Shown here: positions 1 through 64,000 of the stretch, piece by piece
Layout of the letters: each line of letters begins with the position of its first letter
Numbering within the stretch: position 1 is the first letter of the stretch
DNA from: Pseudochelatococcus contaminans
GTDB lineage: Bacteria > Pseudomonadota > Alphaproteobacteria > Rhizobiales > Beijerinckiaceae
Length of the DNA: 64,000 bases
NCBI RefSeq assembly: GCF_014195635.1
Contig: NZ_JACICC010000001.1
Coordinates: forward strand, 124,001 to 188,000
Direction: 5' to 3'
Position numbers and translations under genes: made by a program
The notes under the pieces: generated by a model
The model's input: only the letters and a program-made list of their open reading frames with translations
Database searches by the model: none
What the model was told of the DNA's origin: nothing

Positions 1-217
1 CCCTACCTGCCATCCGGTTTTGAACGAAAATCCCCGTCCCGGAATGGACAACGACGCCGGGACGCATTATGCGATTCTGCGCCGTGTATGATTTTCTTCC
101 GTCCTTGAGTACTCTGTCTGATATGGTGCCCATGGTGGCGCTGTGTAATCTTGGCCGGATGCCGGCCCGCAGCGACAGCACGCCGGAATTGGTTACGACG
201 ATAGAACATGGGTTGAG
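1..217. other. Leader region before dusA with one inverted repeat
   Basis: No gene is supported here. An 8-bp inverted repeat, CGTCCCGG (35-42) and CCGGGACG (57-64) with a 14-nt loop, could end a gene lying before the window, but no T run follows it. A 77-codon minus-strand frame covers the stretch but resembles nothing I recognise. Confidence 0.4.
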
Positions 218-1345
218 ATGAGACAGGACGAGGCAACGGCGACAGAGGGAAGCACCTCCCCGATCAAGCCGTTCAGCGGCGCGCGCTATGCCGTCGCGCC
301 CATGATCGAGTGGACCGACCGCCATTGCCGCTATTTCCACCGGCTGCTGTCACGTCGTGTGCTGCTTTACACCGAGATGATTTCCACCGGGGCCATCGTG
401 TTCGGGGACCGGGCACGGTATCTGGACTATTCTGCCGCCGAACATCCCGTTGCCATCCAGCTCGGCGGGTCCGATCCCGATCATCTGGCGCGTGCCGCGC
501 GTATCTGCGCCGACTGGGGGTATGACGAGGTCAACCTCAATGTCGGCTGCCCGTCCGACAGGGTGCAGAATGGGCGATTCGGCGCTTGCCTGATGCGCGA
601 GCCGGCCGTTGTCGGTGAGTGCGTCGCGGCGATGAAAGCGGCCGTGACCATTCCCGTCACCGTCAAATGCCGCATCGGCGTTGACGATCAGGACCCGGAA
701 GAGGCGCTGGACGCGTTGGCGCATGCGGTGATCGCTGCCGGTGTCGACGGTCTGGTGGTGCATGCCCGCAAGGCCTGGCTGAAAGGCCTCAGCCCGAAAG
801 AAAACCGCGATATCCCGCCGCTGGACTACGGCCGCGCCCACCGGCTGAAGACGAAGTGGCCAGCGCTGCCCATTATGCTCAACGGCGGCCTTGTTTCGCT
901 GGATGCGGCGGAAGAGGCCATCGCAGGACGCGACGGTCCGGCCCTTGACGGGGCCATGATCGGCCGCGCAGCCTACCAGAATCCCGAATTGCTGCTCGGC
1001 GTCGACCCGCTCACCACCGGCGAGCCCTCCCCGCTGGCCGATGGTTTCGAGGCGGTCGAGGCCTATATGCCCTATGTCGAGGAGCAGCTGCGGCTTGGTG
1101 TGCGCCTGCATCTGCTGGCCCGCCCCCTGCTGGGGCTGTTTCCCGGCAGGCGGGGCGCACGCCTTTTCCGCCGCCATCTTTCCACCGAAACCCTGCGGGC
1201 CGATGCAGGGATAGAAGTGCTGCGCGAGGCCCTGGACAAAGTAGACCGGGCCGATACGGACGCAAGCGGTACGCAAACGCACGGTCTGAATCCGGAAACC
1301 GAGCCTGAAATATCCAATACCTCGCCGCTGCGGAGAGCCTCATGA
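218..1345 (+). CDS. dusA: tRNA-dihydrouridine synthase A
   Basis: FMN-dependent enzyme that reduces uridines in the D-loop of tRNA, in the cytoplasm. The 375-residue TIM-barrel protein opens its core with YAVAPMIEWTDRHCRYF. It carries CPSDRVQNGRFGACLM, in which the Cys of GACLM is the family catalytic residue, followed by VKCRIGVDD and the FMN-binding stretch LNGG. The CPSDRVQ signature points to DusA rather than DusB or DusC. The C-terminal 30 residues are a polar tail. The next gene begins inside its stop codon (ATGA), so the two are probably co-translated. The start is the first ATG of the frame and has only a weak ribosome site. Confidence 0.93.
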   Translation: MRQDEATATEGSTSPIKPFSGARYAVAPMIEWTDRHCRYFHRLLSRRVLLYTEMISTGAIVFGDRARYLDYSAAEHPVAIQLGGSDPDHLARAARICADWGYDEVNLNVGCPSDRVQNGRFGACLMREPAVVGECVAAMKAAVTIPVTVKCRIGVDDQDPEEALDALAHAVIAAGVDGLVVHARKAWLKGLSPKENRDIPPLDYGRAHRLKTKWPALPIMLNGGLVSLDAAEEAIAGRDGPALDGAMIGRAAYQNPELLLGVDPLTTGEPSPLADGFEAVEAYMPYVEEQLRLGVRLHLLARPLLGLFPGRRGARLFRRHLSTETLRADAGIEVLREALDKVDRADTDASGTQTHGLNPETEPEISNTSPLRRAS

Positions 1346-2034
1346 CCGACAAAGCACAAATATTCCTGATCGCCCCACCCGTCACCGATGCGGCTGCAGC
1401 GCTCGACCTGCTCGGCCCTGTCTGCGCCACGGGCGACGTGGCGGCGATTCTGCTCTCCTTCGCTAGCACCGACGAGCGCGAGCAGATCAGACAATTGAAG
1501 ATCATTGCACCGGAGTTGCAGAAATCCGGCGCTGCCGTGCTGGTGGCCGCCACATCGTCTGTCGCGGCGCGCGGCGGTGCGGATGGCGTGCATGTCTCCG
1601 TGCGAAACAGCACGCGGGATTTGCAGGAGCCGGCAGCGGTGGTGAATGAATTCGTCGACGCGTTGAAGCCGGAGCGGATCGTTGGTGTGGGCGGCCTGCG
1701 CAACCGTCACGAGGCGATGACCATCGGCGAGGGCGACGTGGATTATCTGCTGTTCGGCGAACCTTACCCGGACGGGGAGCTGCCGGATTTCGACGCCACG
1801 CTGGAGCGTGTGAGCTGGTGGGCGGAAATCTTCGCGGTGCCCTGCGTCGGTTTCGTGCCGGATCTCGACAGCGTGGCTGATATTGCGGCGACAGGCGCGG
1901 AATTCGTCGGCCTTGGCGATGCAGTCTGGACTAATGCCGATGGCCCGGTCGCAGCGATTGCGAAAGCGCGGGCGATCATCGACAAGACACCCCTTGCCTC
2001 GGAAGCCAATGCGCAGGAGAACGATGCCAGATGA
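1342..2034 (+). CDS. Thiamine-phosphate synthase / TenI-like barrel protein
   Basis: A 230-residue protein of the ThiE/TenI TIM-barrel type. The barrel is seen in LLSFAST, AAVLVAATSSVAARGGADGVHV, IVGVGGLRNRHEAM and VDYLLFGEP. True ThiE joins the HMP and thiazole moieties of thiamine, but several family members have lost that activity. The GADGVHV stretch resembles the GADGVHLGQ motif of ThiE but lacks the LGQ. No other thiamine gene is nearby. It starts in an ATGA overlap with dusA and ends in an ATGA overlap with the next gene. A thiamine role is therefore possible but not shown. Confidence 0.7.
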   Translation: MTDKAQIFLIAPPVTDAAAALDLLGPVCATGDVAAILLSFASTDEREQIRQLKIIAPELQKSGAAVLVAATSSVAARGGADGVHVSVRNSTRDLQEPAAVVNEFVDALKPERIVGVGGLRNRHEAMTIGEGDVDYLLFGEPYPDGELPDFDATLERVSWWAEIFAVPCVGFVPDLDSVADIAATGAEFVGLGDAVWTNADGPVAAIAKARAIIDKTPLASEANAQENDAR

Positions 2035-3164
2035 GCCGGGAGACGAAAGCTCCGGGGCTGGCTTTGCTCGCCGCGACCGGCATGGCTTTGGCAGCAGCGG
2101 GCTTGTCCGCGCAAACGGCAATGGCGCAGCGCGGCCGCGCAAGTGAGCCGCCTTTGAGCATTCCTTATACAGGCTTTGGCTCGGGCACCGCCAGTTCGTC
2201 GCTGGAAACCGCGCCGCGCGGCGATTCGCGTTTCCTGCCCGCACCAACTGATCGGGTGGAAAGCGCAGCCGCCGTGCCGACGCTGCCCGACCCATCGGCT
2301 GACTACGCCTTTGCCGATTATCAGCGGGGCTTTTACAAGGCAGCGTTTCAGGGCGCTTTGATGCGCGTTGGCCGTAATCCGCAAGACGGCCCGGCCATGA
2401 CCCTGCTGGCCGAAATCTACTCGCGCGGCCTCGGAGTTGCCAGCGATCCTGAAAAGGCGCGGAGCTGGTATGAAAGCGCCGCCGCGCTGAACGAACCCAA
2501 TGCCCTTTTCTCGCTGGCCATGCTGGTGCTGGAAGAAAGCGCCATTGCCGCCGAGCCGGACAAGGCGCGCAAACATGCGGAGGGGCTCGCGCTGCTGCAA
2601 AAGGCGGCGGATGCAGGCCACCCGCTCGCGGCCTATAATCTGGCTGTGGCCCTGATCGGCGCGCGGGACCAGCAGGATCTGACGCGGGCAGCAGACCTTC
2701 TGCGCCGCGCCGCCGACAGCGAGGTTGCCGATGCGCAATATGCGCTGGGTATTCTGCTGCGGGAAGGCCGGGGTGTTTCGCCCGATATCACCGCCGCCGC
2801 GCAGTGGATGGCGCGCGCCGCCGCCAACGGCAACACCGATGCGCAGGTGGAACTCGCCATCATGCTGTTCAACGGCTCCGGCATCACCGCAAGCGAGGAA
2901 CGTGCCGCGCGGCTCTTTGCGCTGGCCGCGGCGCGGGGCAACGCCATTGCACAAAACCGGCTGGCGCGCATTCAGGCGGCAGGCCGTGGCGCTCCGCGCG
3001 ATCTCGTCAGCGCCGCCGCATGGCACCTGATGGCCTCAAGGCAGGGACGGGCCGATCCGTGGCTCGACTCGGCCCTGAAAGGCCTCTCGGCCGACGAGCG
3101 GAAGCGGGCGGAAGCGCTGGCCCGCGCGCGCACCGAGGATATCAATTTCGGGCTGGAGCCTTGA
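2031..3164 (+). CDS. Secreted Sel1-repeat (TPR-like) protein
   Basis: A 377-residue protein with an N-terminal signal peptide (hydrophobic LALLAATGMALAAAGLSA, then AMA-Q as a plausible cleavage site), so probably periplasmic. From about residue 95 it holds a run of Sel1-type repeats of about 36 residues. Examples are ARSWYESAAALNEPNALFSL, ALLQKAADAGHPLAAYNLAV, AADLLRRAADSEVADAQYAL, AAQWMARAAANGNTDAQVEL and AARLFALAAARGNAIAQNRL. Such solenoids mediate protein contacts, and the client cannot be told. It is coupled by ATGA to the TMP-synthase-like gene. Confidence 0.85.
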   Translation: MSRETKAPGLALLAATGMALAAAGLSAQTAMAQRGRASEPPLSIPYTGFGSGTASSSLETAPRGDSRFLPAPTDRVESAAAVPTLPDPSADYAFADYQRGFYKAAFQGALMRVGRNPQDGPAMTLLAEIYSRGLGVASDPEKARSWYESAAALNEPNALFSLAMLVLEESAIAAEPDKARKHAEGLALLQKAADAGHPLAAYNLAVALIGARDQQDLTRAADLLRRAADSEVADAQYALGILLREGRGVSPDITAAAQWMARAAANGNTDAQVELAIMLFNGSGITASEERAARLFALAAARGNAIAQNRLARIQAAGRGAPRDLVSAAAWHLMASRQGRADPWLDSALKGLSADERKRAEALARARTEDINFGLEP

Positions 3165-3263
3165 GGCAACCGAAATAAGCTGCGTGTCGCGCGGCAGCCG
3201 CCGTGTCGCCTCTTGACGCCTGCCCCCCGCAGCGGGCAGATAACGACCCTCATCTTCTTCCGC

Positions 3264-3306
3264 CAGCGGCGGGACCAGCGCGCTTCGCGACCGACAGAAG
3301 CGCGCT
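3264..3306 (+). terminator. Inverted repeat after the dusA operon
   Basis: AGCGCGCTTC (3277-3286) pairs perfectly with GAAGCGCGCT (3297-3306) around a 10-nt loop. It lies between the Sel1 gene and suhB. No T run follows, so termination is inferred from position and stem strength only. Confidence 0.45.
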
Positions 3307-3360
3307 CATCACGAATCTTGAGCCGGTGCCCTGCCGGCCAGTCATAAAGGCGCGCCCATC

Positions 3361-4152
3361 ATGATCCGCTCACCCATCATTACCGTCATGACCGATGCCG
3401 TCATGAAGGCGGCCCGTTCGCTCAAGCGCGATTTCGGCGAGCTTGAAGCCTTGCAGGTATCGGTCAAGGGGCCGGGAGACTTCGTTTCCGCCGCTGATCA
3501 GAAGGCCGAAAAAATCCTGCGCGAAGTGCTGGAGAAAGCCCGCCCCGGCTATGGCTTCGTGCTTGAGGAAGGCGGTGTCGTGGAAGGCACGGACACGACC
3601 CATCGCTGGCACATCGACCCGTTGGACGGCACCACGAACTTCCTGCACGGCCTGCCGCATTTTGCGATTTCCGTCGGTCTCGAACGGCAGGGCCAGATCG
3701 TCGCGGGCGTCGTCTATGACCCGATCAAGGACGAGCTGTTCGTCGCAGAAAAGGGCGCGGGCGCTTACCTCAACAACCGGCGCATCCGCGTTTCGGCACG
3801 GCGCGACTTCGCGACCTCGCTCATCGCCACCGGCGTTCCGCATCTGGGCAAGAGCGGCCATGCCACCTTCATCAAGGAACTGGCCGGCGTCATGGTGCGC
3901 ACAGCCGGGATTCGCCGCTTCGGCGCGGCGGCTCTCGACATCGCCTATGTCGCCTGCGGCCGTTACGACGGCTATTGGGAACGCGACCTGAAAAGCTGGG
4001 ATATCGCCGCCGGCATCGTCCTGCTGCGGGAGGCCGGCGGTTTCATCGCGGATGCCGATGGCGGCGATGACGTGCTCGGCAAAGGCTCCATCGTTTGCGG
4101 CAACGAAGCGGTGCAGAGCGAACTGCTTGCGGTGTTGCGCGCCGCACGCTGA
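3361..4152 (+). CDS. suhB: Inositol monophosphatase family phosphatase (SuhB)
   Basis: Mg-dependent, Li-sensitive phosphatase of the IMPase family, 263 residues, the usual length. The metal-binding motifs are in place: FVLEEGG (first acidic motif), IDPLDGTTNF, and WDIAAGIVLLREAGG near the C-terminus. SuhB members dephosphorylate inositol-1-phosphate, and in enterobacteria the protein also joins rRNA antitermination complexes. Which role applies here cannot be told. It stands alone, 196 bp after the Sel1 gene, and is followed by a candidate terminator. Confidence 0.92.
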   Translation: MIRSPIITVMTDAVMKAARSLKRDFGELEALQVSVKGPGDFVSAADQKAEKILREVLEKARPGYGFVLEEGGVVEGTDTTHRWHIDPLDGTTNFLHGLPHFAISVGLERQGQIVAGVVYDPIKDELFVAEKGAGAYLNNRRIRVSARRDFATSLIATGVPHLGKSGHATFIKELAGVMVRTAGIRRFGAAALDIAYVACGRYDGYWERDLKSWDIAAGIVLLREAGGFIADADGGDDVLGKGSIVCGNEAVQSELLAVLRAAR

Positions 4153-4172
4153 TCGTTTGCATTCATCCACAC

Positions 4173-4203
4173 ACGCCCGGGTGGCGGCATCCGGGCGTTA
4201 TTG
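4173..4203 (+). terminator. Candidate terminator after suhB
   Basis: ACGCCCGG (4173-4180) and CCGGGCGT (4191-4198) form an 8-bp stem with a 10-nt loop, followed by TATT. It begins 20 bp after the suhB stop codon. Confidence 0.5.
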
Positions 4204-4330
4204 ACGCGATTCGGCTTCATAACCGGCCCGGATGCGGCGGCCGGTACAGGATAGTCATTGCTGTTTCGTAAATTTGATCTTAGCCTTCATGCCGTTTCGC
4301 CACTGCATGCCGAGGTCTGGATCCCGAACA

Positions 4331-5350
4331 ATGACGCTCGCCGCCCCCAAACTGTCCGCGCCGCGCCTGTATCTTATCCGCGCGGCGATCTTTCTTGTGC
4401 TGATCGGTTTTCTGGTGCTGGTGCTGCAACGCCGCATCGTTGAAGCGTTTCTCGCCAACCCAGGTCTCAACGGTCTTATCATCGGCGTGCTGCTGGTGGG
4501 TATCGTGCTCGGTCTGCGCGAGATCTGGCGTCTGTTTCGCGAGGTCAACTGGGTCAACGCCTCACACCTGACGGGCGAAGGATTGGCCATCGCCCCGCCG
4601 CCGGTGTTGCTTGCGCCCATGGCTGCGATCTTCGGCGACAGACTTGAGCGCGCTTCCGCCCCTGCCCTGACCGTGCGTGCGATGCTCGATTCCCTCGCCG
4701 CCCGCCTCGATGAAAGCCGCGACATCGGCCGCTATCTTGCCGGCCTCCTCGTTTTCCTCGGCCTGCTCGGCACCTTCTGGGGCCTTCTCGAAACGGTCAG
4801 TTCCATCGGCAACGTCATTGGCACGTTGCGGACAGATGGCGATTCCGCCGTGCTGTTCGACGACCTCAAGACCGGTCTTGCCGCGCCGCTTTCCGGCATG
4901 GGCATCTCGTTTTCGTCCTCGCTATTCGGCCTCGCCGGATCGCTCGTTCTCGGCTTCCTCGATCTCCAGACCGGGCAGGCACAGAACCGTTTTTATACAG
5001 AGCTTGAGGATTTGCTGGCCCGCACCGTGACCGATAGCCCGGTTGCCGAGCCCGCGGGCGTGCCGGCCATCCGGGACATCAGCGGCGTGCCTGACGTCAC
5101 CGCCCCGCAGACCGAAATCACGCAAGCGCTCGACAAGCTTTCCGCTCTCGTCAGCGAGAACCAGAACAACCGCGCCACGACACAGGCGCTGGCAAATCTT
5201 GCCGAAGGCATCCAGTCGCTCGTGGCGCATATGCGCAGCGAGCAACAGCTCATCCGGGATTGGGTGGAGTCGCAGGCCGACCAGCAGCAGGAAATCCGCC
5301 GCGCGCTTGAGCGTGTCGCGGCTGCTGCCGAAACGCCGCGGGGTGAGTGA
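4331..5350 (+). CDS. MotA/TolQ/ExbB-like inner-membrane channel protein
   Basis: A 339-residue membrane protein. Two hydrophobic segments lie near the N-terminus (about residues 17-35 and 49-66). A longer pair around GRYLAGLLVFLGLLGTFWGL and MGISFSSSLFGLAGSLVLGF matches the proton-channel core of the MotA/TolQ/ExbB family. The C-terminal third is charged and helical. It sits directly before a MotB-like OmpA protein, and such pairs form a stator-like complex that uses proton flow to do work in the envelope. The ATG at 4331 is chosen because the membrane domain follows at once. Longer starts add an unrelated 33 residues. Nothing flagellar is nearby, so a motor role is not implied. Confidence 0.82.
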   Translation: MTLAAPKLSAPRLYLIRAAIFLVLIGFLVLVLQRRIVEAFLANPGLNGLIIGVLLVGIVLGLREIWRLFREVNWVNASHLTGEGLAIAPPPVLLAPMAAIFGDRLERASAPALTVRAMLDSLAARLDESRDIGRYLAGLLVFLGLLGTFWGLLETVSSIGNVIGTLRTDGDSAVLFDDLKTGLAAPLSGMGISFSSSLFGLAGSLVLGFLDLQTGQAQNRFYTELEDLLARTVTDSPVAEPAGVPAIRDISGVPDVTAPQTEITQALDKLSALVSENQNNRATTQALANLAEGIQSLVAHMRSEQQLIRDWVESQADQQQEIRRALERVAAAAETPRGE

Positions 5351-5352
5351 GC

Positions 5353-6384
5353 ATGGCCCTGTCGCGCGGGCGCCGCGAGAACCGGCGCATCGATTATTGG
5401 CCGGGCTTCGTCGATGCCCTGTCGACGCTGGTATTATCCATCGTCTTCCTGCTCTCGGTCTTCGTGCTGGCGCAATTCTTCCTGTCACAGGAACTGACCG
5501 GCAAGGATGAAGCGCTGCGCCGGCTCAATCAGCAGATTGCGGAGCTTACAGATCTGCTCGCCCTTGCCCGCGCCGAGAACAAGGGCCTGGAGGACAACCT
5601 GGCCACGCTGCAATCCACCCTGCAAACCAGTGCGGCGGAACAAAGCCGCCTGCAGGGTTTGCTCGATGCCGGCACCAACGCCAGCACATCCGCCGAAACC
5701 GAAACCAGCCGCTTGTCAGCCGCCCTCGCCGGCGAGCAGGAAGTATCGGCCCGCGCATTGGCGCAGGTAGAGCTTCTTAACCAGCAACTCGCCGCCCTGC
5801 GCCGCCAGCTCGCGGCCCTTGAGGATGCACTGGCCGCCTCCGAAGCGCGCGACAGGGAATCGCAGGAACGCATCGCCGATCTCGGCAGCCGCCTAAATGT
5901 CGCGCTCGCCCAGCGCGTACAGGAACTGGCCCGCTACCGCTCCGACTTCTTCGGCAGGCTGCGCCAGATCCTGGGCGACCGACCGGACATTCGCACGGTG
6001 GGTGACCGCTTCGTCTTCCAGTCGGAAGTATTTTTCGACACCGGCGCGGCGGAGCTGCTGCCGGAAGGCCAGCAGGAACTGGACAAGGTGGCAGGAGCCC
6101 TGCTCGAACTCTCCGAAGAAATCCCGCCGGATATTCCGTGGGTGCTGCGCGTCGACGGGCATACGGATATCCGCCCGCTTTCAGGCACTGGGGCCTTCCG
6201 CTCAAACTGGGAGCTATCCGCGGCGCGCGCCATTGCTGTCGTGCGTTATTTGCAGTCGCGCGGGCTTCCACCGCAACGTCTGCTTGCCGCCGGATTCGCC
6301 GAGTATCAACCGCTCGATCTGGCAGAAAACGACGAGGCCTTCCGCCGCAACCGCCGCATTGAGTTGAAGCTGACCGAACGGTAA
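5353..6384 (+). CDS. OmpA/MotB-family peptidoglycan-binding protein
   Basis: A 343-residue partner of the preceding channel protein. It has one N-terminal membrane anchor (LSTLVLSIVFLLSVFVLAQF), then about 150 residues of coiled coil rich in L, A, E and Q. The C-terminal OmpA domain contains FFDTGAAELLPEG, RVDGHTD, NWELSAARAIAVVRYLQ and NRRIELKL, which bind peptidoglycan. This matches a MotB/TolR-like subunit reaching across the periplasm. A GTG at 5347 overlaps the upstream stop codon and could also be the start. The ATG at 5353 is preceded by GGGGTGAG. The two genes are clearly one operon. Confidence 0.85.
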   Translation: MALSRGRRENRRIDYWPGFVDALSTLVLSIVFLLSVFVLAQFFLSQELTGKDEALRRLNQQIAELTDLLALARAENKGLEDNLATLQSTLQTSAAEQSRLQGLLDAGTNASTSAETETSRLSAALAGEQEVSARALAQVELLNQQLAALRRQLAALEDALAASEARDRESQERIADLGSRLNVALAQRVQELARYRSDFFGRLRQILGDRPDIRTVGDRFVFQSEVFFDTGAAELLPEGQQELDKVAGALLELSEEIPPDIPWVLRVDGHTDIRPLSGTGAFRSNWELSAARAIAVVRYLQSRGLPPQRLLAAGFAEYQPLDLAENDEAFRRNRRIELKLTER

Positions 6385-6513
6385 ACCTGCGGCAATCTTC
6401 GCTTTCGGCGGAGCTTTGGCGCGCCGTTCTTATGGCGGAATTGACGATCAGCCGCTATTCACTCGCATGCGGGAAAGTCTGACATGGATGGCATGCCTGA
6501 CAGTGAGGGAGAC

Positions 6514-7425
6514 ATGAACACAGATCCGCAACCGTTTCATGTTCCCGGCGTCCGCGTGCATGTCATTCGCTCTCCGTTCGACGGCTTTGCCTATCGCATC
6601 TTCATCGCCCAGCCGGAACAGCCGCCCCCGGACACCGGCTATCCGGCTATTTTCCTGCTCGATGCCAACGCCACCTTTATGGCCACCGTCGAATCGCTGC
6701 GGATGCGCGTCCGCCGGCAGGCATCGACGGGCATCGTTCCGGCTGTGGTCGTCGGCATTGGCTACGACACCGACGATGCCTATGACACCGCCCGGCGCAG
6801 GTATGACTTCAGCCGCGAGGTTATTCCGCCAACGGAGATCGGCACCAGCACAGCTTCGGCGAAAGCCGCCAGCGTTCCAGCTACCGGTGGCGCGGCAACC
6901 ATGGCGCGGCTGATCGACGACGTGGTGCGACCCCTCGCCGCCCGTGCAGCGCCGCTGGATCCCTCGCACCAGACTTTGATCGGCCACTCGCTCGGCGGCT
7001 GCTTCGTGCTATCGCAGCTGGTCCAGAATCCTGCGGCATTCGAGAGCTACATCGCCATCAGCCCCTCAGTGTGGGCGGACGAGGATTGGCTGCTGGCCCA
7101 CGCGGCAACATTGAACGAGCGGTTGCCAACCGATATGCCACCGCGTCGCGCCCTGATCACCGTCGGCGAGTTCGAGCAGACTCTGGCGCCCTGGCAGACT
7201 GAACTCTCCAATCCAGAGCGCGTGCTGGCCATGCGCCAGAAACGCGCGATGCGCGACAAGGCACACAACCTCGCCCGGCGATTAGGTGTGAACGATCCCG
7301 ACAGGCTGATCGTGCGCTTTGAGGAGTTGCCCGGTGAAGATCATTCGTCATCGGCCTTGGTGGGGATCAGTCGGGGACTGCGATTCGCTCTTTGGCCAGG
7401 CGCTGCCGCTTTGCGGAATATATGA
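6514..7425 (+). CDS. Alpha/beta-hydrolase esterase (esterase D / IroE-like)
   Basis: About 303 residues. The esterase-D fold is shown by the early strand YPAIFLLDANATF, the nucleophile elbow IGHSLGGCFVLSQL, and the stretch SYIAISPSVWADEDWLL that follows in BesA/IroE/Fes-like enzymes. The family includes esterases that cut trilactone catechol siderophores to release iron. With an enterobactin-type locus 11 kb away, such a role is attractive but inferred. No signal peptide is evident. The ATG at 6514 has GAGG five bases upstream. An in-frame ATG at 6484 is also possible. Confidence 0.75.
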   Translation: MNTDPQPFHVPGVRVHVIRSPFDGFAYRIFIAQPEQPPPDTGYPAIFLLDANATFMATVESLRMRVRRQASTGIVPAVVVGIGYDTDDAYDTARRRYDFSREVIPPTEIGTSTASAKAASVPATGGAATMARLIDDVVRPLAARAAPLDPSHQTLIGHSLGGCFVLSQLVQNPAAFESYIAISPSVWADEDWLLAHAATLNERLPTDMPPRRALITVGEFEQTLAPWQTELSNPERVLAMRQKRAMRDKAHNLARRLGVNDPDRLIVRFEELPGEDHSSSALVGISRGLRFALWPGAAALRNI

Positions 7426-7559
7426 CCGGGCATTCCGGCTGTTTCAGCATCGCCCCATCCAGGCCTGCGTCCGGGTGGCGGAAACCAATTGCCGGCTGGC
7501 TTCCGTATGAGGACGTATCACCCATAAAAACAAATTGTTATCGGATGCGACCCAGAGCA

Positions 7560-8558
7560 TTATCCGCGTGAACGTTCCTGCAAATAACGCTGATAGAGTG
7601 CATCGATCTCACCGACAAGGAAATCGCCGAAATCCGGCGCTGCCGCCTCATCCACAATCAGAGCTGTCTGATCCTTGCGGGTCTCGATACGAAGCACTTT
7701 GCGCCCGTCGGCATCTTGCCAGGTGCGCACCTTCGGCTTTTTGGCCGCCTTTGATCCGCTGATGGCCTTGAGCACGATGGCAAAGCGCGTGTTGCTGTCT
7801 GCCTCGGCAAACGCCTCTCCAGCAACCGCCGCATCGACATGTTTCGCCATGCCCGGGCGCTGAAGATTCTCCGCCACGACCAGCCACCGCGCCCGACCGA
7901 TGCGTTCAGCCGGCCCGATTGCCTGCGCAATGGCATCCGGGATTTGACGTGCGACTGAAATATAGCGGCTGAGATCAGCCTTATCGGTGGAGAGAGCCGC
8001 CATGATCGTCGCCCGCTCGAAACCGGCATCTTCCAATCGGCGGGCGAATATCGCCTTCTCGATATAGGAAAGATCACGCCTTTCGAGGTTTTCCTTACCT
8101 TGCGCGATCACCATTTCGGCGTCTGTCAGCGGGCGTACGATTGCCTTGACATCGATGCCCAGTTCCTTTGCGGCGCGCAGGCGGCGATGACCATAGGCAA
8201 CCTGATAGCGGCGCGGTTCCGTCCCCACGGGCCGGACGAGAATCGGCACCTGTTGCCCGCTCTCCCGCATACTTGCCACGAGCGCATCGAAGGATGGATC
8301 GACGGGGGGCCGCAGACGATCCGCGACAAGTCCGCTATCGATCAGGGACGGATCAAGCCTGACAACGACAGACCCCTCATCAATCTGCTCCTGCAAACGT
8401 ACAGCTTGACGAGCACTTTCCGTGAGGTGCTGGAGCGACGCGCCCATTGCCGAAACAGCACCCGTCTTGACGCGCTCGCGTTCAGGATCGATGGCAGCAG
8501 GAGCGGCCGGGGCTTTCTTCTGGGTAAACAGGGCGGTGATGGTATCCTTGCGGCTCAT
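7560..8558 (-). CDS. repB: RepB-type plasmid partition protein (ParB)
   Basis: A 332-residue centromere-binding protein of the RepB family from repABC replicons. It opens with MSRKDTITALF. The ParB N-terminal core is seen in FDALVASMRESGQQVPILVRP and YQVAYGHRRLRAAKELG, followed by the conserved GKENLERRDLSYIEKAIFA helix and a helix-turn-helix around ATIMAALSTDKADLSRYISV. The C-terminal half fits the RepB-specific domain. The ATG at 8558 follows GGAG at good spacing, and the longer frame would need a TTG start. It should bind parS and load the repA product. No repC follows it, unlike a true repABC operon. Confidence 0.93.
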   Translation of the reverse strand: MSRKDTITALFTQKKAPAAPAAIDPERERVKTGAVSAMGASLQHLTESARQAVRLQEQIDEGSVVVRLDPSLIDSGLVADRLRPPVDPSFDALVASMRESGQQVPILVRPVGTEPRRYQVAYGHRRLRAAKELGIDVKAIVRPLTDAEMVIAQGKENLERRDLSYIEKAIFARRLEDAGFERATIMAALSTDKADLSRYISVARQIPDAIAQAIGPAERIGRARWLVVAENLQRPGMAKHVDAAVAGEAFAEADSNTRFAIVLKAISGSKAAKKPKVRTWQDADGRKVLRIETRKDQTALIVDEAAAPDFGDFLVGEIDALYQRYLQERSRG

Positions 8559-8652
8559 CAGGAACTCCGACAAACGATTCTGGCGACACGTGCGGCACCA
8601 GGACCACGACCGGGGCGGGAAAAAACGTGAAGACTGCTCTTACCGTGATGCC

Positions 8653-8668
8653 GTTGGGAACTCCCAAC
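8653..8668. promoter_or_regulatory. parS-like palindrome between repA and repB
   Basis: GTTGGGAACTCCCAAC is a 16-mer with every pair complementary except the central two bases. RepB proteins of repABC replicons bind sites of the form GTTNNNNGCNNNNAAC, and on the Ti plasmid the site lies between repA and repB, as here. This copy reads AC at the centre instead of GC. Confidence 0.7.
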
Positions 8669-8685
8669 ATGACGGAACGTCGCCA

Positions 8686-9936
8686 TCAGTTATCGCCCTC
8701 CGCTGTCTGGCCGGGCAAGGCGCGACCCCATCCGCCAAGAACCAGACCTTCGATTTCCCGATTGACGGCGTCCAACGACTCCATCGCCCGATCATATGTC
8801 GAGCGAGTCAGATTCTCTCGGCCGATTTCGTAGAGTGTCTGCTTCGTCAAGCCGGCATCGGAGACAGCGGCCGACTTCACCATCGGGCTCGTCAAAACAT
8901 GATCGCCAAAGAGATTGCGCAGCAATGCCACCACTTTGGTCTGCGGCGCGTCCTGTGGCTCGTAACGGGTGATGAGATAGCGGATAAAATCGTAATCGAG
9001 ACTCGCACCAACCTCGCGCACCACGCTGAGAAGATCGTGAGTCATGAGCAGAAACTGGCTCATGGACGCGATGTCGAGCATCTGCGGATGAACGGTGATG
9101 ATCATCGCCGTCGCAGCACATAGCCCGCTGAGCGTCAAAAAGCCGAGATGCGGCGGGCAGTCGATGACAACGATATCGTATTGATCGGCAACGTCGTCCA
9201 ATGCCCGAGCGATACGCGTATAAAAAATACCCTCGGCACCCTGCACGCCCGATGCCAGAGCGCGCGGCGTGTCGTGCTCGAACTCCATCAATTCGAGGTT
9301 GCCGGGGACGAGATCCAGCCCGTCAAAATGCGTTGGCCGCACAACGTCCCTGAGCGGGCGCACCTGATCATCATAGCGGATGGCAGCATATAACGTATCG
9401 TTGGCCTTGACGTCGATCTCCGGCATGACACCAAAAAGGGCCGACAAACTCGCCTGCGGATCGAGATCCACCGCCAAAACCCGGTAGCCGTGCAGAGCAA
9501 GATACTGAGCCAGATGCGCTGCCGTCGTTGTCTTGCCGGAACCGCCCTTGAAGTTGGTAACAGCCAAAACCTGCAAATGGTCATTATCCCGGCGGTGAGG
9601 CAACAAAGCCCGTGGATCGTGCCCACGCAGACTTTCCGCCAGCAAGCGGCGCAGTTCGTTGACTTGTCCCAGCGAGTAGAGTCGACGGCCATTCGCCGAT
9701 ACATGAGGCATCGGTCCCTCATCCGCCAGCGACAGCTTCCGCAGTGTCGAATCGGAGACGCCGATCAACCGCGCCGTTTCACCAGATGTAAACCGACGCA
9801 GGGTCTTGCGTGATGTCGGCGGAAACAGCGCATCGCTCATCGCCTGAAGCTGGCTGCTGAGCAGTTCAGCATGTTCGCCGATCGTCACGTCGACAGCCGT
9901 CCCATGCGGGCGTGTATTGGTTTGAAAATGTGTCAT
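8686..9936 (-). CDS. repA: RepA-type partition ATPase (ParA)
   Basis: A 416-residue ParA of the repABC RepA type. An N-terminal regulatory region carries a MerR-like helix-turn-helix (FTSGETARLIGVSDSTLRKL, about residues 49-68). The ATPase has the deviant Walker A motif KGGSGKTT (130-137), VDLDPQASLSALFG, and VIDCPPHLGFLT. LDLVPGNLELMEFEHDTPRA is typical of RepA. It moves RepB-parS complexes and usually represses its own operon. It lies upstream of repB with a 127-bp gap holding the parS-like site, and a strong hairpin precedes its start codon. Confidence 0.95.
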   Translation of the reverse strand: MTHFQTNTRPHGTAVDVTIGEHAELLSSQLQAMSDALFPPTSRKTLRRFTSGETARLIGVSDSTLRKLSLADEGPMPHVSANGRRLYSLGQVNELRRLLAESLRGHDPRALLPHRRDNDHLQVLAVTNFKGGSGKTTTAAHLAQYLALHGYRVLAVDLDPQASLSALFGVMPEIDVKANDTLYAAIRYDDQVRPLRDVVRPTHFDGLDLVPGNLELMEFEHDTPRALASGVQGAEGIFYTRIARALDDVADQYDIVVIDCPPHLGFLTLSGLCAATAMIITVHPQMLDIASMSQFLLMTHDLLSVVREVGASLDYDFIRYLITRYEPQDAPQTKVVALLRNLFGDHVLTSPMVKSAAVSDAGLTKQTLYEIGRENLTRSTYDRAMESLDAVNREIEGLVLGGWGRALPGQTAEGDN

Positions 9937-9946
9937 TGCCGATCTG

Positions 9947-9989
9947 TCATCACGGTTTTTATCCCGTATGCGGGAAACTTCCGTGATGA
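9947..9989 (-). promoter_or_regulatory. Nested inverted repeat just upstream of repA
   Basis: TCATCACGG (9947-9955) pairs with CCGTGATGA (981-989 in the same block, 9981-9989). Inside lies CCCG-TATG-CGGG (9963-9974). The structure ends 10 bp before the repA start codon, so it could be the operator for RepA autorepression or a hairpin in the mRNA leader. Confidence 0.5.
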
Positions 9990-10072
9990 TAGCAAATTTT
10001 TCCCATAACGCTATCGATATCTTCCGATTCGCTGAAAAGCCCGATCACGCCATCGCTGTCACGCTTTACAGG

Positions 10073-10135
10073 CGTGATAACGCAAAATGACCCGCATCCA
10101 GTTCAGTCGGATGCGGGTCATTTTGCGTTATCACG
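10073..10135. repeat. 27-bp perfect inverted repeat between rep and repA
   Basis: The arms at 10073-10099 and 10109-10135 are perfectly complementary over 27 bp, with a 9-nt loop. It lies 50 bp after the rep stop codon and about 140 bp before the repA start. A smaller hairpin, TCACGC (10059-10064) with GCGTGA (10072-10077), shares bases with its left arm, so the two cannot form together. It may be a terminator for rep, an antitermination switch or a protein-binding dyad. Confidence 0.75.
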
Positions 10136-10185
10136 GAAAAAAGTCGTCTGGAGCGCCACTGAATTCTGTGGCGTATCAGAAAGCG

Positions 10186-11178
10186 TTAAACTGCAATCTG
10201 GAACGGAAGTTCGATCTGTTCCTGCTCGATCTTACGCGGAAGTGCATGTTTGTAGTGATAGCGGCGAATCTTCCGCTTGCCCGCACCGAGCAACTCGATT
10301 GTCCACTCTTTCAGGCCGCCTGCCCGGACCATATCGTCAAAAGCCTGTCGGCAATCCTTGCGAAATTGCGACCGCGTCGAATCGGTCTCGCGTTCGCCGT
10401 AAACTTCACGATCGACGAGGCTTGCCAACATCGTTTCATCGACAAACAGGTGCGTCGGCTTGGAATCGATGTAGGGCCAGAATGATTTCGCATAATCGGA
10501 CTTGAGTGCGAATTGCACTTCGGCATTGAGCGAAACGAGGTTTTTGGTGCGAAAAGCCGCCAAAACCCCCCGTCCGAAACGAACTTTTACCTTGCTGTCG
10601 AGGTTAACGCCATCCCACTCCACCGTGTCGATGATACCCGTGATCATACCGCGACCACCCAAGCGACCGCGATGCAGTTTCTCCATGATCTGGTCGGGAT
10701 TGCCCTCGTAGATCGTAATGACGACCTGGCGCAAGTCCTGAAAAACCTGCTTTTGCGTCAAAAGGTTATTGACGTGCTGCGTTAATCCTTGAGCCTTCAG
10801 CAACTCACGCCACGTGGTCACCACCTCGATCACCTCGAAGTGCGTGGGCACGCCATGCAAGGTTCCGTTCAGCGGAGCATCGGGGTTTGGAATGCGCAAG
10901 GTCGCCATCCGCTCCTTGAGGCGGAACAGCGCATAGATGACATCCCGATGCAAACTCCCCAGTTCGCCCCCGCGGACCTGAACAACGGACTGTCCTGGAA
11001 CATAGAAAATCCGCTCAATGTTCGAGTCGATGATGCCGCGGCGCTTGGGCGCGAAAGCGGATGTCCGTGTCAGCTTCGCCGGCACAGGAGCCGGGTTGCG
11101 CCGGCCGCGCCTGTTTTGGCGGGTGCGGCGGTCGCGCTCAAGGCGCTTGCGCTCAACTTCGCTGAGTTCCCCGGTCAT
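10186..11178 (-). CDS. Plasmid-type replication initiator protein
   Basis: A 330-residue protein starting with a very basic, Arg-rich N-terminus (ERKRLERDRRTRQNRRGRR). The middle (GIIDSNIERIFYVPGQSV, LHGVPTHFEVIEVVTTWREL) and the late stretch LNAEVQFALKSDYAKSFWPY followed by HLFVDETMLASLV look like the winged-helix initiators of alphaproteobacterial plasmids. It does not look like RepC. Its position upstream of repA-repB and next to an iteron array supports the call. I cannot assign the exact family. The ATG at 11178 has GGAGG five bases upstream. A longer frame begins at a GTG inside iteron 1 and is less likely. Confidence 0.8.
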   Translation of the reverse strand: MTGELSEVERKRLERDRRTRQNRRGRRNPAPVPAKLTRTSAFAPKRRGIIDSNIERIFYVPGQSVVQVRGGELGSLHRDVIYALFRLKERMATLRIPNPDAPLNGTLHGVPTHFEVIEVVTTWRELLKAQGLTQHVNNLLTQKQVFQDLRQVVITIYEGNPDQIMEKLHRGRLGGRGMITGIIDTVEWDGVNLDSKVKVRFGRGVLAAFRTKNLVSLNAEVQFALKSDYAKSFWPYIDSKPTHLFVDETMLASLVDREVYGERETDSTRSQFRKDCRQAFDDMVRAGGLKEWTIELLGAGKRKIRRYHYKHALPRKIEQEQIELPFQIAV

Positions 11179-12487
11179 GTCATCCTCCGCGCTACCGCGA
11201 CGAGACCCGATCATCGATCCCGGGTCACCAACGCCGTGAGCATTGGCGGGATACCCCCTCGCCGTCAAGCAAACGGGAATAGCGGTCACGGAAAACCCCC
11301 GTTTTCAACAGCCCCGCAATTCGGAATAGCGGTCACACTAACCGTAATTGCAGCCCCGCAAACAGGAATGGCGGTCACGGGAATCGGAATAGCAGTCACG
11401 GAAAGCCGGAACGCTGGTCACGGAAACGGCTTATAACCCATTGAAATATCTCAATCAGACACAGACGACTCTTTTTAAAGGATTCATATTAAGGATAATT
11501 TCTAAAGACAGGCCGCCTCAAGAAACCGCTCACTCATCGGCTATCATCGTGCATGACTGAGCAGTGAAGAAAAACAAACAAACTGGCTCTTCGCAAAAGA
11601 GAACAGCAAATGTCAATGTTCGTGCATTAGCCGTAACAGATTGTAAAAAAACACTAATCTTTGGAATGGCGGTCACGGAATCACTGGCAGAGCAGAGCAC
11701 GATTCGGCGCTAACGAGAGTCACGCGGCAAAATAGCTCTCATCGATTTCATATTTATATCAATGAGATAGATCGGAACAGCGATCACGGAAACAAGACGC
11801 TATATCCAGAAACTGCCCTTTTTATCGACAGGTTTCGACGGTCCAAAAAGCAACTGGCTCGATAAGAGGGCTTAGGCCTCATTTTCTCCCCGTGATTCTT
11901 TAGGTCATTGTTTTATAAACAGAAAATTCGGAATGGCGGTCAGGAAACATCCATAACGATGTCAGATTCCGTGATTTTTCCGGGTGGCCGATTTGCACGC
12001 AAACCAGAATCAGCCTCAGATCGCCCGGCAAAATACAGGTTCCCTTTCCAAAAGGTTAACAAAAGCGACAACACGGTGATGCTGAACGTGAAATGATGTA
12101 ATGGTTTGATATCAAACGATAATAAATGAACTGCGTTTGGGAATGGCGGTCACGGAATCGTATCGTGAATCGTGCGTCTGTTCTGCATCCATATATATAC
12201 CGTGTAGACGCTGGATCGGGTTCCTGCGGGAATAGCAGCCACGGAATCCAACTCGCCCGTGCGCATAGATATCGAACCGCTGAGAGACTATGCCGTAAGA
12301 CCCTTACTTTTCATGCATACCTAAGCATTCGACAAACCTTTCGAAGCTATGCGGATGGGCTGTTTATTATAACTATTACAATGAAATAGAAGAACTTAAT
12401 CATTTACATTTAGCCATCAAGCGTTCAATAGGTATTGTTCCTTATATAAAAACGTTTCCGATGAAACACGACCGTTGAGGTTTACCC
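11179..12487. other. Putative replication origin region, no genes
   Basis: A 1.3-kb gap between rep and irr, visibly richer in A and T than its surroundings, especially 11430-11500 and 12300-12480. It holds the iteron array. No perfect DnaA box (TTATCCACA) was seen. TTATAAACA near 11912 differs at two places. Frames of 60-90 codons inside it contain iterons and resemble nothing known. The promoter of irr should lie in the last 100 bp. Confidence 0.6.
11276..12248. repeat. Iteron array upstream of the replication initiator
   Basis: Ten direct copies of a 20-bp unit near GGAATAGCGGTCACGGAAAC, all in one orientation. They are at 11276-11295, 11323-11342, 11365-11384, 11386-11405, 11408-11427, 11663-11682, 11774-11793, 11930-11948, 12140-12159 and 12229-12248. 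The first five are clustered and the rest are spread out. Spacing is irregular. Such direct repeats upstream of a plasmid rep gene usually bind the initiator. Confidence 0.85.
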
Positions 12488-13042
12488 ATGTCAAGCCCCT
12501 TCCGCGCGATGGCGCTTCGCGGTGTTCCTGTTCACACCGATCCTGAGACTCTCGTCCAAAACGTTACCAGTCCGGTTAAAACGGGCTGCGGCTTCCATAA
12601 CGTTCGCGAAATTCTCCGTTCGGCTGGACTGCGGCCGACGAGGCAGCGCGTGATGCTTGGATGGCTGCTCTTTGGCCGCGGGCACCGTCATGTCACAGCC
12701 GAAATGCTTTATGATGAAGCCTGCGAGGCCAGAATCAGCGTCTCACTGGCCACCGTTTATAATACTCTGCATCAGTTCCGCGAGGCTTCGCTGCTGCGTC
12801 AGCTGGCTGTCGATGGCACCAAGAGCTATTTCGACACCAATGTGGCTGAGCACCATCACTTCTTCCTGGAAGATGAGCAGATGCTTGTCGATGTTCCGGA
12901 TGGCCTGATCACCATCGGTGAGGTTCCGGAGGCGCCAGAGGGTTCCGAGGTTGTCTGCGTCGAGGTTATTGTACGGCTGCGCCGCAAAAACACGCGCGCG
13001 AAATCCTCGCAGCAGGCATCTCAGCAACTCACTGAAGCATGA
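12488..13042 (+). CDS. irr: Irr-type iron response regulator (Fur family)
   Basis: A 184-residue Fur-family repressor. The winged helix covers about residues 45-110 (ILRSAGLRPTRQRVMLGWLL, VSLATVYNTLHQFREASLL). It is called Irr because of the HHHFFLEDE segment, where Irr proteins carry their heme/metal histidines, and the terminal basic tail. Irr integrates heme status and represses or activates iron genes in alphaproteobacteria. At residues 33-38 it reads GCGFHN where Bradyrhizobium Irr has the heme regulatory motif GCPWHD, so the Cys is kept but the Pro is lost. Start ATG follows GAGG. The TonB-like gene overlaps its stop codon. Confidence 0.9.
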   Translation: MSSPFRAMALRGVPVHTDPETLVQNVTSPVKTGCGFHNVREILRSAGLRPTRQRVMLGWLLFGRGHRHVTAEMLYDEACEARISVSLATVYNTLHQFREASLLRQLAVDGTKSYFDTNVAEHHHFFLEDEQMLVDVPDGLITIGEVPEAPEGSEVVCVEVIVRLRRKNTRAKSSQQASQQLTEA

Positions 13043-13491
13043 TGCGTTTGCCGACACGAAGGACAGTTGCCCTGCCGGGCATGTTTCTGAGTTTTGGCCT
13101 GCTGGTAATGACCGCAGGCCAATTGGCGCTCGTACATAGCGCTGCGGCGCAAACTGTCCAGAACGATGAAAAGGTCGAGCCGCCTCGTCCGGTTCCCGGC
13201 GATGTCATGCGGCATTGGCCCGCCTACCCTGATGATGCACGTGCTGCGGGACAGGAAGGCACCGTCGTTGTCCAGTTGCGCGTAACAGCCTCCGGAGCGC
13301 CAGAGGATATCGTTGTTCTGAACAGTAGCTCGGTGGTGTCGCTCGACGTTGCCGCTGTGGCCGCCGTCAGTCGCTGGCGTTTCGAGCCGGGCAAGCGCGG
13401 GGGCGTTGCGCAGGATATGACTGTGTCCCTGCCGATTCGGTTCTCGCTGCCTGACGAAGAACAACAACAGCCAAACAGCAAGCAGCCTTGA
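13039..13491 (+). CDS. TonB C-terminal-domain periplasmic protein
   Basis: A 150-residue protein. An N-terminal signal or anchor (LSFGLLVMTAGQLALVHSAAA) is followed after 35 residues by a TonB C-terminal fold: YPDDARAAGQEGTVVVQLRV, VLNSSSVVSLDVAAVAAVSRWRF, PIRFSLP. Unlike true TonB it lacks the long Pro-rich periplasm-spanning segment and has only PPRPVPGDV, so it may not reach an outer-membrane receptor alone. It overlaps the irr stop (ATGATG, start 13039 or 13042), which ties it to iron control. No ExbB/ExbD lies beside it. Confidence 0.75.
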   Translation: MMRLPTRRTVALPGMFLSFGLLVMTAGQLALVHSAAAQTVQNDEKVEPPRPVPGDVMRHWPAYPDDARAAGQEGTVVVQLRVTASGAPEDIVVLNSSSVVSLDVAAVAAVSRWRFEPGKRGGVAQDMTVSLPIRFSLPDEEQQQPNSKQP

Positions 13492-13494
13492 GAG

Positions 13495-13522
13495 CCCGCA
13501 CCAGATCGATGGCGCGGGTTGA
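13495..13522. terminator. Inverted repeat between convergent genes
   Basis: AGCCCGCACC and GGCGCGGGTT form a stem with one mismatch around a short loop. It fills the 33-bp gap between the TonB-like gene and the sigma-54 activator, which converge here, so it could serve both strands. Confidence 0.4.
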
Positions 13523-13524
13523 TG

Positions 13525-15462
13525 TTATTGCCGCGTGATCGATCGCTGCAAATGCCGATACAAGGTGCTGCGATTGATGCCGAGTTTTCGTGCCGCCATC
13601 GATATATTGCCGCGAGCCTCCTCAAGCGCACTCCTAATCACGTCTTGCGTATGATGCTGGAGCAATCCGCGGTCAGTCTGCTCGCTGTCCAAGCGGAGCG
13701 TTGATGGTGTGCGCAGCGCCTGCGGCAGGCATTGTTCCAGCGACATCTGGTTGGCACCTCCCAACGCCGCCAATGCGCGTAGTGCGCCGACAAGCTCTCG
13801 ATAATTGCCCGGCCATTCATAAGCGGCGAGCCTGTCGCGAACGTCCACGGGCAGGCGTGTCTGTCCACGGGACACCTCAGCCCATAACCGCTCGATCAAT
13901 AGCCTTCTGTCAACACGCTCACGCAGCGGTGAGAGCGTGATAGTGAATTGCGCCAGCCGGTAATAGAGATCGTCCCTGAAGCGGCTCTCCCTGCTCAGTT
14001 CGCTCAAATCCTGGTTGGTGGCGCTGATGATGCGTATATCCAGCGGCACCGGGCGACCGCCGCCCAGCGGCATCACCTGCCGGTCTTGCAGCACGCGCAG
14101 CAGCCGCGATTGAAGCGGTAATGGCATATCGCCGATTTCATCAAGGAACAGCAGGCCCCCATTCGCCTCGCGCAACAGTCCCCGCGCGCCATTCTTGCGG
14201 GCGCCGGTGAAAGCGCCCTCCTCGTGGCCGAAAAGCTCGGATTCGATCAGGCTTTCCGGAATTGCCGCGCAGTTGATTGCAATGAACGGTTTGTCCGCCC
14301 GGCTGCTGCATGCATGCACGGCGCGTGCAAAGGCTTCCTTGCCAGAGCCTGTCTCTCCCTGAACAAGCAGAGGAACATCCGCATCCACGAGGCGCACGGC
14401 ATGGTTGAGGCTGACGGTCGCGTGAGAATCGAACCACGGCTTGGGCCATGGAATCGGTTCCGTGACCGCAGTTCCCGAATCATGAGCGCTTCCGTCCGCT
14501 GATATTGGCTCCGGTTCCGGTTCAGCGGCACCCGGAATGGCGGTCGGAACAACGCGGCCGCCGCGCAAGTGCAGGCGGCAATGAGCGATGCCATTATCGC
14601 GGAAACGCAGTGAATTGCCAAAGACATAACCGGGAGAAGGCGCATCGAATATATCGCTGAAACGCGTGTGCCCGATATCGCCCCATTCACGGGCGATGCT
14701 TTTCAAGCCATAGCGGTTCGCCGCAACGAGGCGGTCGCCGTCGAATACGAGAATGCACTCACGCGCTGTTCCCAGCAGCGACGGATCTGTATGAAAGCGC
14801 ACGACGTCGAGATCATTGAAGGCGTCGTTGAACAGCCGATGTTCAACCTGATCGATGATGAGACGCACCATCGATAACGTGGCGGGCGGCATTGCGCTGG
14901 CGTGGCTGGACAGGTCCAGCACTCCCATGATCGTGCCGGTGGGGTCGAAAATGGGGGCAGCCGCGCAACTCATGTCACGATGAGGCTCGTGGAAGTGCTC
15001 CCCGCCACGCACCATCACTGGCCGGCGCTCATGGATCGCGGTGCCGATGGCGTTTGTGCCGATCGATGCCTCGCTCCACACCACGCCGGGACGCAGCGCC
15101 ATGGTGGCCGCCTTACCGGCGAATCCGACATCTCCCTCCGCGTCAAGTACCGTTCCTTCCGGATCCGACAGCACGACGATGCCGCCTGTGGCGCGTGCCC
15201 CGCGTAGCAGTGTTTGAAGCTCCATTCGGTAAAGACGGCGCAGCAGCTCATGCTGCTCTTTTCTCTCCCGTAGGTTGCGGGCTTCGAGCGGTTCGAACAC
15301 CGGCGGTCGAGCCGTATCGTGGCCGAGCTGGGAACATCTGATCCATGATTTCAGGATCGTCGTGGAAACGAGCGCCTCTGGCACCTTGCGTTGAGAGAAA
15401 AACTGGTGACGTGCCGTGGTTACCTTATCCGGGGCATTGATTGCCCTTCTGTCCGCTGGCAT
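13525..15462 (-). CDS. Sigma-54-dependent activator, AcoR-like
   Basis: A 645-residue enhancer-binding protein. Its N-terminal GAF-type sensor (about residues 75-215) resembles AcoR. The AAA+ domain has Walker A GETGSGKE (369-376), the sigma-54 contact motif GAFTGA (416-421) and [10 protein letters not shown] (437-446). The C-terminal Fis-like helix-turn-helix reads [19 protein letters not shown]. It diverges from an aldehyde dehydrogenase gene with a -24/-12 promoter, its likely target. ATG 15462 has GAGGAAAC upstream. The linker at residues 300-340 is unusual: two copies of the rep iteron sequence lie in it, in opposite orientations. Confidence 0.9.
14456..14475 (-). repeat. Iteron-like copy inside the sigma-54 activator
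   Basis: On the minus strand it reads GGAACTGCGGTCACGGAACC, 17 of 20 matching GGAATAGCGGTCACGGAAAC. It encodes part of the interdomain linker (GTAVTEP) of the activator. Confidence 0.65.
14534..14550 (+). repeat. Second iteron-like copy inside the sigma-54 activator
   Basis: GGAATGGCGGTCGGAAC matches the iteron with AC and the last base pair region shortened, as in array copy 8. It encodes VVPTAIP in the same linker, in the opposite orientation to the copy at 14456. Confidence 0.55.
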
Positions 15463-15660
15463 GGGGTTTCCTCTGAATAGTGTTGTTATTTGCCGCAACC
15501 CTCCGAATAAACATGATGCATTTTGCAACGGCTTTCCAGTGCAATCATTCACTGACCAGGCGAGTATCTTGGAAAGAATATTTCTAAATTGACGGACATT
15601 TGGCTTTATTTCCCACTTTGCTGCGCCGCAAAAACGAATTGTCGCGTCGCAAGGCAAAAG

Positions 15661-15677
15661 TTGGCACGGTGAATGCT
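15661..15677 (+). promoter_or_regulatory. Sigma-54 (-24/-12) promoter of the aldehyde dehydrogenase
   Basis: TTGGCACGGTGAATGCT matches the RpoN consensus YTGGCACGRNNNTTGCW at all defined places but one. Transcription should begin near 15688, which rules out the upstream ATGs of the frame and fixes the GTG at 15714. GGAGG lies at 15703-15707. Confidence 0.85.
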
Positions 15678-15713
15678 GCAATGACCACGGCTATAATATC
15701 CAGGAGGATCGCC

Positions 15714-17231
<1,518 letters not shown>

Positions 17232-17330
17232 GTGAATTGACGCGTCATCGGATGAAACCAATGGCCCGGCGAGACCTCATGCTCAGTCAAAGGTCCGGGG
17301 TCAGGCGACAAAAGACGAAAGGACAGGAAC

Positions 17331-18356
17331 ATGGCCAAGACGATGAAAGCTGCCGTTGTCAGGACGTTCGGCGAGAAACTGACGATCGATGAAGTGCCGG
17401 TACCGGAGCCGGGCCGGGGCCAGATTCAGGTCAAGATTGCCGCCTCCGGCGTCTGCCACACGGACCTCCACGCCGCAGATGGCGATTGGCCGGTAAAGCC
17501 CAATCCGCCGTTTATCCCGGGCCATGAAGGGGTCGGCTATGTCTCCGGGGTCGGGGCTGGCGTCAAGCATATCAAGGAGGGGGATCGTGTCGGTATCCCG
17601 TGGCTCTACACGGCTTGCGGATATTGTACTCACTGCCTCGGCGGCTGGGAAACGCTCTGCGAGGAACAGCAGAACACCGGCTATTCCGTGAATGGCGGCT
17701 TTGCCGATTATGTGGTGGCCGATCCGAACTATGTCGGCCATCTGCCGGACAATACCGACTTCATCGACATTGCTCCGATACTGTGCGCCGGTGTCACGGT
17801 CTACAAGGGGCTGAAGGTTACGGAAGCCAAGCCCGGTGACTGGGTGGTTATCTCCGGCATTGGCGGTCTTGGTCACATGGCTGTGCAATATGCCAAGGCC
17901 ATGGGGTTCAATGTCGCCGCCGTGGATATCAGCGACGACAAGCTTGCACTGGCGCAGCGCCTTGGCGCAACCTTGACGGTGAATGCGAAAAACGCCGATC
18001 CGGCTGCCGTTATCAAGAAAGAAATCGGCGGTGCGCACGGAGTTCTGGTGACGGCGGTGTCCAACATTGCCTTCGAGCAGGCTCTGGGCATGGTGCGCCG
18101 GGGTGGGACGATCTCGCTGAATGGCTTGCCGCCCGGCTCGTTCCCGCTGCCTATCTTCGGCATGGTGTTGAATGGCATTACGGTTCGCGGCTCGATTGTC
18201 GGTACGCGTCTTGATCTGCAGGAATCGCTGACATTTGCTGGCGAAGGCAAGGTGAAGGCGATTACCAGCACCGACAAGCTTGAAAACATCAATGCCATCT
18301 TTGACAGAATGAAGAAGGGTCAGATCGAAGGCCGCGTGGTCATCGATATGCAGTAA
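17331..18356 (+). CDS. adhP: Zinc-dependent alcohol dehydrogenase (AdhP/AdhA type)
   Basis: A 341-residue MDR alcohol dehydrogenase. Catalytic zinc ligands lie in SGVCHTDLH and PGHEGVGYV. The structural zinc lobe has four Cys in [15 protein letters not shown]. The Rossmann motif is [13 protein letters not shown]. Length and motifs match the ethanol-active AdhP/AdhA class, which reduces or oxidises short primary alcohols with NAD. It follows the aldehyde dehydrogenase on the same strand, so alcohol to acid is a natural joint pathway, probably driven by the same sigma-54 promoter. A strong hairpin follows it. Confidence 0.93.
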
Positions 18357-18368
18357 TCGACATCGCGG

Positions 18369-18401
18369 CAACGGGCGGGCACCGGCAGGGCTCGCCCGTT
18401 G
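18369..18401. terminator. Hairpin between adhP and entD
   Basis: CAACGGGCG (18369-18377) pairs with CGCCCGTTG (18393-18401) around a 15-nt loop. The genes converge here, so it may end both transcripts. The T content is low. Confidence 0.55.
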
Positions 18402-19166
18402 TCACGAGTCCTGACCCGGATAAAACCCGGAATAGCGGTAACGGAAAGTCGCCGCAGGCGCATTCGCGGTGCAAACCGCCGCCGATATCACGCAATCTGT
18501 CAATGCCTTGCTATCGAAGGCCCATGTCGTCGCGTCGTTTTGACCGTCAATAAGACGTGGCGGCAGATCACCCTCAAGATGAAAGCCGTAGTCCTGCATC
18601 GGCCTCGACAGGCCGACGCCGCACGCCTTCGTATACGCTTCCTTGAGTGTCCAATATGTCAGAAACTGGCGATGTCTTCGTGTTGCATCAAGCTCGCTGA
18701 GAGACGCAGCTTCGCGCGGTGTCAGGGCGATTGTCGTCAAACCACCGACATCGGACGATATTCGCAAAGGCTCCACATCAACGCCAACAGGGCCAATCCG
18801 TGTGATGGCGCAAACGGCGATATTGCCGGCGTGAGACAAGGAAAAGTGCAGACCGTGCTCTGCCATAAGTGTTGGCGTCAGCAATGGCTTGCCATTGTCG
18901 CTTCGCGTGAACCTCCAGTCCTGCGGTGCTATCCGCGCGTGACGTGATAATTCCGTCCGCAGCAGTGTGTGGGCCAGCGCAAAGACGTCGCGATCACTTG
19001 CCAATCGCAATCGTGACTGCCGTTCCCGTTCATCGGCGCTCAGGATATCCGCGCCTGGCCACGGAATTTCGGCGGAGCCTCCCAACGGGCTGTTGGGAGC
19101 TCCCAACAATGGGGGCAGGCCGACATTCGCCATGACGATTTCAATGGCAGAGCTGAGATCCGGCAT
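18402..19166 (-). CDS. entD: Phosphopantetheinyl transferase (EntD/Sfp type)
   Basis: A 254-residue enzyme that puts the phosphopantetheine arm on carrier proteins of the siderophore synthetase. Seen motifs: DNGKPLL and FSLSHAGNIAVCAI, the Mg/CoA site GPVGVDVEPL, and the helix FLTYWTLKEAYTKACG, where the W-KE-A-K signature sits. Its targets here should be the aryl carrier protein and EntF. Two odd DNA elements lie in it. A perfect parS-like palindrome encodes part of the N-terminal GAPNSPLGG. An iteron-like copy encodes the last residues (TFRYRYSG). The start is uncertain, as no strong ribosome site is seen. Confidence 0.9.
   Translation of the reverse strand: MPDLSSAIEIVMANVGLPPLLGAPNSPLGGSAEIPWPGADILSADERERQSRLRLASDRDVFALAHTLLRTELSRHARIAPQDWRFTRSDNGKPLLTPTLMAEHGLHFSLSHAGNIAVCAITRIGPVGVDVEPLRISSDVGGLTTIALTPREAASLSELDATRRHRQFLTYWTLKEAYTKACGVGLSRPMQDYGFHLEGDLPPRLIDGQNDATTWAFDSKALTDCVISAAVCTANAPAATFRYRYSGFYPGQDS
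18429..18448 (+). repeat. Iteron-like copy in the 3' end of entD
   Basis: GGAATAGCGGTAACGGAAAG matches 18 of 20 bases of the rep iteron, 6.2 kb from the end of the array. It encodes the C-terminal tail of EntD on the other strand. Confidence 0.7.
19092..19107. promoter_or_regulatory. Perfect parS-like palindrome inside entD
   Basis: GTTGGGAGCTCCCAAC is fully palindromic and fits GTTNNNNGCNNNNAAC, the RepB-binding site of repABC replicons. It differs from the repA-repB copy at one base. Another half-site, CTCCCAAC, lies just upstream at 19079-19086. Confidence 0.65.
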
Positions 19167-19232
19167 TATGTGCTACTTGCCGTTTTCGCCAGCGGTTCCG
19201 GCGAGAAAGTCATGACAATAGGGGTTGACAGC

Positions 19233-19252
19233 GTTTCCGTGACCGTCATTCC
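19233..19252 (-). repeat. Iteron-like copy between the hydrolase gene and entD
   Basis: On the minus strand it reads GGAATGACGGTCACGGAAAC, 18 of 20 with the rep iteron consensus. It is intergenic, inside the likely leader of entD. Confidence 0.75.
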
Positions 19253-19264
19253 CGGCTCCAATCA

Positions 19265-20083
19265 TCAGAAAACACCTGCATGGCGGAAATGCCGGATGAT
19301 GAGGTCGGCAAAAATCGCAGGTTGCTTGATGGACGGGATATGGCCAGCGCCTTCAATCACGGCAAAACGTGCGCCCGGGATCAGGACAGCCGTTTCGCGA
19401 ACGACGTCAGCCGGGGTCGAACCGTCGCCGTCACCGACAATGCATAACGTCGGTGTCGTAATCGAGCCTGCCTGCTCCCGATAATCGGCTTGCCGGATAG
19501 CGCCGCATGCAGCCAGATACCCGTTTGCGGGTGTACGCAGGATCATATTGCGCCAGCCACCGACGTCAGCATCGTGGGCGCTGCGATAAGGCTGGGTGAA
19601 CCAACGCTTAAGGATATCATCCACGATAGCCTCAATGCCACCGCCTTCCACGGCAGCCATGCGTGTCGCCCATCCCGCATCGGTGCCAATACGGGCGGCA
19701 GTTCCGCTGAGCACAAGCGCTTTGATCCGTTGGGGCACGCGGGCGGTAAAACGCTGGGCGATCAGGCCACCCATCGACAGCCCGACGACGGTGACGTCAT
19801 CGATCGCCAGTGCGTCAAGCAAGCCGATCAGGTCATCCACGTAATCGTCTATGGAAAAAACACCATGCGGCGCATCGGAAAGGCCGTGGCCGCGCTTGTC
19901 ATAAAGCAGAACCTGAGCATGGTCGGTCAGGTTTGCCACCACGCCATTCCAAATTCGCAAGTCGCTGCCGAGCGCGTTAATAAAGACGACGGTCGGTGTG
20001 TTCGCTGAAGAATTTGATGACGGGTGCAGGACATAATGCTGCACGATGTCGTTAGCGCGGAGAAACGTCGACGATGAAGCCAT
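19265..20083 (-). CDS. Alpha/beta hydrolase (PcaD-like)
   Basis: A 272-residue alpha/beta hydrolase. It has the oxyanion region FINALGSDLRIWNGVV, LYDKRGHGLSD, the nucleophile elbow VVGLSMGGLIAQRF, the acid in CIVGDGDGSTP and the His in EGAGHIPSI. The pattern is closest to 3-oxoadipate enol-lactonases, but no other beta-ketoadipate gene is present. It lies between siderophore genes on the same strand, so a role in catechol or ester handling is possible. The ATG at 20083 follows GAGGG. Longer frames are unlikely. Confidence 0.8.
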   Translation of the reverse strand: MASSSTFLRANDIVQHYVLHPSSNSSANTPTVVFINALGSDLRIWNGVVANLTDHAQVLLYDKRGHGLSDAPHGVFSIDDYVDDLIGLLDALAIDDVTVVGLSMGGLIAQRFTARVPQRIKALVLSGTAARIGTDAGWATRMAAVEGGGIEAIVDDILKRWFTQPYRSAHDADVGGWRNMILRTPANGYLAACGAIRQADYREQAGSITTPTLCIVGDGDGSTPADVVRETAVLIPGARFAVIEGAGHIPSIKQPAIFADLIIRHFRHAGVF

Positions 20084-20202
20084 GGTTGTACCCTCTGGAT
20101 GAACGCTTTGGCCTTCTATTTTAGCAGAATCCTCAAGATGATCGCCGTCCAAATTCATCAGCTCGGTTGCTACCTGGTTTCAAACGGCAGAACCTATCCA
20201 AA

Positions 20203-20234
20203 ATGAAAAAAGGCAGCGCCGTAAAGCGCTGCCT
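20203..20234 (-). terminator. Rho-independent terminator after the PRC-barrel gene
   Basis: AGGCAGCGC and GCGCTGCCT (20211-20219 and 20226-20234) form a 9-bp stem with a 6-nt loop. On the minus strand it is followed by six T residues. It lies 90 bp after the stop codon. Confidence 0.9.
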
Positions 20235-20323
20235 GAAGTTTGGTCTCTGGAGAAAAACTTGGAAAATCACAATGGCAGGGTCATAGCCAAGTGCTATTCG
20301 CTCGTGTTGTTCACCACGCGTTA

Positions 20324-20785
20324 TTAGCGAGAGAACTTGCCTTCGTACTTGAAGCCCGGTGCTGCCTTCAGCTCGTCTGCCGTCGCGTTGACGCGAGCGT
20401 GCCACTTCTTGTCGGCTTCGTCATAGGTCACCAGAACGGTTTCCGGATCGATGACAGCATAGTGCTCGCCAATTCCGAGGAAGCCGCCGACCGATACGAT
20501 CACGCCGATCACCTGGTTGTTGGCGCCGAGCACCAGATCCTGGATTTCACCGACGGTTTCGTCGCCAGCGTTCAGAACGGCGAGGCCGACGAGGTTGGAG
20601 CTGAGAGCGGTTGCGTTCGTGACAGGAACGGGCGTGGCGGGCGTGCCCGGCGTTGCGGGGGTCGCGGGCGTTGCAGGCTCGACAGGGGTTGCAGGCGTGA
20701 CGGGGGTCGGGGCGGTCTGTGCGAAAGCCGGAGCGGCAAGAGCAGCGGAAGAGGCCACCAGCGAGGCGATGAGAAGGTTACGCAT
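20324..20785 (-). CDS. Secreted PRC-barrel protein with Pro/Thr/Ala repeat
   Basis: A 153-residue exported protein. The signal peptide LLIASLVASSAALAAPAFA ends before QTAP. Then come about 30 residues of T-P-A-T and P-V-T repeats. The rest is a PRC-barrel fold: LVGLAVLNAGDETVGEIQDL, VIGVIVSVGGFLGIGEHYAV. Such small periplasmic proteins are common in Hyphomicrobiales and have no settled function. It lies 129 bp after entA on the same strand and is closed by a good terminator, so it could share the siderophore transcript. AAGGGAGA precedes the ATG at 20785. Confidence 0.82.
   Translation of the reverse strand: MRNLLIASLVASSAALAAPAFAQTAPTPVTPATPVEPATPATPATPGTPATPVPVTNATALSSNLVGLAVLNAGDETVGEIQDLVLGANNQVIGVIVSVGGFLGIGEHYAVIDPETVLVTYDEADKKWHARVNATADELKAAPGFKYEGKFSR
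20630..20715. repeat. Short GC-rich coding repeat
   Basis: Imperfect 9-bp units of the kind GTTGCGGGG / GTCGCGGGC / GTTGCAGGC in tandem. They encode the Pro/Thr/Ala stretch of the PRC-barrel protein and could vary in number by slippage. Confidence 0.6.
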
Positions 20786-20914
20786 GTCTAATCTCCCTTG
20801 AAGTTGATCACATGCAAAGAACATTTCACCGCTGTTTTGGTTCCGGCGGACATATGAATTTTCCAGCGTGTTCTGCTCCACGCGGTTTTCACGCCGTGAT
20901 GTTTAAGGTGAGAA

Positions 20915-21694
20915 TTAACCTCGCAGGGTGGCCCCGCCATCCACATAAAGGTCCGTCATTGTGATATGCCGCGCACGGCTGGACGCCATGAAGACCACGG
21001 CATCCGCTATGTCCTCAGGAGAAGCGATGCGGCCGAGTGGAATACCGGTGCGAAATGTTTCCGGCGAGCCGGCAATGACGCGGGCGGGGCCGTTGTCATC
21101 CGTCCACATGGCTTCCTGCATGGGCGTCAGGGTCGAGCCCGGCGCGACGATGTTGCAGCGGATGCCGAATGGTGCAAGCTCAAGCCCAAGGCAACGCGTG
21201 AACATGGTGGCAGCCGCCTTCGACGCCGCATAGGCGGCCATGTTGTGACGCGGAATACCGGCTGCGTTGGAGCCGACAACGACGATTGCGCCGCGCCGCC
21301 GCGGTTGCATATGCGCCGATACGGCTTTCGAGACCAGAAAGACACCGGTGGAGTTGACGGCAAAAACACGCTGCCATGCCGCAAGGTCCGTATCGGCCAC
21401 GGAGGTCGTTGAGAGCGCACCGGCGACGCTGACGAGAATATCGATGGGGCCGGTCTCGTTTTCGATCCGTGTGACGCACGCGGCGACCGCAGCATCGTCA
21501 GTGACATTTAGCTGAGCGATGATGAGGCGGGGATTATTCTGGCGCTTGGCAAGCTCTTCCAGCATCGGCGTGCCAGTGTCAGTGGCAACCACCGTTGCGC
21601 CTTCTTCCAGCAAGGCCGCCACGACCGCAGCGCCAATCCCCCCGGAAGCACCAGTGACGAGGGCAATTCTGCCGCTGATGCCGTTGTCCCGCAT
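20915..21694 (-). CDS. entA: 2,3-dihydro-2,3-dihydroxybenzoate dehydrogenase
   Basis: A 259-residue short-chain dehydrogenase that oxidises 2,3-dihydro-DHB to 2,3-dihydroxybenzoate with NAD. The cofactor motif is TGASGGIG (residues 14-21), with DILVSVAGA, a catalytic Ser in VVGSNAAG and Y-A-A-S-K. It ends in [12 protein letters not shown]. As an SDR it could have other substrates, but its place after entC-entE-entB-entF fixes the call. The ATG at 21694 has GAGGAC upstream and lies 44 bp after the entF stop. Confidence 0.93.
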
Positions 21695-21738
21695 ATTAGA
21701 TAGTCCTCGTTCTCAAAAATTCGAAAAAACGTTCAGAA

Positions 21739-24700
21739 TCAATTCTCTGAACCTGTTAAACGGTGCTGCCGCAACGCCTGCGCGATCACCGGCGCGACAT
21801 AGGACGTCGCGACTGCGCCGGTGAGGTGCGCATGCAGCGACGATACCTCATGCACCTCAAGCTGCTTTATATAGGGGGCCCATAAATCCGGAGAGAGGTC
21901 CGTCCCAATGTGGTCGAGCGCAGCACGAAAATAAACTGCTTTGCCGGGAAACAGTCCGTGTCGATGCTGCCTGACCAATCGGTTATTGGCGGCCACGACA
22001 TTCAGGACACCGTTGAGCGCTGCGTCGGAAAGCATGCCCAGCGGGTTGCCGATGTCGCGCAGGAACCGCATCACGCGCTCACGCGTCAGCTCCACGTCGC
22101 CAAGCTCCGAAACGTCGCGGCCGGCAATTTGCACGAGCGCCTTCAGGGCAACATCCTCTGAAGGATCCGTCTGCTCACGCCAGCTATCGCTGGGGTAGGA
22201 ATCGAGCATGGCGAGAAGGCCCGGGGGCTCGCCCGCCTGCGACAGTTGCACCGCCATGGCGTGCGCAATGATGCCACCGACGGACCATCCTGCCAGATGC
22301 ACCGGCCCCTGCGGCTGCACAGCGCGGATCAGGCCGATGTAGTCAGCGGCAATGGCATCGATGCTTTCGGGAGGCGCTGCATCCGCGTCGAGCCCACGCG
22401 CTTGCACGCCGAAGACGGCATGTTCCGGCGCAAGTGCGCGGGCCAGTCCCGCATAGCACCACGAGATGCCACCCGCAGGATGAATGCAAAACAACGAAGA
22501 TGCCGTATCGCCGCGATTGAGCCGGATGAGCTGGGCAAGACCTTCGCTGTCCGTGACGGAGAACGGCCCCACCGCTGCAAGAGCAGCGTCGATGCGTGCG
22601 GCAAGGCGCGCCACCGTGGAGTCGGTGAAAATCACGCCAAGGCCGAGGACAACCCCGGCGCGACCAGCATCTCCAGAGGCGTCATCGGCCAGAGCGGAGC
22701 CCCATTGATCGCGTATTCGCTTCAGCAGTTTTGCTGCCAATAGAGAATGGCCGCCAAGTTCGAAAAAGTCATCGTCCGCGGAGATCGTCGCGGCATCAAG
22801 ATGCAGGCACTCTGCGAAGAGAGCGACAAGACGCCTTTCCGTGTCGGTCGAAGGGGCTCGCCCGGCAACGGAGGTGAAAGATGGATCGGGAAGGGCCTTG
22901 CGATCCAGCTTGCCGTTGGCGGACAGAGGCAGGCGGTCCAGTGTTACGAAGGCGGACGGCACCATATAATCAGGCACGCGGGACGCCACGGATACACGCA
23001 GGGCTTCGCTGTCGATGGGCGATCCAGGGGCGGCCACGAGATAGCCGACAAGCCGCTTGCCGCCGGCGCCGTCATCACGCGCATCGACAACAGCTTGCGC
23101 GACAGCGGGATCGGCAACGATTGCCGCTTCAATTTCACCAAGCTCGATACGCAAACCGCGCAGCTTCACCTGATGGTCCGTGCGGCCAAGAAACACCACG
23201 GCCTCATCGTCGCGAACGCGGGCAAGATCGCCGGTGCGATACATTTTTTCGCCGGCAAAGAAAGGGTCCGGGATGAAGCGTTCGTCGGTCAGATCCGGTT
23301 GACCGAGGTAACCGCGCGCCAGTTGCCGCCCGGCGAGAAACAATTCGCCGACTACATCGGAAGGCAGAGGGCGGAAGCGGGCATCCAGAACATAAAGCCG
23401 CGTATTCCACACCGGATGACCGATAGGGACCGGCCTGCTGATGTCAGTTGGCGCCGCCAGCCAGTAGCTGACGTCGACAGCCGCTTCCGTGGGGCCGTAA
23501 AGATTATGTAGTTCGCCGTCTATGAAAGCGTGGAAACGGTCGCGAAGGTCGGCCGGCAATTCCTCTCCGCTTACAAACACGCGGTGGATGGCGAGGCCAT
23601 GCGTTTGTGGTTCATCAAGGAAAAGCGCCAGCATGGACGGCACGAAATGCATGGTCGTGATGCCATGTTCGCGCACAAGCGCGGCCAGTGCGTGCGGGTC
23701 TTTGTGGGCGTCAGGCGGGGCAACCACGAGTGTCGCGCCGGTGATGAAGGGCAGGAAAAACTCCCAGACCGAAACGTCAAACGTCGCCGGTGTTTTTTGC
23801 AAAATCCGGTCGCCGGGGCCGATGCCATAATGCGTCCCCATCCACAGAAGCCGGTTGACGATGGCCCGATGTTCGATGACGACGCCCTTGGGCATCCCTG
23901 TGGAGCCAGACGTATAAATGATATAGGCGGCATCTTCGGGGGCGGGAGTTTCGAAGGCTACATCGGCATCGCGCAGCACATCATTGCCCTGTCCGACAAA
24001 GAGCAGCGGCGCATCGTCCGGAAAAATTGTCTTTGCTTCAGCAGTGGTCACAATCACGCTGGGCTTGGCAGCAGCCTTAGCGGAATCAAGGATACGCTTT
24101 ATCCGATCCGGCGGATGGGTCAGATCGAGCGGGAGATAAGCCGCGCCCATGCGGACGGTGGCGAGAAGCGCCACCACCAGATTCCAGGAGCGCGGCAGCG
24201 CGACCACGACGACATCGCCCTTCTTTACGCCGGCTAATCGAAGCTTACTGGCGAAGTGTGCCGTCTCGCGTTCAAGCTCCGCGTAAGTCCAGCGCCTGTC
24301 GCCATCGATGAGGGCCAGCGCGTCAGGCTGTGCCATCGCGCGCCGCGCGAGCAGATCGGCCAGCGTGGTGTCCTCAACCGGGTGCGTGCTGGATGTCTGG
24401 ACTGTTTGCCAGCGATGCAGTTCTTCAGGCGATAACGTGGGAGTGTTAGCCAGCTTTTCGTGGGTGCTCGCAGCATGCAGGAAAGCGACGAACCGATGTC
24501 CAAGCTGCCGTGTCCGCTCGGCCGTGTAGAGTGTTGGATTGGTATCGAGTTCCAGCCGCATGGTTTCACCAGCGGCATCGGCGCGCAGGGTGAACGTGAT
24601 GTCATCCACGGCACCGGCGCCGGGCACCCGCAAATCGGAGTCAATTCCATGCAGCCGGAAGGGCATATCGAACGGCATGATATTGATAAGCGGGCCGTAA

Positions 24701-25734
24701 AGCCGCCGCTCACCGCCAATCAACCCGAGATCCCGCCGCAACTGCTCGCTGCGATAGCGGCCATGGCGACGGCCGCGGATCAGCTGGCGAGCCACGCTGC
24801 TGGCCAGTTCTTCCAGAGGCACGTCCTCATCGATATGCATGCGCAGCGGCAAGACGTTCATCACCATGGCAGGCACGCGCGCCGCCACGGAGCCAAGACG
24901 CCCCATGTGGGGGACGCCAACGACCGTATCCGCCGTGCCTGTGTGGCGGGCAACGAACGCACCGGCGATGGTGGTAACAAGATCTGGCCATGCAAGCTCG
25001 GCAGCGCGGGCACGCGTGGTTATCGCCTTTGTCACCTCGGGGCCGATATCGATGGTGTAGCGGTGGAAACTGTGCACGCTCGTTGCCTCGCCCGGCGCAA
25101 TGCCGATGACTTGAGGCCGGTCGGCGAAAAGCTCGTTCCAATATGCGCGTTCTTTTGTCTCGCGTTCGCTGCCCTGATAGGCGGCGTCTTCAGCCAGCAG
25201 ATCGTCGAAGGACGCGAAGGCCGTGTCGGGGTCGGGAACGGCGGTCACGGTTTCATTGTATAGCGCAGCGATGCGGCGGTTGAGCAGCGAAGTGCCGTAT
25301 CCGTCGATGACGAGATGGTGGATATTCTGGTTCCAGACATGCAGATCCGGCCCCGCAATCAGCAACTCCTCGGTGACGAGCAGATCATGCAGGGGATCGC
25401 GCGGCCGCGCCATGTCGCGGTCGATATGATCGAGGGCGGCCTGAAGCGGATCAGTTGCCGCCGAAAGGTCGATGATGTCGAGGCAGGCGAAAGCGGGATC
25501 GTCGAGGATCTGTTCAGGCCCGTCCGGCCCGTCGATGAAGCGCACGGCCAGCGCCGGCGCTTCCCGCAGTGCCTGTTCCACGGCGGCCTTGAAGGCCGTG
25601 CGATCCAGCGGGCCACGCAGAGTGACAATCTGCCCGGTGTTGAGAATCGGGTTGTCCGGATCGAGCCTTTGCGCGAACCATAACCCTTCCTGGGCCTGTG
25701 TCAGCCTGCGCGTGCGCCTGCCGGTCATGGTCAT
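21739..25734 (-). CDS. entF: Enterobactin-type NRPS, C-A-T-TE
   Basis: A 1331-residue synthetase that should join DHB and serine and release the cyclised product. The condensation domain has HHLVIDG (about 139-145). The adenylation domain runs about 450-950 with YTSGSTGMPKG, and its pocket residues read D-V-W-H-F-S-L-V-D, the serine code of E. coli EntF. The carrier serine lies in LGGHSL (about 993-998) and the thioesterase serine in GWSVGG (about 1149-1154). Its ATG overlaps the stop of the carrier-protein gene (ATGA). No MbtH-like gene is seen beside it. An iteron-like sequence encodes part of the condensation domain (ETVTAVPDP). Confidence 0.95.
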   Translation of the reverse strand: MTMTGRRTRRLTQAQEGLWFAQRLDPDNPILNTGQIVTLRGPLDRTAFKAAVEQALREAPALAVRFIDGPDGPEQILDDPAFACLDIIDLSAATDPLQAALDHIDRDMARPRDPLHDLLVTEELLIAGPDLHVWNQNIHHLVIDGYGTSLLNRRIAALYNETVTAVPDPDTAFASFDDLLAEDAAYQGSERETKERAYWNELFADRPQVIGIAPGEATSVHSFHRYTIDIGPEVTKAITTRARAAELAWPDLVTTIAGAFVARHTGTADTVVGVPHMGRLGSVAARVPAMVMNVLPLRMHIDEDVPLEELASSVARQLIRGRRHGRYRSEQLRRDLGLIGGERRLYGPLINIMPFDMPFRLHGIDSDLRVPGAGAVDDITFTLRADAAGETMRLELDTNPTLYTAERTRQLGHRFVAFLHAASTHEKLANTPTLSPEELHRWQTVQTSSTHPVEDTTLADLLARRAMAQPDALALIDGDRRWTYAELERETAHFASKLRLAGVKKGDVVVVALPRSWNLVVALLATVRMGAAYLPLDLTHPPDRIKRILDSAKAAAKPSVIVTTAEAKTIFPDDAPLLFVGQGNDVLRDADVAFETPAPEDAAYIIYTSGSTGMPKGVVIEHRAIVNRLLWMGTHYGIGPGDRILQKTPATFDVSVWEFFLPFITGATLVVAPPDAHKDPHALAALVREHGITTMHFVPSMLALFLDEPQTHGLAIHRVFVSGEELPADLRDRFHAFIDGELHNLYGPTEAAVDVSYWLAAPTDISRPVPIGHPVWNTRLYVLDARFRPLPSDVVGELFLAGRQLARGYLGQPDLTDERFIPDPFFAGEKMYRTGDLARVRDDEAVVFLGRTDHQVKLRGLRIELGEIEAAIVADPAVAQAVVDARDDGAGGKRLVGYLVAAPGSPIDSEALRVSVASRVPDYMVPSAFVTLDRLPLSANGKLDRKALPDPSFTSVAGRAPSTDTERRLVALFAECLHLDAATISADDDFFELGGHSLLAAKLLKRIRDQWGSALADDASGDAGRAGVVLGLGVIFTDSTVARLAARIDAALAAVGPFSVTDSEGLAQLIRLNRGDTASSLFCIHPAGGISWCYAGLARALAPEHAVFGVQARGLDADAAPPESIDAIAADYIGLIRAVQPQGPVHLAGWSVGGIIAHAMAVQLSQAGEPPGLLAMLDSYPSDSWREQTDPSEDVALKALVQIAGRDVSELGDVELTRERVMRFLRDIGNPLGMLSDAALNGVLNVVAANNRLVRQHRHGLFPGKAVYFRAALDHIGTDLSPDLWAPYIKQLEVHEVSSLHAHLTGAVATSYVAPVIAQALRQHRLTGSEN
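25235..25254 (+). repeat. Iteron-like copy inside entF
   Basis: GGAACGGCGGTCACGGTTTC matches 16 of 20 bases of the rep iteron. It encodes residues around ETVTAVPDP of the condensation domain on the minus strand. Confidence 0.5.
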
Positions 25735-25973
25735 TCCGCCTGATGACGGCTGGCGACGGACCACCAATGTGCCAGCGTCGGCTTTTCCGCCAGTTGTGCG
25801 AAATCCAGCTTCAGACCCTTTTCGCCCCAGCGCTGGATGAGCGTCATCACACGGATCGAATCGAGCCCGAAATCGATCAGGTTGTCATCGTCGCCGATTT
25901 CGGATGGATCCTCGCCAATGATGCGGGCGACGTCGGCACGCATGGTGTCGAGGCTGATGGCAGGTGCGGTCAT
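25731..25973 (-). CDS. Stand-alone aryl carrier protein
   Basis: An 80-residue carrier protein. FGLDSIRVM holds the serine that takes the phosphopantetheine arm, and the helix pattern matches the C-terminal ArCP domain of EntB. DHB-AMP made by EntE should be loaded here and passed to the condensation domain of EntF. In E. coli and most relatives this domain is fused to the isochorismatase. Here it is a separate gene, starting 4 bp after the isochorismatase stop and overlapping the entF start. A longer frame exists upstream, but its residues are not carrier-like. Confidence 0.9.
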   Translation of the reverse strand: MTAPAISLDTMRADVARIIGEDPSEIGDDDNLIDFGLDSIRVMTLIQRWGEKGLKLDFAQLAEKPTLAHWWSVASRHQAE

Positions 25974-25977
25974 CTCT

Positions 25978-26613
25978 TCAAAGGCTTTCGAGCAATTGGG
26001 TGGTGGTGGTGGCCACGGCGCAGCGCCCGGCGGCATAGGTGACGGCAAGATCGTGGTTCTCGCGCGAGAAATCGGCCACCGCATCGGCAATGAAGAACGG
26101 CTCGATATCACGCTGGAAGGCTTCGGCCGTGGTCATCAGGCAGCCGATATGCGCATAGATGCCGGTCACGATAAGTTGGTCGCGCCCGCGCGCGCGCATC
26201 AGCGGCTCCAGATTCGAACGCTGGAAGGCGCTGTAACGCCATTTGTGCAGGATAAAGTCGCCATCCCTTGGCGCCAGCGCCGGGTGAATTGCCTGATGCT
26301 CCGGGCGGGTGCTCATGCCCGGCCCCCAGAAATCGCGCTGCAAGCCGCGGTCGCGCGGATCCTGATCGCCTTCCTGCGCGGTGTAGAACACAGGTATGCC
26401 CAGCGCATGAGCCTGCCGGCGCAGCGTATCGATGTTGGCGATCACCGGGGCAATCGGCGAGACATCGGGCGGGAAGGGTGCCAGAAAATAATTCTGCATG
26501 TCATGAATGAGCAGCGCCGTGCGGTCGCGGTGCGCACGCCAGTCCACGCGCGGCGGCGGCAGCTCGCCCGCCTGCGGCAGCGGATAGGATTGGATCGAAG
26601 GCAGGCCCATCAT
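25978..26613 (-). CDS. entB: Isochorismatase
   Basis: A 211-residue hydrolase that removes pyruvate from isochorismate to give 2,3-dihydro-DHB. The catalytic residues are visible: Asp in [11 protein letters not shown], Lys in LHKWRYSAF and the nucleophile region [15 protein letters not shown]. The sequence ends at QLLESL, so it has no carrier domain. That domain is encoded just downstream as its own gene. Its ATG overlaps the entE stop (ATGA). Confidence 0.93.
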
Positions 26614-28250
26614 TCGCCCTTTCGTTCGGCGGCGTCGGCGTCCAGAAGCCGCTGGCGCAGGGTGGCGCGCAGATCCTTGCGGCTCACCTTGCCCACCGCC
26701 GTTGTGTGGAAACTGTCAACGAACACGACACGGTCCGGCACCTTGAAGGCCGCAAGGCCGCGATCGCGCACCCACTTTTTCAACTCCACCCCCTTGGGCG
26801 CAGGCGAGCGGGCAATGATGAAGGCGCACGTGCGCTCACCCAGATACTCATCCGGAATCGACACGACTGCCGCATCGAACACCTGCGGATGGGCGAGCAG
26901 ATGATCCTCGATCTCCTCGGCGGAGACCTTTTCGCCGCCACGGTTAATCTGATCCTTGGCGCGCCCCTGCACGACGAGGTTCCCGTCCGGGCGAACCAGG
27001 ACGATGTCGCCGGTGCGGTAGAAACCATCCGGTGTAAAGGAAGCGGCATTTGCTTCCGGCTCGTTGAAATATTGCCGGATCGTGTAAGGCCCGCGTGTCA
27101 GCAGATGGCCGGGTGTGCCGGGGGGAACGGGGTTGCCGTCGTCATCGAGAATCAGCAATTCGTCATCTGGGCTGATCGGGCGCCCCTGCGTGTGGATGAC
27201 AACCTCTTCGTCGTCATCGGGGCGGGTGTAGTTGACCAGCCCCTCCGCCATGCCGAACACCTGCTGCAATACAGGGCCGAAGGCATCGAGCAAACGCCGG
27301 GCGACTTCCGGGGTGAGCTTAGCGCCGCCAACCTGCAACAGTTTCAGGCTTGAAAGATCGTGTCCGCCGCTGCGCGCCGCATCCGCCCAGATAAGGGCGA
27401 CGGGTGGCACCACGCCGGTAATCGTCACCTTTTCACGCTCGATCAGCGGAAAAACCGCGTCGGGAGACGGCGAGGGGCTAAGCACGACCGTCGCCCCCGC
27501 ATAAAGCGCGCCGAAGGTGCCGGGCGAACTCATGGGAAAATTGTGAGCGATGGGCAGCGCGCCGAGATATACGCCGTTTTCATCCAGCTCGCAGATGTCG
27601 TTGCTGCCGCGCAGGCTGTAAATATAATCGTCATGCGTGCGCGGAATGAGCTTCGACAGCCCCGTTGAACCGCCTGATATTTGCAGGAACGCAACATCCG
27701 ACGATGCAGGCTCCGGCGGCAACGGCCCCTCATGCTTTTCGATATCGGCAAGCGGCGTGAACGGCCCAGCATCGTCGCCAGCGACGATGACATGCTCAAG
27801 CGTCGGTGCCTTCTCCTTCACCTCGGCGGCAAGGGCGCGATAATCAAAGCCATCCCAGGTATCGAGAATGACGTAAGCGCGCGCCTGCGAGCGGTTGGCG
27901 AAATGCACGATTTCTGTCACGCGGTGTGCAGGCAATGCAAAGACAGGCAGGATTCCGGCACGGAAAAGGCCGAACACCACACTGAAAAAAGGTGCGACGT
28001 TCGGCAGTTGCACGATGACACGCTCGCCGCGGCGCAGGCCAAGCGCCGTGAAACCACGCGCCAGTGCGTCGACGCGGGCGTCGAGGTCGGCGTAGGTCCA
28101 GCGCGTGTTCCCCTCGACGATAGCGGTGTGATCGGGACGGTGTTCCGCGCGCTGCCGCAGGATGCCGCCGAAGGTTTCGCCGCGCCAGTAACCGGCGGCG
28201 CGATAACGCTCGGCAAAGGCCGAGGGCCACTGCTGGATGGCTGGAATCAC
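26610..28250 (-). CDS. entE: 2,3-dihydroxybenzoate-AMP ligase
   Basis: A 546-residue adenylating enzyme that activates DHB and loads the aryl carrier protein. Signatures include [18 protein letters not shown] (P-loop), [13 protein letters not shown] in the substrate-binding region, [15 protein letters not shown], and the final catalytic Lys near [10 protein letters not shown]. The start is the GTG at 28250, which overlaps the entC stop and has GGAGGAG upstream. The frame could open 38 codons earlier, but those residues lie inside entC and look random. Confidence 0.95.
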
Positions 28251-29497
28251 GGTGCTCCTCCGTTCCCGTTGACGGGTCGTTCGCCGGTGCTGCCGGTCTC
28301 GTCGATGCCGAGGGCCGACAGCAGCGCGGAAAACTTCGCCGATGTCTCGGCTACTTCGGACCATGGATCGGAGCCGGGCACAATACCTGCGCCGGCAAAA
28401 AGCCGCGCGTTTCGGCCCGAGAACTCGGCGCAGCGGATCGCCACCATCCAGCGGCCATCGCCGTTTTGATCCGTCCAGCCGACAGCGCCAGCGTAATAAC
28501 CGCGATCGACCGTTTCAAGCGCTGCGATGGCTTCCCGCGCTGCCTCACGCGGCAGACCGCAGACGGCTGGCGTCGGATGAAGCGCCGCCGCCAGCTCGAT
28601 AACGGGCGTGTCCCTGTCTTTCAGCGTTCCCTCAACCGTGGTGCCCAGATGCCACATCGAATCCGTGGACACCAGCGAAGGGCTTGAAGGCGCTCTCAGA
28701 TCCCGGCAGTAGGGCGACAACGTATCGAGAATGGCCTCGACGACGAACGCGTGCTCGCGCAGATCTTTCTCGGAGGCAAGAAGCCCCGCAGCCGATAGTT
28801 CGTCGGCTTTCTTGTCGGCATGGCGGCGGGCGGACCCGGCCAGGGGGGCAGAGCGCACAGCAGCGCCACGCTTGTCGACCAGCAACTCCGGGGTTGCTCC
28901 GATCAACGCGCGCGGAGAGGCTCCTGATGTCGAGGGCAGGGGTGCTGCGAAGGTTGTGATGCTCCGGTCGCGGGCAAGACGCGCCAGCACCGCGTCGATG
29001 TCGATGTTTGTTGGCGCGGTTACGACGAGGCTGCGCGCCAGCACCACCTTCTGAAGGTGTTGTTCGCTGGCAAATAAAGACAGAGCTTTTTCCACCGCAG
29101 CTGCATATTCGGCTGGCGGCGGCTCAGCGGCGCTCGACCAGCCTGCACCGGCTGTCGGCGCTATGGTGCTGTCCGCTACGCGCGCGGGCCATACGGTCGT
29201 TACCGTTTCCGGTGCATAAAGATGGGCGGGCGCGGCGCGGTCGAATGGCAGAATGCCGACAATCAGGGAAACATCCGGATGCGCGGCCCGAAAAACGCGC
29301 TCCGCCTCTTTCAGGTCTTCAGCGGGCACGGGCGCCAGTGCAGCTTTGATACCAAAGCCGGCAATTGTCTCCTCCGCGCTGCCGAGCAGAAACGGCACCA
29401 TGGCGTGATCGGAGCGTTCCGCTTCGGCGCGTCCGCTTCCTGGCAACACCGTGCTCAGGCCGGTATCGGACGATGCGCCTGTCCTCGCGACAATCAT
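28247..29497 (-). CDS. entC: Isochorismate synthase
   Basis: A 416-residue chorismate-using enzyme that makes isochorismate, the first step to DHB. It shows [11 protein letters not shown], the helix [31 protein letters not shown] and the final motif [20 protein letters not shown] of the family. It is the first gene of the minus-strand set entC-entE-entB-ArCP-entF-entA, in which each junction from entC to entF overlaps or nearly so. GAGGAG lies 7 bp before the ATG. The promoter should be in the 135-bp gap upstream. I see no convincing Irr or Fur box there. Confidence 0.94.
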
Positions 29498-29584
29498 GGA
29501 CCAGTCTCCTCGAAGGCAGCGAGAGCGTCAGACGCTCGCACGGAACCGCCTGATCGATAAAATTCTCTCAAACCCAAATCGTTA

Positions 29585-29622
29585 GGCTCTTCCCGCGATT
29601 TCAGGGAAAAACAGAAAGAGCC
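29585..29622 (-). terminator. Weak stem-loop between the binding-protein gene and entC
   Basis: GGCTCTT (29585-29591) and AAGAGCC (29616-29622) could form a 7-bp stem with a long 24-nt loop, 11 bp after the stop of the binding-protein gene. A T run is lacking. Confidence 0.3.
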
Positions 29623-29632
29623 CGGCTATCCG

Positions 29633-30790
29633 CTATCGCAAATCGATCCAGTTCGATCCCGCCAGCGGCACGGCGAGGAAACGGTCGTTCAGTTCCGTCA
29701 GCGTGGCATCCGGATCGATATCCGCGAACAACTCCGGATGAATCCAGCTTGCCAGGCGCTCGGTCACGAGGATGTCGACGGGGGAGTTCAGCAGTTGGTG
29801 CGCCAGTCCGTGGACCTCGCCCCGCTCAACCGGCTCAAGCGATGCGATACCCGGGCGGGCCGCCATTCGTGCCAGCGAAGCCCGGGCTTCCTCGGTTGTG
29901 AACTGCGGCCCGATCACAAAGCCGCCCGCCTTGGCCGTCTGCGGGCCGCCGGTGGCGATATAGATTTCCGGATCGCTGTCGATAATGGTCTCGACGCCAA
30001 GGCGGCCAATGGCGCTGGGCAGAACATCCGCTGCGATGTTGTGGCCGCCGACGAGATCCACATAGTTGCCGATGTTGCCCTTTCCGGGCGCGTTGCAGCA
30101 TTCCGTCAAGCCGGCGTGAACCTCAAGGAAAACACGCGGGCGCTTCAGGTCGGGCGTTGCCTCGATGCGGTCGGTAATGCGTTTGAGATGCGCGTTGCGG
30201 AAATCGATGAACGCTTGCGTCCGCTCTTCCGCACCGATGAGCTTGCCCAGAATGGCAAGGCTCTTTTCCAGGTTTTGCAGCGGCTGGGAGAAGAAGTCGA
30301 TGAACACGACCTTGATTCCCGCCGATTCGAGCTGGCGGACCTGATCCGGCGTCGGACCCAATCCCTCGCGGAAAATCGCGACATCGGGCGCGACATCGAG
30401 AATCTGCTCAATCGACAGCGACTCCGCCGAACCGGCGATGCGCGTCTTGTTGGCGATGTCGGGGAAGCGCTTCCGATACGCTTCATATGTCGCGTCGCCG
30501 ATCCGGTGCACGTCATGCGGCCATGCGGCGATGAGGGAAACGGGATCGTCCGTCATCAACGACAACGCCAGGATATAACGGGCATCGTCAATGAGGATGC
30601 GCTTGGCAGGCCCGGGCAAGGTCACTTCCCGTCCCGTGATGTCGGTGACGGAAACCGGCTCCTGCGCTGGCGTTGTATCGGCCTGCGCGTTATTACTAAT
30701 AAGAATAATTACAAAGAGGAGAAAGGCAAACAGAAAGGATGCAATGAAGTTTTTCGAGTCTCGATTGGAATAATTATGCACTCCAGCCAC
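29633..30790 (-). CDS. Periplasmic siderophore-binding protein (FepB/BtuF-like)
   Basis: A 385-residue solute-binding protein of the iron-siderophore ABC class. The N-terminal membrane stretch FIASFLFAFLLFVIILI ends at NAQA-D, a signal-peptidase I site without a lipobox Cys. The fold motifs follow: VSVTDITGREVTLPGPAKRI, DVAPDVAIF, VFIDFF, EVHAGLTECC and a late WIHPELF. It should catch ferric siderophore in the periplasm. It lies upstream of entC on the same strand, but no permease, ATPase or outer-membrane receptor is in the window. The start appears to be a GTG at 30790 (or 30781), with no good ribosome site. Confidence 0.87.
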   Translation of the reverse strand: MAGVHNYSNRDSKNFIASFLFAFLLFVIILISNNAQADTTPAQEPVSVTDITGREVTLPGPAKRILIDDARYILALSLMTDDPVSLIAAWPHDVHRIGDATYEAYRKRFPDIANKTRIAGSAESLSIEQILDVAPDVAIFREGLGPTPDQVRQLESAGIKVVFIDFFSQPLQNLEKSLAILGKLIGAEERTQAFIDFRNAHLKRITDRIEATPDLKRPRVFLEVHAGLTECCNAPGKGNIGNYVDLVGGHNIAADVLPSAIGRLGVETIIDSDPEIYIATGGPQTAKAGGFVIGPQFTTEEARASLARMAARPGIASLEPVERGEVHGLAHQLLNSPVDILVTERLASWIHPELFADIDPDATLTELNDRFLAVPLAGSNWIDLR

Positions 30791-31000
30791 CAGTATTAGC
30801 GTCTTATCTCCACTGTTGACATGGCTATGTAACGAAGTGCGTTGCGAGTCAATATCGGATGTGCTCAGGCATCATGCCGCCGACGCTGGACACGCCATGC
30901 GAAGACTGTCATGCCAATCCGTGCAAATTGACTGGCCGATTGTCGGCATGTCAGTGAAACCAGACGGTGAACCCGGATCGCCGCTTCAAGATCTGGCTTG
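30791..31000. other. Gap upstream of the binding-protein gene
   Basis: A 210-bp non-coding stretch that should hold the promoter of the binding-protein gene. No clear iron box or terminator could be supported. Confidence 0.4.
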
Positions 31001-31954
31001 TCAATCCTTGCGGTTCCGCAATGCCTCGGCCTCGGCGTAGAAGCGTTTTTCCCACTCCTTGTGGTTGCCGAGTCCCTCACGGATAAAGGGCGTGAAGGCC
31101 GCGACATTGAGCAGCAACCAGTTGACCATGTTGGCGGGAAATCTCAGCGGCTTGACGAAATCGACGAACAGAACCACCCGCGTCTTGTCGGTGTAGTTCC
31201 ATGCCTCATGATTGTAGGCGTCGTCGAAAACGATGGCCTTGCCTTCTTCCCAATGCAAAATCTGGGTGTCGACGCGAATGGCGAGTTTGTCGCGCGGTTC
31301 CGGTACGATCAGGCCCAGATGCAGCCGCAGCACGCCGTTGTACGGTCCGCGATGGGCAGGCAGATGCTTGCCGGGCTCGAAGATCGAGAACATCGCCGTT
31401 TTAAGGCCCGGAATCTTCTGCACGATTCGCCATGTCTGCGGGCAGGCGGCGATGTTGCGCTCCGATTCGACGCCATAACCCGCAAGGAAGAACGTCTTCC
31501 AGTGGTTATCGGTCGATATGGTTTTGACGTCGGAGGAAATGTCCTGAAAACTTGGCAGATCCTGCTGCCGGACGAGAACGCGGTCAAGCTCCTGCCGGAT
31601 CAGCGGCCACTCCCGCTCGATCTCGGCCACCCAGGGAAACACGCTGTTATCGTAGACAGGCGGGTTGCCCACACGGGTATGGCGCAGATTGAGCCGCTCC
31701 GCCCAGGCCACGATGGCCATCAGCGTACGTGTCACGATGCTCGGGCGGGACATGGGCGCGATGCCGTCGGTGCCGAAGGTCTGGGCGGTCTCGCTGTTTT
31801 TGGCGGGATGGCTGTCTTTGCCAGATTGGCTATCCTGGCCGGAACCTTTGTCCGGCGATGAGGCGGGGTCGGAGGGCACATCCTTCTCCAGCATGTCGAG
31901 GTCTTTGCCGGTTCGCAAAGAGTTTACGGATACCGACACGTCAGTTTGGCTCAT
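31001..31954 (-). CDS. Aspartyl/asparaginyl beta-hydroxylase family (LpxO-like)
   Basis: A 317-residue Fe(II)/2-oxoglutarate-dependent hydroxylase-like protein. The core has PGKHLPAHRGPYNGVLRLHL, with the first iron His, and FDDAYNHEAWN, with the second. LpxO relatives hydroxylate an acyl chain of lipid A at the inner membrane, and a hydrophobic stretch near the C-terminus (VNWLLLNVAAF) fits a membrane location. The first 65 residues are Ser/Asp/Lys-rich and may not all be translated. ATGs at 31954, 31894 and 31753 all lack a clear ribosome site. Confidence 0.82.
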   Translation of the reverse strand: MSQTDVSVSVNSLRTGKDLDMLEKDVPSDPASSPDKGSGQDSQSGKDSHPAKNSETAQTFGTDGIAPMSRPSIVTRTLMAIVAWAERLNLRHTRVGNPPVYDNSVFPWVAEIEREWPLIRQELDRVLVRQQDLPSFQDISSDVKTISTDNHWKTFFLAGYGVESERNIAACPQTWRIVQKIPGLKTAMFSIFEPGKHLPAHRGPYNGVLRLHLGLIVPEPRDKLAIRVDTQILHWEEGKAIVFDDAYNHEAWNYTDKTRVVLFVDFVKPLRFPANMVNWLLLNVAAFTPFIREGLGNHKEWEKRFYAEAEALRNRKD

Positions 31955-32198
31955 CGGTTATTCACGCGCAAGTATCAGACATGGTCATGACAAACAATGA
32001 AAACAACAGCATGCAGCGGAGCCGTTTTGCCGGAAGCACATAGCGGCTTCTTCCTTCATGGCTACGCTTCCGTAACTTCGCCGCCTCGCAGGTCGCGTGT
32101 CTACAGGCATGCGTCAGATACAAAAAATCTGCTATTGTTCCTTATTATAAATCAGGCTTCGAGAAGCGCGGCCTTTGGTACGCGCGGGAGGTGTCATC

Positions 32199-33155
32199 AT
32201 GAGCTGGAATCCTGCGCTCGCCCCCGGCTGCCCGGACGATACGGGCGCCGATGCGATAGAAACGCTGATTATCCCGCGCTCGCGCGATCTCGGAGACTTC
32301 GAGGTTCGCCGCGCGCTACCCGCGCCGCAGCGGCAGATGGTGGGGCCGTTCATTTTCTTCGATCAGGCCGGCCCGGCCGAGTTCCTGACCGGCACGGGGA
32401 TCGACGTTCGCCCGCACCCGCATATCGGGCTTGGCACGGTGACTTATCTTTATCGGGGTGACTTTCACCATCGCGACAGCATCGGCAGCGACCAGATCAT
32501 CCTGCCCGGCGCGCTCAACTGGATGGTGGCAGGCCGCGGAGTCACGCATTCCGAGCGGACCAGCGCCCGCGCCCGGTCCGGGGCGCATAGCCTGTTTGGC
32601 GTACAGACATGGGTTGCGCTGCCGGACGAGGCGGAGGACATTGCGCCGTTCTTCGAGCATCATGCGGCCGAGGCGCTGCCTGTGATCGAAAACGAGGGTG
32701 TGCGGCTGAAGCTCATTCTTGGCAAAGCCTATGGCGAAACCGCGCCTGCCAGCCTGTTTTCCGAAGCCTTTTATGCCGATGTCGCGCTGGCTCCGGGGGC
32801 ACGATTCCCGATGCCTGACGATCATGAAGATCGCGGCGTCTACGTTCTGGAGGGATCGGTTGTCATTGCAGGACAGGTTTTCGAGGCTGGCCGCATGATG
32901 GTGTTTCGCCCCGGAGATGCGATCACGGTGGCGGCCGGCGAAACGGGCGCGCGGCTGATGATTCTGGGCGGCGCCACGCTGAACGGCCCACGTTACGTGT
33001 GGTGGAATTTCGTCGCTTCATCGCGGGATCGAATCGCTGCGGCGAAGGAGGCATGGAAAGCCGGCCAATGGGGCAGGGGGCTCTTCGATTTGCCTGTGGG
33101 CGATAGCGACGAGTTCATCCCGCTGCCGGATCCGGTACGCGTTCGAGCGGGATGA
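32199..33155 (+). CDS. Pirin family protein
   Basis: A 318-residue bicupin. The N-terminal cupin keeps the pirin metal ligands in RPHPHIGLGTVTYLY and VAGRGVTHSE. FIFFDQAGPAEF is also family-typical. Some bacterial pirins have quercetin 2,3-dioxygenase activity, others regulate metabolism by contact, and the role here is unknown. GGGAGG lies 8 bp before the ATG at 32199. It converges with the aquaporin gene across a short hairpin. Confidence 0.9.
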   Translation: MSWNPALAPGCPDDTGADAIETLIIPRSRDLGDFEVRRALPAPQRQMVGPFIFFDQAGPAEFLTGTGIDVRPHPHIGLGTVTYLYRGDFHHRDSIGSDQIILPGALNWMVAGRGVTHSERTSARARSGAHSLFGVQTWVALPDEAEDIAPFFEHHAAEALPVIENEGVRLKLILGKAYGETAPASLFSEAFYADVALAPGARFPMPDDHEDRGVYVLEGSVVIAGQVFEAGRMMVFRPGDAITVAAGETGARLMILGGATLNGPRYVWWNFVASSRDRIAAAKEAWKAGQWGRGLFDLPVGDSDEFIPLPDPVRVRAG

Positions 33156-33189
33156 GGATGCGCTCCCCATCCCGTCGTGATGACGGAGC

Positions 33190-33206
33190 CGCCGGATTAT
33201 CCGGCG
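33190..33206. terminator. Short hairpin between pirin and aqpZ
   Basis: CGCCGG (33190-33195), ATTAT loop, CCGGCG (33201-33206). It lies in the 61-bp gap between the two convergent genes. The stem is short and without a T run. Confidence 0.4.
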
Positions 33207-33216
33207 AGCATGAGCG

Positions 33217-33948
33217 TCAGTTCTTGTCGTTCGACAGCAGGAATTTGTAAACCACGCCACCAAAAACACCGCCGAACAGCGGCACGAGCCAGAACAGCCA
33301 GAGCTGCTCTATCGCCCATCCGCCCTGGAACAGTGCGACGCCGGTGGAACGGGCCGGGTTCACCGACGTATTGGTGACCGGGATGCTGATGAGGTGGATG
33401 AGCGTGAGCGCAAGGCCGATGGCGATACCCGCAAACCCGGCGGGAGCGCGGGAATCGGTTGCGCCAAGGATCACGAGAACGAAGAACGTGGTCAGCACGA
33501 ACTCGATGACGATGGCCGCATGGATCGAGTAACCGCCAGGCGAGTGCTCGCCATAGCCGTTTGACGCAAAACCGCTGGCGGATGCCGAGAAGCCCGCCTT
33601 GCCCGATGCGACGACATAAAGCACGAGGCCGGCAAACAGTCCGCCGATGACCTGCACGATAATATAAGGCAGCGCGTTTTTGGGCGGAAAGCGGCCGCTG
33701 ACCACGAGGCCGACCGTGACAGCCGGGTTGAAATGGCCGCCGGAGATTGCGCCGAACGCGTAGACGCCGGTCAGCACCGTGAGGCCGAAAGCCAGCGCCA
33801 CGCCGGCATAGCCGATGCCGATATCGGGAACCAGCGCAGCCAGAACCGCGCTGCCTGCGCCGCCCAGCACCAACCAGAATGTGCCCAGAAATTCGGCCGT
33901 GAGTGGCTTGGCCAAACCCCTGTTTGTTACCGTTGTGTTGTCGCTCAT
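33217..33948 (-). CDS. aqpZ: Aquaporin Z
   Basis: A 243-residue channel with six membrane segments and the two NPA half-helices GGHFNPAVT and NTSVNPARS. The region around SVNPARSTG with the Arg next to NPA and the loop lengths match water-selective AqpZ rather than a glycerol facilitator. It lets water cross the inner membrane. CAGGAG precedes the ATG at 33948. The upstream frame of 27 more codons is not supported. Confidence 0.95.
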
Positions 33949-34356
33949 CGAAGGCTCCTGAAAAATGTCCGATAACGGCAACAGGACCCATGTCCTACGA
34001 TGCCGGACGATATTAAAGCATACTGCCAAGCTATAAAAAGAACATCACCAGTTTGTTGATTCCATTATTTGTCATATGAATTGTGTTTATTCTGCCACGA
34101 TCCAATTCATCGATTTGTCACGAATGAGTGCTGACGGGCTCGTGATGAGGGGATTCATATGGTTTTAACCGGAACCGGCGATGGTGCCGGAATGACGCAC
34201 AACAACGCACGGCCCTTTCACTGGTCGGCAATCCGTTGTGCATCGTGAACACAGGCGAGCGGAACGGAAACCAGACAACATCCTGTATCGTCACCAGCTC
34301 TGCCATTTCAGGTTTTCGGCCATTCTCCAGTCTTGCTCCAAACGGGTCGTCTCGCC
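33949..34356. other. Divergent promoter region, aqpZ and GH25 gene
   Basis: A 408-bp gap between divergent genes, AT-rich from 34010 to 34110. It should hold both promoters. I could not place confident -35/-10 boxes and see no gene. Confidence 0.4.
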
Positions 34357-35091
34357 ATGCATGCATCCAGTTCCGGTCGTTTTCTAAAGCCTTTGGCCGT
34401 GCTCCTGCTGGCTCTTGCCGTGGCATCATGCGCTTCGAAGGGCCGCGAGCCGGTGCCATCCGACTTCCCCGTCCATGGCATCGACGTGTCGCACTGGCAG
34501 GGTGAGATCGACTGGAACGCAGTGCGCACCGGCGGCGTCGCTTTCGCCTTTATCAAGGCGACCGAGGGCGGCGACCATCTCGACAAGCGTTTTCTTGAAA
34601 ACTGGTATGCCGCCAGAGCTGCGAACGTGCCTCGCGGTGCTTATCACTTTACTTACTGGTGCCGTCCGGCGGATGAGCAGGTCGCGTGGTTCATTGCCAA
34701 CGTGCCTGTGGACCCGGATGCCCTGCCGCCGGTGCTCGATGTCGAATGGAACGGCCATTCGAAAACCTGCCCGCACAAGATCCCGCGCGCCCGTGCCATC
34801 GAGAAGATGAAAATCATGCTCGATGCCATGGAGCGTCATTACGGCAAGCGCCCGATCATCTACACCGACATAACGTTCTTCGAGGATGTGATGCGCGGCG
34901 GGTTCGAGCAATATCCGATCTGGGTGCGGAGCATTCCCCGTTATCCGACCCCGCGTTTCGATGGCCGCCGCTGGTACTTCTGGCAGTACACGGCCAAGGG
35001 CACGATTCCGGGAATCAAGGGGCCGGTGGATCGCAACGCCTTCTTCGGATCTGTCCGGATGTGGGAGCGCTTCAAAGCCGGAAGGCTATGA
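34357..35091 (+). CDS. GH25-family lysozyme-like lipoprotein
   Basis: A 244-residue lipoprotein with a lipobox in LALAVASCASK. The rest is a GH25 muramidase barrel: HGIDVSHWQGEIDW, FAFIKATEGG, GAYHFTYW, the catalytic acidic pair in PPVLDVEWNG, IIYTDITFFED and FWQYTAKGTIPGI. GH25 enzymes cut the glycan strand of peptidoglycan between MurNAc and GlcNAc. It is likely tethered to a membrane and remodels the wall, in line with the RlpA and Dac genes that follow. Confidence 0.9.
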   Translation: MHASSSGRFLKPLAVLLLALAVASCASKGREPVPSDFPVHGIDVSHWQGEIDWNAVRTGGVAFAFIKATEGGDHLDKRFLENWYAARAANVPRGAYHFTYWCRPADEQVAWFIANVPVDPDALPPVLDVEWNGHSKTCPHKIPRARAIEKMKIMLDAMERHYGKRPIIYTDITFFEDVMRGGFEQYPIWVRSIPRYPTPRFDGRRWYFWQYTAKGTIPGIKGPVDRNAFFGSVRMWERFKAGRL

Positions 35092-35297
35092 GAACCCGAC
35101 AGCGACAATATGCCCTGATCCGTGCGCGGTAACCATTCCACAGGCGCACGGATGGGGAATTCCTCATTCCCTCTTGAAAAGAGCGCCATAGTGTTGTTAA
35201 CGTTCCATCAACATAGTTGGTTCCTTATCGTAATTGCAGGCAATGACGCAATGAGGCGTTGTGGCCGGTCGACATATGCCGGGCGATGAGGGCTATC

Positions 35298-36623
35298 ATG
35301 CGGGACGGACCTATGCGGTTGACGAAACGAGCCAACATCACGAATCATCCGGAAAACGCGGATGAAGCCGATGCCTCCTCAGTCGATAAACCGCGGCACA
35401 TCATCCATTTCCCACTTTCCGCGCGCACGACACTGAAAGTCGTCGCTGTTTCGGTCGTCGCGCTGGGGCTGGCCAACTGCAGCTCCGCGCCGCGCTCCAC
35501 CGGGTTGACCTCCACCCAGGCGAAGGTCGATCCCAAATATGGTGTGAAGCCGAGTCCTCGTGTCGTGAAGAGCGGCAATGTGCCGAAGGGCGGTGGGCGT
35601 GCGATGGTCGGCAAGCCATATGTCGTTGCCGGCAAGAAGTTCACGCCAAACGAGAACGAGAACTACGTCGCCGTTGGCACCGCCTCCTGGTATGGTTCGC
35701 AATTCCATGGCCGCAAGACGGCGAATGGCGAAGTGTTTGATAAATACTCCTTCGCAGCCGCGCATCCGACATTGCCGCTGCCGAGCTATGTCCGCGTCAC
35801 GAATTTGACCAACAAGCGCTCGATGATCGTCCGTGTCAACGATCGCGGGCCGTTTCACGGCAACCGTCTGATCGACCTGTCGAAGGGCGCGGCCGAAGCG
35901 CTTGACTTCCACCGTCAGGGAACCGCACGCGTCAAGGTTGAATATGTCGGCCGCGCGTCTCTTGGCGGCAGTGACGACCGCAAGCTGCTTGCAACGCTCA
36001 ATGCCGACGCGCCCGCAACGATCCCGGCGTCGGCACCGGCCGCAGTTCCTGCTCCGGCCCCTGTGATGGTGGCCAGTGCCGAGCCGCCGGCCCCTGTTGT
36101 GACAGAGCCTGCTGCACCGCCGGCAGTGGTTCAGGAAACGGTTCGGCCCACGGCGCGCACGCTTGTTGCGCGTCCGGCAGAGCCGGAACCTTCGGCTGAT
36201 ACGCTGGTCGCAGGCCTTCCGGAGCCGCAGGCTCCCGCGCCCTCGCGGCGAATCGTTGCGCCACCGCAGACAATGGCCTTTGCCAATCCGCCGCAGGAAA
36301 GCCCGGCGGTCTCTCCGCTGACAGATCTGGTGCGCGAGGTCAGCACATCGGAGGCTAATGCGCCGTTGCCGCCAAGTCGTCCTGCCGAGTTGGCGCGCCG
36401 CCGCACGCTTCTGGGCACGCCGACCGCGGCGGCTTCTGAAACGCTTCAGGGTGCGCCAGCTGCCGCTCCGACGCGGCGCGCGCTCGTTGCCAATCTGGCC
36501 GCGCCGGCTCAGCGCGAAGCGACGGACAGCAGCGGTGTTTATTTCGAGCCCATGCCGCTGTCGCAGCTGACGCCGCAACGTTTCGTTGCCTTCGGCGGCA
36601 CGACGAACGGCCAGCCGCAGTAA
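35298..36623 (+). CDS. rlpA: RlpA-like septal-ring lytic transglycosylase lipoprotein
   Basis: About 441 residues. A lipobox (VALGLANCSS) follows an N-terminal cytoplasmic segment. The RlpA double-psi beta-barrel lies at about 120-220: GTASWYGSQFHGRKTANGE, HPTLPLPSYVRVTNL, RVNDRGPFHGNRLIDLS. RlpA enzymes cut glycan strands lacking stem peptides. No C-terminal SPOR domain is seen. Instead there are about 200 residues rich in Pro and Ala. The ATG at 35298 has GAGGG five bases upstream, while nearby ATGs at 35286 and 35313 are alternatives. It leads a cell-wall pair with dac. Confidence 0.85.
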   Translation: MRDGPMRLTKRANITNHPENADEADASSVDKPRHIIHFPLSARTTLKVVAVSVVALGLANCSSAPRSTGLTSTQAKVDPKYGVKPSPRVVKSGNVPKGGGRAMVGKPYVVAGKKFTPNENENYVAVGTASWYGSQFHGRKTANGEVFDKYSFAAAHPTLPLPSYVRVTNLTNKRSMIVRVNDRGPFHGNRLIDLSKGAAEALDFHRQGTARVKVEYVGRASLGGSDDRKLLATLNADAPATIPASAPAAVPAPAPVMVASAEPPAPVVTEPAAPPAVVQETVRPTARTLVARPAEPEPSADTLVAGLPEPQAPAPSRRIVAPPQTMAFANPPQESPAVSPLTDLVREVSTSEANAPLPPSRPAELARRRTLLGTPTAAASETLQGAPAAAPTRRALVANLAAPAQREATDSSGVYFEPMPLSQLTPQRFVAFGGTTNGQPQ

Positions 36624-36698
36624 ACGTTTCACGCAGGGCGGAATGTTGCTGTGGGTGCAGTGTTGGCACTGTACGGCCGCGGATGGTGGATAACGGGA

Positions 36699-37889
36699 AT
36701 GGACCGGAACTGGCTGCGACGGCTCGCGATCCTTTTGCCGGTTATCGTCACCGCAATGGCTGTTTGCGGCCCGCTCAAGGCGCAGTCTTTCGAGACGGAT
36801 CTGCCGCGTGCGCTGCTTCTTGATGTCCAGACCGGGACGGTGCTTTTCGAAACAGGCGCCGACGAGAGCTTCGAGCCCGCCAGTCTCACCAAAATCATGA
36901 CCGCCGAGGTGCTGTTCCACGAGATCAGCGAGGGGCGGGTATCGCCGGATCAGCAATTTCACGTCTCGGAATACGCGTGGCGAACCGGCGGTGCGCCGTC
37001 ACGGTCCACGGCCATGTTCGCTTCCGTCAACAGCGACATCGCGGTGTCGGATCTGATGCGCGGACTGGTTGTGCCTTCCGGCAACGATGCGGCGATAGTG
37101 CTTGCCGAGGGCATCGCCGGTACGGAGACCGCTTTCAGCCTCGCCATGAACCGCCGTGCGCATGACATCGGCTTGAAGGCTTCCAACTTCGTCAACGCGT
37201 CCGGTCTCGAAGCAGCGGATCAGCGGACAACGGCACGTGACCTCGCGCGGTTGGCTGTCCATGTTATTGAAACATATCCCGATCTCTACAAGGTGTTTGC
37301 GGAACCGGAGTTTATGTGGAACAAGATCCGCCAGCGGAACCGCAATCCCTTGCTGACGCTGAATATCGGTGCTGACGGTTTTCTGACCGGATACACCGAA
37401 GCCGCCGGGTTCAGTCTCGTCGGGTCGGCGGTGCTGGATGGGCGGCGGCTGATCGCGGTTGTGTCTGGCGCGAAAACCGCCCGCGACCGGGATCAGGAGG
37501 CGCGCAAGCTGCTGGATTGGGGCTTGCGGTCGTTCGAGGTGCGCCGCCTGTTTTCGGCTGGCGAAGTGATTGGCGAAGCGTTGGTTTTCGGTGGAGATAA
37601 GCAGGTCGTGACGCTTGTCGCACCGGCGGACATCGACGTGCTGGCGCTGCGTAATCCCGATGCCCGTTTGACGGCGCGCATCGTATACGATGGCCCCATT
37701 GCGGCGCCGATTGCAAAGGGCGCAGCCATTGGTCGGCTGGAGGTGCTGAGCGGGTCCACGCGAATGTTCGAAGCACCGCTGGAAACCGGCGAGGCAGTGG
37801 AGCAGGGCAGTCTTCATCGGCGCGCGTTCGATGCCGTATATGAATGGGCGACGTCGGCGGTGCGTCAGGCGTTCGAGCGGCTGATATGA
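36699..37889 (+). CDS. D-alanyl-D-alanine carboxypeptidase family (S11)
   Basis: A 396-residue penicillin-binding protein of the DacA/DacF type with a signal peptide. The nucleophile motif is SLTK (residues 62-65), and the second motif SGN is at 127-129. The third motif, normally KTG, reads LTG at 229-231 (ADGFLTGYTEAAG), so the Lys is replaced. S11 enzymes trim the terminal D-Ala from pentapeptide. Whether this one is active, or this is a subfamily trait, needs comparison. It overlaps tmk by ATGA. Confidence 0.87.
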   Translation: MDRNWLRRLAILLPVIVTAMAVCGPLKAQSFETDLPRALLLDVQTGTVLFETGADESFEPASLTKIMTAEVLFHEISEGRVSPDQQFHVSEYAWRTGGAPSRSTAMFASVNSDIAVSDLMRGLVVPSGNDAAIVLAEGIAGTETAFSLAMNRRAHDIGLKASNFVNASGLEAADQRTTARDLARLAVHVIETYPDLYKVFAEPEFMWNKIRQRNRNPLLTLNIGADGFLTGYTEAAGFSLVGSAVLDGRRLIAVVSGAKTARDRDQEARKLLDWGLRSFEVRRLFSAGEVIGEALVFGGDKQVVTLVAPADIDVLALRNPDARLTARIVYDGPIAAPIAKGAAIGRLEVLSGSTRMFEAPLETGEAVEQGSLHRRAFDAVYEWATSAVRQAFERLI

Positions 37890-38593
37890 GCACATCCGAT
37901 TTGCAGCCGGGACGATTCATCACGCTTGAAGGCGGCGAGGGTGTGGGCAAATCCACCCAGATGCGCCGGCTCGCCGCGCGGCTGGAAGCCCATGGCCTCA
38001 CCGTGGTCACGACGCGCGAGCCAGGCGGCTCACCGAAAGCCGAAGCGATTCGCGAGGCTATTCTGGCGGGCCGAACCCGTTCGTTCGGTTCCATGGCGGA
38101 GGCTCTGCTGTTTTCGGCGGCCCGCATCGATCATCTCGATACGCTGATCCGGCCAGCGCTGGCGCGCGGGGATTGGGTGATCTGCGATCGTTTCAGCGAT
38201 TCGACCATGGCTTATCAGGGTGCGAGCGGCGAGCCGGATGCCGCTATTCTGCGTGCACTTGAGCGAATCGTCGTCGGCGATTCGCGCCCCGATCTCACCC
38301 TGATTCTCGACATGCCGCCGGAAGTGGGAATGGCGCGTGCGGATGCGCGGCGGCAGGCGCGCGGTGAGGCAACCGACCGCTTCGAGGGCGAGGCCCCGGC
38401 TTTCCACCGGGATCTTCGGTCGCGTTTTCTGGCCATTGCCAAGGCCGAGCCGCAGCGGTGCGCGGTGATCGACGCCGACGCATCCGAGGATGAAGTGGAG
38501 GACCGGATCTGGCGCGAAGTTGATGCCCGGTTGCTCTCGAAGGTGAGGAATAACGGGAACGACACACCCGCGCAGCCGGTAGATAAACCATGA
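37886..38593 (+). CDS. tmk: Thymidylate kinase
   Basis: A 235-residue kinase that phosphorylates dTMP to dTDP. The P-loop is LEGGEGVGKST, followed by TREPGGSPKAEAIR and DRFSDSTMAYQGA. The start ATG overlaps the dac stop and the stop overlaps holB (both ATGA), giving a tight dac-tmk-holB run that is common in Hyphomicrobiales. The last 15 residues (NNGNDTPAQPVDKP) are beyond the usual end. Their DNA, near 38551, loosely resembles the iteron. Confidence 0.96.
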   Translation: MSTSDLQPGRFITLEGGEGVGKSTQMRRLAARLEAHGLTVVTTREPGGSPKAEAIREAILAGRTRSFGSMAEALLFSAARIDHLDTLIRPALARGDWVICDRFSDSTMAYQGASGEPDAAILRALERIVVGDSRPDLTLILDMPPEVGMARADARRQARGEATDRFEGEAPAFHRDLRSRFLAIAKAEPQRCAVIDADASEDEVEDRIWREVDARLLSKVRNNGNDTPAQPVDKP

Positions 38594-39657
38594 GCACAGA
38601 GGCCGAACCGGATCAGTTTCCCGGCGCTCCCCATCCGCGCAGCCACGGTGCGCTGTTCGGGCTGGAGGAAGCCGAGCGGGAATTTCTCGATGCGTACCGT
38701 GCCGGGCGGCTGCATCATGCATGGTTGATCGGCGGCCCGCAGGGGATCGGCAAGGCGACGTTCGCCTATCGCGCGGCGCGTTTCCTGCTGTCGCATCCCG
38801 ATCCGCAGGCCGATGCGGTGCGTGATGCACGAACGCTGGCGGTCAACCCCGCCTCCGGCGTGTCGGCGAAGGTTGCAGCGCTGTCGCATCCGGATCTTGC
38901 CGTGCTGCGCCGCGCGCCGGCGACGGAAAAGAAGGCGGCGTCCACAATCATCCCCGTTGATGCCGTGCGCCGCGCGTTGTCGCTGTTCGCGTCCACGGCG
39001 GGCAACGGTGGTTATCGCATCTGCATCGTCGATGCCGTGGATGACCTCAACATCGCCAGTGCGAATGCGCTGCTCAAGGTGATCGAGGAGCCACCGCCCC
39101 GCGCGTTGTTTCTGTTGGTCGCCCATTCACCGGGACGGACGCTGGCGACCATCCGCTCGCGTTGCCGCCGCATGTTGTTACGGGCCCTGCCGGAGGCGGA
39201 CGTCGCCAGCGCAGTGCGCGCCCTGCCGCCGCCGTTCGGTGACGTGGATGAGGCGACGCTGCACAAGGCCGCGAGCCTGTCGCGCGGTTCCGTGCGGACG
39301 GCGCTGGGCCTGCTCGATCCGCATACCATCGCGCTGGTGGAACGCGTGCGCGCCATGCTGGAGCGGCTGCCGGCTACTGACCGCGCAGCCCTGCACGATC
39401 TGGCCGAATCGATGACAGGCCGTGAGGCCGAGGCGGATTTCGCACTGCTGCTGTCCACCGTGCACGACTGGGTGAGCGAGGTCATCCATAAACGGGCGGG
39501 GCAGGGGGCGGTTCACCTTGCACGTTTCGTCGAGGTGTGGGAGAACATCGCACGCGCGGCGCGTGAGACGCAGGTGCTCAATCTCGACCGTCGTCCGCTG
39601 GTCCTCAGCCTGTTCGATGATCTTGCGGATGCAGTCCGGCACGCGCACGCCGCATGA
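38590..39657 (+). CDS. holB: DNA polymerase III subunit delta'
   Basis: A 355-residue clamp-loader subunit. The AAA+ features are AWLIGGPQGIGKATFAYRAA (Walker A), IVDAVDDLNIASANALLKVIEEPP (Walker B and sensor region) and TIRSRCRRMLLR. The delta' subunit stiffens the clamp loader that puts the beta ring on DNA. It follows tmk, overlapping its stop, and precedes metG by 21 bp. The three form a classic alphaproteobacterial cluster. Confidence 0.95.
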   Translation: MSTEAEPDQFPGAPHPRSHGALFGLEEAEREFLDAYRAGRLHHAWLIGGPQGIGKATFAYRAARFLLSHPDPQADAVRDARTLAVNPASGVSAKVAALSHPDLAVLRRAPATEKKAASTIIPVDAVRRALSLFASTAGNGGYRICIVDAVDDLNIASANALLKVIEEPPPRALFLLVAHSPGRTLATIRSRCRRMLLRALPEADVASAVRALPPPFGDVDEATLHKAASLSRGSVRTALGLLDPHTIALVERVRAMLERLPATDRAALHDLAESMTGREAEADFALLLSTVHDWVSEVIHKRAGQGAVHLARFVEVWENIARAARETQVLNLDRRPLVLSLFDDLADAVRHAHAA

Positions 39658-39678
39658 CACCAATTTTGGCAGAGACTG

Positions 39679-41235
39679 ATGGCCGCACCCGAAACCTTCT
39701 ATATCACCACCGCCATATCCTACCCCAATGGCGCGCCCCACATCGGCCACGCCTACGAGGCGATCGCGACCGATGCTATCGCGCGCTTCAAGCGGCTTGA
39801 CGGATATGACGTCTTCTTCATGACCGGCGTGGACGAGCACGGTCTGAAGATGGCGCAGACGGCGGCGAAGGAAGGCATCGGCCCCAAGGAACTTTCCGAC
39901 AGGCACACGGCGCAGTTCGTCGCCATGGCGGATGCGCTGGCCATTTCGCGTGACCGCTTCATCCGCACGACGGAGCCGGCACATTATGTGGCGTCGCAGG
40001 AGCTGTGGCGGCGCATGAAGGCGGCGGGCGACATTTTCCTCGATACCTATGCCGGCTGGTATTCCGTTCGCGACGAGGCGTTCTACGACGAGAGCGAAAC
40101 CACGCTGCGCGACGGCGTGCGTTATGGGCCGCAGAACACGCCGGTTGAGTGGACGGAGGAAGAAACGTGGTTCTTCCGCCTGTCCGCATATCAGGACCGG
40201 CTGCTGGCTTTCTATGAAGCCAATCCGGACTTCATTGGCCCGGACAGCCGCCGCAACGAGGTGGTGAATTTCGTCAAGGGTGGGTTGCAGGATCTCTCGA
40301 TCTCGCGCACGACGCTGTCGTGGGGCGTGCCGGTGCCGGACGCGCCCGGGCATGTGATGTATGTCTGGGTCGATGCGCTGACCAACTATCTGACGGGAAT
40401 CGGCTTTCCGGATGAGAACGATGCCGACTGGCGCTTCTGGCCGGCGGATGCGCATGTCATCGGCAAGGACATCACGCGCTTCCACGCCGTTTATTGGCCG
40501 GCGTTCCTGCTCTCGGCGGGATTGCCGACGCCCAGGCGCGTTTTCGGCCACGGCTTCCTGACCAACCGCGGCGAGAAGATGTCCAAGTCGCTCGGTAATG
40601 TTATCGATCCGGTTGCGCTTTCAAAAGCTTACGGCACGGACCAGTTGCGCTACTTCCTGTTGCGCGAGGTGCCTTTCGGGCAGGACGGCAGCTATAGCCA
40701 TGAGGCCATCGTCAACCGTATCAATGCGGATTTGGCCAACGATCTTGGTAATCTGGCCCAGCGTTCGCTGTCCATGATCGCCAAGAATCTCGGCGGCGCG
40801 CTGCCCGCGCCCGGTCCGCTGGAGCCGGCCGACGAAACGCTGCTCGCCGCGACGGATGCGCTGCTGGCCAAGGCACGTGCGGCGATCGGCGATTTCGCCA
40901 TTCATACGATCCTGGCCGATGTCTGGGCCGTGGTGGCCGACGCCAATCGCTACTTCGCCGCGCAGGCGCCGTGGGCCTTGCGTAAGACCGATCCCGCGCG
41001 CGCCGACACGGTGCTCTATGTCACCGCGGAAGTGCTGCGGCAGGTGGCGATCTTCGCCCAGATTGCGACGCCGGAAGCAGCGGGACGCCTGCTGGATCTG
41101 CTGGCGGTTCCTGAAGACGCACGCGACTTCGCCGCTCTGGGGCCTGACGGGCGCATTGCGCCGGGTGTGACGTTGCCGGAGCCTGCGGGTATCTTTCCGC
41201 GCTATGTCGAGCCGGAGGAGGGGAGCGCCTCCTGA
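39679..41235 (+). CDS. metG: Methionyl-tRNA synthetase
   Basis: A 518-residue class I synthetase that charges tRNA with methionine. It has the HIGH motif ([14 protein letters not shown]), [23 protein letters not shown] and the KMSKS motif ([15 protein letters not shown]). The short form lacks the C-terminal dimerisation domain, as usual in this group. Its stop overlaps the tatD start (TGATG). Confidence 0.97.
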
Positions 41236-42032
41236 TGCTTGTCGATTCGCATTGCCACCTCGACTACTTCTCCGGGGAGCTGGACAACGTGCTCGCGCGC
41301 GCTGCTGCGGCGGGCGTCGGGCAGGTCGTGACGATCTCTACGCGGGTGCGGGAGGCGGCCACTTATCGGGCTATCGCCGAGGCGCATCCGGGCGTGTTCT
41401 TCTCCATCGGCACGCATCCGATGCAGGCCAAGGAAGAGCCGGATGTGCAGCTTGAAGAGATTCTGGCGCATACCGGGCATCCGCGCTGCATTGCCATTGG
41501 CGAGGCGGGGCTCGATTATTTTTATGAGCGAGAGTCGGCGGAGATTCAGCGGGCGGTGTTCCTCCGGCATATCGAGGCCGCGCGGATCACCGGGCTGCCG
41601 CTGGTGATCCACTCCCGCAATGCGGATGACGACATGATCGCCATCCTGACGGATGAAATGGCCAAGGGCCGCTTTACGGCGGTGCTGCATTGCTTCACCT
41701 CCGGGCCTGCCTTGGCGGAAACGGGGCTGAAGCTCGGTCTTTACGTGTCGTTCTCGGGTGTCATCACGTTCAAGAAGTCTGCCGAGCTGCGTGCGATTGC
41801 CGCCAGCGTGCCGCTGGACCGATTGCTGGTTGAAACGGATGCGCCCTATCTCGCGCCAGAACCGCATCGCGGCAAACGTAACGAGCCGGCGTTCGTCGCG
41901 CATACTGCAAAAGTGCTTGCGGACGTGCGAGGCCTCGGCGAACTGGCGTTGGTGCGCCAGACCGGGGAAAACTTCCGCCGCCTGTTCAGCAAGGTCGGGC
42001 AGGACAGATTGGCCGGAAGCCTCGCCGCATGA
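41235..42032 (+). CDS. tatD: TatD-family deoxyribonuclease
   Basis: A 265-residue metal-dependent hydrolase. Ligands are visible in [41 protein letters not shown] and VETDAPYLAPEPHRGKRNEP. TatD enzymes are 3'-5' exonucleases acting on single-stranded or damaged DNA and RNA. It sits in the usual metG-tatD-MBL order, overlapping both neighbours at start and stop. Confidence 0.95.
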   Translation: MLVDSHCHLDYFSGELDNVLARAAAAGVGQVVTISTRVREAATYRAIAEAHPGVFFSIGTHPMQAKEEPDVQLEEILAHTGHPRCIAIGEAGLDYFYERESAEIQRAVFLRHIEAARITGLPLVIHSRNADDDMIAILTDEMAKGRFTAVLHCFTSGPALAETGLKLGLYVSFSGVITFKKSAELRAIAASVPLDRLLVETDAPYLAPEPHRGKRNEPAFVAHTAKVLADVRGLGELALVRQTGENFRRLFSKVGQDRLAGSLAA

Positions 42033-42838
42033 CGTTGACGGTGACCATTCTCGGTTGCGGATCTTCGGCAGGCGTGCCGCGTGTCGGAGGCGGCTGGGGG
42101 GCGTGCAATCCCGCGAATCCGAAAAACCGCCGACGGCGCTGCTCGATTCATGTCTCACGCCGTGGCGGCAGCGGGCGCGAAACCGGCCTGCTGGTCGATA
42201 CGGGGCCGGATCTGCGCGAGCAGTTGCTCGATGCGGATATAGAGCATCTCGACGCGGTGCTCTACACCCATGAGCACGCCGACCATACACATGGCATCGA
42301 TGACCTGCGCGGGCTGGTGCTGCACATGCGTCGTCGGCTCGATGTATATGCGGACGATCACACGCTGGAGTTGTTGTCGCATCGTTTCGGCTATTGCTTC
42401 GAAACGCCGCCAGGCAGCAGCTATCCGCCGATTCTCGCGGCGCACAGGCTTGAGGCTGGAGAGAAGGTGGAGTTTTCGGGCGATGGCGGTGTCGTCGATG
42501 TTCTGCCGGTGCGGCTCAATCACGGCGATATCGACAGCCTCGCCTTTCGGTTTGAGGCCGATGGCAAGGCAATGGCCTATGCACCGGATGTGAAGAGCAT
42601 TCCGGCCGCCAGTCTGGATCAACTGCGCGGCCTTGATTTGCTGATCGTCGATTCACTGCGCCACATGCCGCACCAGTCGCATTTCAGTGTCGATGATGCG
42701 CTGGCGCTGATCGATAATCTGCGTCCGCGCCGGGCCTTGCTGACCGATCTGCACGCGGATCTCGATTATGATGCGTTGAGCGCGGCCCTGCCCGAGGGCG
42801 TGGCCGCTGCCTATGACGGATTGCGTGTCACGCTGTGA
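42029..42838 (+). CDS. Metallo-beta-lactamase fold hydrolase (PhnP-like)
   Basis: A 269-residue MBL-fold protein. The zinc site is in YTHEHADHTHGIDDL, then HGDIDSLAFRFE, YAPDVKSIP and SLRHMPHQSHFSVDDAL. The fold and motifs resemble PhnP-type phosphodiesterases, but there is no phosphonate operon. It is the last gene of the tmk-to-MBL run. Its 3' end overlaps the oppositely directed hydrolase by 11 bp. Confidence 0.9.
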   Translation: MTLTVTILGCGSSAGVPRVGGGWGACNPANPKNRRRRCSIHVSRRGGSGRETGLLVDTGPDLREQLLDADIEHLDAVLYTHEHADHTHGIDDLRGLVLHMRRRLDVYADDHTLELLSHRFGYCFETPPGSSYPPILAAHRLEAGEKVEFSGDGGVVDVLPVRLNHGDIDSLAFRFEADGKAMAYAPDVKSIPAASLDQLRGLDLLIVDSLRHMPHQSHFSVDDALALIDNLRPRRALLTDLHADLDYDALSAALPEGVAAAYDGLRVTL

Positions 42839-43790
42839 TCGTGATGCTGACGCGGTTGATGAAGCTGGCAATCGGCCCGCTGACCTCTGAATGCGTCATC
42901 ACCGGCGTATGCCCCTGATCGGGAACGATGACGACTTCCAGCGTTTCGTGGCGCGCCTTCATCTCATCAAGCGTCTCTTGCCGAAGGATGTCGGACCGCT
43001 CGCCCCGCAGCGCGAGCACGGGCAGATCCTTCATCGCTTCGAACATTGGCCACAGGGGCGGCGCGGCTTTTTCCAGATCCACGCCTTCCAGCGTGTTTCG
43101 CAGGGCGGGGTCGTAGGCGAGCGTCAGCTTGCCTTCTGATTCGTACCACGTGCCGTGCGCCATCGACTCCCAGTCATGCGCGTCGAGGCTGGGAAACTGT
43201 GCGTCCTGATAGGACTTGAGAATGGCGATGGCTTCATCGTAGCTGTCCGGGATCGGCAGCTTACCCAGATAGCCACGAATACGCACAAGCCCCTGCGGCT
43301 CGACGACCGGGCCGACATCGTTGAAAACCACGGCGTGAATCAATTCTGGCGCAACGCCGACGAGGCCGAGCACCAGAAGGCCGCCGCGCGAGGTGCCGAC
43401 GAAGATAGCCCTGTCGATGCCAAGCGCCGAAAGCACTTGCTGCAGATCGTCGATTTCGACGAAGGGGTTGTAGTTTGTCCAGTCCGGATCCCAGTCAGAC
43501 AGCCCGCGTCCGCGATAATCCACGCAGATGACGCGATGCGGCTGCTGTATGTCGTTCGCCAGCAGCTCTGCCAGATCGTGAAAATCAGCGGCGGTGCGCG
43601 CCATGCCGGGCAGGCAGACGACGGCGGGCCGATCGGAAACGGTAGGGCCGTATTCACGCACGTGCAGTTTCAGGCCATCCTTGGCGGAAATATAGACATC
43701 ACGGAAGCTCTGCGTGGCCGAAGTGTCAGCGTGGGCCGCCGCATCGGCGGCTTTCCGGGGGGCTTGCCGGGCGGTTTTCGTGGCGTCCAT
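42828..43790 (-). CDS. Alpha/beta hydrolase
   Basis: A 320-residue hydrolase. It shows VVCLPGMARTAADFHDLAEL (oxyanion region), CVDYRGRGLSDWD, the nucleophile elbow FVGTSRGGLLVLGL, LALRGERSDIL (acid) and VPDQGHTPVM (His). The N-terminal 35 residues are Ala/Thr-rich and lack a signal peptide. The substrate is unknown. The ATG at 43790 has GAGAGGAAG upstream. The frame runs 36 codons further but without support. Confidence 0.85.
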   Translation of the reverse strand: MDATKTARQAPRKAADAAAHADTSATQSFRDVYISAKDGLKLHVREYGPTVSDRPAVVCLPGMARTAADFHDLAELLANDIQQPHRVICVDYRGRGLSDWDPDWTNYNPFVEIDDLQQVLSALGIDRAIFVGTSRGGLLVLGLVGVAPELIHAVVFNDVGPVVEPQGLVRIRGYLGKLPIPDSYDEAIAILKSYQDAQFPSLDAHDWESMAHGTWYESEGKLTLAYDPALRNTLEGVDLEKAAPPLWPMFEAMKDLPVLALRGERSDILRQETLDEMKARHETLEVVIVPDQGHTPVMTHSEVSGPIASFINRVSITITA

Positions 43791-44055
43791 ATCTTCCTCT
43801 CGCAATCGATAACCGATCTGTCGCCGGTTTCTGAGCCGATTTAACTTCCATAACTCTTCGCCATCTGCGTTCAATGCGACGGATCGACCGGAACGCAAAC
43901 CGCTACTGCTTTAGAGCGTTTTCAGGATAATCGCTCGTCAATAACAGCATCTTTTTGGATGCCGCAAAACGAAGCTATAGCAATACCGTGTGACCACAAT
44001 ACTACTTGCGGCAAGCGGTTCCTTGATTTTTCTCACGCATTGCCGATGGGCGCCG

Positions 44056-46422
44056 TCACGGAGACGCGCGGCGGCCGCGATGCAGATCTTTCTCGATCAG
44101 GAGCGCTGTCTTTTGGTCGAGGCGCTCGCGATACACTTGAAGATTCTCAAGCACGCGCTGGACGTAATTGCGCGTTTCGCTGAAAGGAATGCGCTCGACC
44201 CAGTCGATGGCGTCGATGTTGGGCGAGCGCGGGTCGCCATAGGCTGCAATCCACTTGCGGACATTGCCCGGCCCGGCGTTGTACGAGGCGATAGCGAGCA
44301 CGTAGGAGCCACCCCAACGGTCGACCAGTTCGCCCAGATGCCGCGCGCCGAGGCGAGCGTTATAGGCCGGATCGCTGGTGAGGCGGGTCACGTCATAGGG
44401 CAGCCCTGCTCCGCGTGCGGTTTCCCGCGCCGTTGCGGGCATGAGTTGCATCAGGCCGCGCGCCCCGGCATGGGACACGGCCTGGCCGTTGAAGGCGCTC
44501 TCCTGCCGGGTAATGGCGTAGATCATCGGCCCTTCTATGGCGGTGGTGTCGATGTCCGGTATGCCGAAGGTTGGGAAGGCCGGCACGTCGAACGGCTTGC
44601 CGCGATGCGCTGCGGCCTTGCCGAGAACAAGCGTGGCGCGTGCATCTGCCGCTTCCTCGACGACTTCGGCCAGCGCCGCCAGCCGGTCCGCATCGAGGGA
44701 TGCGGCCATTCCGGCCAGGAAAGGCAGGATGAGTTCGGTTTCACCGGCTTTGATCAGCAATCTCACGGCCTGCGCGCTACGCATCTGCGCCAGATCGCGC
44801 CGTGCCTCTTGCGAGGGTTCGGGCAGAGGCCGCACGCCGACTTCCCCAAGCCCTAGACGCGTGCGCGCGAGCTGGCCGTAGTAGGTCGTGGTGTGCTCTG
44901 CCGCGTCATTGTAGAAACCGCGCGATGCGGCTTCATCCTTCTGCGCCTCGGCGGCCCGTCCACGCCAGTAGGCGATGCGAGCCTTCGAAATCGGCATTGT
45001 CGCGTGCGGCGTGGCTGTGGCGAAATGCTCCGCGGCGCTGTCGGCATCCTTCAGAAACCGCAAGGCAATCCAGCCGGCAAAGAAAGCAGCGTCGATCTTG
45101 TCGGCATCGCTGGTGGCGAAGGGCAGCGCGGCGATTTCGTAAGCCGCCTTGGGCTTGCCGGCGTCGAGCAATGCGCGCGCAACGAGACGTTGCTCCAGCG
45201 CCCAGCGCGGGCCAACAGCCAGCATGTCAAGCGTCGCCTGGTCCGCAGCGGGTTCGCCCGCTTCCGCGCTCGCGGGCGTCGGCGCGGCAATAACCTTGGG
45301 GGCTGCGATGACCTTGATGTCCGGTGCGCTGTCGGCTGCAGCCGCAGGAGCGGCGATGTCATCGGGTTCTGCATCGCCGGCCTGGGCCGCGTCGTTGTCG
45401 GCTTCTGCCGCAGCTTCCGTGGGGCCTTGCCGCGCGGCAAGGGTATTGGCCGCCTTGTTGGGCTCCGCCGCCTTGATCAGTGCCGAGCCGGCGGTTTCGA
45501 GTTTATCGGCTCGCCGGTCGAAACGCGCACGCGCAAGCAGATATTCCGGCCTGTCCCACAAGGCCGCAGGCACGGCATCCAGAAGCTTTCCGGCGTCTCG
45601 CGCACGCTTGGCGACGGCGGCGAAAGCATCCGCCAGCGCGGCTTCGTCGCGGCCAAGCCGTAGCGCTGTCTCCTGCGCCGCTTCCCAATTCTCCGCGTAA
45701 AGCAGCGTGCGCAAACGCGCGCGGTGGTCATCTGCCGAGAAACCGGCGCCGTGAGTGTCGAACAGGGTGCGGCGGGCCGCTGCCGAAAGCGCTTCCTCGC
45801 GCCACACGGTCCGCGCCACTTCGAGCGCACGGTCCGCTTGTCCAAGATCGGCGAGCGCCACGCTCAGCGCTATCCGGCCAGCGACGGTTGCGGGCTCCTG
45901 TGCCGAGAAAGTGCGCACGACATCTGCCGATGCGGGCCGGCTTCGCAGATATTGCGTCTCGATGCGCCGCCGCAGTGCGGCCGCGCCTGGCCAATCGGGA
46001 TTGCGGCGGGCGAAGGACTGAAGGCGTGCGAGATCGACGTCCGGATTGCCAAGGCGAATCGCAATCCATTCCAGCGTATCCCGCGTCGCGAGATCGGGAA
46101 TGCGCGCGGCGGCGGCATCGCCCTCGATGATGTTATTGGCGCGATAGAGGGCCAACGCCTCGCGAAACGCTTCCAGCTCCGGCTCCGGCCATCGCACCTC
46201 GATGGGCTCCGGCGCTGGTTTGGTATCCGGAAGCGCGGCGATGGGGAAAGGTTCGGCGGAGGCCGGGGGCCTGTCTGGCGGCGCGGAAGCGGGGATTTGC
46301 TCTGCCGGGGTTATCGAGCCCGTTGGCTCGGTGTCGTCATCCCGCCAGCTGCCGATCAATCCGGGGCCGAGGATAACGGCGATCACCGCCAGAGAGAGCA
46401 CAAGCCCTGTTCCCAGTCGCAT
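44056..46422 (-). CDS. slt: Soluble lytic murein transglycosylase
   Basis: A 788-residue periplasmic enzyme. A signal anchor (GLVLSLAVIAVILGPGLIG) comes first, then a long alpha-helical superhelix of Ala-rich repeats as in Slt70. The C-terminal catalytic domain has the Glu in YAITRQESAFNGQA, GARGLMQLMPATA and VLAIASYNAGPGNVRKW. It cleaves the MurNAc-GlcNAc bond with formation of anhydro-MurNAc. The ATG at 46422 has ACGGAGAC upstream. It diverges from dapA. Confidence 0.94.
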   Translation of the reverse strand: MRLGTGLVLSLAVIAVILGPGLIGSWRDDDTEPTGSITPAEQIPASAPPDRPPASAEPFPIAALPDTKPAPEPIEVRWPEPELEAFREALALYRANNIIEGDAAAARIPDLATRDTLEWIAIRLGNPDVDLARLQSFARRNPDWPGAAALRRRIETQYLRSRPASADVVRTFSAQEPATVAGRIALSVALADLGQADRALEVARTVWREEALSAAARRTLFDTHGAGFSADDHRARLRTLLYAENWEAAQETALRLGRDEAALADAFAAVAKRARDAGKLLDAVPAALWDRPEYLLARARFDRRADKLETAGSALIKAAEPNKAANTLAARQGPTEAAAEADNDAAQAGDAEPDDIAAPAAAADSAPDIKVIAAPKVIAAPTPASAEAGEPAADQATLDMLAVGPRWALEQRLVARALLDAGKPKAAYEIAALPFATSDADKIDAAFFAGWIALRFLKDADSAAEHFATATPHATMPISKARIAYWRGRAAEAQKDEAASRGFYNDAAEHTTTYYGQLARTRLGLGEVGVRPLPEPSQEARRDLAQMRSAQAVRLLIKAGETELILPFLAGMAASLDADRLAALAEVVEEAADARATLVLGKAAAHRGKPFDVPAFPTFGIPDIDTTAIEGPMIYAITRQESAFNGQAVSHAGARGLMQLMPATARETARGAGLPYDVTRLTSDPAYNARLGARHLGELVDRWGGSYVLAIASYNAGPGNVRKWIAAYGDPRSPNIDAIDWVERIPFSETRNYVQRVLENLQVYRERLDQKTALLIEKDLHRGRRASP

Positions 46423-46833
46423 CAATGGGTCTCCGTGAAAATGCTCAAGCCGAGAAACCGGCTGTTGCCGTGTTTCAGGGATTGGCCAAAATGCCTCGGT
46501 GCATCGGGCGGCAACGAAACGCCGCCCCCTGGACGGGCATGCCGCTTTCCGCGCTTGCTGGCCGTCATCCGCATACTCGCCGCCAGCGATTTAAGAATTG
46601 TTAACCACCGCACCGATTGTTGCATATCATCGCGCCCGACGAACATGAAAGAAAGATGTCCAATCGCCGCTCCTCTGCAATATGAGCCTTTGCGCATCGG
46701 TATCCAAGTGTTTAAGTAGCGTTCGTCGTTCGACTCGCATTCGTATTTCAGCGGCTTTCATCGAGGCGGATCAGGGAATGCCGCTGATGACGCCACACCG
46801 GGAGAGTCCCCGTTTATCCACGGGGAGAGCATC
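46423..46833. other. Divergent region between slt and dapA
   Basis: A 411-bp gap. It must hold both promoters. A short hairpin, AGCCG-AGAAA-CGGCT, lies near 46448-46463. No gene or known regulatory RNA is recognisable. Confidence 0.4.
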
Positions 46834-47727
46834 ATGGCAGCATATCCGAGATTCAAGGGTTCCTATACCGCCCTCGTAACACCTTTCCGCGATGGCGCGG
46901 TCGACGAGGACGCTTTCCGCGCGTTTGTCCAGTGGCAGATCGAGAGCGGCACGGACGGGCTGGTGCCTGTCGGAACGACCGGCGAAAGCCCCACGCTGTC
47001 GCATGACGAGCATAAAGATGTCGTGCGCTGGGCGGTCGAGGAATCGCGCGGCCGTGTGCCCGTCATGGCCGGCGCCGGCTCCAACAGCACGGCCGAGGCC
47101 ATCGATTTTGCCCGCCACGCCGAGGAAGTCGGCGCGGATGCCGTGCTCGTCGTCACCCCTTATTACAACAAGCCGAATCAGGAAGGGCTTTATCAGCACT
47201 TCAAGGCCATCAACGATGCCATCGGCATTCCGATCTTCATCTACAACATCCCCCCGCGCTCGGTCATCGATATGTCGGTGGAGACGATGGCGCGACTCTA
47301 TGAGCTGCCCAATATCGCCGGCGTGAAGGATGCAACATGCAATGTTGCCCGCGTCAGCCTTCAGCGGCAGCTGCTGGGGCCGGATTTCATCCAGTTCTCC
47401 GGTGAGGATATCACCACGCTTGGCTTCATCGCTCATGGGGGGCATGGCTGTATCTCGGTCACGTCGAATGTCGCGCCGCGTCAGTGCGCTGACCTGATCC
47501 ACGCCGCGCTGGATGGGGATTTCGCCGCCGCGCTCACCTTGCAGGACCGGCTGCTGCCCCTGCACACGGGGCTGTTCCTCGACACGAATCCGTCGCCGGT
47601 GAAGCATGCGCTGTCGCTGCTGGGCCGGGCGCGTGACGAGGTGCGCTTGCCGATGGTGCCGGTGACGGAGGCAACCAGCGCGAAACTGCGCGCCGCACTC
47701 GTGCATGCCGGTGTGCTGAACGACTGA
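46834..47727 (+). CDS. dapA: 4-hydroxy-tetrahydrodipicolinate synthase
   Basis: A 297-residue class I aldolase that condenses pyruvate with aspartate semialdehyde, the first step of lysine and diaminopimelate synthesis. Visible: [30 protein letters not shown], the Tyr in FIYNIPPRS, the Schiff-base Lys in IAGVKDAT, and [13 protein letters not shown]. It is followed by smpB on the same strand, the usual order in Hyphomicrobiales. Confidence 0.97.
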
Positions 47728-47806
47728 TTCGGTGTGGAACGATCTGCGCTGATCGCCGATTGATCGAACGGGATGACGTTACGGCAGACGATGTAAGAAT
47801 TTGGTA

Positions 47807-47830
47807 CATGCCCGGTTGTTTCCGGGCATG
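47807..47830 (+). terminator. Hairpin between dapA and smpB
   Basis: CATGCCCGG (47807-47815), loop TTGTTT, CCGGGCATG (47822-47830). It is 80 bp after dapA and 39 bp before smpB. With no T run after it, it could be a terminator or a processing/leader hairpin for smpB. Confidence 0.5.
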
Positions 47831-47868
47831 CACTTCAGGAACTCATTCGGGAAAGTAATCGGGTTTAT

Positions 47869-48342
47869 ATGGCGCCGAAGGACAAGAACGCGCATCGCAT
47901 TGTGGCGGACAACCGCAAGGCACGCTTCAACTATGAAATTGTTGACACGATCGAGGCCGGCATATCGCTGACCGGCACCGAGGTAAAGTCGCTGCGCACA
48001 GGTAAGGCGACCATCTCCGAGGCCTATGCCGGGCCCTCGGGCGAGGAATTTTTCCTCTTCAACGCCCATATTCCCGAGTATCTTCAGGCCAACCGCTTCA
48101 ACCACGAGCCGCGCCGCCCCCGCCGCCTGCTGATGCACAAGCGTCAGATCAGCCGCCTCATCGGTGCTACGCAGCGCGAAGGCTTCACCGTGGTTCCCTT
48201 GAAGCTTTATTTCAACGATCGCGGCCGCGCGAAAGTCGAGATTGGCCTGGCGCGCGGCAAACAGCTTCACGATAAGCGCGAGACGGAGAAGAAACGCACG
48301 TGGGATCGCGATCGCGCCCGTATCATGCGTGAGAAGGGCTGA
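47869..48342 (+). CDS. smpB: SsrA-binding protein SmpB
   Basis: A 157-residue partner of tmRNA in rescue of stalled ribosomes. Motifs: [47 protein letters not shown] and the basic tail [19 protein letters not shown] that enters the mRNA channel. The tmRNA gene itself is not in the window. It lies after dapA as in relatives. Confidence 0.97.
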
Positions 48343-48381
48343 GGCGTTTTCTCGCCAACGCTCTGCTTGCGGGGTGTTGTT

Positions 48382-49062
48382 TTAATTTGGCCGATCTGCC
48401 GGGCCACGTTCGCTGCCTTCCAGATACGTGCAGATATCTGAAAAAACCGCCCGGAACATATCGGGCGTCAGCACGCGTGTACTCGTGTTGTAGCGCGAGC
48501 AGTGATAGCTGTCGTATAATCGGATATTGCTGATATCGTGATGGCCGCCGTGGCGGAAAGTGACGCGTGAGGGCGTGAGGCCGAGCGCGCGAACCGTGGT
48601 GTCGTGTGCGATTCGGCCAAGCGCCAGAATGGCCCGAAGATTTGGCATTTCAGCCATTGCGCCAGTCAGAAAGGGCCGGCAGGCGACAATTTCCGCGCCC
48701 GTGGGTTTGTTTTCCGGCGGCACGCAACGCACGCCGTTGGTAATGCGGCTGCCGACAAGCTCCAACCCGTCGTCAGGTGAAGCCGCATATACGCCGCGTG
48801 CAAGGCCGAACGTCAACAGCGTTTCATACAGCAGGTCGCCGGCATAATCGCCGGTAAACGGGCGGCCGGTGCGGTTGGCACCGCGCAATCCCGGCGCAAG
48901 GCCGACGATGAGCAGCCGCGCGTTCAACGGGCCGAACGAAGGCACCGGCGCGTTGAACCACCCCGGTTCCCGCGCCTGCCACTCGTGGCGAAATTCCGCC
49001 AGTCGCGGGCAGAATTGACAATTCGCGTCAGGCCCCGTCGCAGGAGCCTCACGCAATGTCAT
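48382..49062 (-). CDS. Uracil-DNA glycosylase (family 4/5 type)
   Basis: A 226-residue Fe-S uracil-DNA glycosylase. CQFCPRL gives two of the cluster Cys, and GVRCVPPENKP a third. The active-site motif is LIVGLAPGLRGANRTGRPF. The last motif appears as HHDISNIRLYDSYHCSRYN. The pattern is nearer to the UDGb (family 5) group than to family 4. It removes uracil and related bases from DNA. The ATG at 49062 overlaps the NYN gene by 14 bp. Confidence 0.87.
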   Translation of the reverse strand: MTLREAPATGPDANCQFCPRLAEFRHEWQAREPGWFNAPVPSFGPLNARLLIVGLAPGLRGANRTGRPFTGDYAGDLLYETLLTFGLARGVYAASPDDGLELVGSRITNGVRCVPPENKPTGAEIVACRPFLTGAMAEMPNLRAILALGRIAHDTTVRALGLTPSRVTFRHGGHHDISNIRLYDSYHCSRYNTSTRVLTPDMFRAVFSDICTYLEGSERGPADRPN

Positions 49063-49693
49063 CGTCTTCGTTTGCCTGGTTGCGGATGCCGTAGCGGCGC
49101 TCCACCAGAGAACGGGCCTTGGCGTCATCCTGACGCCCATCGGTTTCTGGCTGCTGCCGGGGGGCGCGATCGCCATGCTCACGGCCAATCAACGGAATGA
49201 GCTGCGAGATGTCGATGAACTCGTCCGCCTGCCGGCGCAATTCATCGGCGATCATCGGCGGCTGGGTCTGGATCGTCGAAACCACGATAACCCGAACACC
49301 GCGCCGCTGCATGGCCTCTGCGAGCGAACGAAAATCGCCGTCACCCGAAAACAGGATCATTTCATCGATGAAGGGGGCGATTTCGAGCGCATCGATAGCC
49401 AGCTCGATATCCATATTACCCTTGATCTTGCGGCGTCCGGCGGAGTCGACGAACTCCTTCGTCGGCTTGGTGACGACGCGGTAGCCGTTGTAATCCAGCC
49501 AGTCCACCAGCGGGCGGATGGATGAATACTCCTGATCCTCGATCATGGCGGTGTAGTAGAACGCGCGCACCAAGCGCCCGTTGTGGTTGTATGACCTCAG
49601 CAACCGCTTGAAATCGACGTCGAAGCCCAGACTCTTCGTGGTGGCATAAAGGTTGGCCCCGTCAATAAACAAGGCGCGGCGCGTCACAGACAT
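49049..49693 (-). CDS. NYN-domain (LabA/DUF88) protein
   Basis: A 214-residue NYN protein. The PIN-like acidic residues lie in ALFIDGANLYATTKSLGF, GNMDIELAIDALEIA and ILFSGDGDFRSLAEAMQRRG. NYN proteins are putative metal-dependent RNases. The exact target is unknown. The tail after residue 175 is polar and disordered-looking. It sits directly upstream of the UDG gene in the usual alphaproteobacterial neighbourhood with rsh and rpoZ. Confidence 0.9.
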   Translation of the reverse strand: MSVTRRALFIDGANLYATTKSLGFDVDFKRLLRSYNHNGRLVRAFYYTAMIEDQEYSSIRPLVDWLDYNGYRVVTKPTKEFVDSAGRRKIKGNMDIELAIDALEIAPFIDEMILFSGDGDFRSLAEAMQRRGVRVIVVSTIQTQPPMIADELRRQADEFIDISQLIPLIGREHGDRAPRQQPETDGRQDDAKARSLVERRYGIRNQANEDDDIA

Positions 49694-50266
49694 TACATAG
49701 GGTCTTTCACATTAAATGAATGAATGGAAACCGGCCTGGGGCCGTGAGGCTGCCTTGTGACGAACCGGGATGGTGAATAAGCCGGGGTGCGTGGCAGGCG
49801 CCCGCTGACAAAATTGGAAAATAACCTTTATCATTACAAACAGATTCGAATCACTTCAGCCTCTCACCAAATATGTAGCCCGGAAAATATCGGCGCAAAA
49901 AACCGATATGCCAGTATCATAAACTATGGAACTGCCGCGAAAGATACGCTTGAACGCTTAATCCGAAGCTTTCTTCGTTGGATAAACAATCAAGGTGTTT
50001 CTGTTCAACAGCCGGTCCGTCACCAGTTATGCAGGCTGCAAGACGTGATGTTGCCTGATACCACGGTGTCAGGTCATATTCACCGCACGCTCTGTTGCCT
50101 TACATATTACATCAGGATCATCTGATTTCAATCTGTATAACCTGCGATTTTATGAATATCGGAACATCTGTATATCCATAGGATTCAGGGTGCTTAAATA
50201 TCTGTATCCATGGAAGTGATTATTGATCGATAGTGCGCGTAGCCTTGCAACGCCTTGTTCCGTTCA
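49694..50266. other. AT-richer gene-free gap between NYN and rsh
   Basis: A 573-bp stretch visibly lower in GC than the flanks. A 112-codon plus-strand frame (49787-50125) has no family likeness and a composition unlike the neighbours, so I do not call it. A hairpin, CCTGATACC (50054-50062) with GGTGTCAGG (50065-50073), has one G-T pair and a 2-nt loop, so it could only form with the inner pairs open. It may be a decayed insert. Confidence 0.5.
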
Positions 50267-52471
50267 TCAATCCGTCAGGCGCTCAACCTTGCTGACCGCG
50301 CGTGTCGTGCGCAATTCAGCCACGAGGCTGGTGAGGTGTTTGAGATCCCACACCGACAGACGGATGGTGATGTTGGAGAAGTCCGGTGTCGGCCGTTTGA
50401 TCGATATGTCCTCGATATTCGCGTCATGATCGGCGATGATCTGGGTGATCTTGGCCAAAGAACCGGGCTCATTGATGACGCTGAGCACAATCAATGCCGG
50501 AAAACGCTGATTGTTACCCTCATCCACATCCCAACGCACGTCGAGCCAGCGCTCCGGCTCCTGCTCGAACCGCGCCAGCGCCTTCGACTGAATGGGGTAG
50601 ATGGTGATGCCCTCTCCCGGCGTCAGGATGCCGACGATGCGGTCTCCCGGCACCGCGCCGCCCTCGGGTGCGAAGGTGATGGGCAGCTCGCTGTTGAAAC
50701 CGCGCACGGGAATGGCCCGCCCGTCCGGCTTGCTGCTGCCGTCCGGCACCTTGAACTTCAGGCTTTCGCTGCCCTTGAGGCCAAACCAGCCATGGCCCGA
50801 GAGGCCATCCACCGTGGGACGGCGCTCGTCCTTGTAATCGGGGTAGACGGCCTTGACGACATCGCCGGAAAAGATTTCTCCACGACCCACGGCGGCGAGC
50901 GTGTCGTCGATGCCCGTGCGGGCAAGCCTTGGTAGCGAGGCTTTCAGCTTCTCGTCGGAATAGGCGCGTCCGGCGCGCTCGAAGGCGCGTTCGAGAATCT
51001 GTCGGCCCAGCCCGGCGTATTGGCGGCGCACAGCGTCACGCGTGGCGCGGCGAATGGCCGCCCGGGCCTTGCCGGTGACGACGAGCGATTCCCATGCCGG
51101 GGGCGGAACCTGCCCGTCGGCGCGGGTGATTTCCACTTCGTCGCCATTTTCAAGCTCTGACAGCAGGGACGCGATCTGGCCGTTGATCTTGGCGCCGACC
51201 GCGGTGTTGCCGATGTTGGTGTGCACGGCATAGGCAAAATCGATGGGGGTCGCGCGCCGTGGCAGGGCAATGAGCCGCCCCTTCGGCGTGAAGCAGAACA
51301 CCTGGTCGTGAAACAGCTCCAGCTTGGTGTGTTCCAGAAACTCTTCCGGGCTGTCGCCTTCCGCCAATAGATCGACTGTGCGCCGCAGCCATTGGTAAGC
51401 GCGGCTTTCGTTGAGCAGCTTGGACGGCTGGTCCGTGCGGCCGTCCTTGTAGAGCGTGTGGGCGGCAATACCGTATTCGGCCACGCTATCCATGTCTTCG
51501 GTGCGGATCTGCAACTCGACGCGCTGATGGCCAGGGCCGATGACCGTGGTGTGGATGGAGCGGTAATCGTTCTGCTTGGGCGTGGACACATAGTCCTTGT
51601 AACGCCCGGGCACCATGGGCCACGCGGTGTGAACCACGCCGAGCGCGCGATAACAATCGTCGATGGTGTCCACGATGATGCGGAAGGCGAAAATATCCGA
51701 AAGCTGCTCGAAGCCGAGAGACTTGCGCTCCATCTTCTTCCAGATGGAATAGGGGCGCTTGCGCCGGCCCTTTACGCGCGCGGCGATGCCTTGCTCGGCA
51801 AGGCGCTGGGTGAGGTCGCGCTCGATGGTTTCGACCAGTTGACCGTTGCGGGCGCTGACATTCTCCAGCCGTTTGGCGATGGTTTCGAAGGCTTCCGGCT
51901 TGAGGTTGCGGAACGCCAGATCTTCCAGCTCGTCGCGAAGCTCCTGAATACCCATGCGGCCGGCGAGCGGGGCGTAGATTTCCAGCGTTTCCTCGGCGAT
52001 GCGGGCGCGCTTGTCCTCCCGCATGAAGCCCAGCGTGCGCATGTTGTGCAGCCGGTCGGCCAGTTTCACCAGCAGAACCCGCACATCGGCGGCGATGGCC
52101 AGCAGCAGCTTGCGAAAGTTCTCGCCCTGCGTCGCCTTGCGCGAAACGAAGTCCAGCTTCTTGATCTTGGTCAGCCCATCCACCAGCGCGCCGATTTCCG
52201 GCCCGAAAAGCTGGTCGATTTCCTCGCGCGTCGCGCTGGTGTCCTCAATGGTGTCGTGCAGAACCGCTGCGACGATGGTCGCGTCGTCCAGCCTCAGGTC
52301 GGTGAGAATTGCCGCCACTTCCAGCGGATGCGAAAAAAACAGGTCGCCGGAAGCGCGGGTCTGCGTGCCGTGGGCGCGCATGGCATAGACATAGGCCCGG
52401 TTCAACAGCGTTTCGTCCGCCTCCGGGTGATAGCGTTTGACGCGCTCGACAAGCTCATACTGGCGCATCAT
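50267..52471 (-). CDS. rsh: Bifunctional (p)ppGpp synthetase/hydrolase (Rsh)
   Basis: A 734-residue stringent-response enzyme. The HD hydrolase domain has FFSHPLEVAAIL and AAVLHDTIEDT. The synthetase domain shows GRRKRPYSIWKKM and PKQNDYRSIHTTVIGP. A TGS domain follows (VFCFTPKGRLIALPRRATPIDFAYAVH), and a C-terminal ACT domain starts near LIVLSVINEPGSLAKITQII. It makes and degrades (p)ppGpp. The start MMRQYELVERVKRY is the family-typical one. The frame continues 42 codons upstream to a GTG without a ribosome site. Confidence 0.94.
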   Translation of the reverse strand: MMRQYELVERVKRYHPEADETLLNRAYVYAMRAHGTQTRASGDLFFSHPLEVAAILTDLRLDDATIVAAVLHDTIEDTSATREEIDQLFGPEIGALVDGLTKIKKLDFVSRKATQGENFRKLLLAIAADVRVLLVKLADRLHNMRTLGFMREDKRARIAEETLEIYAPLAGRMGIQELRDELEDLAFRNLKPEAFETIAKRLENVSARNGQLVETIERDLTQRLAEQGIAARVKGRRKRPYSIWKKMERKSLGFEQLSDIFAFRIIVDTIDDCYRALGVVHTAWPMVPGRYKDYVSTPKQNDYRSIHTTVIGPGHQRVELQIRTEDMDSVAEYGIAAHTLYKDGRTDQPSKLLNESRAYQWLRRTVDLLAEGDSPEEFLEHTKLELFHDQVFCFTPKGRLIALPRRATPIDFAYAVHTNIGNTAVGAKINGQIASLLSELENGDEVEITRADGQVPPPAWESLVVTGKARAAIRRATRDAVRRQYAGLGRQILERAFERAGRAYSDEKLKASLPRLARTGIDDTLAAVGRGEIFSGDVVKAVYPDYKDERRPTVDGLSGHGWFGLKGSESLKFKVPDGSSKPDGRAIPVRGFNSELPITFAPEGGAVPGDRIVGILTPGEGITIYPIQSKALARFEQEPERWLDVRWDVDEGNNQRFPALIVLSVINEPGSLAKITQIIADHDANIEDISIKRPTPDFSNITIRLSVWDLKHLTSLVAELRTTRAVSKVERLTD

Positions 52472-52927
52472 GGGCGGCGCCTGCCTGCCCGCGGTGCGGG
52501 GTGAGGTGGTCTCGGCCTGTGTCGTCCTGTCATGGGCCTGAGCGGATTCAGTCTCCACTGTTATTTGGTCGCCGTTCGTCACCTGTATGTCCACCACATT
52601 AAAACGCCACCCGCGACCGTGGCGGAAACCTTCCGTCAGGCGCAGGTTGAAATCTTACAAAGGTCACGCAGAAAAAACAAAGCGCTTTGAACGCTTCCAG
52701 TTCCATGGCCCGATTGACACGTCTCCTGCCATGCCGGTTTGAAGGCCGGGAAGGGCGTCAGAGGCTATTGATGGCTGGATTTCATGGCTAAAATCAGGAG
52801 GCGCCAAAACCGGCGAGCGCCAAACCGGCAAGTCCTGAAACCAGAAAGGCCCGGATTGCTCCGGGCCTGATCGTGGATATATCGCCGGGACGGGGGGCGC
52901 CGCAGGGGGCGTGTCCGTCTGCCGATG
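52472..52927. other. Gap between rsh and rpoZ
   Basis: A 456-bp non-coding stretch that should hold the rsh promoter and leader, and the rpoZ terminator near its rpoZ end. Its first 126 bp are an open extension of the rsh frame. Nothing else is recognisable. Confidence 0.45.
52840..52867 (-). terminator. Rho-independent terminator of rpoZ
   Basis: GGCCCGG (52848-52854) and CCGGGCC (52861-52867) form a 7-bp stem with a 6-nt loop. On the minus strand it is followed by TTTCTGGTTT. It lies 60 bp after the rpoZ stop. Confidence 0.8.
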
Positions 52928-53311
52928 TCAGTCGTCTTCGTCGGAGGCTGCCGGGGGCACGAGCCCTTCGAGGCCACGCAGCAGATCGTCCTCGCTCATG
53001 CGGTCGAACTGGATCTCGCTGTCGTCCACGGAGCCGACCGAGGTGCCGATCAACGGCACGGCGTCTTCCTCCGGCTCATCCACTTCCACATACTTCTGGA
53101 GCGAATGGATCAGCTCTTCCTTCAGATCCTCAGGCGCGAACTTCTCTTCCGCGATCTCGCGCAGGGCCACAACCGGGTTTTTATCCCGGTCACGATCGAC
53201 CATCAGTTGCGAGCCGGCGGAAATCATGCGGGCGCGATGGCTCGCCAGAAGAACGAGCTCGAAACGGTTATCGACCTTGTCGATACAATCTTCGACGGTG
53301 ACGCGAGCCAT
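52928..53311 (-). CDS. rpoZ: RNA polymerase omega subunit
   Basis: A 127-residue subunit that helps beta' folding and mediates (p)ppGpp effects in many bacteria. [20 protein letters not shown] and [16 protein letters not shown] are diagnostic. The acidic C-terminal tail is typical of alphaproteobacteria. It precedes rsh on the same strand, the conserved order. AAGGAG lies before the ATG at 53311. Its own terminator separates it from rsh. Confidence 0.97.
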
Positions 53312-53422
53312 GGGGGCTCCTTCTCCATGCGCGCGAGACGCAAACGCGCTAAAAACAGTTGAAGCGTTCCCGCTACACGATTCCGCGCAGGAGCGCAACA
53401 TTTTCCGCAACAGTCAAGGCCG

Positions 53423-54184
53423 TCAGAGCGTGCCGGCCACCTTGTCCCCGTGATAGAACGGCACGGGTGCTTCCTGTATGAAACCGGCGGCAAGCCTCGC
53501 CGAAAGCTCTGCGGCGACGATGCGTGTGATGAGCGGGGTGTTGATGTCGGCCGCCTTGTCGACGGCGACCCACGCAAGCTCCACCAGTTCCCCGTCCCGC
53601 TCCACCGCGCCCGGCACTGTGTGCACGATGGCCGAGGCATCGACGACGAAAAAGCGGGCATCGAACCGCCGCGGATAGTGCGGCGGGGTGATGGCGCGGG
53701 CGATGAAGTGCAGCATGTCCAGCTCCGGAAACACGCCGTGCTCCGCGAAGGCTTCCCAGCCCGGCGGGGTTTCCTCCGGCGCGCCGTAGTCCGTGGAGCC
53801 GACGAGATGGCCGGTTTCCTCGAACGTCTCGCGGATGGCGGCCAGCGCCAGCGCCCGCGCGCCGAAGGGAGAGGGGTCTGCGACATGCTGCATCAGCTTG
53901 TGCTCGGCAGCCGGATGAAGCATGCCGGCCACCACCATTTCGCTGTCGCAGGCTTCCACGCGCCCGCCCGGAAAGACATACGCGCCGGGCATGAAGACAT
54001 GCCCTTCGTGCCGCTTGCCCATCAGCATGTAGATGCCTTTCGGCGTCTGATCGAGAATGATGAGCGAGGCGGCGTCGCGCGGTTCTATCGCGGCTGCGGC
54101 GGTTTCCGTCGCTTCGGCATCGGTAGCATCGGCCTGAACGTCACCAATGCGAATGTCACCGTTGCAAATGTCACCACTGGTCAT
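53423..54184 (-). CDS. Nudix hydrolase
   Basis: A 253-residue Nudix protein of the subgroup with a long insert before the helix. FMPGAYVFPGGRVEACD is followed some 40 residues later by the core IRETFEETGHLVG. The canonical Glu 8 residues before R-E is not found (an Arg stands there). Substrates of this group are nucleoside diphosphate derivatives or CoA esters. The N-terminal 35 residues are an Asp/Ala-rich tail encoded partly by a 15-bp tandem repeat. A run of nine G (minus strand) lies 10 bp before the ATG, in the place of a ribosome site. Confidence 0.87.
   Translation of the reverse strand: MTSGDICNGDIRIGDVQADATDAEATETAAAAIEPRDAASLIILDQTPKGIYMLMGKRHEGHVFMPGAYVFPGGRVEACDSEMVVAGMLHPAAEHKLMQHVADPSPFGARALALAAIRETFEETGHLVGSTDYGAPEETPPGWEAFAEHGVFPELDMLHFIARAITPPHYPRRFDARFFVVDASAIVHTVPGAVERDGELVELAWVAVDKAADINTPLITRIVAAELSARLAAGFIQEAPVPFYHGDKVAGTL
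54136..54180. repeat. Three tandem 15-bp repeats at the start of the Nudix gene
   Basis: GAACGTCACCAATGC, GAATGTCACCGTTGC and AAATGTCACCACTGG follow each other without gaps. They encode the repeated G-D-I/V units at the N-terminus of the Nudix protein. Confidence 0.7.
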
Positions 54185-54194
54185 GGCGTGTGGT

Positions 54195-54203
54195 CCCCCC
54201 CCC
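54195..54203. repeat. C9/G9 homopolymer upstream of the Nudix start codon
   Basis: Nine consecutive C on the plus strand, i.e. nine G in the mRNA, 10 nt before the ATG at 54184. Such tracts slip easily and could change spacing of the ribosome site. Confidence 0.8.
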
Positions 54204-54295
54204 TCTTGTTCTTATCAAGCCTTCGGGTTTTTTAACGAAAGCCTGTCACCGCACACGCAAAGGCGGCGGTTTACGGAATGCGGATGCATGGTTCG

Positions 54296-54535
54296 TCATT
54301 CATCCAGCTCAATGGTCGGCCCGTTCCGTGACAATACACGGGTCTGCACGCGCCGTATGATCCGCCGTGTCGGCCTGCGGATGAACGGAGTCGTCAGCGC
54401 AACAACAGTTTCCTTAATGAAATAAACGATCCCGAGCAAAACAATGCATGTCAATAACGCCACAAACGCCTGCACCCATGGTGTGAGTTGAGCATAAAGC
54501 GTCAGCAGATTAGTGCCAAGCTGGTCTTCGGTCAT
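54296..54535 (-). CDS. Small single-pass membrane protein, unknown function
   Basis: A 79-residue protein. One membrane helix (FVALLTCIVLLGIVYFI) lies at about residues 22-40. It is followed by a very basic segment (RRPTRRIIRRVQTR) that should face the cytoplasm by the positive-inside rule. I recognise no family. The ATG at 54535 has AAGGGGAG at good spacing, a strong sign of translation. A 220-nt leader full of hairpins lies upstream, which suggests post-transcriptional control. Confidence 0.65.
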   Translation of the reverse strand: MTEDQLGTNLLTLYAQLTPWVQAFVALLTCIVLLGIVYFIKETVVALTTPFIRRPTRRIIRRVQTRVLSRNGPTIELDE

Positions 54536-54539
54536 GATA

Positions 54540-54762
54540 ACTCCCCTTCGGAATGAAGAAGCCACCAGCAAAGCCAAGGGCCAGGCTGGTGGCCGGGAGA
54601 GTTAGAAAACCGCGTGTGTACGGCCGCGCTGGCCTTTAGGCGCGAGCCCTGAACATAGCCAGCGCCTCCCCGGCCATAGAGCTGGGGAGGCACCATTACG
54701 GTTGGTACCCAACCGACGCACGAGAGGTTTCTAAGCCTCAGAGACACGAGGTCGCATCTCCA
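54540..54762 (-). ncRNA. Structured leader or small RNA upstream of the membrane-protein gene
   Basis: Hairpins in order from the gene: CCACCAGC/GCTGGTGG (54562-54569, 54585-54592); GCGCTGGC/GCCAGCGC (54626-54633, 54658-54665); GCCTCCCC/GGGGAGGC (54664-54671, 54684-54691); CGGTTGG/CCAACCG (54699-54705, 54709-54715); GAGG/CCTC (54724-54727, 54736-54739). A further pair, AGGCGC/GCGCCT (54638-54643, 54662-54667), competes with two of these. This looks like a riboswitch-like leader or an sRNA. I cannot match it to a known family. Confidence 0.6.
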
Positions 54763-54768
54763 CCTTCA

Positions 54769-54796
54769 GACATAAGACGTTTGTGGGAGGAGTCAA
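54769..54796 (-). promoter_or_regulatory. Candidate sigma-70 promoter of the structured leader
   Basis: On the minus strand, TTGACT (54796-54791) and TATGTC (54774-54769) are 16 bp apart. Transcription would begin near 54762, at the edge of the hairpin region. Confidence 0.45.
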
Positions 54797-54985
54797 ACGG
54801 GCAGAGAAAACAGCCTGTTGGAAAAGCCGCCGCACATGCCTCGGAGGCACAAGCTCGCGCCGTCATCACACACGATATGCCTTTGCCGGCAAAGGCGAGC
54901 GGAGATGCCGAAAAGGCTGCGGCGAGCGGGCAAAGTGGTGTCCCTTCACCCGGCGTTATATGATGGGCAGCAAAGGAGCCCCGCG

Positions 54986-55225
54986 ATGCCTGCGCCATTT
55001 GACGTAAGAGATCCTCGACCAAATGCGGAATACTCTCCCTGCTTGCGGCCCGATCCGTCACAGGTGGCTAATGCGCTGGTTTTGGATAGCGCCGAAGATT
55101 GCCTGCAACAGACCCGGCTCGTGAGCACAGCTGATGCAGCCGATTCCGAGCTTGGTTCTTTTCTTGACGCTGCTTTTGTCGATCTCGTCAATGACGCTGA
55201 GACGGCTGGGGGAGACACGACATGA
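54986..55225 (+). CDS. Small acidic protein, unknown function
   Basis: A possible 79-residue protein. AAGGAG lies 7 bp before the ATG. It is acidic and Ala/Asp-rich (LVLDSAEDCL, STADAADSELGSFLDAAFVDL), without signal or membrane segment, and may be disordered. Its stop overlaps another ATG (ATGA at 55222) that opens a 16-codon frame ending at 55272, next to the RNase R stop. I recognise no family. The ribosome site and coupling are the only support. Confidence 0.5.
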   Translation: MPAPFDVRDPRPNAEYSPCLRPDPSQVANALVLDSAEDCLQQTRLVSTADAADSELGSFLDAAFVDLVNDAETAGGDTT

Positions 55226-55275
55226 TAAGCAATGAAGCCTTGCTATCGGCCGTGTTTCCCCGCCTTGCCTGATTG

Positions 55276-57684
55276 TTACACACGCCGCCGCCGGCTGTCG
55301 CGGCTGGCTCCGTCCCTGCTCGTGCGCGCGGCCTTGCGCGCCGTGCCGCCGGAGGACAGCAGCTCGAACCGCAGCGCGCCCGCCACCGGTGCGGCTTCCA
55401 TCAACCGCACTTCGACGGAGTCGCCCAGCCGGTACATCTTTCGCGACCGGCTGCCGACGAGCGCATGCTGCGACTCGTCGTAGCGGAAAAAGTCCGTGCC
55501 CAATGTGGAAGCCGGAATGAAGCCATCCGCGCCCGTATCCGCCAGCCGCACGAACAACCCGGCGCGCGTCACGCCGGCGATGCGCCCGGTGAAGGACGCG
55601 CCGATCTGATCCGCCATATAATGGGCGATCAGCCGGTCCGTGGTCTCGCGTTCCGCCGCCATGGCGCGCCGTTCGGCGGCGGAGATGCTGGCCGCCACCT
55701 CTGCCAGTTCTTCGCGCGTGGTATGGGCAGGCAGGCCGTCGCCGCCCAGTTTCAGCGCCCGGATCAGCGCCCGGTGCACGATGAGATCGGCATAACGGCG
55801 GATCGGCGAGGTGAAGTGCGCATAGCGGCGCAGGTTGAGGCCGAAATGGCCATAGTTGTCGACGGAATATTCCGCCTGCGCCTGCGTGCGCAGCACCACT
55901 TCGTTGATGAAATCGCGGTTGGGCGAATTCTCGACATGCGCCAGGATGCCGTTGAACAGCGACGGCGTGAGCGCGCCGGACTTGGGCGCCTTGAGGCCGA
56001 TGGAAGCCAGCACCTCCGCCAGCGCCCGCAACTTCTCGACGGAGGGCTCGTCATGCGTGCGGAAGATGAGCGGCGATCCCGCCTGCTCCAGCGTTTCCGC
56101 CGCGCAGACGTTGGCGAGGATCATGCATTCCTCGATCAGCCGGTGGGCGTCCAGCCGCTCCGGCATGATAACACGGTCGATGGAGCCATCCGGCTTGAGA
56201 ATGAGCTTGCGCTCCGGCAGATCGAGCGCCAGCGGTTCGCGGTCGTCACGCGCATCCGTCAGAGCGGCGTAGGCATCCCACAACGGCCGCAGCACGCCCT
56301 CCAGCAATGGCGCGGTGGTGTCATCCGGCGTGCCGTCAATGGCCGCCTGCGCCTGCTGGTAAGACAGTTTGGCCGCAGAGCGCATCATGATGCGATGGAA
56401 GGAGTGACGGCGCTTGCGGCCGGCGATGTCGATGACGATGCGCACCGCCAGCGCCGGGCGATCCTCGTGCGGGCGAAGCGAACCGAGATCGTTGGAAATA
56501 CGCTCCGGCAGCATCGGCACCACCCGGTCCGGGAAGTAGACCGAGTTGCCACGCTCCAGCGCGTCCTTGTCCAGCGCCGTGCCGGGGCGCACATAGGCCG
56601 CGACATCGGCGATGGCGACCGTCAGCACATAGCCGCCGTCGTTGGCGGGGTCCGTGTCCCGCGCAGCATGCACGGCGTCGTCGTGGTCCTTGGCATCGGC
56701 AGGGTCGATGGTGATGAGCGGCAGCGTGCGCCAGTCCTCGCGCCGGTCCTCTTGTCGGCTCCCCTCCGTTGCAAGCGTAACAGGCTGTGCCTCTTCCGCC
56801 TCGCGCAGGGCCGCTGGCGAGAATTCGTTTGGAATGTCGTGCGTATGGATGGCGACGAGGCTCACCGCGCGTTCCGATTTCAGCGAGCCGAGGCGTTCGA
56901 TCACCTTGGCCGTCGATTCGCCGAAGCGCCCGGCACGCGCCACGCTGACGCTAACAAGGTCGCCGTCCACCGCGCCGCCGCCGTCACCGGCGCGAATGGC
57001 GATTTCGCGGCCCAGCATCTTCTTGTCCACCGGCACGAGCCTGCCGCCCTCGCCATCCGGATCGGCGCGGAAGATGCCAAGCAGCCGCGCGCGGGTTTTC
57101 GTCAGCACCTTGATGACGCGGCCAAAGTAGGCAGGGCCTCGTTTTCCGGCGGAATCCCGGTCACGGTTGGCCTCAAGCCGCAACAGCACGCGATCGCCGA
57201 CGCCGGGCACGGGCTGGCCCTGTTTGGGCCGCCGCGGCAGGTTCACCAGAATGCGCGGCGCGGGGTTTTCGCCGTCCCCATCATCCCATTCCGTGGGCAG
57301 GGCGATGAACTCGCCGTCCCGGTCGCGGGTCGTGATGTCCGCCACCACCACCGGCGGCAGGCTGCCGGACCGGTTCAGCGTCTTGCCCCTGCGGTCGAGC
57401 GCGCCTTCGTCCTCCAGCTCCCGCAGGATGTGCTTCAGCCAGACGCGCTGGCCGCCGCCGATGCCGAAGGCACGTGCAATCTCACGTTTGCCGACCTTGC
57501 CAGGCGAATCGGCGATGAAGGCGAGGATGTCTTCCTTGCTCGGCAGATGACCCTCCGCCGCAACGGCGGGATCCTTGCGTATTTTTGCGCGGGAAGATGA
57601 TTGACCGGGCGCTGCGATGCGCGCCTGGCGGTTGCTGATTTTACGTGCCACAGTTCGTTCCAAAGCCGGGATGTCCGGCAACAT
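55276..57684 (-). CDS. rnr: Ribonuclease R
   Basis: An 802-residue 3'-5' exoribonuclease. Winged-helix region: ILAFIADSPGKVGKREIARAF. The RNB catalytic motif is ITIDPADAKDHDDAVHA, then VAIADVAAYV, FPDRVVPMLPERISND and HFTSPIRRYADLIVHRAL. An S1 domain (FTGRIAGVTRAGLFVRLAD) and an Arg-rich tail close it. It degrades structured RNA. The start is set at ATG 57684, and no strong ribosome site is seen. A partly iteron-like 18-mer lies in it at 57151. Confidence 0.94.
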   Translation of the reverse strand: MLPDIPALERTVARKISNRQARIAAPGQSSSRAKIRKDPAVAAEGHLPSKEDILAFIADSPGKVGKREIARAFGIGGGQRVWLKHILRELEDEGALDRRGKTLNRSGSLPPVVVADITTRDRDGEFIALPTEWDDGDGENPAPRILVNLPRRPKQGQPVPGVGDRVLLRLEANRDRDSAGKRGPAYFGRVIKVLTKTRARLLGIFRADPDGEGGRLVPVDKKMLGREIAIRAGDGGGAVDGDLVSVSVARAGRFGESTAKVIERLGSLKSERAVSLVAIHTHDIPNEFSPAALREAEEAQPVTLATEGSRQEDRREDWRTLPLITIDPADAKDHDDAVHAARDTDPANDGGYVLTVAIADVAAYVRPGTALDKDALERGNSVYFPDRVVPMLPERISNDLGSLRPHEDRPALAVRIVIDIAGRKRRHSFHRIMMRSAAKLSYQQAQAAIDGTPDDTTAPLLEGVLRPLWDAYAALTDARDDREPLALDLPERKLILKPDGSIDRVIMPERLDAHRLIEECMILANVCAAETLEQAGSPLIFRTHDEPSVEKLRALAEVLASIGLKAPKSGALTPSLFNGILAHVENSPNRDFINEVVLRTQAQAEYSVDNYGHFGLNLRRYAHFTSPIRRYADLIVHRALIRALKLGGDGLPAHTTREELAEVAASISAAERRAMAAERETTDRLIAHYMADQIGASFTGRIAGVTRAGLFVRLADTGADGFIPASTLGTDFFRYDESQHALVGSRSRKMYRLGDSVEVRLMEAAPVAGALRFELLSSGGTARKAARTSRDGASRDSRRRRV
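57151..57168 (+). repeat. Degenerate iteron-like copy inside rnr
   Basis: GGAATCCCGGTCACGGTT matches 14 of 18 iteron bases. It encodes NRDRDSAG in RNase R, in a linker-like stretch. This is the weakest of the scattered copies listed. Confidence 0.35.
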
Positions 57685-57776
57685 TGCGTGCCGTTGTCGC
57701 ACGTCGCGACGGTTTAGGAAACCCGCCGCGCCTCTCCAAGGTTGCGTTTCGCGTCAGACAGGTTCACACACGGGGC

Positions 57777-58937
57777 ATGGTCGATCATCCTACCCGCGAT
57801 GCTGGCTTTGGCGTTTACGTCCATTGGCCATTTTGCGCGTCCAAATGTCCGTATTGTGACTTCAACAGCCACGTCCGCCATCAGCCGGTGGATGAAGCGC
57901 GTTTTGCCGCCGCTTTCACGCGTGAGGTCGCCCACAGCGCCGCTCTCGCGCCGGGGCGCACCGTCACGTCGATCTTCTTCGGCGGCGGCACGCCCTCGCT
58001 CATGAAGCCCGCAACCATTGCCGCGATTCTCGACGCCATCGCCAGCCGCTGGTCGGTAGCGGCGGATGTCGAGGTGACGCTTGAGGCCAATCCTACCAGC
58101 GTGGAGGCGGACCGTTTTCGCGGTTATCGCGCTGCCGGGGTCAACCGGGTGTCGCTCGGCGTGCAGGCGCTGAATGACGGCGACCTGCGCACGCTGGGCC
58201 GCAAGCACGATGTCGCCGAGGCCCTCGCGGCAGTGAAACTGGCCGCGGAGAGCTTCGAGCGCTATTCGTTCGACCTTATCTATGCCCGCCCCGGCCAGAC
58301 CCCCGCCGCATGGGCGCGGGAGCTGGAGCAGGCCATCGGCCATGCGGCGGAGCATCTGTCGCTCTACCAGCTCACCATCGAACCCGGCACGTGGTATGCG
58401 CGCCTGCACGCCGCCGGCAAGCTCGTGGTGCCGGACGACGACACCGCCCGCGACCTGTTCGACGTGACGCAGGAGGTCTGCGCCCGCCACGGCCTGCCGG
58501 CCTATGAAGTGTCCAACCACGCCCGGCCCGGCGCGGAAAGCCGCCACAACCAGCTTTACTGGCGCTATGGAGAATATGCCGGCGTCGGCCCCGGCGCGCA
58601 CGGGCGGCTGGTGACAAACGAGGGGCGCATGGCGCTCTCCACCGAGCGCAATCCCGAAAAGTGGCTGGAGCTGGTGGAGCAGGACGGCAACGCCATCATC
58701 GAACGCGAATGCCTCGCGCCCGATATGCAGGCCGATGAATTTCTGCTGATGGGGCTGCGGCTTGTCGAGGGTATCGACCCGGCCCGCTACACGGCTTTCG
58801 CCGGCCGCCCGTTATCCGCTCGCAAGCTGGCGGATCTGTCCGAGCTTGGCCTGATCGAAATGGCCAACGGCCGCCTGCGCGCCACCCCCACCGGCGTGCC
58901 GGTGCTCAACGCCGTCATCGCGGATCTGGCGGCTTGA
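57777..58937 (+). CDS. hemW: HemW, radical SAM heme chaperone
   Basis: A 386-residue radical SAM protein, once annotated as HemN-like. The cluster Cys lie in FCASKCPYCDFNSHV. IFFGGGTPSLM and the HemW-type C-terminus (SAR-KLADLSELGLIE) follow. Its CX3CX2C motif is followed by D-F rather than the extra Cys of HemN coproporphyrinogen oxidases, so the heme-chaperone role is more likely. The start is the ATG at 57777, right before VDHPTRDAGFGVYVHWPF. Confidence 0.93.
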   Translation: MVDHPTRDAGFGVYVHWPFCASKCPYCDFNSHVRHQPVDEARFAAAFTREVAHSAALAPGRTVTSIFFGGGTPSLMKPATIAAILDAIASRWSVAADVEVTLEANPTSVEADRFRGYRAAGVNRVSLGVQALNDGDLRTLGRKHDVAEALAAVKLAAESFERYSFDLIYARPGQTPAAWARELEQAIGHAAEHLSLYQLTIEPGTWYARLHAAGKLVVPDDDTARDLFDVTQEVCARHGLPAYEVSNHARPGAESRHNQLYWRYGEYAGVGPGAHGRLVTNEGRMALSTERNPEKWLELVEQDGNAIIERECLAPDMQADEFLLMGLRLVEGIDPARYTAFAGRPLSARKLADLSELGLIEMANGRLRATPTGVPVLNAVIADLAA

Positions 58938-59005
58938 CGCTGGTGTCAAGTGCGGCTGCTCTTATAAGTTCATCTGACTATAACATCTGGTAATTTGGAC
59001 AAACT

Positions 59006-59674
59006 GTGACCCTCTCCGCCGCCGTTTCCTCTCCCCAGCCCGTCGATGCCGCCACCGTGGCGGAGATTTTTCGCCGTTTTGAGGCGGCTAATCCCGAGCC
59101 GCGCGGCGAGCTGGACTATACCAACCCGTTTACGCTGGTGGTGGCGGTGGCGCTGTCGGCGCAGGCGACTGACGTTGGCGTCAACAAGGCAACGCGGGCG
59201 CTGTTCAAGGTCGCGGATACGCCCGAGAAAATGGTGGCGCTGGGCGAGGATGAGCTGCGTGAATATATCAAGACCATCGGCCTGTTCCGCAACAAGGCCA
59301 AGAACGTCATCGCACTCTCGCAGATGCTGATCGAACGGTTCAACTCGCAAGTGCCGCGAACCCGCGAGGAACTGGAGCTGCTGCCTGGCGTCGGCCGGAA
59401 AACCGCTAATGTCGTCCTCAACATAGCTTTTGGCGAACCGACCATCGCTGTGGACACGCATCTGTTCCGGGTGTCGAACCGCATTCCGCTCAGCATCGGC
59501 AGCACACCGCTGGCGGTGGAGTTGGGGCTTGAGCGCATTATCCCTGCCCGCTACGCCCGGCACGCCCACCACTGGCTCATTCTGCACGGGCGTTACATCT
59601 GCAAGGCGCGCAAACCCGAATGCCCCCGGTGCCTTATCAACGACTTATGTCGCTTCGAGCCTAAAACCGCTTGA
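59006..59674 (+). CDS. nth: Endonuclease III
   Basis: A 222-residue DNA glycosylase/AP lyase for oxidised pyrimidines. The helix-hairpin-helix is LPGVGRKTANVV with the catalytic Lys, and the Asp is in VDTHLFRVSNR. The Fe-S loop C-x6-C-x2-C-x5-C is present as CKARKPECPRCLINDLC. The start is a GTG. Two iteron-like repeats lie directly after its stop codon. Confidence 0.96.
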   Translation: MTLSAAVSSPQPVDAATVAEIFRRFEAANPEPRGELDYTNPFTLVVAVALSAQATDVGVNKATRALFKVADTPEKMVALGEDELREYIKTIGLFRNKAKNVIALSQMLIERFNSQVPRTREELELLPGVGRKTANVVLNIAFGEPTIAVDTHLFRVSNRIPLSIGSTPLAVELGLERIIPARYARHAHHWLILHGRYICKARKPECPRCLINDLCRFEPKTA

Positions 59675-59684
59675 CTCTTCACCG

Positions 59685-59725
59685 GGAACAACGGTCACGG
59701 AAACGGGAATCACGGTCACGGAAAC
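59685..59725 (+). repeat. Tandem pair of iteron-like repeats between nth and gshB
   Basis: GGAACAACGGTCACGGAAAC (59685-59704) and GGAATCACGGTCACGGAAAC (59706-59725). Both match 17-18 of 20 bases of the rep iteron, with a 21-bp period, 47 kb from the array and intergenic. Confidence 0.85.
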
Positions 59726-59730
59726 ACGCT

Positions 59731-60690
59731 TCAGGCGGTTCTTGATGCCGTGTAGCGCCGCTCGATGGCATCCCACAGAATGGCCGCGACATCCGGCCCG
59801 CCGTTACGCTTGATCGCGCGGATGCCGGTGGGCGAGGTGACGTTGATCTCGGTCAGGTAGCCGTCGATCACGTCGATGCCCACGAAGATCAGGCCGCGTT
59901 CGCGCAGGTGCGGTCCGATGGTCTCGCAGATCTCACGCTCGCGGTCGGAGAGGTCGGCAGCTTCAGCCGCTCCACCCCTTACCATGTTGGATCGTATATC
60001 GTTTTCCGCCGGAATGCGGTTGACCGCGCCGGCATAGTCACCATCCGAGAGGATGATGCGCTTGTCGCCGAACTTCACTTCCGGCAGGAATTTCTGCACC
60101 ACCCACGGCTCGCGGAAGGTGACGGAGAATAGGTCGAACAACGAGCCGAAATTGCCGTCCTTTTCGTTGACCTGAAACACCGATGCGCCGCCGTGGCCGT
60201 AAAGCGGCTTCATCACCACCGCGCCGTGCTCGCGGCGGAAATCGTTGATTTCGTCCTTGTCGCGGGTGATCAGCGTGGGGGGCATCAATTCGGGAAAAGC
60301 GGTCACGAAAACCTTCTCCGGCGCGTTGCGCACCTGCGCAGGATCGTTGACCACCAACGTTTTCGGGTGGATGCGCTCCAGCAGATGCGTCGTTGTGATA
60401 TACGCCAGATCGAAGGGCGGATCCTGCCGCAGCAGCACGATATCGACGGTCTCCAGATCGATGCGCGAGGGCGCGCCGACGCGGGCGTGGTCGGGGGCCG
60501 GTGCGTCGCGCACCTCCAGCGGTCCAGCCAGCGCACTGACGCGACTGTTGCGCAGGCTCAAGGAGTCGGGCGTGTAATAGAGCAACTGGTGTCCGCGCCG
60601 CGCGGCTTCGAGCAGCAGGGCGAAGGTGGAATCGCCCGCGACGTTGATATGCTCGATCGGGTCCATCTGGACGGCAACGACAAGGCTCAT
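59731..60690 (-). CDS. gshB: Glutathione synthetase
   Basis: A 319-residue ATP-grasp enzyme that adds glycine to gamma-glutamylcysteine. Visible: [51 protein letters not shown] (ATP binding) and the metal site [11 protein letters not shown]. Length is standard. It leads a minus-strand group rsmI-yraN-gshB, with 89 bp before it. The ATG at 60690 is the usual start. Confidence 0.96.
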
Positions 60691-60779
60691 GGCCGAAATG
60701 CTCCGCTGGTTGAGACGATCCTTGTGTATGCGGCAGCCCGGCGTGCGCCGCAATTACAAAGTGGATCGCGTCGGGGAAG

Positions 60780-61163
60780 TCAGTCCAGCGAAAGCGTCAT
60801 CACATCTGCGACGTGGCGGGGAAAACCGCGCCGGCCGATAAAAACGGCGTCGCAGCGCAGCGTCAACGGCATGGCCCAGCCGTTGCGTGCCAACCAGTGA
60901 CGCGCGGTGCCCGCAATCCGGCGCTCCTTGGTGGCGGTGATGGCCATGCGGGCGTCATCAAGTGCGCCGCGGGCTTTCACCTCCACGAAAATGACGGTGC
61001 TGCCGCGCCGTGCAACGATGTCGATCTCGCCGCCCGCCGCAGCATAGCGGCGGTCAAGGATGCGATAACCCTTGGCCACCAGCAAGGCGGCCGCCAGCCA
61101 CTCCGCCCGGATACCGGCGCGGTAGGCGGCGATTCGCCGCTCATTGCGCGGTGCGGCGGTCAT
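60780..61163 (-). CDS. yraN: UPF0102 (YraN) family endonuclease-like protein
   Basis: A 127-residue protein with the Holliday-junction resolvase-like nuclease fold: YRAGIRAEWLAAALLVAKGY, then GGEIDIVARRGSTVIFVEVKARG, where E, D and E-x-K mark the site. The cellular role is not established. It overlaps the rsmI stop (ATGA) as in most proteobacteria. Confidence 0.94.
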   Translation of the reverse strand: MTAAPRNERRIAAYRAGIRAEWLAAALLVAKGYRILDRRYAAAGGEIDIVARRGSTVIFVEVKARGALDDARMAITATKERRIAGTARHWLARNGWAMPLTLRCDAVFIGRRGFPRHVADVMTLSLD

Positions 61164-62152
61164 TGCGGGTCCGATTCGTCCCCGGAGTGCTGCGCCGGGC
61201 CCAGTTGCAGCGCGCGCGCATAGACCTCCCGCTTGGGCAGGCCGGTCTCGGCCGAGACGATCGCGGCGGCATCCTTGACGCTGTAGTGTGCCAGCGCACG
61301 TGCGATGCGGGCGTCGAGGTCCGCCTCCGCCAGTTCCTTCGCGCCTTCCGGCGGCGGGCCGATCAGCACCACGATCTCGCCTTTCGGCGTTTCATCGGCA
61401 TAGGATCCGGCCAGTTCCGGCAGGGTGCCGCGCCGCACTTCTTCGTAAAGCTTGGTCAGTTCGCGCGCGACGGCCGCGTCGCGCTCACCCAGAACCGCGG
61501 CGGCATCGGCAAGCATATCGGCCAGTCGCCGGGGCGATTCGAAGAAAACCAGCGTGGCGGGAATATCGCTCAGCGCCGCCAGCCGGGCGCGGCGAGGGCC
61601 GCTTTTGGAAGGCAGGAAGCCTTCGAAGAAAAACCTGTCGGTGGGCAGGCCCGCGACCACAAGCGCGGTGAGCACGGCAGAAGGGCCGGGATTCGACGTC
61701 ACCTTGATGTCGTTGGCGAGTGCATCCTCCACCAGCCTGTAGCCGGGATCGGACACCAGCGGCGTGCCCGCGTCCGACACCAGCGCCAGCGCCTCGCCTT
61801 CCTTGAGGCGGGCCAGCACCTTGGGGCGCATCTGCTCGGCGTTGTGCTCGTGATAGCCGATCAGCGGCGTCGTGATGCCGTAATGGGCCAGCAGCACCTT
61901 GGTAACGCGCGTATCCTCGGCAAGAATGGCGTCGGCGGCGGCCAGCGTGCCCAGCGCGCGGAAGGTGATGTCCTTGAGGTTACCGATGGGGGTCGCGACA
62001 ATATGCAGTCCCGGTGAGACAGGCTCTGCCTCTGCCGCCAGTCCGAAAGCCGTGAAGCGCGAGGCGCCCGGCTGCGGGGAGGGGGCCGTGATGTCGGCGG
62101 CCGCTGGCAACCGGCCTGTGGCGGGCGCGACGGGGCGCTTGTCATCACTCAT
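61160..62152 (-). CDS. rsmI: 16S rRNA (cytidine-2'-O)-methyltransferase
   Basis: A 330-residue methyltransferase acting on C1402 of 16S rRNA with SAM. Signatures: LHIVATPIGNLKDITFRAL, AEDTRVTKVLLAHY, ALVSDAGTPLVSDPGYRLV, SNPGPSAVLTALVVAGLP and FEGFLPSKSGPR. The N-terminal 45 residues are an extra polar segment. It overlaps yraN and diverges from the LppC-like gene. Confidence 0.95.
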   Translation of the reverse strand: MSDDKRPVAPATGRLPAAADITAPSPQPGASRFTAFGLAAEAEPVSPGLHIVATPIGNLKDITFRALGTLAAADAILAEDTRVTKVLLAHYGITTPLIGYHEHNAEQMRPKVLARLKEGEALALVSDAGTPLVSDPGYRLVEDALANDIKVTSNPGPSAVLTALVVAGLPTDRFFFEGFLPSKSGPRRARLAALSDIPATLVFFESPRRLADMLADAAAVLGERDAAVARELTKLYEEVRRGTLPELAGSYADETPKGEIVVLIGPPPEGAKELAEADLDARIARALAHYSVKDAAAIVSAETGLPKREVYARALQLGPAQHSGDESDPQ

Positions 62153-62400
62153 CGCATATATCCCTTTATTCTTGCTGGCATGGAAAGGCGCTTGCCTGCC
62201 CGGTGCCGTCCATCATCGACTATGGCACGGATGGCACATGTTAATAAACGAGGATGGATTCTTAATATAATGCCCTCCATACCGGGCTTCCGGTGAAATG
62301 TGAATGGACGTCCTGTGCTGTTTGTCACTGCTACGTCTTGCCATTCGCTGCCATGTGGGCAATCTTGCCTGCAAACTCCATTTCGTTCAGGGAGAGTGCC

Positions 62401-63666
62401 GTGTCTCGAGCTTCCAGCCCCAGCCTGCTGTCGCGTCTATTTGCATCACCGGGACAGGCAACGTCCTCCCCCGGCGGCGAGGCGCGGGGTCTGCGCAAGG
62501 CGCGGGGACTTCCCGGATTTGCGGCGGTGATGGCCGCCGGGCTGCTTCTGGCAGGCTGTTCCGGCTCTGGCGGGGTGTTTGGCCTTGGCGAGTCGGAAGG
62601 AGCAAACTCCGGCCCGGCCGTTGCCGATACAACCGTCGGCGCGGGTGCGGTCAAGGTGGGCCTGCTGCTGCCGCTTTCGGCGCAGGGCGGGGCGGGCACC
62701 ACGGCCCAATCGTTGCGCAACGCGGCTGAGCTGGCTATCAGCGAATTCGGGCAGAACGACATTCAGCTTCTTGTGCGTGACGACCGCGGCACCGAGGCCG
62801 GCGCCCGCAGTGCGACACGTGCGGTCCTGAACGACGGCGCCGAACTCGTGCTCGGCCCACTGTTCGCGGCGACGACACGCGCGGCGGGTTCCGTGGCCAA
62901 GCCGGCGAACATACCCGTCATCTCGTTCTCCACGGATACCAGCGTCGCGCAGCCGGGCGTCTACCTGCTCAGCTTCCTGCCGGAATCGGAGGTGGACCGC
63001 GTCATCCGCTTTGCGTCCCAGCGCGGCCGCCGCTCGTTTGCAGCGCTCATTCCCGACAATGCCTATGGCAAGGTCGTGCAGGATGCCTTCCAGCGTAGCG
63101 TCGCGGCAAGCGGTGGGCGGGTCGTTGCCGTCGAGACTTATGCGGCTGACCGCTCCAACCTTCAGCAGGCGGCGCAGCGCATCGCCTCACAGGCGGGGCA
63201 GGCCGATGCGCTGTTCCTGCCGGATAATGCCGATACGTTGCCCAGCATCGCCCAGTATCTGCGCGCCGCGAACCTCGATACCAATCGCGTGAAGCTGCTT
63301 GGCACATCGCTGTGGAACAATCCGACCGTTCTCGCGACCCCGGGTCTGCAGGGCGGCTGGTTCTCGGCTCCCGATTCGGTTGGCTTCAACGCTTTTGCAC
63401 AGCGTTATCGCGCCAAGTTCGGCACCGAGCCGACGCGCATCGCCAGCCTCTCCTACGATGCGGTGCTGCTGGCCTCGGCGCTGGTGCGCACGCAGGGCTC
63501 GCAGCGGTTCTCCACCGCGACGCTCACCAACCGCGCCGGGTTCGTCGGGGCGGATGGCGTGTTCCGGTTCAACGCGAACGGCACCAATGATCGGGCGCTC
63601 GCGGTGATGGAGATCCGGCAGAACAGCGCCGTGGTCATCAGCGCCGCGCCGCGGCAGCTGCAGTAA
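62401..63666 (+). CDS. LppC-like penicillin-binding protein activator lipoprotein
   Basis: A 421-residue lipoprotein. The lipobox is LLLAGCSG. The rest is a periplasmic-binding-protein fold of the Leu/Ile/Val type: KVGLLLPLSAQGGAGTTAQS, ELVLGPLFAATTRAAGSVA, PVISFSTDTSV and LIPDNAYGKVVQDAF. LpoA/LppC proteins in gammaproteobacteria activate PBP1a, and the alphaproteobacterial relatives next to rsmI are so named by likeness. The start is the GTG at 62401 with GGGAGAG upstream. Longer frames are unsupported. Confidence 0.88.
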   Translation: MSRASSPSLLSRLFASPGQATSSPGGEARGLRKARGLPGFAAVMAAGLLLAGCSGSGGVFGLGESEGANSGPAVADTTVGAGAVKVGLLLPLSAQGGAGTTAQSLRNAAELAISEFGQNDIQLLVRDDRGTEAGARSATRAVLNDGAELVLGPLFAATTRAAGSVAKPANIPVISFSTDTSVAQPGVYLLSFLPESEVDRVIRFASQRGRRSFAALIPDNAYGKVVQDAFQRSVAASGGRVVAVETYAADRSNLQQAAQRIASQAGQADALFLPDNADTLPSIAQYLRAANLDTNRVKLLGTSLWNNPTVLATPGLQGGWFSAPDSVGFNAFAQRYRAKFGTEPTRIASLSYDAVLLASALVRTQGSQRFSTATLTNRAGFVGADGVFRFNANGTNDRALAVMEIRQNSAVVISAAPRQLQ

Positions 63667-63686
63667 GGGGCAGCAGTCGAGGGCAG

Positions 63687-63711
63687 GGTGCCGGCCGTTC
63701 AGGCCGGCACC
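63687..63711. terminator. Strong hairpin between the LppC gene and purN
   Basis: GGTGCCGGCC (63687-63696), loop GTTCA, GGCCGGCACC (63702-63711). A perfect 10-bp stem that overlaps the purN stop codon and serves two convergent genes. No T run on either side. Confidence 0.6.
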
Positions 63712-64000
63712 GTAATGGCCGTGTCGGGAGGGGTCGTGTCGGCTCCGGGTGCGAATACCGCTCCCCCCTCGCGCCAACGTACCGCGCCAGAGGCAACCAG
63801 AGCCAGCGCGCGCGGATAGATGAGATGTTCCTGCACCAGCACGCGTGCGGCCAGCACGTCGGGTGTATCGCCCGGCAATACCGGCACCGCGGCCTGTGCG
63901 ATGATGGGGCCGGCATCCACCTCTGGTTCGACGAAATGCGACGTACAGCCGTGCAGGCGCACGCCGGCGGCCAAGGCGCGCTCATGCGTGTGCGTGCCGG
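63699..64000 (-). CDS. purN: Phosphoribosylglycinamide formyltransferase, C-terminal part
   Basis: Partial gene, cut by the window edge. The frame is open to base 64000. The residues THERALAAGVRLHGCTSHFV and DAGPIIAQAAVPVLPGDTP are typical of the second half of GAR transformylase, which formylates GAR with 10-formyl-THF in purine synthesis. About 100 residues are present, ending at 63699. The catalytic Asn/His region lies outside the window. Confidence 0.9.
   Translation of the reverse strand, partial: GTHTHERALAAGVRLHGCTSHFVEPEVDAGPIIAQAAVPVLPGDTPDVLAARVLVQEHLIYPRALALVASGAVRWREGGAVFAPGADTTPPDTAITVPA

Follow-up and report, generated by a model that had tools for sequence, protein, structure and literature searches.

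A structured leader RNA with two mutually exclusive folds and a self-matching hypervariable block, resembling the C4 antisense RNA of phage P1, upstream of a small membrane protein in Pseudochelatococcus contaminans

Among the described RNAs, the C4 antisense RNA of phages P1 and P7 (RF01695) and a few C4-like elements are the closest to the leader studied here. In the P1 record the order of the elements is promoters, a1, b1, c4 (77 nt), a2, b2 and icd (73 aa), and by sequence a1 is complementary to the c4 linker and b1 to the loop of the second hairpin of c4, which starts at the GG of UAU/GGUGGGG. In C4, the 5' end of the closing stem is a cleavage site of RNase P (PMC5320573), and the cleavage of a model substrate by RNase P depended on an RCCA motif (PMC12710915). 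Acinetobacter baumannii carries several copies per genome of Group 1 C4-like sRNAs, which differ mainly in the target-specifying loop; C4-like sRNAs of this organism, with their variable a' loop, are separate transcripts whose high coverage starts at the GG motif (PMC5320573). The upstream target region of c4 has itself been named as a structured element, the c4-a1b1 motif (Weinberg et al. 2010; PMC2864571), and sRNA-Xcc1 (RF02221) is found upstream of symE in Xanthomonas integron cassettes (PMC12444791).

The leader analysed here lies in a stretch of 64,000 nucleotides of the P. contaminans genome (the window, to which all coordinates refer unless another locus is named), and its parts are collected in Table 1. 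The sense strand of the structured stretch is the minus strand, from 54796 to 54536, because a TTGACT box starts at 54796 and the ATG (54535-54533) of a 79-aa ORF adjoins 54536; a reading on the plus strand was dropped, since the start codon, the ribosome site and the promoter-like box are all on the minus strand. The region is rich in GC and is overlapped by small unrelated ORFs on both strands. On either strand, none of 200 dinucleotide shuffles had a minimum free energy as low as that of the sequence itself (z of -6.69 for the plus and -5.17 for the minus strand). Perfect stems of 9 bp (54561-54569/54585-54593) and 8 bp (54626-54633/54658-54665), a stem of 11 nt with 91% complementarity (54664-54674/54681-54691) and a perfect long-range stem of 8 bp (54590-54597/54669-54676) were present, and they compete with each other, since they have bases in common near 54664-54676 and 54590-54593. 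An earlier note, made from the letters of the window, had described a highly structured leader with competing stems ahead of a small membrane protein, ending in a ribosome site and matching no known RNA class. This description was borne out by the stems, their shared bases and the comparison with shuffles, as well as by the sequence GGGGAGTTA at 54546-54538, just ahead of the ATG. Rfam 15 at gathering scores gave no family in the whole 64-kb window, and no family reached its threshold on the RNA itself, either here or in 34 loci, the threshold matches to ar14, suhB and tRNA falling elsewhere in the loci, off the RNA. A tmRNA-like reading of a short in-frame AUG was considered by eye and dropped. 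Upstream of the promoter-like box there is a perfect 9-bp inverted repeat with zero loop (GCCTTTGCC/GGCAAAGGC, 54879-54896).

Table 1. Parts of the leader and of its surroundings, in window coordinates
Feature	Position	Strand	Basis or remark
-35-like box TTGACT	54791..54796	-	Read from the sequence; TTGAC clusters there in relatives; unlisted by a generic scan
-10-like TTATGT	54770..54775	-	Sequence only; 15 nt from the -35 box (a 16-nt spacing gives TATGTC)
5' hairpin GGAGATGCGACCTCGTGTCTCT	54740..54761	-	RNAalifold alignment, columns 2-21
5' arm, a1-like part GAGGCTTAGAAACC	54726..54739	-	Pairs with linker CGGTTTTCTAACTC in fold 1; covarying helices 1-3 of A4
5' arm, b1-like hypervariable block CGTGCGT	54716..54722	-	Helix 4 of A4, 7/7 pairs changed on both sides
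Hairpin GGTACCA/TGGTGCC	54689..54709	-	Window fold, RNAalifold, helix 6 of A4
Hairpin GCCTCCCC...GGGGAGGC (fold 1)	54664..54691	-	Helices 7-10 of A4, variation mostly one-sided
C4-like closing stem, 5' strand GGCCGGGGAG (fold 2)	54666..54675	-	Fold-2 helix 1 in A4
Predicted RNase P cut, inferred	between 54676 and 54675	-	GG at the first two positions in 101/102, preceding U in 60/102
Hairpin P2 GCGCTGGC...GCCAGCGC, interior with conserved ATGTTCAGG and CCTAAAGG	54626..54665	-	Helices 11-12 of A4
Hairpin P3 GGCCGTACACACGCGGT (fold 2)	54609..54625	-	Fold-2 helix 2, 4/4 pairs changed on both sides
P3 loop, hypervariable block ACACACG	54613..54619	-	Partner of 54716-54722
Linker TTTTCTAA, P3 to closing stem	54602..54609	-	Same place as the linker in c4 of P1
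C4-like closing stem, 3' strand CTCTCCCGGCC	54591..54601	-	5' end and linker end complementary to the Shine-Dalgarno region
ACCA (RCCA motif) directly after the closing stem	54587..54590	-	RCCA in 73/102 relatives
Hairpin GGCCACCAG...CTGGTGGC	54561..54594	-	Incompatible with the closing stem
Shine-Dalgarno region GGGGAGTTA	54538..54546	-	9 contiguous pairs (one G-U) with TAACTCTCC at 54596-54604
79-aa ORF	54296..54535	-	One membrane segment predicted by eye

The RNA family to which this leader belongs crosses phyla and is far wider than one leader. The full leader was 82% identical in a congener, and BLAST found its core in 14 of the 298 genomes of the family, the window's own among them, often twice per genome. 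Nineteen copies align from the 5' hairpin through the ribosome site; a covariance model built from 19 relatives (R1) matched 63 of 397 genomes of the order, spread over 37 of 142 genera and carrying at most seven copies each (three in the window's own). A model from 102 further sequences (R2) matched 53 of 385 genomes in the class and, in the phylum, 31 of 299; the R1 and R2 counts for order, class and phylum include the window's own genome. R2 also matched 20 of 141 genomes in the order of a verrucomicrobial Akkermansiaceae genome, the centring genome included, and none of 148 in the class of an Amycolatopsis genome (actinobacterial, GC-rich and unrelated). A 24-base pattern was present in at least 120 stretches of named genomes; among the pattern stretches listed, 61 of the first 80 and 34 of the other 40 scored more than 50 bits with R1, and Rhizobium, Methylobacterium, Asticcacaulis, Sphingobium, Paracoccus, Akkermansiaceae, Acidobacteria and Tautonia (Planctomycetes) were among the matches listed. 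In eight named whole genomes, matches came from the four with the RNA and from none of the four that had the pattern without the RNA. With one copy as BLAST query, matches were obtained in 207 of the 72,556 plasmid records, of which 161 are classed as conjugative, with Rhizobium and Agrobacterium foremost; plasmid p42d of Rhizobium etli CFN 42, for example, carries the RNA at 193118-193266. Another copy matched two plasmids; the PLSDB gene table carries no RNA genes, so that a missing annotation there says little. The window copy gave no blastn match in 50,697 phage records, and a phage-element reading was rejected on this ground; 9 of the 12 viral contigs carrying the 24-base pattern had a model match of more than 50 bits. 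In the open-access literature, mostly in titles, abstracts and passages, we found no description of this RNA family nor, the R. etli work included, expression or processing data for it.

RNAalifold applied to a plain MAFFT alignment of 19 copies proposed 57 pairs, and double changes were present in 24. A larger alignment (A4) holds 102 sequences, none of them among the 19 training ones and some of them close relatives of these; it was gathered with R1 and fitted to the R1 structure, and thus leans to the first of the two folds described here. In this fold 1, the 5' arm is paired with the 3' half in a long irregular helix: in A4, 97.2% of 4715 cells were paired, 32 of the 47 pairs had double changes and the double-change cells numbered 940 against a shuffled mean of 280, while slid controls had at most 49.4% of their cells paired. 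Sliding and shuffling therefore failed to reproduce the double changes of fold 1, despite an alignment fitted to it. In fold 2, the 3' half adopts a C4-like domain in which a closing stem of 10 bp, followed by RCCA, comes together with two neighbouring hairpins and a short linker; fold 2 reuses bases of fold 1, and the two are mutually exclusive. Although A4 was not fitted to fold 2, 98.4% of 1412 cells were paired (98.8% in the closing stem and 97.5% in hairpin P3), and 63 cells had double changes against 14.4 in shuffles, a value that was reached in 0 of 500 shuffles; this signal is mostly that of P3 and two stem pairs, because five of the ten closing-stem pairs vary one-sidedly and two are invariant. 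Covariance in homologues was a check proposed in the earlier note, and it turned out to be strong, so that two outcomes named there as refuting, a lack of covariation and a match to a well-known RNA family, did not occur. Both sets of helices are borne out by comparison.

When each fold was forced, fold 1 had the lower energy in 77 of 100 sequences, fold 2 being worse by 4.5 kcal/mol on average (sd 6.3), and the two lay within 5 kcal/mol of each other in 48% of the sequences; the unconstrained minimum was lower than both. In the window, the minimum (-111.9 kcal/mol) contains fold 1, and fold 2 costs 9.7 kcal/mol. The interior of P2, with ATGTYCARGG facing CTAAAGG, was among the most conserved, partly unpaired parts of the RNA.

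The most variable columns of A4 were those of the 5' block and of its partner in the P3 loop, with nearly all four bases occurring in columns 24-28 and 300-304. Binding of the arms, evaluated in 11 multi-copy genomes or contigs (six of the seven copies of genome G508 and three of the four of G664 being taken in), had a mean of -36.2 kcal/mol for cognate (n=30) against -26.7 kcal/mol for mixed combinations (n=68), and in 28 of the 30 copies the 5' arm bound its cognate more strongly than any other partner, the exceptions being L061 and L023. One genome (G340) contained four near-identical copies of 201 bases, in which 12 of 25 block columns differed against 9 of the 176 others (Fisher p 1.3e-7, with blocks defined after inspecting the alignment), and the changes in the blocks were matched on both sides. 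Orthologous Mrr-linked copies within one family had two different blocks. By comparison of the copies, the block is hypervariable and self-matching, and we interpret its pattern as selection for specificity.

With loose Rfam settings, the best two matches of the window both fell on this RNA, on the minus strand, and corresponded to sRNA-Xcc1 and the C4 antisense RNA. The leader shares with C4 the closing stem, the two adjacent hairpins and the linker, a cut between U and GG (predicted in our case), and 5' target sites placed upstream in what would be one transcript, with the complement of the linker preceding that of the loop; the layout of promoter, 5' target sites, c4, ribosome site and small ORF is also that of P1. 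GG was found at the start of the closing stem in 101 of 102 relatives, preceded by U in 60 and by AU, as in P1, in 55. RCCA followed the stem in 73 of 102 and was absent in 29; in 44 of the 73 RCCA copies, a 6-nt test found no downstream hairpin partner, although imperfect ones may escape this test. In contrast to C4, the family has a 5' arm engaged in a long covarying helix, and it is present on chromosomes and plasmids, with a window copy unmatched in phage records. Moreover, the window scored 23.7 bits, under the Rfam gathering score of 45, and the C4 model at E up to 1 had no match on the RNA in the 34 other loci. A model of the C4-like domain of our family (R3) gave 6.1 bits to P1 c4 (E 7.7, fourth of six matches), and no copies of the 5' arm corresponding to a2 and b2 of P1 were detected near the downstream start (5.10 vs 5.20 and 5.65 vs 5.68 permuted, n=100); these two results speak against descent. 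Because the Rfam threshold, the reciprocal search and the second target site of P1 all fail, we did not file this family as C4.

The other described RNAs are similar in part. sRNA-Xcc1, which is also located upstream of a gene, matched in register at the C4-like domain (24 bits in the window and 28.6-36.3 bits in 9 of 34 loci), but all these matches were under its gathering score of 53 and its 87-position model has no 5' arm. The Group 1 sRNAs of A. baumannii are, like the copies studied here, present several times per genome with differences mainly in the specifying loop, but they are described as sRNAs of phage origin, and the section of that report on them describes no self-complementary 5' arm (PMC5320573). 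The c4-a1b1 motif, compared by its description, has the upstream target region as a structured element in common with our family and differs in being listed, in the portion of the source available, for gammaproteobacteria and phages, where no Rfam accession is given (PMC2864571).

The earlier note had also placed a promoter candidate at the start of the leader. The TTGACT box at 54796-54791 makes a promoter for the leader plausible in the window; on the other hand, this box was absent from the list of a generic promoter scan of the window and, by a test of upstream regions, most relatives had no sigma-70-like match, with matches of at least 9/12 in 16 of 148 regions (control rate 1.7%). Twenty of the 27 occurrences of TTGAC in relatives were at -60 to -53 from the first position of the model. 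At the other end, a ribosome site and a start follow directly after the RNA in the window and in many relatives. The window fold with GAGTTA of the ribosome site paired was 1.8 kcal/mol above the minimum. In 100 loci, the linker and stem strand matched the downstream sequence over lengths no longer than in shuffles (6.86 vs 6.76), showing that the Shine-Dalgarno pairing present in the window is not general in the family. As for the 3' hairpin as a terminator, a T-rich tail was seen in some loci only. Two contigs of one genome (L005 1494-1744 and L003 1-251) had an identical stretch of 251 bases with the RNA core and without the ribosome site seen elsewhere, perhaps as a repeat or through an overlap in the assembly.

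The 79-aa ORF of the window gave no Pfam family above the cut-off, with a query that began one codon early and was without the last residue. Downstream ORFs of the relatives were picked by a simple rule, near-duplicates included and none picked for 8 of 182 matches; the 174 picked ORFs, with doubtful ones such as seven 40-aa ORFs before an Mrr gene, fell into 65 clusters. The largest cluster (42) contained small proteins in which one membrane segment is apparent and which, in the four representatives tested, had no Pfam family above the cut-off, and the second (31) contained lone DUF2285 proteins (PF10074). The conjugation antiactivator QseM is one such protein (PMC10359603). In a Ketogulonicigenium plasmid, the gene after the RNA is a lone DUF2285 gene oriented towards a DUF2285 and a DUF6499 gene, and on a Chelativorans plasmid (L207, RNA at 6001-6148) the RNA is directly upstream of traM (PF09228), after an AHL synthase gene. 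Eight downstream ORFs were HTH regulators (one tested against Pfam) and one Mrr_N protein was confirmed; in five plasmid places inspected, the RNA was before one DUF2285 gene, two other regulators and two hypothetical genes. The downstream genes have no common pathway that can be named.

Some particular arrangements were also observed. The other two copies of the window's genome (L055, G000 contig C15 38535-38687, and L056, G000 contig C7 83773-83917) both precede DUF2285-like ORFs. A Rickettsiales MAG (L116) has tandem copies of the RNA at 5971-6126 and 7057-7213, both of them followed by a pilin-like ORF that carries an N-terminal methylation motif. In a congener (L002, 716-1349, minus strand), two overlapping ORFs resembling by eye a HigBA toxin-antitoxin pair are located between rnr and the leader, and no such ORFs were seen at that place in the window.

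We propose, giving it about an even chance of being correct, that the leader is an antisense module resembling C4, which RNase P may cut and which has its own 5' arm as cognate partner. Comparison bears out the structure and the specificity; for the transcription of the leader, its cleavage, its action in trans and the outcome, we infer the following. RNase P cutting between U and GG would free the C4-like domain from the 5' arm, as for C4, and the freed domain would be an antisense RNA that binds the 5' arm encoded at its own locus, either in cis or when carried by further transcripts. The choice between the folds would hold or free the anti-Shine-Dalgarno strand (the linker end and CUCCCC), so downstream expression would follow the amount of RNA already there, and the diversified blocks would spare the copies in one cell cross-talk.

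The earlier note had spoken of a riboswitch-like or antisense-regulated leader, and the evidence points to the antisense option, because what varies is a block for specificity that is self-complementary, and not a conserved pocket, and because the layout is that of the phage P1 C4 antisense RNA. A riboswitch or protein-binding leader acting in cis, in which a pocket in P2 would bind a ligand or protein and pick the fold while the variable helix served as a strut, seems unlikely to us: the conserved, partly unpaired interior of P2 is compatible with a pocket, two exclusive folds both covary and the family stands before many unrelated genes, as shared-signal switches may, but a strut leaves unexplained why four near-identical copies of one genome differ mostly there, and the downstream genes offer no nameable common pathway. 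The same variety of downstream genes (the 174 picked ORFs making up 65 clusters) would suit a free-standing antisense RNA with targets elsewhere and the downstream gene as a mere neighbour, and the C4-like sRNAs of A. baumannii are indeed separate transcripts (PMC5320573); nevertheless, the variable loop fits its own 5' arm in copy after copy, and a ribosome site and start are directly downstream in the window and many relatives, so that this explanation appears improbable to a similar extent.

Dispersal as a mobile sequence (MITE-like or cassette-borne), with a structure that would serve its own spread, could account for up to seven copies per genome and for the presence in 207 of 72,556 plasmid records, 161 typed conjugative, but compensatory change in two incompatible folds together with a specificity block fits RNA function and not DNA mobility, and we regard such an origin of the structure as very improbable. 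Finally, a GC-rich region overlapping small unrelated ORFs on both strands might be expected to show generic structure or structure by chance; this explanation was rejected and retains practically no probability, since the leader beats its shuffles, both folds covary beyond the shuffled and slid controls, and none of the 148 genomes of the GC-rich unrelated class was matched.

If the proposal of a C4-like antisense module partnered with its own 5' arm is true, the layout of phage P1 would be widespread on alphaproteobacterial chromosomes, on conjugative plasmids and in Verrucomicrobiota, Acidobacteriota and Planctomycetota, while being absent from Rfam 15 as judged by the scans of the window and 34 loci, and such a P1-like RNA would precede known conjugation brakes, for example TraM and a lone DUF2285 beside a DUF6499/DUF2285 pair. 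Tentatively, and with less than even confidence, we suggest that these may be self-recognising antisense RNAs across phyla, kept under diversifying selection, in which each copy would read its own dose by way of a private code, amounting to the C4-type immunity or incompatibility of P1 outside phages, in the service of bacterial genes and conjugative elements. Such a private code would explain the coexistence of near-identical copies in one cell, and the family may be an unrecorded route of self-regulation for genes and mobile DNA.
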